Assembly: GCA_027315135.1 (NCBI GenBank) | Contig: DAHUYR010000016.1 | Location: 1-37,988 of the forward strand | Direction: 5' to 3' | Origin: Microcaldota archaeon | GTDB taxonomy: Archaea; Micrarchaeota; Micrarchaeia; Micrarchaeales; CABMGC01 | Length of the DNA stretch: 37,988 nt | Shown here: positions 1 to 37,988 of the stretch, piece by piece | Numbering within the stretch: position 1 is the first letter of the stretch | Layout: each line of letters starts with the position of its first letter | Notes under the pieces: generated by a model | Databases searched by the model: none | Seen by the model: the letters and a program-made list of their open reading frames with translations, nothing else | Told to the model about the DNA's origin: nothing | Program-made: the position numbers and the translations under genes

Positions 1-2
1 CC

Positions 3-461
3 CCTTCAGGAGCATATGCTTACATATCAGGGCAGCTTTATGGTTTTCTTTCAGTTGATACTGCTACAAACCAGATATCATCTGTAAACATTCCGCAACT
101 GTTTATAGGCTCACAGGCTGCTGCTTTTTCTCCTAACGGGAATTATGCATATATGCTAGGCATGTCCAACGTGATTGTACTTAATACTGCAGGCTATGCT
201 GTTGTTAATTCAATAAGTTCGCCCCTGTTAAGTAGTATGATTTCCATGGGGATAACTCCTGACGGCAAGTATCTATATATTACAACATCAAACAACAATA
301 TAGAGATAGTGAATATAGCAACTGGCAAGGTAGTAAGCAGCATTACTTCTGGATTAAATTATCCGACAGGCATTGCATTTATGCCCAACGGAGCGGTTGC
401 ATACGTGGTTAACGATGGATCCTCAAATGTAGTTATAGTGAATACAGGAGGCTATAATTAA
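3..461 (+). CDS. YVTN beta-propeller repeat surface protein, C-terminal part (5' end outside window)
   Basis: Frame is open from base 3 (PSGAYAYISGQLYGFLSVDTATNQISS...) into ORF 153..461. Repeats such as SPNGNYAYM, TPDGKYLYITTSNNNIEIVNIATGKVVSSITSGLNYPTGIAFMPNGAVAYVVN match the YVTN/NHL-like propeller pattern. Confidence 0.8.
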   Translation, partial: PSGAYAYISGQLYGFLSVDTATNQISSVNIPQLFIGSQAAAFSPNGNYAYMLGMSNVIVLNTAGYAVVNSISSPLLSSMISMGITPDGKYLYITTSNNNIEIVNIATGKVVSSITSGLNYPTGIAFMPNGAVAYVVNDGSSNVVIVNTGGYN

Positions 462-510
462 GAAATTCCCAAAACGCACAGGTTAGACAGTTTTTCATGG
501 TAAGCAAAGT

Positions 511-1143
511 TTATCTTGACATGTTAGAGAGTATTGTTCTATAATTAGACTTCTTCTTCTCTACCAATTTTATCCTGTTTGCCCTCTTTCCAGCTATCGT
601 CTTCAGTCTTATGACCTTCTTTTTCCTGAAGAACCGCAGGAATCCTGATTCTGTTACCTTAATCTCGTAATTTACCCTGCTCATAAAGTCCGAGTGCTTC
701 TGCAGGAGCCTGTCATAATATACAACCTTCTTGTTTATATCTGATGAAAAGTTTCCATAATACTTTGCTATGGAGCTTACGCTTCTTGACTTGCAGGTAA
801 GTCCTATCAGGAGAAGCGTTGCCATTTCATCTCCAAATACCAAAGAGTAGCCCACAGCCAATGCCTCCATATGTTTAAGATATTCCTTAACCTCTGACCT
901 TGACATTGCCCTTGTATTTGTGATTATATTTGGCATGCAAAATATTTCATAGTCGTAATTATCCAGAATGCCCTTTATATTTGATACATGGGAATCAAGC
1001 TGGTCTTTTACTTCCTTGCTCTGCTGTTTGCCGGAGCCAAGTTCTGTTTCCCATCTTTTCCTTATTATATCCTTCAGTGCAGCTTTCTCAAAACTCACTT
1101 TCTCTTGAGGCACGTTAGTGCTAATTCCCTCTCTGATCGCCAA
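511..1143 (-). CDS. hypothetical protein, basic C-terminus
   Basis: 210-aa uninterrupted ORF in a gap between genes; C-terminus RFFRKKKVIRLKTIAGKRANRIKLVEKKK. No family recognised. Confidence 0.6.
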   Translation of the reverse strand: MAIREGISTNVPQEKVSFEKAALKDIIRKRWETELGSGKQQSKEVKDQLDSHVSNIKGILDNYDYEIFCMPNIITNTRAMSRSEVKEYLKHMEALAVGYSLVFGDEMATLLLIGLTCKSRSVSSIAKYYGNFSSDINKKVVYYDRLLQKHSDFMSRVNYEIKVTESGFLRFFRKKKVIRLKTIAGKRANRIKLVEKKKSNYRTILSNMSR

Positions 1144-1217
1144 ACAACCACTTAATCTTTAATACCTTAGAACAGAACAACATCTCTGATTAGTATTTTA
1201 AATATATACGTAGCTAC

Positions 1218-2729
1218 TCAGAACAGGTATATTGCAAATACTCTCATGAATTTCTTTACTCCCTTATAAAATGCATTTGAATTTCTCTTGACGTCTTTGA
1301 CAAGCGCCTTGTATTTCTGCTTCTCCTCTGATGAAAGTTGACCTTCCTTGACTATTTCCTGTTTCTTTCCATCGACTATCTGTGTCTCTGTCTTTGAGAT
1401 TATCTCCTTCTTTATCATAGCATACCATTCGTCCAATGAGTTCCCTTTTTTCTTTATCATGCTTATGAAGTCAGACATGAGTATCTTTCTCCTCTTCCCC
1501 GTTCTGTCCTCTTCGGCTGCAGGAATGAGCGCAGCCTTGTCACATATTTCCTCTATATCTGCCTGTGAAAAGCCCATCGTCGCGCGTGCAAGCCTCCCGT
1601 ATGACATCCTGCCCAGTGGCATCTTCCTCGTGTTGTATACGAAGGCACTTCTTCTTGTCTTATAGTCTGGCGGAGGAATGTATATCGATTCTCCGAATCT
1701 CTTGCTCCTCTTCAATGCAGGATCTATGTCCCATGGTTGGTTGGTCGCCCCTATTACAAATATACCTTCGGGATTTTTCTCTACACCGTCCATTTCCTGC
1801 AGGAACTGGTTTACAGCCATCCGCATGAAGCTCTGATTCTCTCCCCCGCCGCCTCCTGACCTTTTTGTCCCAAGGGCATCGAGTTCGTCGAAGAATACCA
1901 CGCACGGAGTATTCTGCCTCGCCTGTTCAAATATAGCATGCATGTTCTTCTCAGTGTTTCCCGCATACATGTCCACTATCTCATTTATCGCCGCTACTAT
2001 TACCTTTGACTTTGTCTCTCCCCCTATTGCATTTACAAAATAGGTCTTTCCGCAGCCTGGCGGCCCGTAGAATATCACTCCCAACCCGAGCTTCTTTCCG
2101 TAAGCCTTCAGAAGCTCAGGCTTCTTTATTGCAAGCACTATGTTTTCGTATATCAGGTTCTTCTCCTTTTTCATCCCCACTACGTCGTTGAAGTTTATCT
2201 TCGATTCGTGCCACTTTATCTTCTTTATCTGTCCTTCCTCAACAACCGTAGATTTTGAAGTGTTATCAGCAGTGTTCTGATTCGCTGGCTGCTCCCCCAC
2301 AATCACCTTGTTCTTCTTCTCCTCGAGAGCCTCCAACCTTGCCTTTGCCTGTTCATAATCAGGCTTCCTTGCCAATGCCTTTTCATACCACTCCTTTGCA
2401 CCTTGGAAGTCCTTCTGGTACTCCGCGATTATGCCCATTATATAAGGTGCATCATGGCTGTCAGGCTCTAGATCAAGAACCATTTCTGCATCGCGCAGAG
2501 CGTTTTCATATTTGTTCAGAATTGCATATGCAAGGGCCCTGTTAAAATATGCGCTTGCATACTTCGGATCCTGCTTTATTGCCTTCGAGTATTGTTCTAT
2601 TGCTTCTTCGAACTGATTGTTCTCGAAAAACGTTCCTGCCTTTTTGTATGTCTCCTTGGCTGCAGGGCTTGGCACGTGCTTATTGCTAGTTGCAGTATCT
2701 TCTGCTTCACTGGATGCCACATATATCAC
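1218..2729 (-). CDS. TPR-repeat AAA+ ATPase (VPS4/Cdc48-like AAA domain)
   Basis: N-terminal TPRs (FEEAIEQYSKAIKQDPKYASAYFNRALAYAILNKYENALRDAEMVLDLEPDS...), Walker A GPPGCGKT, Walker B VVFFDELDALG, sensor GATNQPWDIDPALKRSKRFG. Confidence 0.88.
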   Translation of the reverse strand: MIYVASSEAEDTATSNKHVPSPAAKETYKKAGTFFENNQFEEAIEQYSKAIKQDPKYASAYFNRALAYAILNKYENALRDAEMVLDLEPDSHDAPYIMGIIAEYQKDFQGAKEWYEKALARKPDYEQAKARLEALEEKKNKVIVGEQPANQNTADNTSKSTVVEEGQIKKIKWHESKINFNDVVGMKKEKNLIYENIVLAIKKPELLKAYGKKLGLGVIFYGPPGCGKTYFVNAIGGETKSKVIVAAINEIVDMYAGNTEKNMHAIFEQARQNTPCVVFFDELDALGTKRSGGGGGENQSFMRMAVNQFLQEMDGVEKNPEGIFVIGATNQPWDIDPALKRSKRFGESIYIPPPDYKTRRSAFVYNTRKMPLGRMSYGRLARATMGFSQADIEEICDKAALIPAAEEDRTGKRRKILMSDFISMIKKKGNSLDEWYAMIKKEIISKTETQIVDGKKQEIVKEGQLSSEEKQKYKALVKDVKRNSNAFYKGVKKFMRVFAIYLF

Positions 2730-2778
2730 GCATTAATACATAGTTGTCCAGGTTTATATTTATTAGCTCCAGACATCA

Positions 2779-3189
2779 TCATATCCGGTCTAGGAAAAGA
2801 TTCAGTTCTCTATCAACAGCCACTATCCCGGAGTTTTCCCTTGGGACGTTCTTTACAGAATAACTCTTGAACTTGCCCAGGAGCACCATGACCTCCGAGT
2901 TGAGCTCCTTCAGCTTGCTGTCCTTTATCCTGTATGTTCCGTTTATCTGGCTGACTATAAGCTTACTATCCGAGAACAGTTCTACATCGTTATCAGGACC
3001 CATGCGGTCTATAACCTTCCTCAACGCGTTTATTACCGCATTGTATTCCGCCACATTGTTTGTAGTAATGCCATTGTACTCCGTATTCTTGTATATTGGC
3101 TTGCCTTTTGAGTCGGACAATGAGTAACCTGATGCGCTTTTTCCCGGATTTCCCCTCGAGGCTCCGTCCGTATATATCCTCACAAACAT
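2779..3189 (-). CDS. rnhA: ribonuclease HI-like protein
   Basis: RNase H fold motifs: YTDGASRGNPG, NNVAEYNAVINAL, LFSDSKLIVSQINGTYRIK, VPRENSGIVAVDREL. Confidence 0.85.
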   Translation of the reverse strand: MFVRIYTDGASRGNPGKSASGYSLSDSKGKPIYKNTEYNGITTNNVAEYNAVINALRKVIDRMGPDNDVELFSDSKLIVSQINGTYRIKDSKLKELNSEVMVLLGKFKSYSVKNVPRENSGIVAVDRELNLFLDRI

Positions 3190-3261
3190 AAAAACACTGT
3201 ATTCATAGTTCTCGGCATAATATTAAATATTTATTTTGTTATTTACTCTCAAGGTGTTTAT

Positions 3262-3675
3262 GTGGGATTATTTGACAGGTTTGGAAAAAAGAACGTAGCT
3301 GCGGATCTGGAGCGTGAGCTTCCTTATGCAATGAAGACAGAGTTTGTGCCTTACAAGCTAAAGGCCAACGGCAGAGGCTCCTCGTCGCTTTTCATAGATG
3401 TAAGGAACCTCACCAAGGAGCCCGTGATGAGTTCTTTAGTAGTCGAAGTTCCTCAGAAACTGAATCTTGATACTGTAGGAATGGCAAAGGAAAAGGAGAT
3501 AAGAATAGGAATGCTTGGACCGAACGAGGAAAAGCGCATATCTGTAGACATATTCTCAGGGCCTAGTACTGACAGAGGAGATTACACTTTGTCTGTGACG
3601 GCATTCGTGCATTACAGGGATTACGGGCATGTACTTAACTCGATGAAAAAACGCATTATGATATCAGCGCTATAA
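3262..3675 (+). CDS. hypothetical protein with beta-sandwich (CARDB/NEW-like) character, GTG start
   Basis: 137-aa ORF; pattern SSLFIDVRNLTKEPVMSSLVVEVPQ...LGPNEEKRISVDIFSGPSTDRGDYTLSVTAFVHY resembles Ig-like/CARDB domains. Confidence 0.6.
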   Translation: MGLFDRFGKKNVAADLERELPYAMKTEFVPYKLKANGRGSSSLFIDVRNLTKEPVMSSLVVEVPQKLNLDTVGMAKEKEIRIGMLGPNEEKRISVDIFSGPSTDRGDYTLSVTAFVHYRDYGHVLNSMKKRIMISAL

Positions 3676-3978
3676 GCCATCTTGCAGCTCCTGTGGTACA
3701 GGCTTGGGATGGGAGTCCATTTTCTGGGTTATCGCACTTATCCCCTTAGCTATCTCCATGCCTTTCTCTGTGAGGAAGATGCGCTTTATCCTACCATGCT
3801 TCTCGCTCGCTATGAGTCCAACGCTCTCGCACTTGTTGATAAAGTTTGAGGTATGTATGTAGGTTACGCCGGTTTCCTTTGCAAGGTCGGCTATGTGCCA
3901 CTCCTTCTCAGACATAAGTGCTGCTATTAATCTTATCTGCTTCTCTTTGAAGAAGAGCATGCCTAATGAATCCTTCAT
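3670..3978 (-). CDS. winged-helix (MarR/ArsR-like) transcriptional regulator
   Basis: KQIRLIAALMSEKEWHIADLAKETGVTYIHTSNFINKCESVGLIASEKHGRIKRIFLTEKGMEIA: HTH plus wing pattern. Confidence 0.75.
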   Translation of the reverse strand: MKDSLGMLFFKEKQIRLIAALMSEKEWHIADLAKETGVTYIHTSNFINKCESVGLIASEKHGRIKRIFLTEKGMEIAKGISAITQKMDSHPKPVPQELQDGL

Positions 3979-3991
3979 AATCTCAACTTTG

Positions 3992-4480
3992 TCAAGACCT
4001 TATTACTTTTGTAACAAGTTTTCCGTATATAAGGTTCTGGAACCCTGTGCGGGCGTCAGTATAATTTATTACCACAGACCCTGAAAACATAGAGTCTAAT
4101 TGTCCAGTAAATGGACCGGTTCCTGAATAGCAGGTTACTGCAAACGTGCTGTTTTCTCCGGCATTCATCGCTACCGGAGTAGCATATGTATGTATGTTTG
4201 CAGTGGTCTGATTAGTATTGCACCCCACCTGCGTGACTTGAATCGGATTGATGTTAGTATATTCTATATTAAGGAGTATCATGCCATTGCCGTAAAGGGA
4301 TTGTCCTATGCAGTTGAATCCAGAAGGCAATGCGCATATTGAAGATACATATGATGAGGGATTGAAGACATTTAACTCATAAAGTGATACGAGCACGACC
4401 CCTATGATTAGTATAGCCCATCCATAGGTCATCAAGTATTCCATCGCACTTTGTAGTTTATGCGCCTTTGGTTCTGACAT
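3992..4480 (-). CDS. archaeal type IV pilin-like protein (class III signal peptide)
   Basis: N-terminus KLQSAMEYLMTYGWAILIIGVVLVSLYELNVFN, typical archaeal pilin leader plus hydrophobic helix; near-identical N-terminus in CDS 24703..25257. Confidence 0.85.
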   Translation of the reverse strand: MSEPKAHKLQSAMEYLMTYGWAILIIGVVLVSLYELNVFNPSSYVSSICALPSGFNCIGQSLYGNGMILLNIEYTNINPIQVTQVGCNTNQTTANIHTYATPVAMNAGENSTFAVTCYSGTGPFTGQLDSMFSGSVVINYTDARTGFQNLIYGKLVTKVIRS

Positions 4481-4553
4481 GCTTTTATTGCTACTTAAAG
4501 GATTATAAAGAAGCTACTCCATAGATGTTGCAGTAAATTTACGGTAGTTTTGC

Positions 4554-6296
4554 ATGGAGATACTGGGTTATGTGCTTACCGCTGTGTACATAGTTTTGTT
4601 TGCAGGGCTGATCCTGTCAGTTACATTGTACAGGAAGGAGTTGGCCAAGGCACTAAAAGGGAAGATAACAAAACGATCTCTCATTGCGCTTCTTTTCATA
4701 CTTATCTTCTTTGTGGTGTTCCTTGCGTTGTTCGTTGGGCCTGCTGAACAGCTATACTTTGACGAGAACATATACCAAGGCATAGCTATGAATATACTAA
4801 AGCATGGCAATGCGCTTTGGTGCCAGTACGGAAGCGTATACGTAAACCAGTGCGGCTCCGCCGCGGTCTACCACGACCCTGTTGAATGGTCATTTTACAT
4901 AGCGATTGCATTCAGCATATTTGGGATAGGCACCGCAGTCTCATATGGCATGCAGATGCTTGCTGGCGCGTTGCTAATTATAGCAGTCTTCCTTCTCGGA
5001 TCTTCGATGAAAGGCGAGAAAGCAGGCATCATGTCTGCACTTGCAATGTCAGTAATGCCAGAAGTAATCATATGGTCACGCACCCAAGCAGTACCAGACT
5101 TGGCGCTTGCGGCTTTTGCAACGCTGACCTTCTTTTTCTTCACCGTGTTTGCGGAGAACAAAAAGAGCTCCACGCTGCTTCCGTTCTTGTTCTCTCTTGG
5201 GATAACTGTTTACATGAGGACGGAAGGGGCTTTGTTAATACCACTATTTTTCTTGCTCTATTTCATTTATGGCGACTCGTCGATTAAGAAAAATTTCAGC
5301 AGCAGCGTAAAATGGCTGAAGGAGCTTATAAACAAGGATGAGCTGTCGCTGTTGTATGTGCTGCTGTTTGCCGTGCTGCTTGTGCCGCAGGCATATTACC
5401 TCTCAGGCCAAATTGCTAATCCGCAATTTGGACAGGGAAGCGGTGGACTGTTCTCGCTCTCGAGCTTCGAGATAAATGCGCCTGTAAATATAAATTATTT
5501 CTTTGGAGCGTTTGATACGCACGGGTATTATCCTGCGGCGTTTCCGGTTGAGATCACGCTTCTTGCAGTCGTCGGGATAGCAATTGCAATAGCCACGTCG
5601 TTTAATGATAAAAGGAATATGCCTGTGATAATCTCGCTCGTGCTGTGGTTCCTAGTATATTTCTTCTTCTATGCGTTTTTCTACGCAGGTGCAGCTACGT
5701 ATGGCGTTGACTCGCGTATGATGCTCCAGATGCACCCGCAGCTAGTCATACTGGCAGCGATTGGAATGATAGAGTTGTCAGGGGTTTTTAGTATGGCAGG
5801 CATGGTTAGAAAGAGGGGCAGAAAGCAGGCTGCGCGCTTTGATAAGAGCCGTGCACTTCGTGCTGTTCCTTATGCAGCTTTTTTCATAATAATCGCGCTT
5901 GTATTCATTCAGTTTTTACCTACTGTCACTGCTCCTCCGTCAAGCGCTCCGCAGCAGCACGTCATACTCCCGGCATCTAATTTCATAAATAGCAATTATA
6001 GTGCAGTTCCTAGCAACTGCCTTGTCTTCAGTTTTACTCCAGATATGTGGTATGAGAACGGAAGAGCTGCGGCGCAGATAGGCTATCTGCAATCAAGCAG
6101 CAGTAATTTCACCAACTTCACAAAAAGCTACAGATGCTTTGTGCTTGATTATGGATACTGGTGCCTTGTGCCGCCATATGACAATACCACATGCCCAGAT
6201 TATCTCAGAACTTATAATACCAGCATACTTGCCACTAGAAGCATTAATGGAACTGCAAACAACATGAGCTTTTATCTGCTGAAGAATTACTCATGA
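4554..6296 (+). CDS. multi-pass membrane glycosyltransferase (GT-C, GT39/ArnT-like)
   Basis: 580 aa with many TM segments; LYFDENIYQGIAMNILKHGN resembles the first-loop acidic motif of GT-C enzymes. Confidence 0.7.
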   Translation: MEILGYVLTAVYIVLFAGLILSVTLYRKELAKALKGKITKRSLIALLFILIFFVVFLALFVGPAEQLYFDENIYQGIAMNILKHGNALWCQYGSVYVNQCGSAAVYHDPVEWSFYIAIAFSIFGIGTAVSYGMQMLAGALLIIAVFLLGSSMKGEKAGIMSALAMSVMPEVIIWSRTQAVPDLALAAFATLTFFFFTVFAENKKSSTLLPFLFSLGITVYMRTEGALLIPLFFLLYFIYGDSSIKKNFSSSVKWLKELINKDELSLLYVLLFAVLLVPQAYYLSGQIANPQFGQGSGGLFSLSSFEINAPVNINYFFGAFDTHGYYPAAFPVEITLLAVVGIAIAIATSFNDKRNMPVIISLVLWFLVYFFFYAFFYAGAATYGVDSRMMLQMHPQLVILAAIGMIELSGVFSMAGMVRKRGRKQAARFDKSRALRAVPYAAFFIIIALVFIQFLPTVTAPPSSAPQQHVILPASNFINSNYSAVPSNCLVFSFTPDMWYENGRAAAQIGYLQSSSSNFTNFTKSYRCFVLDYGYWCLVPPYDNTTCPDYLRTYNTSILATRSINGTANNMSFYLLKNYS

Positions 6297-6314
6297 TTGC
6301 AAGAGCATACTGTG

Positions 6315-7133
6315 TTATTCTTGGCTTACGTTCTGCTTTTTACGCTTAATTATGCGCTGCCTTGCCACTAAAATCAAGATAATGGCAATCACTGCAAGGA
6401 TAGCTCCCTGAATAAGATATGCTTTCAGCTGGCCTTGATTTGCAGAGTATGGAATTATTTTTATTATTGACACGTAGGAATGTGTTGTTCCGTTATCCGA
6501 GTATTGCAATGCCACTGCGCCGGAATAAGTATTGTTCTGGCTCGGCGCATTTGCATAAAGCGTGAAGTTATAGTAGCTGTATGGATTTGCCGTGAAACTG
6601 ATTGTTGTGTTGCTTTTAGGCTTCAACGCAGGAGGCAGTATAAGGGTAAGGTTACCGGATATAGGGCTTTGTGAGAAGCTGTATATGCTTCCTGATATCT
6701 TCTCTGTTGTAGAGTTTACATCCTGCACTGATACATTGCTTATTGCTGCCAGAGAGGCAGATGTTCCGTTGCTCTGAACTACACATGGAAACACAACAGT
6801 AAATATCTGCGTGTTCTGCTGGTATGTCAACAGGAATGAGTATGCGAACGACCCAGTTCTGTTCCCCATACTAGAATTTATCTCAAAAAATGCAGTTCTT
6901 CCAGGACCTATCTGATTTGCAGAATAAGATCCGGTAAGTTTATTGGAGAATGCAGAGTATGACTGCAATAGTACTGCAGATGCACTGTCGGTTCCGCTGT
7001 TTGATATTGAAAAGTTTATGCTGCCGTTCCTGTTTATATTTGATTGGCAAGTGCCAGTCAGTGTTACGGTTCCTGCAGCATATGCAGTGCATGCAAGCAT
7101 TCCAATAAGCAGAATTGGTAGCAGCTTGTTCAT
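6315..7133 (-). CDS. secreted, C-terminally membrane-anchored Ig-like protein
   Basis: N-terminal signal MNKLLPILLIGMLACTAYA, beta-rich Asn/Ser/Thr-rich body, C-terminal TM AYLIQGAILAVIAIILILVARQRIIKRKKQ. Confidence 0.7.
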   Translation of the reverse strand: MNKLLPILLIGMLACTAYAAGTVTLTGTCQSNINRNGSINFSISNSGTDSASAVLLQSYSAFSNKLTGSYSANQIGPGRTAFFEINSSMGNRTGSFAYSFLLTYQQNTQIFTVVFPCVVQSNGTSASLAAISNVSVQDVNSTTEKISGSIYSFSQSPISGNLTLILPPALKPKSNTTISFTANPYSYYNFTLYANAPSQNNTYSGAVALQYSDNGTTHSYVSIIKIIPYSANQGQLKAYLIQGAILAVIAIILILVARQRIIKRKKQNVSQE

Positions 7134-7143
7134 CTTTTCGCCT

Positions 7144-8457
7144 TCATTGCAGGGTTCCCATGCCTTCTAGCCCTATCTTTTGCATGGCCTTGCCAGGACT
7201 GTCATAGTACTCTTTACAGAATTCGTTTATTCCGCGCAGGTCCCTTACGCCCATCTTGTTTAGAGTCTCGAGTATCTTCGCCCTTCTGTTTTCTTCGGCA
7301 ATAATCTCGTTTGGAGTGTAGCCTGAGAGCTTTGCCAGAGCATCCCTGTAGGTTATGCTAGGCAGTATTGGCGAACCCTTCCTGGTCCTGTAATCATACA
7401 GATAGAGATCTGAGAGAAGCACCTTTGTCTCTATCCCAGAGACCTCTGACATCTGCGTTATCCTTCTCTCGAAGCCCTTTTCCGAAGCTATCTGAGATAT
7501 GACCATCAGTGAATCTATCAGAGTTATTGCATTGCTGCTTATGCTCATAGGAGGCTGCTCCAGCCTGTTTACTATGTCTCTTGTTGTGCTTGCGTGTATG
7601 GTTCCGAAGACTATCTTTCCTATAGTCATTGCTGATATGAGGTCCTTTGCCTCGGCTCCTCTCACCTCTCCTATAATTATCATGTCAGGGCGCATTCTGA
7701 GAACGTTTTTCAGAAGGTCCTCAAGCGTTAGCTCCAGGTTTGTTTCCAGTCTTACGCAGTTTTCCTGGGTCTCGGTGTTAAGCTCATAGGTATCTTCAAT
7801 TACGACTATCCTTTCCTCAGGTCTGAAGAAGCTGAACATCGCGTTTAGGAGAGTGGTCTTTCCGCTTCCTGGGGTTCCGCCGAGGAGCAGGTTTGCAGGC
7901 CTCACCTTCAGTCCTTCAGAGTATAGCCATATCCTGGCAGCCAGATTATAGTTGAGCTCCCCGAAGTTTATCAGGTCTATTATACTGAATGCGTGCTTCT
8001 TGAAGTTTCGTATCGTGACGCTTGCGCCTCTTGGGGATTTCACAACGTTTGCCCTAGAACCGTTTGGCAGGTGTATATCGTATATGTGCTTGTTTGCATC
8101 GTTTGCAGTAGCATACATGTTGAGTTTCTTGACGAATCTGACAAGGGATTTCGGGTCCGAGAGCTTCTCCGTAACCTTCATCTCTCCTTCAGATCCTTTG
8201 TTGATGAATATGTTATCTGTGCTGTTTATCATTATGTCTTCTACCTGCTCATCCTTGAGATAATTGTTTATCGGGTAGAAGTCGTATGTGTCCTTTGCTA
8301 TCTTCTCTATCAGATCATGATCCGCGGAAGGGTTGAAGGTCTTTGCTATCTTCTCTATTGCACTGTAAAGAGATGCGTCGCCATATATATCTGCCATCTT
8401 TCCCTCTAGCTCCTCGAATATCCGCTCCTCGAAATCATAGAATTCTTCCTCGTCCAT
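7144..8457 (-). CDS. type II/IV secretion system ATPase (VirB11/TadA/archaeal pilus family)
   Basis: Walker A GGTPGSGKTTLLNAM, Asp box VVIEDTYEL, Walker B RMRPDMIIIGEVRGAEAKDLISAM, His box GTIHASTTRD. Confidence 0.92.
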   Translation of the reverse strand: MDEEEFYDFEERIFEELEGKMADIYGDASLYSAIEKIAKTFNPSADHDLIEKIAKDTYDFYPINNYLKDEQVEDIMINSTDNIFINKGSEGEMKVTEKLSDPKSLVRFVKKLNMYATANDANKHIYDIHLPNGSRANVVKSPRGASVTIRNFKKHAFSIIDLINFGELNYNLAARIWLYSEGLKVRPANLLLGGTPGSGKTTLLNAMFSFFRPEERIVVIEDTYELNTETQENCVRLETNLELTLEDLLKNVLRMRPDMIIIGEVRGAEAKDLISAMTIGKIVFGTIHASTTRDIVNRLEQPPMSISSNAITLIDSLMVISQIASEKGFERRITQMSEVSGIETKVLLSDLYLYDYRTRKGSPILPSITYRDALAKLSGYTPNEIIAEENRRAKILETLNKMGVRDLRGINEFCKEYYDSPGKAMQKIGLEGMGTLQ

Positions 8458-8595
8458 GCCAACCCTTAGATGAATTTTACTGATAATATTTTAGATAGCA
8501 AGTTTAATAATCTGCATTCTCGTAAGAAGCAGGCCTTGTGCCTGGCTGCACGTTAGTCTTTTTATTGTTTTAGCGTGAATCATTATTGTAATTGG

Positions 8596-10332
8596 ATGGA
8601 GATACTTAGATACGATATTGCCATATTGGGGAGCGGAATCGGGGGATTCACTTCTGCAATACATGCAAGTCATCATTCCGGCAGCAAGCTTAGGATAGCA
8701 GTGATATCAAAACTGCATGCAATGAGGAGCCATTCAGTTTCTGCTGAAGGAGGAATCTCAGGAGTCTTGTATCATGGAAAGGGGGATTCGGAAGATCTGC
8801 ATGCGTACGATACTGTAAAGGGGTCTGATTATCTTGCAGACCAGAATGCGGTAGAGCTACTTGTAAAGAATGCACCAAAAGAGATAAAATTCTTTGAGCA
8901 TATAGGCGTGCCTTGGAATAGAGGCGATGATGCCACCATACGTCAAAGAGCCTTCGGAGGCATGAGCATACCCAGGACGGTTTTTGCGGCTGACAAGACA
9001 GGGTTCTTCATGATGCGTGCTCTTTATGATTATACACTGCAACTGAAGAATGTAGATATTTTCCATGAGAACTTCGCAACTGCAATAATCATGAACAAAG
9101 GCAGGGCAGCAGGAATATTTATGATTGATCTTGCCACCAGTGAGATGAAGCTCATAGAGGCAAGTTCAATAATTATAGCGACAGGAGGCTTCGCGAAGGT
9201 ATATGGGTTTACAACGACTTCGCACTCCACTACCGGGGATGGCATAGCGCTTGCATACAAGGCTGGTCTCTCCCTCAAGGATATGGAGTTCGTGCAGTTT
9301 CATCCTACAGGTCTGATACCGAGCGGCATCCTGATAACCGAGGCTGCCAGAGGAGAGGGAGGTTACCTAAGGAATTCGGATGGCAGGAGATTCATGGAGG
9401 ATTACGCGAAAAGCCACATGGAGCTTGCGCCAAGAGACATAATATCAAGAGCGAGAATGACCGAGATAGCTAAGGGAAAAGGAGTTCTACATGGTGAATC
9501 CGGACTTGAACACGTATGGCTTGACCTGAGGCATCTTGACAAGGCGAAGATAGACGAGCGGCTTCCAATGATAAAGGATATCACGATAAAGATGCTTGGC
9601 ATCGACCCATCTAAGGAGCAGATACCGGTTAGGCCTGTTGCCCATTTCACCATGGGCGGTATAAATACAGACATTAACGGGCATGCGATGCTCAATGGAA
9701 AGAAGCATGCTGATGGCATATGGGCTGTTGGTGAGTGCGGATGCGTAAGCGTCCATGGAGCGAACAGGCTTGGTAGCAACTCACTCAGTCAGTGCGCAGT
9801 GTGGGGCAGGATAGTCGGGATAGAAGCTGCAAAGTATGCGGTTTCTGCAAGAAAGGCGGACAAGAAGGCACTACACATGCAGGCTGAAGAAGAAGAATTG
9901 AGAATAGGAGAGCTGCTTGACAGGAAGACAGGCAGCGATCCGTATAAGATACGAAAAGAGCTGAACAGCGTTATGGATTCAAATGTATATGTTTACAGGA
10001 AGACCTCGGAGCTGAAGAGAGCACAGGCAGCAGTAGCAAGGTTGCGGAAAGAGTGCGAGAGTATAGTAGTGAATGATAAGGGAAGCGTCTTTAATACAAA
10101 TCTCAGGGATGCGCTCGAGATATGCAATTTAGTGGAGCTTGCAGGAGTAGTGGTTGATGGTGCGATACGCAGGAAGGAGAGCAGGGGTGCGCATGCGATG
10201 GTCGAGTATCCGAAGAGAAATGATAAGGAGTGGATGAAGCATACGATAGCGGTTAAGAAAGGAAAAGGAATCAGCATAAGCTATTCACCTGTAAAGATCA
10301 CAAAGTGGCAACCGGAAGAGAGGAAGTATTGA
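8596..10332 (+). CDS. sdhA/frdA: fumarate reductase/succinate dehydrogenase flavoprotein subunit
   Basis: FAD-binding YDIAILGSGIGG, covalent FAD His region MRSHSVSAEGGISG, DTVKGSDY, DMEFVQFHPTG, TEAARGEGG, HGANRLGSNSL. ORF opens at 8575 (GTG); ATG at 8596 gives MEILRYDIAILGSG. Confidence 0.95.
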   Translation: MEILRYDIAILGSGIGGFTSAIHASHHSGSKLRIAVISKLHAMRSHSVSAEGGISGVLYHGKGDSEDLHAYDTVKGSDYLADQNAVELLVKNAPKEIKFFEHIGVPWNRGDDATIRQRAFGGMSIPRTVFAADKTGFFMMRALYDYTLQLKNVDIFHENFATAIIMNKGRAAGIFMIDLATSEMKLIEASSIIIATGGFAKVYGFTTTSHSTTGDGIALAYKAGLSLKDMEFVQFHPTGLIPSGILITEAARGEGGYLRNSDGRRFMEDYAKSHMELAPRDIISRARMTEIAKGKGVLHGESGLEHVWLDLRHLDKAKIDERLPMIKDITIKMLGIDPSKEQIPVRPVAHFTMGGINTDINGHAMLNGKKHADGIWAVGECGCVSVHGANRLGSNSLSQCAVWGRIVGIEAAKYAVSARKADKKALHMQAEEEELRIGELLDRKTGSDPYKIRKELNSVMDSNVYVYRKTSELKRAQAAVARLRKECESIVVNDKGSVFNTNLRDALEICNLVELAGVVVDGAIRRKESRGAHAMVEYPKRNDKEWMKHTIAVKKGKGISISYSPVKITKWQPEERKY

Positions 10333-10751
10333 TGGAGTTCAAATCAACATATGATACAAGAGGGAAGCAGAGGAATGTGCTCAGGCTAGCACATTTCGAT
10401 AAAGAGGGCCTTGCACATATACTCACGTACAGGATTCTTGCATTTCTTTCCATAATAACAGGAGCTACGGTTCTTTATGCAATCATGTCTGGCAGCGCGT
10501 CTTTCATGTCCATTGCAAAGGTGCTAGTTGCTATCGTGTGGCTGCTTTTTGGAATTGAACTGTACTCGGTTTACAAGGCATTCGGGATAATAGCTACAAA
10601 GGGAGTAGTCTTCGGAAGACTGAATGATTCGTTCATAAACTCTGAGGTGAAGACGAAGCCCTGGTACGGTGTTGTCAAGGCAGGAGGCCCGTTGCTGATA
10701 TTCGTATGGTATGCGCTCTTCGTAGTGTTTGCGGCAGTGGTTATGTTATGA
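10332..10751 (+). CDS. membrane anchor subunit of FRD/SDH (SdhC-like)
   Basis: Three predicted TM segments; ATG overlaps the flavoprotein stop (TGATG at 10330-10334); located between flavoprotein and Fe-S subunit genes. Confidence 0.7.
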   Translation: MEFKSTYDTRGKQRNVLRLAHFDKEGLAHILTYRILAFLSIITGATVLYAIMSGSASFMSIAKVLVAIVWLLFGIELYSVYKAFGIIATKGVVFGRLNDSFINSEVKTKPWYGVVKAGGPLLIFVWYALFVVFAAVVML

Positions 10752-11749
10752 GAAGAGATTCAAGATTCATGGTCTTCCTCTATGCAGGGATGGCGCTAGT
10801 GCCGCTCTTCTTGTTCCTGTATCTCGTGGCCGTAATAGCTTACGCTCCTGCAGAGGGTCTTATGCTCGGACTCGCAGCAGCATGGATGATAATATTCGGG
10901 ACATTTGGTTCTGTAGAGATATACAAACATGGTAGATTGCCTGCAGAACAGATGCCTTTGATCCCTGGACAGACTATGGCAAAGGACCTTGAATCCGAAC
11001 GCGGTAAAAGGCCAAAGGGAGCAGAACAGGTTACAGTAAAGATAAAACGCTTCAATCCCGATACAAAGAAATTTGATGAAGAATCATATGACGTTTATGA
11101 AGATAGGCTTGCTACCGTCCTGGACACTCTGCTTAAGATAAAGAGTCAGCATGACAATACCCTGTCAATGAGGTATAGCTGCCGAATGGGAATATGCGGA
11201 TCTTGTGGTATGGTGGCGAACGGGAAGCCGGTGCTTGCATGCGAGACAAATCTTCTTTCAGAGCTTGATGAAAATAAGAGTATAACTGTAGAGCCTATGC
11301 AGGGTCATCCTCTCCTCAAGGATCTTGTCACTGATTTTGACAGCTTCTTTGAGAAACATGAGAGCGTTGAGCCGCACCTGTACAGAAATGACAAGGCAGA
11401 GCAGTACTCAGCAGAGAAGGCGTACAGGCAGACGAGAAAACAGGTAAATGAATTCCTGCCGTACTCGTATTGCATAATGTGCGGGCTGTGTATGGACGCA
11501 TGCCCTGTGGTAAACTCTAATACGGAATTCGTTGGTCCTCAAGCCCTTTCCCAGGTATACAGATATTACAAGGATTCCAGGGACCAGGGTAGCAAGCGTA
11601 GATTGCTGGATGCAGATAATCTTCACGGAGCGTGGGGATGCGAGTTTTCAGGCTCGTGCTCCAAGGCATGTCCGAAGGGAGTTGATCCTGCTTCTGCAAT
11701 ACAGCTTCTAAAGGCTTCGATAATGGCAGATTTTGGTGAACAATTATGA
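10748..11749 (+). CDS. sdhB/frdB: FRD/SDH iron-sulfur subunit with N-terminal two-TM extension
   Basis: 2Fe-2S ligands YSCRMGICGSCGMVANGKPVLAC, 4Fe-4S CIMCGLCMDACP, CEFSGSCSKACPKGVDP; N-terminal TM helices MVFLYAGMALVPLFLFLYLVAVIAY and GLMLGLAAAWMIIFGTFG. ATGA overlap with the upstream stop. Confidence 0.93.
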   Translation: MRRDSRFMVFLYAGMALVPLFLFLYLVAVIAYAPAEGLMLGLAAAWMIIFGTFGSVEIYKHGRLPAEQMPLIPGQTMAKDLESERGKRPKGAEQVTVKIKRFNPDTKKFDEESYDVYEDRLATVLDTLLKIKSQHDNTLSMRYSCRMGICGSCGMVANGKPVLACETNLLSELDENKSITVEPMQGHPLLKDLVTDFDSFFEKHESVEPHLYRNDKAEQYSAEKAYRQTRKQVNEFLPYSYCIMCGLCMDACPVVNSNTEFVGPQALSQVYRYYKDSRDQGSKRRLLDADNLHGAWGCEFSGSCSKACPKGVDPASAIQLLKASIMADFGEQL

Positions 11750-13128
11750 GATACAGAAATGAGAGAGATGTACTTGGCAGTGTAAGAGTACCTGCTGACG
11801 CTTATTATGGCTCGGAGACAGTGCGCGCATACAATAATTTCCAGATATCAGGAATAAAGGTTGCCAGGGAGCTGATTTACGCATATGTGATTGTAAAGAA
11901 AGCAGCAGCTACGGCAAACATGAACATAGGCAAACTGGAGGTTAAAAAAGGTAAAGCGATAATCAAGGCATGCGATTACGTGCTCTCTGGAAAGCTTGAT
12001 GACAGCTTTGTGCTTGACGTGTTCCAGGCAGGGGCTGGAACAAGCATCAACATGAACGTAAATGAAGTAATAGCGAACAAAGCTATAGAGCTTCTTGGGG
12101 GCAGGAAGGGCAACTACAGGATTGTGCACCCTAATGACGATGTCAATATGTCCCAGTCTACCAACGACACCATGCCGACCGCTATGCGCATTGCAATCCA
12201 TCTTATGATAAATAAGTCTCTGCTGCCTGAGATGGATTTGTTAGTAGGAGCTATAGAGAAGAAGAGCAATGAATTCAAGTCGATAGTGAAGCTTGGTAGG
12301 ACGCACCTGCAGGATGCCGTGCCAATCAAGCTTGGAGAAGAGTTTTTAGCATACGCATATGCCGCAAAAAGCGCACATGCATATATAGAAAATGCTAATT
12401 CAAGACTGCTCGCGCTCCCGATAGGCGGGACCGCAGTGGGCACGGGGTTGAATGCAGGCAAGGAGTACAGGACTGCTGTCATCAAGGAGATTAGAAAACT
12501 TACACGAACAAAATTTTCGCTCGCATCGAGCCCGTTTGGACCTATGTCCAATAAGCTTGATGAACTTGAAGTCAGTGCTTCATTGAGGGAGTGTGCAACT
12601 GCGCTCAACAAGTTTGCCAACGATCTCAGGCTGCTTAATTCTGGTCCCAGAGGAGGCATAAACGAAATAAAGCTTCCAGAGGTGCAGCCAGGCTCATCGA
12701 TAATGCCAGGGAAGATAAACCCGAGCATGGCTGAGATGATGAATATGGTATGCTTCCAGGTTATCGGAAATGATCTGACGATAAGTGAGGCTGCAAACGC
12801 AGGGCAGCTTGAACTCAATGTCTACATGCCAGTCATAGCATTCGATCTGCTGTTCTCAATAAGCATACTCTCAAACGGAGTAGCAGCCTTCAGGGAAAGA
12901 TGCGTCAAAGGCATAACCGCAAACGAGGCGAGAATAAAGGAGAACCTGAAGAATGACCTGTCCATAGCTACCGCACTTACACCGTACATAGGCTATGCAA
13001 AGGCAGCAGAGATTGCAAGAAAGGCGCTGGTGCAGGGGAAGAGCATCATGCAGATATGCCTGGATATGAAGGTAATGGATAAAAAGAAACTGGAAAAGAT
13101 ACTTGACCCTAGGAATGCGGTGAAATGA
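11746..13128 (+). CDS. aspA: aspartase/fumarase superfamily lyase, aspartate ammonia-lyase type
   Basis: Superfamily signature GSSIMPGKINP; GAGTSINMNVNEVIANKA, GRTHLQDAVP, CFQVIGNDLTISEAANAGQLELN. GAGTS is the aspartase form; class II fumarases usually have GSGTQ. ATGA overlap with the Fe-S subunit. Confidence 0.82.
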   Translation: MRYRNERDVLGSVRVPADAYYGSETVRAYNNFQISGIKVARELIYAYVIVKKAAATANMNIGKLEVKKGKAIIKACDYVLSGKLDDSFVLDVFQAGAGTSINMNVNEVIANKAIELLGGRKGNYRIVHPNDDVNMSQSTNDTMPTAMRIAIHLMINKSLLPEMDLLVGAIEKKSNEFKSIVKLGRTHLQDAVPIKLGEEFLAYAYAAKSAHAYIENANSRLLALPIGGTAVGTGLNAGKEYRTAVIKEIRKLTRTKFSLASSPFGPMSNKLDELEVSASLRECATALNKFANDLRLLNSGPRGGINEIKLPEVQPGSSIMPGKINPSMAEMMNMVCFQVIGNDLTISEAANAGQLELNVYMPVIAFDLLFSISILSNGVAAFRERCVKGITANEARIKENLKNDLSIATALTPYIGYAKAAEIARKALVQGKSIMQICLDMKVMDKKKLEKILDPRNAVK

Positions 13129-13154
13129 GCGTTTAATGTGCTTAAATTATTTGG

Positions 13155-13748
13155 TTATGCTACTCTCATCAAACTGTCGAAAATCTTGCTGTCTTCTACT
13201 GTCTGAACAGAGTGCTTGGTAGCTTCTTTCTTGACCCCTACAACCATAGATAGTACCTGTGATGGAGACTGGTTTGCAAAGATTGCGAAATTTGCACCTT
13301 GTATGCCTACAGAATGATCCATATATACATAAAACGATAATGGGCTCCTGCCTCTGTAAATCTGCACAGTTTTCCTAGGGTCACCTCTTCCAGGTATTAG
13401 CTCGGATTTTTCATCAAATTTATAATAATCAGGATGAGTTATTCTGTCGCGGCCATCAAAAATACCGCTTCCGGCTATTGATCCTTCTCCATCTATATGA
13501 AATATCTTCCCTTCCAGCTCTTTCTTAAAATTCGGGCGCCTTGACATCTCTGTAAGTACCTCCTTGTACGTCATCAGTCTTAAACCATCTTCTTCAAGGG
13601 CTTCCATTGCGCCTTTGTGCTTTGCGTCCATGCGGGTGATGTATATCCCGCTATCCCATATCTCCTTAAAACCGTTGATGTACCACTCTTCCTCCTTTGC
13701 AGGAAGAACAGTTCCACTCCGCCTCGCCTTGAATATAGCAAATCCCAT
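13155..13748 (-). CDS. hypothetical protein
   Basis: 197-aa ORF filling the interval between two genes; family not recognised. Confidence 0.6.
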   Translation of the reverse strand: MGFAIFKARRSGTVLPAKEEEWYINGFKEIWDSGIYITRMDAKHKGAMEALEEDGLRLMTYKEVLTEMSRRPNFKKELEGKIFHIDGEGSIAGSGIFDGRDRITHPDYYKFDEKSELIPGRGDPRKTVQIYRGRSPLSFYVYMDHSVGIQGANFAIFANQSPSQVLSMVVGVKKEATKHSVQTVEDSKIFDSLMRVA

Positions 13749-13861
13749 TTTGTCGCCAAGGAATCTCTTGCTTGGGATTACATATTAAAATGTTCTCCCC
13801 TGCTCCCAAATTGTGGAATACATGGAAACTTCTAAGCTCAGCGCACGTGTCTTTTCATACT

Positions 13862-15169
13862 TCAATTTTTAGGGAGGATGTTGTCGATGATAAAATCAGG
13901 ATCGTATGGCATGATATCATTATATTTTTCCCCAATGCCAAAGAATAGTATAGGTATGTCAAGCTCGCTTAACAAAGATATTGTATTGCCGCCTTTCGCA
14001 TCGCAGTCCAGCTTCGTAAGTATGATGCCGTCTATGGAAACTGCTTCGTTCAGGGCTTTTACTTGATCAAGAAGAGAGTTTCCGGCTATCGACTCGCCTA
14101 TGAATATCTTCATGTCGGGCTTTGTAACGCGGGACATCTTTTTAAGTTCCTCCACGAGGCTCTTGTTTGTTTCTTGCCGTCCTGCACTGTCCATCAATAC
14201 AACATCCACGTTATGCGCCTTCGCATGTGCTATAGCGTCGAATGCTATACTTGCTGGATCCGAGCCATATGCGCCCTTCACCACGCGTATCCCCAATTTG
14301 TCTGCATGGAACGTCGTTTGTTCTATCGCAGCTGCCCTGAAGGTATCGCTTGCAGACATTACGCACGTGAATCCATTTGTAATGAACAGGTTTGCCATCT
14401 TTGCCATAGTAGTTGTCTTCCCTGCACCATTAGGCCCTATGAACAGTATTTTTAGTGGGAGTTCATGAGACGCTTTCTTCGCCTTTGCTATTTCCAAAAT
14501 ATCAGTTCCGCTTCTCTTTGCGAGGACTCTGCGTATCGATTCGCGTATCATCTGTCTTATCTCATTATCGACTCCCTTTGAGCTTATGCTCTTCGAGAGC
14601 ATATTATTTTTTATCTCATCGGTTAATTTTTCAACAACATCGTAGTTCACGTCTGATTCCAGCAGGCCCATCTTCAGCGCGCTTACGAACGGATCTATAT
14701 CAGTTTCTTTAAGGCGTACTGTGCTGAAGAACATTCCCTTAAGCTTTGTGCCTGCGCCGACGGCAGGCTTCTTTTCACGATGTTCGTCTTGCAATCCTGA
14801 TTTCTCCTTGATTTTGACAATGTTTTCTTTACTATTACCAGGAATTGGATGTTGAACCTCATAGACATCTGTTTTCGCATCGTGGTGCAGCTGCTTAGGC
14901 TCAGCTGTGCGAGTATTTTTCACTTCTTCATGCTGAACCGGCTTGATATCCCGTAGTTCTAGTCCGTGTTCCTTCTTTGCAGATGGTTTTTCCGCAATTG
15001 GGACGCTGGTGTTTTCCTTTGCCACTGGAGTCTCTGCATATTCCTCAAGCAGCTCCGTAGCCGCTTGCTCCTTGCTCTCCTCAGCTTCTTCTTTCTTTAT
15101 CTCGGCTTTTTCCTTGCTCACTACCGAATCCATGAAATTAGACAAGCGCTTCTTCAGCCCTTCAAACAT
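13862..15169 (-). CDS. ftsY: signal recognition particle receptor FtsY
   Basis: SRP-GTPase NG domain: GPNGAGKTTTMAKMA, ASDTFRAAAIEQ, VVLMDSAGRQETNKSLVEELKKM, TKLDCDAKGG; charged N-terminal extension. Confidence 0.93.
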   Translation of the reverse strand: MFEGLKKRLSNFMDSVVSKEKAEIKKEEAEESKEQAATELLEEYAETPVAKENTSVPIAEKPSAKKEHGLELRDIKPVQHEEVKNTRTAEPKQLHHDAKTDVYEVQHPIPGNSKENIVKIKEKSGLQDEHREKKPAVGAGTKLKGMFFSTVRLKETDIDPFVSALKMGLLESDVNYDVVEKLTDEIKNNMLSKSISSKGVDNEIRQMIRESIRRVLAKRSGTDILEIAKAKKASHELPLKILFIGPNGAGKTTTMAKMANLFITNGFTCVMSASDTFRAAAIEQTTFHADKLGIRVVKGAYGSDPASIAFDAIAHAKAHNVDVVLMDSAGRQETNKSLVEELKKMSRVTKPDMKIFIGESIAGNSLLDQVKALNEAVSIDGIILTKLDCDAKGGNTISLLSELDIPILFFGIGEKYNDIMPYDPDFIIDNILPKN

Positions 15170-15191
15170 TTACATCACAGCTGTCATTCTG

Positions 15192-15644
15192 TTACAGGGA
15201 TCCCTGTGCCTGTATTGCACTGAGCCTGTAGTTTATGTCTGCAAGCTCCTCTCTTATCTTCTGCCTTTGCGTAACAAGCTTTCCCAGGAGCTCATCTCCT
15301 TTCTTTATCCTGTTCTCAAAAAATTGCTTTGCATCGTCAAGCTTCTGCTCCACCAGATATCCTGCGCCGATGTAAGTTATCACGCTGTTGATAGCGTTTG
15401 TTTCAGCGCTTATATACATGCCGCCTTCAGTACCAACGAGAATGCCTTTGCTTCCTATCCTTTCACTGCCGTCTATTATCTCTATGTTTCCCTTCAGCAC
15501 AGTCTGCATCGCAGTGTAATTGTCTATGGACTGGGTCAGCACCTCGTATTGCTGCGAGTATACCTGCTGCAGATACTGCAACTGCATGTAAATCTCGTTT
15601 GCATCCGGTGTCTTCTCATTTGTTTCTGATGCCATGAATACCAC
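15192..15644 (-). CDS. pfdA: prefoldin alpha subunit
   Basis: Coiled-coil / central hydrophobic hairpin / coiled-coil pattern (GMYISAETNAINSVITYIGAGYLVEQKLDDAKQFFENRIK); position upstream of ftsY as in many archaea. Confidence 0.85.
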   Translation of the reverse strand: MVFMASETNEKTPDANEIYMQLQYLQQVYSQQYEVLTQSIDNYTAMQTVLKGNIEIIDGSERIGSKGILVGTEGGMYISAETNAINSVITYIGAGYLVEQKLDDAKQFFENRIKKGDELLGKLVTQRQKIREELADINYRLSAIQAQGSL

Positions 15645-15679
15645 TATTTATTGTTTGGAATATTAGATAAATTTTGCTT

Positions 15680-16345
15680 TTACTCGCTGAGGCCCTCCTC
15701 CATCCTCGCCAGCTCGAACCCAGTAGTGTCTTCTCCCACTATTAGCCCTTTGGTGTTTGCCACAGATGCAAGCCCTATAAAGACAGAGCCAGTATTTGCA
15801 GTTGACTGTGATACGTTCTTGACAAGATCCTTTGCCATGCCTATCTCTTTCTCAGATGCGAAGTTGTTCAATACCATTCCCTTGTTTGTCAATATGTTGT
15901 TTGCACCTATAGTTTCATAGCCTCCTATCGCCATCCTTATCACTTCCACGTCCAGCACATCTTCTATGGTCTTGGAAACAGTATCAGGGAAGCTCGGGTT
16001 TATGATAGCTATCCTGTCATTTGCAAGTATGTTGTTGCCAAGCGCATTCATATCGCTCTTTACAGTACCTATTTGTATCTTGCTCCTTAATTGCTTGAGT
16101 TCGTCAAGCTCCTCATCATAGATCATCTCGGGAAGAAGAATACCGTTTGAATTTAGTACCGTATATATGCCAATAAGATTGGAGCTGTTAATCGCAAGCC
16201 TGAACGTACTGGTTCCTAAGGTCTCGCATATTATCGATTCATCCTTCGTGGATACGCCCCTGCTTATCAGGGTGATGTCTTCAGAGGAAGCGGAAAACGC
16301 GCCGACATAACTGTTCCCGTTAATGTTCCTCTTGAGTAGGTTCAT
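15680..16345 (-). CDS. eif6: translation initiation factor aIF-6
   Basis: eIF6 pentein repeats: GIYTVLNSNGILLPEMIYDEELDELK, NALGNNILANDRIAIINP, ETIGANNILTNKGMVLNNFASEKE. Confidence 0.9.
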   Translation of the reverse strand: MNLLKRNINGNSYVGAFSASSEDITLISRGVSTKDESIICETLGTSTFRLAINSSNLIGIYTVLNSNGILLPEMIYDEELDELKQLRSKIQIGTVKSDMNALGNNILANDRIAIINPSFPDTVSKTIEDVLDVEVIRMAIGGYETIGANNILTNKGMVLNNFASEKEIGMAKDLVKNVSQSTANTGSVFIGLASVANTKGLIVGEDTTGFELARMEEGLSE

Positions 16346-16818
16346 TACATTTTACCTTCTTTGCTATCTTGTGCATCCTTCTTCTCAGGCTTCTTCTCTG
16401 CAGCAGGCTTTGGCTTTGCCTCACTTAGCTTCTTCTCCGAAGGATTTGGTTTCGCCGTACCTTCAGTAGGGGCTTTTGCCTGCTTAGAATTGTCCTTAGA
16501 TGCTGCCTCAGATGTTTTTGCCGCAGGCTTCTGCTTTGCAGACTGCTGTTCCTGCTTTGCAACAGGCTTTGCTCCGTAAAGTGCAACCTTTACCTCGTTG
16601 CCCGACCTGCTTATATTGAGCTTTACCTTTGACCTGTTCTTTATCGCAGTTGACAGTATGTAGTTGTTTACCGCTGGGTCTATGCTGACAAAGCTCATGT
16701 CTACCTTTGCACTTCTGGCAACAAGGAATCTTATCCTTGATGCAGCATGTCTTACGCCTCTTGGCTTATGCATCTCTCCGAGTTTCTTGCTGAGACTTAT
16801 TGTCATTACGCTTTCCAT
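16345..16818 (-). CDS. rpl31e: ribosomal protein L31e with long Lys/Ala/Pro-rich tail
   Basis: L31e-like core (RHAASRIRFLVARSAKV...VSIDPAVNNYILSTAIKNRSKVKLNI); tail of about 75 aa, KQEQQSAKQKPAAKTSEAASK...; overlaps the eif6 start (TAATG). Confidence 0.8.
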   Translation of the reverse strand: MESVMTISLSKKLGEMHKPRGVRHAASRIRFLVARSAKVDMSFVSIDPAVNNYILSTAIKNRSKVKLNISRSGNEVKVALYGAKPVAKQEQQSAKQKPAAKTSEAASKDNSKQAKAPTEGTAKPNPSEKKLSEAKPKPAAEKKPEKKDAQDSKEGKM

Positions 16819-16877
16819 AAAATAACCTTTATAGAGTATAAGCTGTGATAATACTGTATCGAATAGGTTTATTACTT

Positions 16878-17690
16878 TTACTTTTTAGTCAGGGCTGCGT
16901 TTTCAAGCGCAGAGCCGCATGAACAAGCCCTCTTTTGAGGAAGCTCCCTTATTGTCCCTGCGACAAGGGCTTTGACTGTGGCCATGCTATTAGCAAATGT
17001 CGCCTCGACGTCCTTGCTATTTACCTTGCCTATGTCCTTTCTACCTTCTATTCCTGCATCGTAGTCAGTCACAATGCCTATTCCAAGGTAGCATATCTGC
17101 TTCTCCCTCGCGAGCATTACCTCAGGATATTGGGTCATGTTTATCACATCGAACCCTTGCGCACCGTAGTATTTGGACTCAGCCCTTGTTGAAAATCTTG
17201 GTCCATTGACAACTACTACCGTTCCTGAGTCGTGATATCTGATCTTCATGGACTTTGCAACTGATGAAGCTGTCTTGCGCATCTGCTCACAGTACGGGTC
17301 GGCAGAACTTACATGGACCACATAATCCTCATCGAAGAAGGTGTCATTCCTTCCGTGAGTCATGTTGACGAACTGGTCGAAGAACAGTATGTCTCCAGGC
17401 ATATAATCCTCTCTTAATGACCCAACTGCATTTGTTGCTATTATGCGTTTTGCACCAAGGTTGGAGAGCGCTTCTATATTGGCCCTGTAATTGACCTTGT
17501 GGGGCGGGATGGTGTGGTTCTTCGAGTGCCTTGCAAGGAAGGCAACCTTTCTGTTTTCCAGACTGCCTATTGCAATGCTGTCGCTAGGTTCGCCATATGC
17601 ATTACTGTCATGCATTATGACAGGCTTTTTTATCATAGAGTAGAAGCCTGATCCCCCTATGACGCCTATCTCCGCATCCATATTCTTCAT
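16878..17690 (-). CDS. mtnP: S-methyl-5'-thioadenosine phosphorylase / purine nucleoside phosphorylase
   Basis: GVIGGSGFY, FLARHSKNHTIPPHKVNYRANIEAL, NMTQYPEVMLAREKQICYLGIGIVTDYDAG; C-terminal CSC motif. Confidence 0.92.
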   Translation of the reverse strand: MKNMDAEIGVIGGSGFYSMIKKPVIMHDSNAYGEPSDSIAIGSLENRKVAFLARHSKNHTIPPHKVNYRANIEALSNLGAKRIIATNAVGSLREDYMPGDILFFDQFVNMTHGRNDTFFDEDYVVHVSSADPYCEQMRKTASSVAKSMKIRYHDSGTVVVVNGPRFSTRAESKYYGAQGFDVINMTQYPEVMLAREKQICYLGIGIVTDYDAGIEGRKDIGKVNSKDVEATFANSMATVKALVAGTIRELPQKRACSCGSALENAALTKK

Positions 17691-17721
17691 ATCGCATTCG
17701 CCTAGATCTTACCTATAACTC

Positions 17722-18951
17722 TTACTTCTTTTCCTTTTTCTTCGCCTTTGCCGTGGTTCTTCTGTATATCACTGCCGCCAGTATTATCACTATTATTACT
17801 ATTATGGCATCGGTCTCGTATGAGGCTGTAGCATTCGGTGCCCCCACATCTATATAATAGTTGTCAGAACCGGTGAATTGCTGGTTTACTGAACCGCTTG
17901 GCTGCTTCCACTGCTCGTACAGTGTAACGGGATAGTTGCCCGGCACTCCTGCACTGTCTATGCTAACAAGGAAGGTTACGTTTGCAGATGTTCCTGGCTG
18001 CAGGTTATTAACATAGGCCGTACTTGCTATCGGCGTTACAGGATATGGGGTCTGTAGATTGAATTGAACCTGTTCTGCTGGACTTGTCCCAGTATTTGTT
18101 ATCCTGAAACTTACAGGTACATCCGTTGCGCCTATTGCTGGACTTGGTCCTTCTGAGTCTATGGCAAATTGTGCTGAAGGAGCAACAGATAGGTTTATCC
18201 TTTGAATGTTTTCAAAGCGCTTGTTGAGCCTTGCGGAGTAGTAAGATAGGTTTACGATAAGGTAAGGGTTGTCTGTTCCGTTTGCAGATATCAGTATTGG
18301 CTCACTTTGTGAGGTATCGCGCGTGAGATTAGATATGAAGAATGATCTTATAGAACTCAGCACGCTCACACCGCTTGATCCGCTAATGCTCACGCTTACG
18401 TTTCTTGCAGTACCATAACCTGTGTTCTCCACAAGAAGATCCAGTGTCTGGTTATAGCCGTTGTACAGAGTGGATGGCTGCGGGTTTGAAGGCATGACCT
18501 TTACAACAGGGTCTGCCTGCACGTAGAAGCTTATAGGCATTGACGAGGTTGATATCTGAGTGCTAGTGGTAGAGTAAATCAGGTATGTGGCTGTTAGCAA
18601 CAGAGTGTATGATCCTGCAGGAGTCGTATTTGGTATGTGTATCTTGTAACTATAATATGCTGAGTTAGCTCCAGGATTCAGCGTGCCTATGACCTGACTT
18701 TTTAGCGGCGAGACATTGAGAAGCGGATAGTCGCCAGTAGGCTGTAGTGTTGTACCGTATACCCAGTAGTTGTAAGAGTTGTATAGCTGGAAGGTTACGG
18801 TTGCGTTGCCTCCTGCAACTATTGGATTTGGAGAGACAGAGACGTTTACCAGTGAGACTGCACCTGTGTACTGCCCGACTGCCTGCGCGGCTGCTGCGCC
18901 ACTCATTATTGCCATCACGGCAAGAGCCAGAAAGATTGTTTGCATCTTCAT
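17722..18951 (-). CDS. secreted, membrane-anchored CARDB/NEW-type S-layer-like protein (exporter accessory candidate)
   Basis: Signal peptide, repeated Ig-like segments (VSVSPNPIVAGGNATVTFQLYNS..., VPVSFRITNTGTSPAEQVQFNLQ), C-terminal TM AIIVIIVIILAAVIYRRTTAKAKKKEKK; immediately downstream of the ABC permease gene. Confidence 0.75.
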   Translation of the reverse strand: MKMQTIFLALAVMAIMSGAAAAQAVGQYTGAVSLVNVSVSPNPIVAGGNATVTFQLYNSYNYWVYGTTLQPTGDYPLLNVSPLKSQVIGTLNPGANSAYYSYKIHIPNTTPAGSYTLLLTATYLIYSTTSTQISTSSMPISFYVQADPVVKVMPSNPQPSTLYNGYNQTLDLLVENTGYGTARNVSVSISGSSGVSVLSSIRSFFISNLTRDTSQSEPILISANGTDNPYLIVNLSYYSARLNKRFENIQRINLSVAPSAQFAIDSEGPSPAIGATDVPVSFRITNTGTSPAEQVQFNLQTPYPVTPIASTAYVNNLQPGTSANVTFLVSIDSAGVPGNYPVTLYEQWKQPSGSVNQQFTGSDNYYIDVGAPNATASYETDAIIVIIVIILAAVIYRRTTAKAKKKEKK

Positions 18952-18970
18952 TTTTTCACCTTAATGAATA

Positions 18971-20077
18971 TCATATTTGCTTGCTTGTGTCCTTGAAGAA
19001 CACGTATGCAAGGCCGACCATTATGGAAGAGAACGCGAGAAGTATTATTGAAGTTGATATGAGAGTCGTTAAAGGCAGCGATCCCTTGATCATTATGTCC
19101 CTTACTGCGTTCACAGCATATGTCAATGGGTCAACCGCAGCTACAGGAAGCAGGAACTTTGGCAGCAGGGTCGTCGGTACGAATGCGCCTCCCAGGAATG
19201 ATAGAGGGAGTACCAGTGTCTGGCCTATCAAAGCATAGGTCTGAAGATCCTTCATCCTTGCCGCAAGCGCTATGGCAAGTGAACCGAAACCAAGTCCTAC
19301 TAAGAATATTATCCAGATGAGTTCTATGAAACCTACAAGCCCTGCGGCTATTGTTGCGCCGTAAAGAAGCCCTATGATAAGGCCAACATAAGCGGAAAAG
19401 ACAGATTGGAATGTTCCGTAGAGTATTTTGCTTAGCAGCACCGAGAAGCTGTTTATCGGAGTTGTCAGGAATGCCTTGAGGTTTCCAAGCTGCCTGTCGC
19501 TGATGACAGTGAATCCTGCACTGAAGACAGCGCCGAATGATGCCACCATTACAAGTATCCCGCCTATTACAAAGCTGATATAGTTGCTGCTTGCCCCATA
19601 CGCATAGTTAGTAATTACAGATACAGGAGCAGCACTGATTGCAGGAGCGTTGGACTGCACGGCTGCGGCGTTGACCTGTGCGCTTGCAACCTCTGCAGAC
19701 TGTGGCTGCGAATTGTCCAAATATACGTGAACTGTAGACTGGGAACCTAGGCCTGTTGAAAAGCCGCTTGGTATGACAACAACTGCAGCTACCGAACTTG
19801 AAGAGAGCAGTGACATCGCTTGCTGCTGTGTTGTCTGCGAGACTATGTTTACACTGCTTCCGGATTGCAGTATGTTTATGAAATTCAGTGCTGCTGGACC
19901 GCTGGCGTAGTTTACAACAGCGATTGGCACATTCCTGGGAGCACTTCCAAAGCTTCCAAGAAGCAGTACGAATAGTAGTGGAAAGACCGTGGCCCTGCCA
20001 AGATTCATCCCTATGTTCTTCTTGAATATCAGCAACTCCCTGAGAAACAATGTGTAAGTGTCATCTAGCAATCCCAT
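18971..20077 (-). CDS. ABC-2 type transporter permease
   Basis: N-terminal TM, large extracytoplasmic segment, cluster of TM helices; SDRQLGNLKAFLTTPINSFSVLLSKI, LSFLGGAFVPTTLLPKFLLPVAAVDPLTYAVNAVRDIM typical of ABC2 membrane proteins. Confidence 0.9.
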   Translation of the reverse strand: MGLLDDTYTLFLRELLIFKKNIGMNLGRATVFPLLFVLLLGSFGSAPRNVPIAVVNYASGPAALNFINILQSGSSVNIVSQTTQQQAMSLLSSSSVAAVVVIPSGFSTGLGSQSTVHVYLDNSQPQSAEVASAQVNAAAVQSNAPAISAAPVSVITNYAYGASSNYISFVIGGILVMVASFGAVFSAGFTVISDRQLGNLKAFLTTPINSFSVLLSKILYGTFQSVFSAYVGLIIGLLYGATIAAGLVGFIELIWIIFLVGLGFGSLAIALAARMKDLQTYALIGQTLVLPLSFLGGAFVPTTLLPKFLLPVAAVDPLTYAVNAVRDIMIKGSLPLTTLISTSIILLAFSSIMVGLAYVFFKDTSKQI

Positions 20078-20079
20078 TC

Positions 20080-21081
20080 TTATCTACCTCTTCCAATCAT
20101 TCCCCTGGCGCTTCCCTGATACTCTCCTGAGGAATCTCTTACCTCTGATCCAGTAAGCTTAAGGAAGACATCGTCTATTGTAGGCTCGTGCATGCTAACA
20201 TTGCGTGCGTTTATCCTGCTTGTCGACATAGAATTGAGCAGCATTTCTATCTTTTTGGTTGCGTTGCTTCCTCCAGGAGCCGTTACCTTGTTGTTCAGCA
20301 CAGTTGGCTCAAGGCCGACCTTTTTGAATATTGCTGCAACTTTCTGCAGATCCTCCTTTTCCACAGTTACTTCTATTACACTGCTCAGCCCTATGCTCTT
20401 CCTTAGTTCATCTGGGGTGCCAAGAGCTATGAGCTTGCCGTGATCTATTATCCCTATCCTGTCGCATAGCTGGTCCGCTTCTTCCAGATACTGTGTTGTC
20501 ATAAGTATTGTTACTCCCTGCTTCTTGTTTATTTCTCGTAGCAGGTTCCATATCTGCGTCCTGTTCTGCACGTCAAGACCCGTAGTCGGCTCGTCAAGCA
20601 GGATTATGTCAGGCGTATGCATCAATGATTTTGATACCTCCAATCTTCTTTTCATTCCTCCGGAAAATGTTCCTGCATACGCCTTCCTGAATTGAACCAG
20701 ATCTGAGAGCTTAAGCGCAAACTCTATGCTCTTCTGCATCTCTGCCTTCGGTATATGGTATAATCTTCCAAATATCATAAGATTTTGCTCTGCAGTAAGC
20801 TCAGGCTCCACCACAGTCTCCTGTGTGACTACACCTACATGACTCCTGACAGTAGAAGAATCCTTCTGCATGTCAATGCCGTTTATGATAATCTTTCCTG
20901 ATGTGGGTTGCAGTAGGCCAAGAAGCATGCTTATTGTTGTGCTCTTCCCTGCACCGTTAGGACCTAAAAGTCCGAATATCTCCCCTTTCTTTATCTTGAG
21001 GCTAACTCCGTTGACTGCGGCGAAATCTCCGAATTTCTTGACTACGTTATCTATGTTCACCGCATACTCTTCTGCCATCAA
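20080..21081 (-). CDS. ABC transporter ATP-binding protein (DrrA/CcmA-like)
   Basis: Walker A GLLGPNGAGKSTTISMLLG, signature FSGGMKRRLEVSKSL, Walker B IILLDEPTTGLD. Confidence 0.95.
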   Translation of the reverse strand: MMAEEYAVNIDNVVKKFGDFAAVNGVSLKIKKGEIFGLLGPNGAGKSTTISMLLGLLQPTSGKIIINGIDMQKDSSTVRSHVGVVTQETVVEPELTAEQNLMIFGRLYHIPKAEMQKSIEFALKLSDLVQFRKAYAGTFSGGMKRRLEVSKSLMHTPDIILLDEPTTGLDVQNRTQIWNLLREINKKQGVTILMTTQYLEEADQLCDRIGIIDHGKLIALGTPDELRKSIGLSSVIEVTVEKEDLQKVAAIFKKVGLEPTVLNNKVTAPGGSNATKKIEMLLNSMSTSRINARNVSMHEPTIDDVFLKLTGSEVRDSSGEYQGSARGMIGRGR

Positions 21082-21446
21082 TTTTCACCCATCAACATGG
21101 AGAAAGCCTGAAGCAGTTCATTGCGCAGCTTCATTGCTTTCTTTAAAGCTCCCAATCCGCTTTTAGTAACCTTGTAATACTTGTGTATTCTCCCTGACTT
21201 TATCACAGTCTTTGAAGAGACATAGCCCTGCTCTTCGAGAGAATTTATAGCATTGTAAACATCGCTCTTTTTTACATCAGAAAGGATGCCTTTGCCGTGC
21301 CAGCCCTCACAGTCCTTCTTCATCTCCTTTGCAATCGAATATGGATAGTTCCAGACCATCAGTTTTTTGAGTATGACTACCTTGAGGACGTATTTAGATA
21401 TGTCATTATAATGATTGCCTTTGTGTACTTTTGAAGCAGATGTCAT
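21078..21446 (-). CDS. PadR-family transcriptional regulator
   Basis: YVLKVVILKKLMVWNYPYSIAKEMKK...VKKSDVYNAINSLEEQGYVSSKTVIKSGRIHKYYKVTKSGLGALKKA; overlaps the ABC ATPase start. Confidence 0.85.
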   Translation of the reverse strand: MTSASKVHKGNHYNDISKYVLKVVILKKLMVWNYPYSIAKEMKKDCEGWHGKGILSDVKKSDVYNAINSLEEQGYVSSKTVIKSGRIHKYYKVTKSGLGALKKAMKLRNELLQAFSMLMGEN

Positions 21447-21463
21447 AGTCTAGATTTAGACTA
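21446..21463. promoter_or_regulatory. perfect inverted repeat TAGTCTA-GATT-TAGACTA, candidate PadR operator, with adjacent TATA-like ATATATATTTAAAC
   Basis: Direct reading; lies between the PadR start codon and the TATA-like element at about 21466-21477 in the divergent PadR/GT2 gap. Confidence 0.65.
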
Positions 21464-21543
21464 ATATATATTTAAACCTTATAGTGCCTGGCTGGCATTC
21501 TGATAAGCATTTAAAATCCTTCGAATATAGTATATTGAATCAT

Positions 21544-22443
21544 ATGCCCCCTAAAGTAAGTGTAGTAATACCGACTATGAATGAGGAGAGTATATTCAAA
21601 CTGGTTGGGCAGATAAAGAACCTGCTTGGCAGAGATACTGAAATTATAATAGTTTACAAGAGCAGTGATGCTTATTTCAAAAGATTGAGAACGACTGGAG
21701 CAAAGGTAATCAGGCAGAGAAGCAAAGGGGTTGAGAATGCAGTTATGATGGGCCTCAGAGCAGCAAATGGAAAGTATATAGCAAGCATAGATGCTGACGG
21801 CACGCATGACCCTAAGGGGCTTGTCGAAGCGCTGAAGATGGTCGAATCTGGCAAAGCAGACTTTGTGCTTGGAAACCGGATGAGAGGCTTATCAAAGGGC
21901 TCGATGCAGAGGTATATACGCTTCGGGAACATGATGTTGAGCTGGCTGTACAGCAACTTGTACCATGCTAGGGTGCATGATGTTCTTACAGGACTTTTTG
22001 TAATGAAGAGAGAGGCCTTTGATGAGATACGGAATATTGAACCTTACAGGGCAGGAATAGCGTTCTTTGCAATAGAGCTTGCTAGGAGAGGCTACTCTGT
22101 CAAAGAGGTAGATATAAAATATTACAAGCGTGCGTATGGAGAATCAAAGCTCACACGTTCCAAATTTGCATACGGCTTCAATGTAGCATCACACATAGTA
22201 AGACAGCTCAGGGACTACAGCCCGTTGCTGATATTCGGGCTTGTCGGAGCGGTACTCTTCATAATAGGATTTATACTTGGAATATCCGTGCTTGCTAGCT
22301 TCCTCTCTACCGGGATCTTTGCATTCACAGGCAGGGCACTTATAGCGTTTTTGCTTCTTGTCATAGGATTTCTCCTTATTGTTGCTGGACTTATACTCGA
22401 CCTGCTTCTTGAGATAGAACGTAGAATGGAGCAGATCAGATAA
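21544..22443 (+). CDS. family 2 glycosyltransferase (Dpm1-like) with C-terminal TM helices
   Basis: KVSVVIPTMNEES, SIDADGTHDPKGLVEAL (DxD-like), LGNRMRG; two C-terminal hydrophobic helices. ORF opens at GTG 21484; ATG at 21544 is more natural. Confidence 0.88.
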   Translation: MPPKVSVVIPTMNEESIFKLVGQIKNLLGRDTEIIIVYKSSDAYFKRLRTTGAKVIRQRSKGVENAVMMGLRAANGKYIASIDADGTHDPKGLVEALKMVESGKADFVLGNRMRGLSKGSMQRYIRFGNMMLSWLYSNLYHARVHDVLTGLFVMKREAFDEIRNIEPYRAGIAFFAIELARRGYSVKEVDIKYYKRAYGESKLTRSKFAYGFNVASHIVRQLRDYSPLLIFGLVGAVLFIIGFILGISVLASFLSTGIFAFTGRALIAFLLLVIGFLLIVAGLILDLLLEIERRMEQIR

Positions 22444-22594
22444 TAGAAGCATATTTATTCGAAGAACTGATAGATAGAGTGACCTGAAACGGTAGATAAG
22501 AAACCTTAAAATAGCTTATTGTATATAAAATAGTTGCTGCATTCTATTCGTAAGTGCATTTTAGAGGAATAGCTTGCATTTTATAAGTGATGTT

Positions 22595-23116
22595 ATGAAG
22601 TTAAGACCGGCAAGGTGCGTTCGAGGAATAACCAGTCAGCCATGGGCAAGGTACTCTGTAAAGAAGCCTAGGAAGAACTATATAAAAGCACTGCCGCACA
22701 CGAGCCTTCTTGTATTCAAGATGGGAGCAGAAAGGGACGACTACGATAAGATAATCACTCTCGAGGCTGACCAGCAGGTACAGCTAAGGTCAAATGCCCT
22801 TGAAGCTGCAAGGCAGGTTGCAAACAAATTCCTTGAGGGCAGCATTGCAAACAACTACAAGTTCCGCATACTCGTTTACCCGCACAATGTTATTAGGGAA
22901 AAGAAAAGAGCTATGGGAGCAGGAGCAGACCGTATCTCCCAAGGTATGACACTCTCTTTCGGAAGCCCATCTTCAGTAGCTGCACGCGTATACAAGAACC
23001 AGCGCGTCTTTGAAGTAAGACTTGTAAATGCCAACAAGGACGTAGCAAGGACTGCATTGAAGAGAGCTGCTTCTAAGCTTTCGGGAACCTACAGCATAAG
23101 AATGTACGATAATTAA
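22595..23116 (+). CDS. rpl10e: ribosomal protein L10e (L16/L10e family)
   Basis: MKLRPARCVRGITSQPWARYSVKKPRKNYIKALPHTSLLVFKMG ... FRILVYPHNVIREKKRAMGAGADRISQGM. Confidence 0.93.
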   Translation: MKLRPARCVRGITSQPWARYSVKKPRKNYIKALPHTSLLVFKMGAERDDYDKIITLEADQQVQLRSNALEAARQVANKFLEGSIANNYKFRILVYPHNVIREKKRAMGAGADRISQGMTLSFGSPSSVAARVYKNQRVFEVRLVNANKDVARTALKRAASKLSGTYSIRMYDN

Positions 23117-23640
23117 TCTTCGCAGTATTTTCTTGCTTCTTCTACAAACCTGTCAGCCATTAGCACTACCCATGCCGCAAAGTCCTCTGGTTTGTCCTTT
23201 ATCCATCTGTAGAATTCATCTATTGAGATCCACTTCCAGTCCTGAACCTCTTCCTTGTTCGGCTCTGGTTTTCCACCATATCTTCCAAAGAATATGTGAT
23301 CGTACTCCCTTTCTGTGAGGCCGCTGCCCACCTCTGCTTCATACGGGAAGATAAACCTCTCCTCAAGCTTTGCATTTATCCCCATCTCTTCCATTAGTCT
23401 GCGCTCTGCAGCTGCTTCGTTGGATTCTCCAGGTCTTGGGTGGCTGCAGCAGGTGTTTGCCCACCTCTCTTTTGAGTGATATTTGGTGATCGCCCTTTGC
23501 TGCAGAAGGAGCTCTTTCCTGTCGTTGAATAAGAAGACTGATATTGCCCTGTGCAGATGGCCGCCGTTGCTGTGCGCCTTAAGCTTCTCTCCTATACCTA
23601 TCTCATTGTCGTTCTTGTCTACAAGTATTACATTCTCCAC
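23113..23640 (-). CDS. idi: isopentenyl-diphosphate delta-isomerase, type I (Nudix)
   Basis: HLHRAISVFLFNDRKELLLQQRAITKYHSKERWANTCCSHPRPGESNEAAAERRLMEEMGI: type I IDI Cys and Nudix-like motifs. Confidence 0.93.
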   Translation of the reverse strand: MENVILVDKNDNEIGIGEKLKAHSNGGHLHRAISVFLFNDRKELLLQQRAITKYHSKERWANTCCSHPRPGESNEAAAERRLMEEMGINAKLEERFIFPYEAEVGSGLTEREYDHIFFGRYGGKPEPNKEEVQDWKWISIDEFYRWIKDKPEDFAAWVVLMADRFVEEARKYCED

Positions 23641-23735
23641 AGGTCCACCAATAAATTTATATATTACAGAATGTATTTACAATTACTATTTTTTATGGTT
23701 TTCTGCGTATTTCTTGAAATAGCTATGCTGATCTT

Positions 23736-24656
23736 ATGAAGATACTGCTGCAGTTCCCGGAAGGGCTTAAGGAAAAGGCTCTTGCATATTCAAAGGAGGA
23801 AGAGGCAAAGGGCAACGAGGTTTACGTCTCTGCTTCGCCTACTTTCGGTGCCTGTGACCTTGCACTTGAAGAGGCCAGGATGATAGGAGTTGACAAGCTT
23901 GTACACTTCGGCCATGCAGAGTTCCATAAGGTCGACTTTAATGTTGAGTACAGGGAGTTTGCAGTTGACGCTGACCTGAGCATTCTTGAAGACTCTCTTG
24001 ATGCGCTTAAGGATTATGATAAAATAGGGCTTGTCACGACCATACAGCATATACACCAGCTACCTTATGTCAAGGAGTTCTATGAAAAGAATGCCAAAGA
24101 GGTTGTGATAGGCAAGCCTTATGGATTTGCAAAGAGGGATGGGCAGATTCTCGGATGCGACATAGGAAGCGCTGCAAGGATAGACAGAACGGTTGATGCT
24201 TTTGTATATTTCGGGGGAGGGATGTTTCATCCTTTAGGGGCACTTCTTAATACGACAAAGCCCTTCCTCGTTATTGAGCCTTTCACAAAGAAGGTAGAGT
24301 TCATAGACAAGTATAGGGAGATATACAGGAAGAGGAAGAACGGCAAGATCGCGGTTGCATTGTCGGCAAAGAAGTTTGGGATAGTGGTAAGCACAAAGAA
24401 TGGGCAGCACAACATGAACCTTGCCAAACTTCTGAAAAACAAGATAGAATCGAAGGGCCTGCAGGCAGCGATACTCACTGCGAATACGATAAACTTCGAA
24501 TCGTTGGACAATATGCGTGAGTTCGACGCCTTTGTCAACACTGCCTGTCCAAGAATATCCATAGATGATATAGACAGGACGAGAAAACCGATGCTGAGTG
24601 CCAATGAGCTAAATGAGGTGCTCGAGATGCTCAGCATTCAGACTCTTTCTAAATAA
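23736..24656 (+). CDS. dph2: diphthamide biosynthesis radical enzyme Dph2
   Basis: Three conserved Cys in context: PTFGACDLA, ILGCDIGSA, VNTACPRIS; VHFGHAEFH. Confidence 0.92.
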   Translation: MKILLQFPEGLKEKALAYSKEEEAKGNEVYVSASPTFGACDLALEEARMIGVDKLVHFGHAEFHKVDFNVEYREFAVDADLSILEDSLDALKDYDKIGLVTTIQHIHQLPYVKEFYEKNAKEVVIGKPYGFAKRDGQILGCDIGSAARIDRTVDAFVYFGGGMFHPLGALLNTTKPFLVIEPFTKKVEFIDKYREIYRKRKNGKIAVALSAKKFGIVVSTKNGQHNMNLAKLLKNKIESKGLQAAILTANTINFESLDNMREFDAFVNTACPRISIDDIDRTRKPMLSANELNEVLEMLSIQTLSK

Positions 24657-24660
24657 TAAA

Positions 24661-24701
24661 TAAAAAAAGGAGAAGAAAAAATAAAAGAAAATAAAGGTAA
24701 C
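24661..24701 (-). terminator. long T-rich terminator for pilin gene, next to hairpin AAAGGTAAC-TTTAT-GTTACCTTT (24693-24715)
   Basis: Reverse strand after the pilin stop reads TTTATTTTCTTTTATTTTTTCTTCTCCTTTTTTTA; perfect 9-bp inverted repeat spans the stop codon. Confidence 0.65.
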
Positions 24702-24702
24702 T

Positions 24703-25257
24703 TTATGTTACCTTTACTATCAGTGTTGCAACCTTCACAGCATTCATTGCATTGTTTGGAGGGTTTTGCGAGGTACTATAGTTCAGCCATATGTATCCTG
24801 AGAACTGGCTGCCTATTGAGTTTCCACTCGTGAACTCGGCTCCAGGAACCTGGAAGTAGACCTGCTGCTCTCCTCCTGCTACAAGTGCGCAGTTTCCTCC
24901 GCTTGAGCACATGTTTGTGTTTGAGGATAATGAAGATGCTACAGGGAAACCTGAAGAGGTTGCTCCTGCACTCTGCGGCGCAACACTAAGTATTGCGTTG
25001 TAGACTGTTGATCCACCGTTTTGGCCGAATGTTAATCCGACTAGCAGATTACCTGCATTGGCACCAGTTTCTGTTACGGCTGTCTGGTTAGTACATATGT
25101 AACCTGAAGCTGCTATGCATGACGGATGTAGGAATGCGCTCCCATTGAATACTCCAAGAGCATACAATGCTACTAGCACTATGGCAATAACTAATATTGC
25201 CCAACCATACGTCATGAGGTATTCCATTGCGCTTTGCAATTTGAAATTTTTACTCAT
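24703..25257 (-). CDS. archaeal type IV pilin-like protein (class III signal peptide)
   Basis: MSKNFKLQSAMEYLMTYGWAILVIAIVLVALYALGVFN. ORF opens at 25320, but the ATG at 25257 fits the leader; TATA-like TTTAAATA lies about 37 nt upstream. Confidence 0.87.
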   Translation of the reverse strand: MSKNFKLQSAMEYLMTYGWAILVIAIVLVALYALGVFNGSAFLHPSCIAASGYICTNQTAVTETGANAGNLLVGLTFGQNGGSTVYNAILSVAPQSAGATSSGFPVASSLSSNTNMCSSGGNCALVAGGEQQVYFQVPGAEFTSGNSIGSQFSGYIWLNYSTSQNPPNNAMNAVKVATLIVKVT

Positions 25258-25457
25258 ATCCGCACCTAATTCTATTGATAGATAATTAATAAAGTATTTA
25301 AAGCTTACTAGCAGAGGCACTCTCCTCTAAAAGATTTGGAGCGCAATATGTAGCAACAGCTTGTGCTAAAATAGTTTTAATAATTCTGTTTCCGCATATT
25401 TAGTTTATAGTTCAATATTATAGCCAAGGTAAGATAGTTATTTGGTTAAATTCAGAT

Positions 25458-25733
25458 GTGGTATTCATGAGTATAATAAAGTCCATTGCACACAGAACAG
25501 CAAGATCGAAAAAGGGAGAGTTCGTAGCGTACGTTAGGGATGGATGGAATAGTTACAGCTTTATTTTTTACATAGGCGGCGTTAGCGCCATACTCGGCAG
25601 CCTTTTCGGGATAGCTGGATGGCTCTCGGTATTCGTGACCGTCCTGTTCTTCTACTATGCAGGGAGGTTTACCAGAGAGCTCAAGCTTGAAAGGGAGAGA
25701 TTAAGCAAACGGAAAAGGAAAGAGCAATCATAA
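25458..25733 (+). CDS. small membrane protein
   Basis: 91 aa with two hydrophobic helices and a basic C-terminus. Confidence 0.6.
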   Translation: MVFMSIIKSIAHRTARSKKGEFVAYVRDGWNSYSFIFYIGGVSAILGSLFGIAGWLSVFVTVLFFYYAGRFTRELKLERERLSKRKRKEQS

Positions 25734-25914
25734 TCTTAAGCGCTACAAGCCCTTCCTGCAGGCGTTATTAGCCATATGCAGGCATTTGTTCTTAAACAGG
25801 GCATCCGCATATGTTTATAAGCCTATTCCAGTGCTTCGCAATGAAACGAATATTTTTAGCTGCCTGAAGTCTGCTTTTAAAGGAATGTTTGGCATATCTT
25901 AGTAAGTGGTATAA

Positions 25915-26280
25915 ATGGCAAAAAGTAAACCAAACTATAATGCATGGGGCCTGAAGTTCATAGGAAGCCTCGTGTATCTTTATGTACTGTATCAGCTTTG
26001 GGTGCCTGGCACTGTGTCAGGACCTTTCGGACCGGTGTTGTTCGGCGCGGCAGCTGTATCTGCAGTAGCCCTGTTCATAACGAATCTGGTATCATTAGCC
26101 ATGCCAAAAGATGAAAAGGCAACAAAGTGGCTAGCCAGCGTAGGATATGTAGGAGGATTTACCCTTCTGGCAGGAGCTTACACGGTAAGCCCAGCAGTTA
26201 TGGCAGATGCCCTTCTTGTAGAAGCTCTTATAGGATTCTTCCTAGTGTATGTAGGGTCTGGAATGGACATGCGCGGCTGA
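25915..26280 (+). CDS. small four-TM membrane protein
   Basis: 121-aa ORF, four hydrophobic segments, followed by a T-rich terminator. Confidence 0.65.
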   Translation: MAKSKPNYNAWGLKFIGSLVYLYVLYQLWVPGTVSGPFGPVLFGAAAVSAVALFITNLVSLAMPKDEKATKWLASVGYVGGFTLLAGAYTVSPAVMADALLVEALIGFFLVYVGSGMDMRG

Positions 26281-26290
26281 AGAGATATCC

Positions 26291-26346
26291 TTGCTTTTTC
26301 TTTCTTTTATTTTTTTCTTTTTCTTCTTCTCCTTTCTTTTCTTTTG
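26291..26346 (+). terminator. long T-rich terminator
   Basis: TTGCTTTTTCTTTCTTTTATTTTTTTCTTTTTCTTCTTCTCCTTTCTTTTCTTTTG directly after the stop of 25915..26280. Confidence 0.65.
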
Positions 26347-26425
26347 CCTTCATTATTCTGTATCCCATATATAGCGTAATATTAGATGCAATATGATTTG
26401 CTTATGACAGCATTGCAATACATGT

Positions 26426-26466
26426 ATATCGCTATCGCGTAATATCGCTATTGTGTATATAGCTAT
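26426..26466. repeat. three short tandem-spaced repeats ATATCGCTAT / ATATCGCTAT / ATATAGCTAT
   Basis: Copies at 26426-26435, 26442-26451, 26457-26466 (16- and 15-nt spacing), just upstream of the methyltransferase gene. Confidence 0.6.
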
Positions 26467-26496
26467 GCGAATACAAACAGATGAGCGTAGATAATT

Positions 26497-27114
26497 ATGC
26501 CAAATACAAAGATCAATGCTGCAGCCATTAATATGAAGGGTGAGGAGCGCTTTGGTCCAGTATTATCAAGAGCGTATAATCTCTTCGCGCTCGGAGGAGC
26601 GCTTGGAATATACAGGTTTGCATGCAAAGACATACTCTCAAAGAAAGGAAGGTTCAGTCTTCTGGATGTTGGAACTGGTCCAGGCATACTTCCAAAGATG
26701 CTCTCTGCAGATACGAAAAGAATCCGCATATATGCAGTAGACCCGTCCCCATCCATGCTAAGGATAGCTATGAGGAATAACAAAAATCCTGAATCAAAGT
26801 TTGCAATAGGACACAGCCAGAAGCTTCCCTTTGATGCAAAGTTTGATTTGATAATAAGCTCGGTATCCTTCCACCACTGGGCACACAAAAAGGAATCCCT
26901 TGTTTATTTATCAAAATTCCTAAAACAAAGAGGAGAGATAAGAGTTTATGAGCTCCTGAAGAAAGGTAGATTTTTTGATTATTTTGTAGATATGCACAGG
27001 ATGAATAAGGAGGAGTTGCAAAAGGCAGCTAGTGGAACAGGCCTTGCCGTGCGCAGCATTAAGATAAAGGGTGGGTTCATACGTGCAGTCTATGCAAGGG
27101 AGCGCACTATTTAG
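26497..27114 (+). CDS. class I SAM-dependent methyltransferase
   Basis: Motif I LLDVGTGPGILPKML, motif II IYAVDPSPSMLRIA, LPFDAKFDLIISSVSFHHW. Confidence 0.88.
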   Translation: MPNTKINAAAINMKGEERFGPVLSRAYNLFALGGALGIYRFACKDILSKKGRFSLLDVGTGPGILPKMLSADTKRIRIYAVDPSPSMLRIAMRNNKNPESKFAIGHSQKLPFDAKFDLIISSVSFHHWAHKKESLVYLSKFLKQRGEIRVYELLKKGRFFDYFVDMHRMNKEELQKAASGTGLAVRSIKIKGGFIRAVYARERTI

Positions 27115-27225
27115 ATTAAGCACGTTATCAGATACGGCATCTGCGCAATAGAGGCATATCTTCAGAAGCTTATGACAAGGTATAAAATCTGTTGCAGGCA
27201 CATATTTTGTTATAGTTGTGATTTT

Positions 27226-27996
27226 TTGGAACGCTGTAAGACAGATATATCAGGGTTTGACGAACTTGTTGAAGGAGGTTTTCCCGTAGGCTCATTAGTA
27301 TTGCTTACAGGCTCTCCGGGAACCGGCAAGACAATATTTGGACTGCAATACATATACAATGGTGCCATGAACGGGGAGAATGGAATCTATGTATGCATAG
27401 AGTCAACTCCGCAGGCGCTTAAGATGCAGGCAGCGCGCTTTGGCATGGATTTTGAGAGCCTTGAGAGGAGTGGGAAGGTCATCTTCTTCCGCGTTCCTGA
27501 GGATGAGAGGAAGTTTGGGATCTTCAAGAAGATTGCAGAATATTCTAACAAGATAAATGCAAAGAGAGTGGTGTTCGACAGTTTGGCTACACTCAATATA
27601 GTTCTGGGCAAATTCGTCTCGTTGTGGGATTACAGCAGCAATAAGAATGAAAATGAGAATGCAGTTGCCAACAAGATACATTCAAGCAACATCAGCTCAT
27701 TTGACAGAATGGTTATCGCAAATAGTATAATAGAGCAGTTAAGACCTATAGGGGCTACGACCCTGCTGATAACATATGGTAATGACAGTCTGAAGAAGAT
27801 GTCATATAATGAAGCTAGCGAGTTCCTGTGCGATGGAATAATAGAATTCTACAATCTGCCTATAGGGATAAAATACTCCAGAAGCATGAGAGTAGGGAAG
27901 ATGAGAAGCACAAAGAACAGCCAGTATGTTCATGAATTTATTATAACTGACAATGGGATAGTAGTCAGTCCTTCGGAGGCGATACGCTTTGAGTAG
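27226..27996 (+). CDS. KaiC/RecA-superfamily ATPase
   Basis: ISGFDELVEGGFPVGSLVLLTGSPGTGKTIFGLQYIYNG (Walker A), RVVFDSLATL (Walker B). ORF track starts at ATG 27172, but TTG 27226 gives MERCKTDISGFDE and places the TATA-like TATAAAAT (27181) upstream. Confidence 0.87.
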   Translation: MERCKTDISGFDELVEGGFPVGSLVLLTGSPGTGKTIFGLQYIYNGAMNGENGIYVCIESTPQALKMQAARFGMDFESLERSGKVIFFRVPEDERKFGIFKKIAEYSNKINAKRVVFDSLATLNIVLGKFVSLWDYSSNKNENENAVANKIHSSNISSFDRMVIANSIIEQLRPIGATTLLITYGNDSLKKMSYNEASEFLCDGIIEFYNLPIGIKYSRSMRVGKMRSTKNSQYVHEFIITDNGIVVSPSEAIRFE

Positions 27997-28552
27997 TGTG
28001 CTTAATCTCTTTGATAGACTTATGGTTGCAAAGGAACTAAATTTCAGCCAAGGCAGCATAAGCCTTTTCGACCATAGGGTTGTTCTTCCGCCAGCCAGGC
28101 TCTTCTCCGAATATATCTATCTTGTGAATAATGATCCCAAATATACCGATATATTATACGAGTCTGCAAGGGTCAGCTTCAGGGATGGAATGGGCAATGA
28201 CCTTCAGAAGAGATTCAAGTTCAGTCTCAATGATTTTTTCAACTGGCTGCCAAAGATAGCAGCGCTGGCAGGCTGGGGGGATTCTTCAATAAAGCAGTTC
28301 ATGCCTGAGAAAAGATATGGAATAATAGAATGCCAGGGCTCTCCAGTAGTACAGGAATTGAGAGGGCGCGTACACGGCCCTGTCGACCATGTCCTAAGAG
28401 GTTTCATAACAGGTAGCACAGAATCCATGTACGGAATAGTTGATGGGATGAACACAGTTGAGGTCGAGTGTGAGAATGACGGCTACAGGGTTTGCAAGTT
28501 CATCTTCAACCCTAAATTAAAAGAAGTAGATGAAAAAACCGGCAGCGTTTAG
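27989..28552 (+). CDS. V4R-domain protein
   Basis: C-terminal GPVDHVLRGFITGSTESMYGIVDGMNTVEVECENDGYRVCKFIF resembles the V4R (4-vinyl reductase) small-molecule-binding domain; overlaps the KaiC-like gene. Confidence 0.65.
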   Translation: MSSVLNLFDRLMVAKELNFSQGSISLFDHRVVLPPARLFSEYIYLVNNDPKYTDILYESARVSFRDGMGNDLQKRFKFSLNDFFNWLPKIAALAGWGDSSIKQFMPEKRYGIIECQGSPVVQELRGRVHGPVDHVLRGFITGSTESMYGIVDGMNTVEVECENDGYRVCKFIFNPKLKEVDEKTGSV

Positions 28553-28646
28553 ACAGAATAGACTGCAAATCATAATCTAACTTCCCCATATCGTGCAACA
28601 CGCACAGCTCATAGTAATGGAATCTCAGAATTCGGATTCGCCGGAT

Positions 28647-29147
28647 TCACTTTGCAAACTTTAGGTAAATCCTGCGGTACTGCAATAGCACCGATATGAT
28701 TAGTATCGCAACTATTGCCAAATACGTATATAGAAATGGAGAAGCTGCATTGCTGCCATGGACGCTTGAACCTATGCTGATTGTCAGGACCACGCTTAGA
28801 AGCCCTAGGAAGGCGGCGATCAAAGCATGGACAGTGAATATCATGCTGAATGCAACGCTCTGGTTGCTGTTTGAACCTTGTTTATCCTTGATCCGATAAA
28901 ACAATGAAGGAAGGTTCATTAGATACGGGTATTTCTCAAATAGAGTATATCTGTATCGGATAAACAGAAGCATCACTGCTAGAATGCATGTGAATATGAA
29001 TGGAACTATGAACAGTACTGGCTTTCCAATGTTTCCAAGATAATAGACTCCTAGGACCCAAGAAAAGAGAATAAGTAGCAGTCCTACTATGATAAGCGCT
29101 TTTGCTATATCCTCTAGTCCGTATCTCTTAAGATTCCTATTCACCAT
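28647..29147 (-). CDS. four-TM membrane protein
   Basis: 166 aa with four strongly hydrophobic segments. Confidence 0.65.
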   Translation of the reverse strand: MVNRNLKRYGLEDIAKALIIVGLLLILFSWVLGVYYLGNIGKPVLFIVPFIFTCILAVMLLFIRYRYTLFEKYPYLMNLPSLFYRIKDKQGSNSNQSVAFSMIFTVHALIAAFLGLLSVVLTISIGSSVHGSNAASPFLYTYLAIVAILIISVLLQYRRIYLKFAK

Positions 29148-29237
29148 GAATATATCTTTAGCATAAGGTATTTATACGCTTGTCAATCTGCAACGAAGCT
29201 GCAAACCGAATAGGATTCAAAGATATTGGAGAGTATT

Positions 29238-29261
29238 GGGTTAGCCAATAGTAGCTAACCC
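29238..29261. repeat. perfect hairpin GGGTTAGC-CAATAGTA-GCTAACCC
   Basis: 8-bp perfect inverted repeat with 8-nt loop in the gap downstream of the Cys-rich gene. Confidence 0.7.
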
Positions 29262-29315
29262 GATCATTACCAAATAGCTTTTGCATTAAAGGACTATTTA
29301 CAAGGAGATATTCCC

Positions 29316-29573
29316 TTACTGTTCCTTTTTGCAGTTGCAGTCTTCTCTTCCGCATCCGGATTTGCCTTCGCAACCGCATGCTTCTCCGCCACCGCAGCCA
29401 CCGCTGCCTCCGCAGGCGCATCCTGAATGTGATTTCAGGAACTTAAAGACCTTCTTCTGACCGAGCATGTATCCGGTTATGAAAGCACGGAGTTCCTTCT
29501 CGTCCATTGCATTTAGCATTTCCTGCTTCATCTTCAACTTATCCATATGAGAGTGTTCGTGTTCGTCCTTCAT
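29316..29573 (-). CDS. small His-rich/Cys-rich protein, putative metal-binding
   Basis: N-terminal DEHEHSHMDK; C-terminal HSGCACGGSGGCGGGEACGCEGKSGCGREDCNCKKEQ (8 Cys), checked codon by codon on the reverse strand. Confidence 0.75.
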   Translation of the reverse strand: MKDEHEHSHMDKLKMKQEMLNAMDEKELRAFITGYMLGQKKVFKFLKSHSGCACGGSGGCGGGEACGCEGKSGCGREDCNCKKEQ

Positions 29574-29580
29574 TTTATCA

Positions 29581-29601
29581 CTGACTATATTATGCAGTCA
29601 G
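29581..29601. promoter_or_regulatory. inverted repeat CTGACT-N9-AGTCAG between a TATA-like element (ACTATATATAG) and the Cys-rich ORF start
   Basis: Direct reading of 29581-29612. Confidence 0.55.
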
Positions 29602-29700
29602 ACTATATATAGCTTGTCCTTTATCTGAGAATAAACGGTTGCTAACAAGCATATGAGGCTTAGAGAGAGTAGTATATGGCGGGGCGCGCCAAGTGGTTGA

Positions 29701-32700
29701 TCACTTCCTTAAGCCATGATGTCTTCCCTTTCTTCTGTAAAGCGTAAATGCAATAAGCCCAGCTACAACAACTGCAGCTATTATTATCTCAAAAATAGGT
29801 GTACTGTTGCCCGCCTCTCCTGCAGCGTTGGAATTTAATGAATTCTGGCTTCCTATGTTTGTCGCGAAGATGCCAACTGTGCCATTGTTTGGAGTAGCAA
29901 AACTTATGCTACATGGGTTCTTCGTAACAGTGGCATTGTATATCTGCTTCCAGGTGCCATTCTCCAGTACAAATGGAATTATGGTCTGATTTGAGGAAAG
30001 GCAGTTATATTCAATTGTAACGTTTGTCTTGAGAGCAGTATGTGACAATGTGTTAAGAGAGTAAGTGAATATTTTGCTGTATCCTGGCGGCTGGGTCTCA
30101 CTCCCTGTCACGTTTGATACTGATATGCTTACCGGCTCTGATAGCGTCGAATTCTGTTTAAGCAGGACAGTCATGTTATACATTGGGAACTTTACCGTGG
30201 TGGTCTTGTTATACGTTACATTAACATGAGCTTTTACTATATTTGTCAGGTTCAGTGGTTTTGTAATGTTCTTTGTGGCATTGCCCGGGCCAGTTCTCCT
30301 GCTGGAATTGTTTGATATCGTGTTTGAAGTACTAACATGCGTCATGTTTGCAGTCGTTACGCTATTGTTGGCAGGCTGACGTAGTGACAGCGCATATATT
30401 GACTGTAGGGATCCGCTATGGTAGAAGACCGTGCTTTGATTACAGGCAGTTCCATAACCAAGTCCCACCACATAGTAGTGGTAAGTATAGCTATTGGTGC
30501 TTATTGCAATGTTGCATGCAAAGCTAATATTGATTGGAGATGGTGCAGTTATGGTCACAAGCAGTTCATCCTGATTGTAACTGCGTCTTGTTCCGTTTGC
30601 GACAACTATAAATGCAGGTGCAGCTGATGGCAGTTTTGTTCCCAGATTGTCCAGGAGAGTAAGCTGTTCGCTCTGAGAACCTGATCCTCCGCCACCTTGA
30701 GTTGAAGTAGTCGTACTGGAAGTGCCATTTGCATCTACAGCTACGTTGGTCGAATTGAATATATAAGTGGATTCTGTTCCTGTATCAGTTGCTACTGCAT
30801 TGAAGGTATATGTTCCTTCATAAAGGTGTACAGGTCCCAAGGCAACGTTACCTGCAGAGACTCCTGAAGCAGTATAAACAATCGTTCCGTTTGGTTCCTC
30901 AAGCTCTACATTGTAAGGACCTGTGCCTCCGCGTATGTAAGCATTAAATGTGGCCAAACCGTTGATTGGAACAAGTGCATTGTTAGGCGTCAGCACAATT
31001 GTAGGGTCTGCGTTTATGGTTATAATGTCGTTCGCTGAGGAGCTGCTAGCCGGGGTGTTTGCACTGTCTGTTATTGATAGCACTGCATTGAAAGTGCCTG
31101 CACCCAAGTATGCGCTTGACACTGTTATCCCATTTGATGTTGTGGAGAGCCCAGAGTATAAAGAGTTGTACTGAAGTGCAGAGTAATCAAATATGCTCCA
31201 GTTGGCAGCGTATGGCCGGGTGCCTCCAAGCCATGAATCTGAGAGACTTATTTCTTGGCCAACGTCATATGCTGGATTTGATGGCGAAATTCCTGATACG
31301 GAGAGGGCAGGGTTTACTGTTATCGAGGACTGTGCAGAACATGTTGATACGGCTGTGCTGGCAGAATCGTTTGCGAGTACCACGTAGTTACCCGAGGATA
31401 CTGGTGAAAATGTGTAAGTAGGTGCCACTGCGTTGGCTATGATATCTAAGGTAGTGCATGCAGCAGGAGTGCCTTTGTACCATGCATACGAGTAAGGCTG
31501 TACTCCGTTAAATGTAGTGGATGTCAGAGTCACCTGCTGTCCACTGTCTATTGTTTCTGAAATCGGAGCTATAGATACTGAAGGTACATTGAAGACGTTA
31601 TATGCCATGCTTTTGTGCGCTACAGCATTGGATGATAGATCCGTTACCTGCACATTTGCAGTCCAGCTGCCAACAGCGTTGGCGTTAATAATAATTGAAT
31701 TCAGAGTCCCTGAGGTTGTAAACAGTGAGTTGTATACTAATTGATTAGAGGGATTATATACGACGTAATTATAAGTATAAGGTCCTCCGCAGCCTACCAC
31801 ATTTACGGTTATTACTTGGTACTGTCCCGTATCAAGTACTGCGTTGGAAGGTGTTTCCGACATAGATATTGACGGACAGACAACAAAAGCTAGTGATGAT
31901 AAGAAGTTTCCTTTACTGCTGGCTGAGTCGCTTACTGCCACATTTGCAGTGTATGCTCCGGTGGGCCAGGCTGAAGTAGATGAGAGCAGGAATGCAAATG
32001 AATTTGAGGTCGATGAAGTAGAATAAATAGCGTTTGTCATCACCGTGCCGAGCGCGTTATAGATAATGAAATTGTAGGTGTAAGGAGCCGCTCCGCCACT
32101 AATGCTGGAAGTAAGCACGTCATTCTGTGGAGGCGATGGGATAGAGTTAGATATACTGAAGGAAAGTGGATGTAGGAAGGAATCTGCAGTATATGTTATT
32201 GAATTCTGCACCGTGTTTATATCGTTGTCCGTGATAGAATACATAATAGTAAATGTCCCAGCCCCCCATGACTTAACCTGCTGGAAGGTGTAGCTGTTTG
32301 TCGTGGCAGAAGTTGTTATTGAATTTGAGCTCATCAGTATTCCAAGGCTATTATATACAAAATAGTTGTATGTGTATGGAGGAGCGCCCCCGACTACTGT
32401 TGCTAAAGCCGTCTGGTACTGATTTGAATCGATTATCGCATTGCTCACCGAGGTGCTTGAAAGAGTAAACGCAGGGTTTACTGTAACAGCATCTTGTGTC
32501 GAACACACGGTTGAAGCAGTTGTTGCAGAGTCAGTTACCTCGTATGTGTAAGTGTTGCTAGTCGTCGGAGTTACCGTAATGGTAGATGATGTTTGGCCGG
32601 CAATCACATTTGCCACATTGCAGTTTGGATTGCCCGCACTATTTGTGTACCAGGCATATGAAAATGGTGCTTCTCCACCTGAAGGATTTGCCTTGAGAGT

Positions 32701-35700
32701 CACAGACTGGCCGTTGTCTATTGCAGGTGATTGAGGAGATATTGCTCCTGCAGTAAGGGAATTCCTTCCAGTATAAGCTATGCTATTTGTGGAGCTCATA
32801 GTGTGAGAGCTTGAATCGGTTACTATCAGATTCACAGTATATGTTCCAGATCCCGTACCCTGCGCAAAGGCGAATGAATTTGAGGATAAGGATACATCGG
32901 AGTAAAGGGCATTGTTAACCTCCGCTCCTGAAGGGCCGTATACGAGAAAGTTATACGTATATGGGCTGGTTCCTCCGGAAACGATTGCAGTAATCACCTG
33001 CGTTTGACCAGCATCAATAACGGAATTTGATGCTTGTAATTCTGAAGAAGTCAGACCCACTGCAGGTATGACTATCGCAACGTCTTCAGGATTTGATACG
33101 CCTGCAGAGACAGATCCTACTAATGAATTGGTTGTTGTGTTGAATATCGATACGTCCCCATTGTAATTTACAACATATGCAATTCCGAGGGTTGATGAGA
33201 ATGAGACACCTATTGGACTAGAAAAAGAGGATGGGCTTAGTGTGTTGCTTAGTGAATTTGTTGCAGTATCAACAATGTAGAGCTTGTTCGGAGCGTCTCC
33301 AACAATATATGCGAATGTTCCTGAAGGTGAGAAGGCAACGCCTACCGGATCATTGAAGCTGCCGCTGACGGAGTTTACCACCGTATTGCTTGCAGTGTTT
33401 ACTATGACTACGTTGCCATTGCCGTTATTATAATTGGTAACGTATGCGTAGGTGCCGGAAGGGGAGAAGGCGACCCTGTAAGGACCGCTCAGTCCCGAAG
33501 TGATGGAACTAATCACAGTGTTGGTTGCAGTATTGATGATTGCAACATTGTTTGAATCATAATTGGTCACATAAGCATAGGTGCCGGAAGGTGAGAATGC
33601 AACCCCGAAAGGAAAACTTACGCCAGCATATATGTTGCCGACAACAGAGTTTGTTGCCGTGCTTATTATTGACAGGCTGCCACCGTTGGTGACATATCCA
33701 AATGTTCCTGATGGGGAAAAGGCTATACCGCGTGGGTTGTTGAAGCCCGAGTTTATAGTGCCGACAAGTGCGTTTGTTGCTGTGTTTATTATGACAACCC
33801 TGTTGTTCAGCAACTCCGTTATGTATGCAAAGCTCAGAATCTCTGGGCGTGCCACAGTATAAATCGTATTGCTATAGATAGAATTTGCTATTTCATTGGT
33901 TGTTGCCGAATCAGTTACAACCACATTTGCTTCGATAGAATTTGCACCCACGCTTGTAGGTATCGTGTACGCCAGCGCGTTTGAGTTGAGGCTGCTGATT
34001 ACAGAGATGCTGCTGATTATGGCTCCTGTCTGCACATTTGCAACTATGAAGTTGTATGTATACGGAGAGGTTCCGCCAACCACGTTTGCTGTAAACATGA
34101 TTACGTTGCCTGTTTCAATATTTGCTGGGAGGAGTATATTTGATGTGAGCACAGGCGTCGAGAGGGCAGGACTGATCAGTATATTAGAGGTATACCCTGA
34201 AGACATACTATTTGTAGAAGAATCTGAGGCAAAGACATTTGCAACAACCGGTGAGTTTGAAGTCCATAGCGAATTTGTTTGAATAGTTGTAGAGAAAGTG
34301 GGGCTGTTTTGAATTAGCGTGTTGCTGTACAGCAATATTCCAGGCGAGATTTCGTTAGATACAATAATGTTAACAGTATAACTTGGAACCCCTCCGTTTA
34401 TTGTTCCTCCGAACGTTATGTACTGCCCTGCATCGACTAGTGTATTTGATACTGAAGGAGATGGAACAGAGAAAGCATTGCTAATCTGTGCCGTACCGTA
34501 TGTAGTGCCTGGGAGTATGTTGTTTGGAGGGTTTATCCTGCTCCTGAACCATTGCGCTACAATTGAATTGCCATTATTTGCATAAACTATAGGATATGAA
34601 GAGGAAGGCGTAGCCGCGCTTCCTGTCGATTCCTCTTGCGTGTAATTTATGGTGGCTGTAGCAGTGGTGCTTTGCCAGGTAACGGTAGCAACGTACGGAG
34701 CGTTTGGGTTTTTAGTTCCTTTTACATTAAAACCGCTTCCTGAATTGACATAGACCAATTCTAACTCCGGAGGCGTGCCGCCTCCCACTCCTGCAAATGC
34801 GCCATTCCCTGTAATGCCCCACCACCCGGCATTTGTGCCTGATGGTATCTGTGTACTCCAGCCTATGAGTTTATCCACGTTTGGAGTATTTGATATTATG
34901 AAGCCGTCTAATACTTTACCCACCGGATTCGATTGTAAGTTATTGTAGAGTGCAGCACTCTCGCCGCTTGCTGGAGATAATGTAATGCCATTATTTATTG
35001 AAATGCTGCCAGATGTTCCTGTAAATGTCCAACCGGACGGAGCTGAAGATGAAACGCCGCTGAAATTGATATAGAGATTGAATATCGCTGCTCCATTGTC
35101 GTATTTGCCGTAGGTACTGGTGAGTTGTGGTGCTTCGCCGGTATCGCTTCCATCCATTAAGGTATTTTCCGTGGTGACAACGTTCCCAGCCCAACCCAGA
35201 TAGACAGTATTGGTTGTTGCTGTACCGGTGTTTGCTGGCAGAAAAGTGTTTGCAGGTATGGATACCCAATAAAGTACATTGGAAGACGCAGAAAGTGCAT
35301 TTGTAGATAGTGACGATGTGCAGAGTGCATTTGCAGTCTGTTCGTTGATGATATTGCCTTCCATCCATGACTTGGCAATGGTTCCGTTTGCAAAAAAGAA
35401 GATTCCGTTATTGAGGCTGCACGTTTCGTACTGCTGGTATGCAAGTGCGTTGAATCCTATTACGTTGCCTGTAATTGAGTTTACTGTTCCTATTGCGATT
35501 GGTGTGTTTGCTGCAACCGCAGTTGATTGATAATTAGTAAGTGTAATTGGCAGATATGCAGCAGTGGCTATAAACGTTGTGCTGTTGGTTGCCTGAGAGG
35601 TAGCATTGGTTACAATAACGTTGACATTCCACCTGCCTGGAGAGGCCAGATGCAGATTGAAGGTAAATGAGTTGGATGTGCTGGACAGCCCAGTATAAAG

Positions 35701-37086
35701 CGCGTTGAATGCAAGTGCTCCGTTTGGATTATACACAAGAAAATTATAAGTATAGGGACCTACGCCTCCAGCTGTTATTGCATTTACTGTGTCGGAATTC
35801 GCATTATACAATACCTCATTTGAGATGTATGCAGATGCAGTTAGATGTCTGGTCACCTGCCCGAAAGTTGTTCCTGGAAGCACATAGTTAGGAGGAATTG
35901 CCCTCTGCCTTACCCACTGAAAGGTAATGTAAGAACTGGTCGAACCTCCCCAGTTTGTTCCGAGGACGAAGTTGGCTGTAGTAAATGAAGGTATAAGTGA
36001 GGTACTTGTAGCGCTGGCTATGAGCCCATAATCGAAGATACCGTTAAACGAAGAGGTTGAACTAAGTGTTTCAGATAAAGTAACTGGGTAGGCATATAAC
36101 CCTCCGTTTATGTTTGATGTGGTGGTTCCTCCGCTTGCTGTTACAACCTCTACATTTGGCCCAGCATGCAAGCCTGCAAAGACAAAGTTCGGTCCCCAAT
36201 CAGTTGTCCATAAATCAGAACTTGCAATTGGGGATGGTGTTATGAAAACCCCTGAATCGTGTCCGTCTACGCCAGCCGTGCTGAAAGGTATCATTGCCTC
36301 TATAAAGTAGCCAGCCACATTATAGGCACTTTTGCTGGGAAGGCCGCTGGAAGATGATCCACTCTCAGTTAGTGTCATGGAGTTTGCAACGATAGGACTC
36401 GCCCCTACGCCTGTGCCCCATATGTTTAAATTGAGTGCTGAACCGTTGAAGTTGTCATAAAACCCGTTGGCCCCGAATACTAGCTTCCCGTTGTCGTATG
36501 CCGCATACCGATTCGCAGCAGTGCATCCGGATGTCGTTAGAGTATTTGTATTTGCACATGAGAGCTCTGGCGCCTCGCCAGTATTTACGCCATCGAAAAG
36601 GGTGTTTGCACTACTCATTACATTTCCCGCCCACCCGAGGTAAAGCGTATTCTGTGCAGGTGTGCCGCTGTTGGCTGCGAGGAAGGTGTTCGTAGGTATC
36701 AACACCCAGTATAGTACATTCGCACTAGAGGATAGTGCATTCGGGGAGTTTGAGGATGTGCAGAGTGCATTTGCAGTCTGTTCATTGATGATATTGCCTT
36801 CCATCCATGACTTGGCAATACTGCCATTTGCAAAGAAGAACTCTCCGTTGTTCAAATTGCATGTTTCGTACTGCTGGTATGCAAGTGCGTTGAATCCTAT
36901 TATGTTGCCTGTAATTGAATTTACTGTCCCTATTGCAATTGGTGTGTTTGCTGCAACCGCAGTTGACTGATAATTAGTAAGTGTTATTGGCAGATATGCC
37001 ACTATGTTAGCCGGCACTGTAACTGCGTAAGATATGGCTGGGCAAAGCAGCATAAGTAAGGCCAAGTATGCTAGTGGCTTGCTCAT
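29701..37086 (-). CDS. 2461-aa modular surface protein: duplicated N-terminal DUF2341/lectin-like module, YVTN propeller, about 11 Ig-like repeats, C-terminal TM anchor
   Basis: Signal MSKPLAYLALLMLLCPAISYA; YLPITLTNYQSTAVAANTPIAIGTVNSITGN occurs twice; YVTN blades (SGTYAYVTNYDSNNVAIINTATNTVISSITSGL); recurrent GGxxPYTYNFxVYN; C-terminal IFEIIIAAVVVAGLIAFTLYRRKGRHHGLRK. Shine-Dalgarno GGAGGTA (37094-37100) upstream. Confidence 0.92.
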   Translation of the reverse strand: MSKPLAYLALLMLLCPAISYAVTVPANIVAYLPITLTNYQSTAVAANTPIAIGTVNSITGNIIGFNALAYQQYETCNLNNGEFFFANGSIAKSWMEGNIINEQTANALCTSSNSPNALSSSANVLYWVLIPTNTFLAANSGTPAQNTLYLGWAGNVMSSANTLFDGVNTGEAPELSCANTNTLTTSGCTAANRYAAYDNGKLVFGANGFYDNFNGSALNLNIWGTGVGASPIVANSMTLTESGSSSSGLPSKSAYNVAGYFIEAMIPFSTAGVDGHDSGVFITPSPIASSDLWTTDWGPNFVFAGLHAGPNVEVVTASGGTTTSNINGGLYAYPVTLSETLSSTSSFNGIFDYGLIASATSTSLIPSFTTANFVLGTNWGGSTSSYITFQWVRQRAIPPNYVLPGTTFGQVTRHLTASAYISNEVLYNANSDTVNAITAGGVGPYTYNFLVYNPNGALAFNALYTGLSSTSNSFTFNLHLASPGRWNVNVIVTNATSQATNSTTFIATAAYLPITLTNYQSTAVAANTPIAIGTVNSITGNVIGFNALAYQQYETCSLNNGIFFFANGTIAKSWMEGNIINEQTANALCTSSLSTNALSASSNVLYWVSIPANTFLPANTGTATTNTVYLGWAGNVVTTENTLMDGSDTGEAPQLTSTYGKYDNGAAIFNLYINFSGVSSSAPSGWTFTGTSGSISINNGITLSPASGESAALYNNLQSNPVGKVLDGFIISNTPNVDKLIGWSTQIPSGTNAGWWGITGNGAFAGVGGGTPPELELVYVNSGSGFNVKGTKNPNAPYVATVTWQSTTATATINYTQEESTGSAATPSSSYPIVYANNGNSIVAQWFRSRINPPNNILPGTTYGTAQISNAFSVPSPSVSNTLVDAGQYITFGGTINGGVPSYTVNIIVSNEISPGILLYSNTLIQNSPTFSTTIQTNSLWTSNSPVVANVFASDSSTNSMSSGYTSNILISPALSTPVLTSNILLPANIETGNVIMFTANVVGGTSPYTYNFIVANVQTGAIISSISVISSLNSNALAYTIPTSVGANSIEANVVVTDSATTNEIANSIYSNTIYTVARPEILSFAYITELLNNRVVIINTATNALVGTINSGFNNPRGIAFSPSGTFGYVTNGGSLSIISTATNSVVGNIYAGVSFPFGVAFSPSGTYAYVTNYDSNNVAIINTATNTVISSITSGLSGPYRVAFSPSGTYAYVTNYNNGNGNVVIVNTASNTVVNSVSGSFNDPVGVAFSPSGTFAYIVGDAPNKLYIVDTATNSLSNTLSPSSFSSPIGVSFSSTLGIAYVVNYNGDVSIFNTTTNSLVGSVSAGVSNPEDVAIVIPAVGLTSSELQASNSVIDAGQTQVITAIVSGGTSPYTYNFLVYGPSGAEVNNALYSDVSLSSNSFAFAQGTGSGTYTVNLIVTDSSSHTMSSTNSIAYTGRNSLTAGAISPQSPAIDNGQSVTLKANPSGGEAPFSYAWYTNSAGNPNCNVANVIAGQTSSTITVTPTTSNTYTYEVTDSATTASTVCSTQDAVTVNPAFTLSSTSVSNAIIDSNQYQTALATVVGGAPPYTYNYFVYNSLGILMSSNSITTSATTNSYTFQQVKSWGAGTFTIMYSITDNDINTVQNSITYTADSFLHPLSFSISNSIPSPPQNDVLTSSISGGAAPYTYNFIIYNALGTVMTNAIYSTSSTSNSFAFLLSSTSAWPTGAYTANVAVSDSASSKGNFLSSLAFVVCPSISMSETPSNAVLDTGQYQVITVNVVGCGGPYTYNYVVYNPSNQLVYNSLFTTSGTLNSIIINANAVGSWTANVQVTDLSSNAVAHKSMAYNVFNVPSVSIAPISETIDSGQQVTLTSTTFNGVQPYSYAWYKGTPAACTTLDIIANAVAPTYTFSPVSSGNYVVLANDSASTAVSTCSAQSSITVNPALSVSGISPSNPAYDVGQEISLSDSWLGGTRPYAANWSIFDYSALQYNSLYSGLSTTSNGITVSSAYLGAGTFNAVLSITDSANTPASSSSANDIITINADPTIVLTPNNALVPINGLATFNAYIRGGTGPYNVELEEPNGTIVYTASGVSAGNVALGPVHLYEGTYTFNAVATDTGTESTYIFNSTNVAVDANGTSSTTTSTQGGGGSGSQSEQLTLLDNLGTKLPSAAPAFIVVANGTRRSYNQDELLVTITAPSPINISFACNIAISTNSYTYHYYVVGLGYGTACNQSTVFYHSGSLQSIYALSLRQPANNSVTTANMTHVSTSNTISNNSSRRTGPGNATKNITKPLNLTNIVKAHVNVTYNKTTTVKFPMYNMTVLLKQNSTLSEPVSISVSNVTGSETQPPGYSKIFTYSLNTLSHTALKTNVTIEYNCLSSNQTIIPFVLENGTWKQIYNATVTKNPCSISFATPNNGTVGIFATNIGSQNSLNSNAAGEAGNSTPIFEIIIAAVVVAGLIAFTLYRRKGRHHGLRK
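35315..35559. repeat. about 245-bp direct repeat, copy 1 (partner 36755-36999)
   Basis: Aligned by eye without gaps at an offset of exactly 1440 bp; roughly 20 mismatches counted. Confidence 0.85.
36755..36999. repeat. about 245-bp direct repeat, copy 2 (partner 35315-35559)
   Basis: Same alignment as copy 1. Confidence 0.85.
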
Positions 37087-37093
37087 TACACGA

Positions 37094-37100
37094 TACCTCC
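37094..37100 (-). promoter_or_regulatory. Shine-Dalgarno GGAGGTA of the 2461-aa gene; TATA-like ATTTATATCC at about 37121-37130
   Basis: Reverse strand reads ATTTATATCCTTAACATAACAAGGAAATATGGAGGTATCGTGTAATGAGC. Confidence 0.6.
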
Positions 37101-37477
37101 ATATTTCCTTGTTATGTTAAGGATATAAATATTGCCATACTCCTGCAGATGAGTGTGTGCGAGTGCAATTTGATCTGATTTGCACAACCACTTCAGGCTC
37201 TCTCCGACTTTCATTCTTTGCAATATTTAACTGCTCTGGGTAATGCTGCATAAATTATAATAATACAGTATCCGTGTTTCAGGTTGGATTTAGATATCAG
37301 ATTAGGTTGTAGTCTTTTGGCAGTTTTGCCATGCTTTTCCTGCTACATAAGTCATAATTATTCCTTTTTGGAAGGTTTTACATCTGGAAGCAGATAGCTC
37401 CTAGAGGAAACGTTGAGTTTCCGCTTAAGTTCCCATTGACATACAAGTATGCCATTATGAAATATGTTTCAGAATTC

Positions 37478-37987
37478 TCAGTGTTTCATTATCTTCAATT
37501 GCACACCGCTTTTAGTTGCTGCCATCTTTGCTATTCCTCCTATTGGGAAGGTTATTTGCGGTGCAGTATGCCCAAAGTCTGCGCCCGATATTACAGGCAT
37601 ACCATCCAACTCTCTCTTAGTCTTGATTATCTTCTCCAGCAATTGATTAGTCATGTTGGATGCCTTTTGGAACCTTCCGATTACTAACCCCCTTACTGTT
37701 TCGAAGCCAGGTTGGTGTATCAATGACTGGAGATCCCTGTCAAACGTATGCTGGCGCACATCTTCATCATCTTCCAAGAAGAGTATACTGTTTTTTATGC
37801 TTGGCATATATTGCGTACCTTGAAGCAGATTGAGAGTGCATAAATTGCCTCCTATTATAGTTCCTTGCGCCTCGCCCCGGTTAATTACATTATAGCCCTT
37901 GTTTTTTATGAAATGCCTGTCCTGCTGGTCTTTATACCATGGGTCATCGCTCCACTCCTTTGCTGCTTCCACTTCAAAGGGCTTTGA
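37478..37987 (-). CDS. S66 family peptidase (LD-carboxypeptidase / MccF-like), C-terminal part, truncated by window edge
   Basis: GTIIGGNLCTLNLLQGTQYMPSIKNSILFLEDD, FDRDLQSLIHQPGFETVRGLVIGRF, DFGHTAPQITFPIGG; frame open to the window edge. Confidence 0.88.
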   Translation of the reverse strand, partial: SKPFEVEAAKEWSDDPWYKDQQDRHFIKNKGYNVINRGEAQGTIIGGNLCTLNLLQGTQYMPSIKNSILFLEDDEDVRQHTFDRDLQSLIHQPGFETVRGLVIGRFQKASNMTNQLLEKIIKTKRELDGMPVISGADFGHTAPQITFPIGGIAKMAATKSGVQLKIMKH

Positions 37988-37988
37988 A

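Follow-up and report, generated by a model that had tools for sequence, protein, structure and literature searches.

Large surface proteins built from PKD and YVTN domains have already been described in Micrarchaeota (PMC5498576), so the class of protein examined here is not new. In the ARMAN-2-related micrarchaeon Mia14, such proteins combine PKD domains with YVTN/Kelch propellers and CARDB-like modules, and cell-cell contact has been proposed for them (PMC5498576). YVTN and PKD domains also occur in surface-layer proteins of Methanosarcina, represented by the solved propeller 1l0q. The giant SPEARE-type proteins of nanohaloarchaea, which are DPANN symbionts, carry a signal peptide, a propeller, a long Ig array and a transmembrane (TM) helix followed by a cytosolic VirB4/TraG-like ATPase, and are proposed to bind the host (PMC10266531). 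The VARTIG proteins of Thermococcales are likewise large, with several Ig domains and traces of recombination (PMC8416519).

The gene described here lies in a window (the whole stretch of DNA analysed, 37,988 nucleotides) on contig C27 of a Micrarchaeota metagenome-assembled genome (806,683 bp in 50 contigs, 88% complete); the source archaeon is tiny and probably symbiotic in lifestyle, and those relatives that bear a name are contigs of Candidatus Micrarchaeota LSA5.bin54. A single open reading frame (ORF) of 2461 codons, with no internal stop, occupies positions 29701-37086. The initial annotation had these coordinates right, as well as the share of about a fifth of the window (19.4%), but the strand is corrected here to minus, the gene running from its start at 37086 to its end at 29701. 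Read from the sequence, a TATA-like box (TTTATATC; 37122-37129) lies about 40 nt upstream of the ATG at 37086 and a Shine-Dalgarno motif (GGAGGT; 37095-37100) 8 nt upstream of it, the two together spanning 37095..37129, likewise on the minus strand. By translation and hydropathy, the product starts with a Sec-type signal peptide (residues 1-21, cleavage AISYA/VTV; 37024..37086) and ends with a TM helix (residues 2431-2449; 29740..29796; hydropathy 2.68) and a basic cytoplasmic tail of 12 residues (RRKGRHHGLRK; 29704..29739); the signal peptide (about residues 6-24) and the TM helix are its only two hydrophobic stretches. The ectodomain has few charged residues, with 4.0% acidic and 1.9% basic residues against 10-16% of each in cytosolic neighbours, and Ser, Thr and Asn make up 37% of it. 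Reading the product as a modular surface protein, as first proposed, is well supported.

The architecture established by alignment, all of it on the minus strand, begins with module M1 (residues 22-410; 35857..37023), a DUF2341-type domain with a beta-rich region after it. Next come Ig/PKD-like domain 1 (35572..35856), a second DUF2341-type module, M2 (residues 506-867; 34486..35571), recognised by its alignment to M1, Ig/PKD-like domains 2 and 3 (33862..34485), a YVTN beta-propeller (33082..33849), Ig/PKD-like domains 4-11 (30736..33075), and a sequon-rich juxtamembrane region with a conserved C-terminal domain (29812..30735), for which family scans and sequon counts were used as well. M1 (about residues 30-410) and M2 (about 510-865) are homologous, with 94% amino acid identity over the first 71 residues and 80% DNA identity over 438 nt (35122-35559 vs 36562-36999); judged from these alignments, their likeness is that of an internal duplication or conversion. 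The propeller scores 84.4 bits against TIGR02276 (cut-off 27.85; E 3.7e-24), with four stretches matched, and it matches the solved Methanosarcina YVTN surface-layer propeller (PDB 1l0q, E 2e-39); six blades can be counted by eye, in agreement with the initial annotation. The eleven Ig/PKD-like repeats, also the number first estimated, stand among the other modules as a single domain, a pair and a run of eight and have a conserved G-G-x-x-P-Y / D pattern in common. On the whole protein Ig_3 reaches 36 bits (Pfam cut-off 30) and PKD_4 23.3, below its threshold of 27; the separate domains are mostly without a Pfam match, or match Ig_3, SprB or PKD weakly. All 16 Cys of the ectodomain occur in even numbers inside single modules (with pairs 76/109 and 177/188 in M1, and 1489/1528, 1737/1766 and 1877/1916 in Ig/PKD-like domains 4-11), which fits disulfides formed outside the cell.

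M1 and M2 had been labelled DUF2341/lectin-like modules. The DUF2341 model of Pfam (PF10102) has no match in the full protein, in its modules or in its own genome, the window copy being below Pfam detection. The model does match three of 25 homologues of the M1/M2-type module in other genomes, and an hhalign comparison of the module profile with one built from 14 DUF2341 domains that Pfam recognises gave a probability of 100 and an E-value of 5.8e-42 over 162 columns, with a common core TGEAP-x-LS...YD-x-G...VF. On the basis of these relatives and this alignment, M1 and M2 are DUF2341 domains at the level of homology, visible through relatives only. The lectin part of the label is unproven: there was no Pfam or PDB sequence match between the module and a ConA/LamG-like lectin domain, and a PDB profile search using the N-terminal module found nothing. 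Structure prediction by segments, which had been suggested as a check, yielded AlphaFold models with confidence too low to interpret for both the N-terminal module (pLDDT 34) and the C-terminal region (pLDDT 47).

A conserved domain makes up the last ~300 residues; in it Y231, N247 and W250 (segment numbering) are invariant in 18 relatives. Neither Pfam nor NCBIfam has a model that matches it at useful scores; a known archaeal C-terminal sorting domain was considered for the C-terminus and rejected, as the two libraries gave scattered weak matches only. A Foldseek comparison of the low-confidence C-terminal model with the PDB gave no match at E <0.001 and was discarded. We found the domain in 56 genomes, which come from the two families of this order (146 genomes sampled), with one marginal match outside. 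Missing from the Pfam and NCBIfam scans made here, it is a marker for the whole repertoire in this order.

Set against the published description of the Mia14 proteins, ours has in common that it is a secreted modular protein of Micrarchaeota with PKD-fold and YVTN domains, from a repertoire whose share of a small genome is a few per cent; it differs in its N-terminal DUF2341-type modules, its defined C-terminal domain and its sequon partition (below), and no CARDB match was found in it. Its propeller resembles by sequence that of the Methanosarcina surface-layer proteins, but its flanking modules and anchor do not, and no likeness of lattice is implied. Unlike SPEARE-type proteins, it has only the 12-residue basic tail behind the TM helix and no VirB4/TraG-like ATPase, which places it outside that group. 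It also falls outside VARTIG, as its C-terminus is a conserved non-Ig domain and the adjacent downstream ORFs are short and, by inspection, not Ig-like.

The initial annotation treated the protein as a singleton; instead, it belongs to a lineage-wide expansion, with at least 13 family loci on ten contigs of its own genome and relatives in 69 of the 79 genomes of the taxonomic family. The Ig model matches only the two families of the order in which the C-terminal domain occurs (117 genomes sampled from the class). The 13 loci encode 2461, 1500, 1375, 1309, 1288, 1203, 832, 793, 615, 364, 321, 312 and 152 amino acids, and together they take up ~37.6 kb (~4.7% of the assembly); since contig ends cut seven of the 13 copies, the real lengths must be larger. 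The paralogues differ in module order. At its left edge (3-461, plus strand) the window holds a truncated propeller gene that belongs to this family too, and the end of contig C27 matches that of C30 (G000:C30:1-205) in inverted orientation (94% over 205 nt), a sign of assembly breaking inside propeller repeats. A relative at G013:C5 has an open frame of 5658 amino acids with ~33 Ig-like domains; its distal sequons number 31, against ~130 expected.

N-glycosylation sequons (N-x-S/T) are distributed very unevenly along the protein. The distal part (residues 22-2117, 2,096 residues) contains much Asn, Ser and Thr but only 12 sequons where shuffling predicts 54 (z -7.4), and an estimate that preserves dipeptides agrees (12 observed vs 52). 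The mirror motif S/T-x-N occurs 70 times in the same part, and the other spacings stand at 63 vs 57 (N-[ST]) and 49 vs 58 (N-x-x-[ST]). By contrast, the last 308 residues before the membrane (2118-2425) have 21 sequons vs 9 expected. Family-wide, with confidence intervals from bootstrapping over proteins, sequons occur at 0.27 times expectation in Ig domains (CI 0.18-0.41), 0.53 times in the DUF2341 module (CI 0.41-0.66) and 1.71 times in the C-terminal domain (CI 1.47-1.99). The corresponding ratios are 1.68 (1.44-1.98) for other secreted proteins of the same genome and 0.92 (0.82-1.02) for its cytosolic proteins; genes for these controls were taken by simply choosing the longest ORFs, and composition and hydropathy, rather than a trained predictor, decided the class of each.

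To correct for repeat consensus, we permuted residues within alignment columns (300 shuffles). Sequons remained depleted in Ig domains (73 observed vs 205 expected), in the DUF2341 module (100 vs 145) and in the propeller (13 vs 24), with none of the 300 shuffles as low in any of the three, and went in the opposite direction in the C-terminal domain (168 vs 134); as the aligned domains are related by descent, these counts overstate significance. The mirror motif was at or slightly above expectation, and N-P-[ST], which cannot be glycosylated, was above it in Ig domains (35 vs 22). The eleven Ig domains of the window protein alone gave 5 vs 18. For the propeller, we set aside the raw ratio of 0.15, since the mirror motif is low too and the value mostly reflects repeat consensus; depletion there is taken only from the column shuffle and from YVTN repeats of bacterial plasmids, which show none (23 vs 22.4). 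Homologues of the Ig array were sought on plasmids as a further control, with no match. A sister family in the same order has a weaker but clear depletion (81 vs 133.5), although its NP[ST] count lies below expectation too (4 vs 9.9), and some family members, such as the C1 and C11 copies, are not depleted. Taken together, the counts support active avoidance of sequons in the distal domains, indicating selection. To our knowledge, such a domain-wise partition is undescribed in the literature searched; avoidance of sequons by archaeal proteins or by adhesins had no precedent there, which does not prove that none exists.

A candidate oligosaccharyltransferase of the STT3/AglB family (PF02516, 31.9 bits vs cut-off 24.5) is encoded at G000:C24:7907-9001. 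Because its WWDYG motif is divergent rather than canonical, we infer N-glycosylation in the source archaeon mainly from the sequon enrichment of its other secreted proteins. The C-terminal ectodomain of this 926-residue candidate is itself full of N-x-S/T sequons.

On the simplest reading, which we consider reasonably probable, the protein is an anchored surface protein with a glycosylated stalk and an unglycosylated, contact-making arm, belonging to an order-wide micrarchaeal family. It would be exported by the Sec pathway as a type I membrane protein and held at the membrane by its C-terminal TM helix and basic tail; the conserved, probably N-glycosylated juxtamembrane domain would raise the distal domains off the cell, and the arm would consist of about eleven Ig/PKD-like domains, the six-bladed propeller and the two DUF2341-type terminal modules. 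The arm may be kept free of glycans because it touches other proteins, the likeliest contact being adhesion to archaeal partner cells or the shared matrix, with paralogues supplying differing combinations of modules. The candidacy for adhesion or host contact put forward in the initial annotation is plausible and agrees with earlier proposals (PMC5498576, PMC4858521) and with the sequon pattern; we infer an adhesin role in contact with partner cells, although no binding partner can be demonstrated from sequence. More broadly, archaea of this order may sort N-glycosylation by domain, with sequons stripped by selection from exposed Ig, propeller and DUF2341 domains and enriched in the membrane-proximal domain and the remaining secretome, so that these symbionts show bare binding arms on sugar-coated stalks; this we advance tentatively, as possible rather than probable. 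For the study of how DPANN symbionts recognise hosts and hold on to them, sequon counts offer a genome-only route to the bare, likely contact-making parts of giant surface proteins. The model also yields a clear glycoproteomic prediction. Against a contact arm stand the non-depleted family members, the non-canonical WWDYG motif and the fit of the data with a packed structural layer.

The main alternative to cell contact as the reason for a bare arm is indeed that the protein is densely packed in an envelope layer. The protein would then be S-layer-like, its beta domains packed side by side and glycans excluded as obstacles to packing rather than for the sake of cell binding. Tight packing would suit the exclusion of sequons, the closest solved relative of the propeller is a surface-layer protein, and an S-layer is present in Micrarchaeum harzensis (PMC8975820); however, one genome holds many paralogues of varied module order and length, unlike a single lattice protein, and we regard this reading as unlikely, if worth keeping in view.

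Exchange between paralogues is suggested by a group of three family genes in tandem (G000:C40 9858-20781), the first of which is 86.5% identical in DNA to the C21 copy over 742 nt at the C-terminal end and ~78% identical upstream. Together with the duplicated N-terminal module (94% over 71 residues), this would suit a VARTIG-like variable protein for recognition or conflict, in which recombination among paralogues serves self/non-self discrimination. That reading is improbable, as the hypervariable C-terminal Ig domain and linked downstream Ig genes of such a system were not seen, the C-terminus is the conserved end of the protein and the relatives are lineage-wide.

For other archaeal DUF2341 proteins a role as adhesin at the pilus tip has been proposed, which is very improbable here: archaeal type IV pilus loci do contain DUF2341 proteins (PMC4858521), and by eye the window encodes a type II/IV secretion-type ATPase (7144-8457) as well as two short proteins whose signal peptides are of class III, the pilin type (QSAMEYLMTYGWAIL; 3992-4480 and 24703-25320; all on the minus strand), but the 2461-residue protein has its own TM anchor and the ATPase gene is ~21 kb away. 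A chimera of repeats made in assembly, which the initial annotation named as grounds for refutation, can scarcely be credited: the family does break assembly, as the seven cut copies attest, but up to residue 2020 each of the 14 module junctions is bridged by five or more alignments to ORFs of other genomes (the weak spot being the Ig11/C-terminal boundary at ~2117, spanned by one weak alignment only), no exact internal repeat reaches 45 nt and GC is even across codon positions.

Elsewhere in the window, a row of genes resembling those for succinate dehydrogenase/fumarate reductase subunits and for a fumarase was recognised by eye at 8575-13128 on the plus strand.
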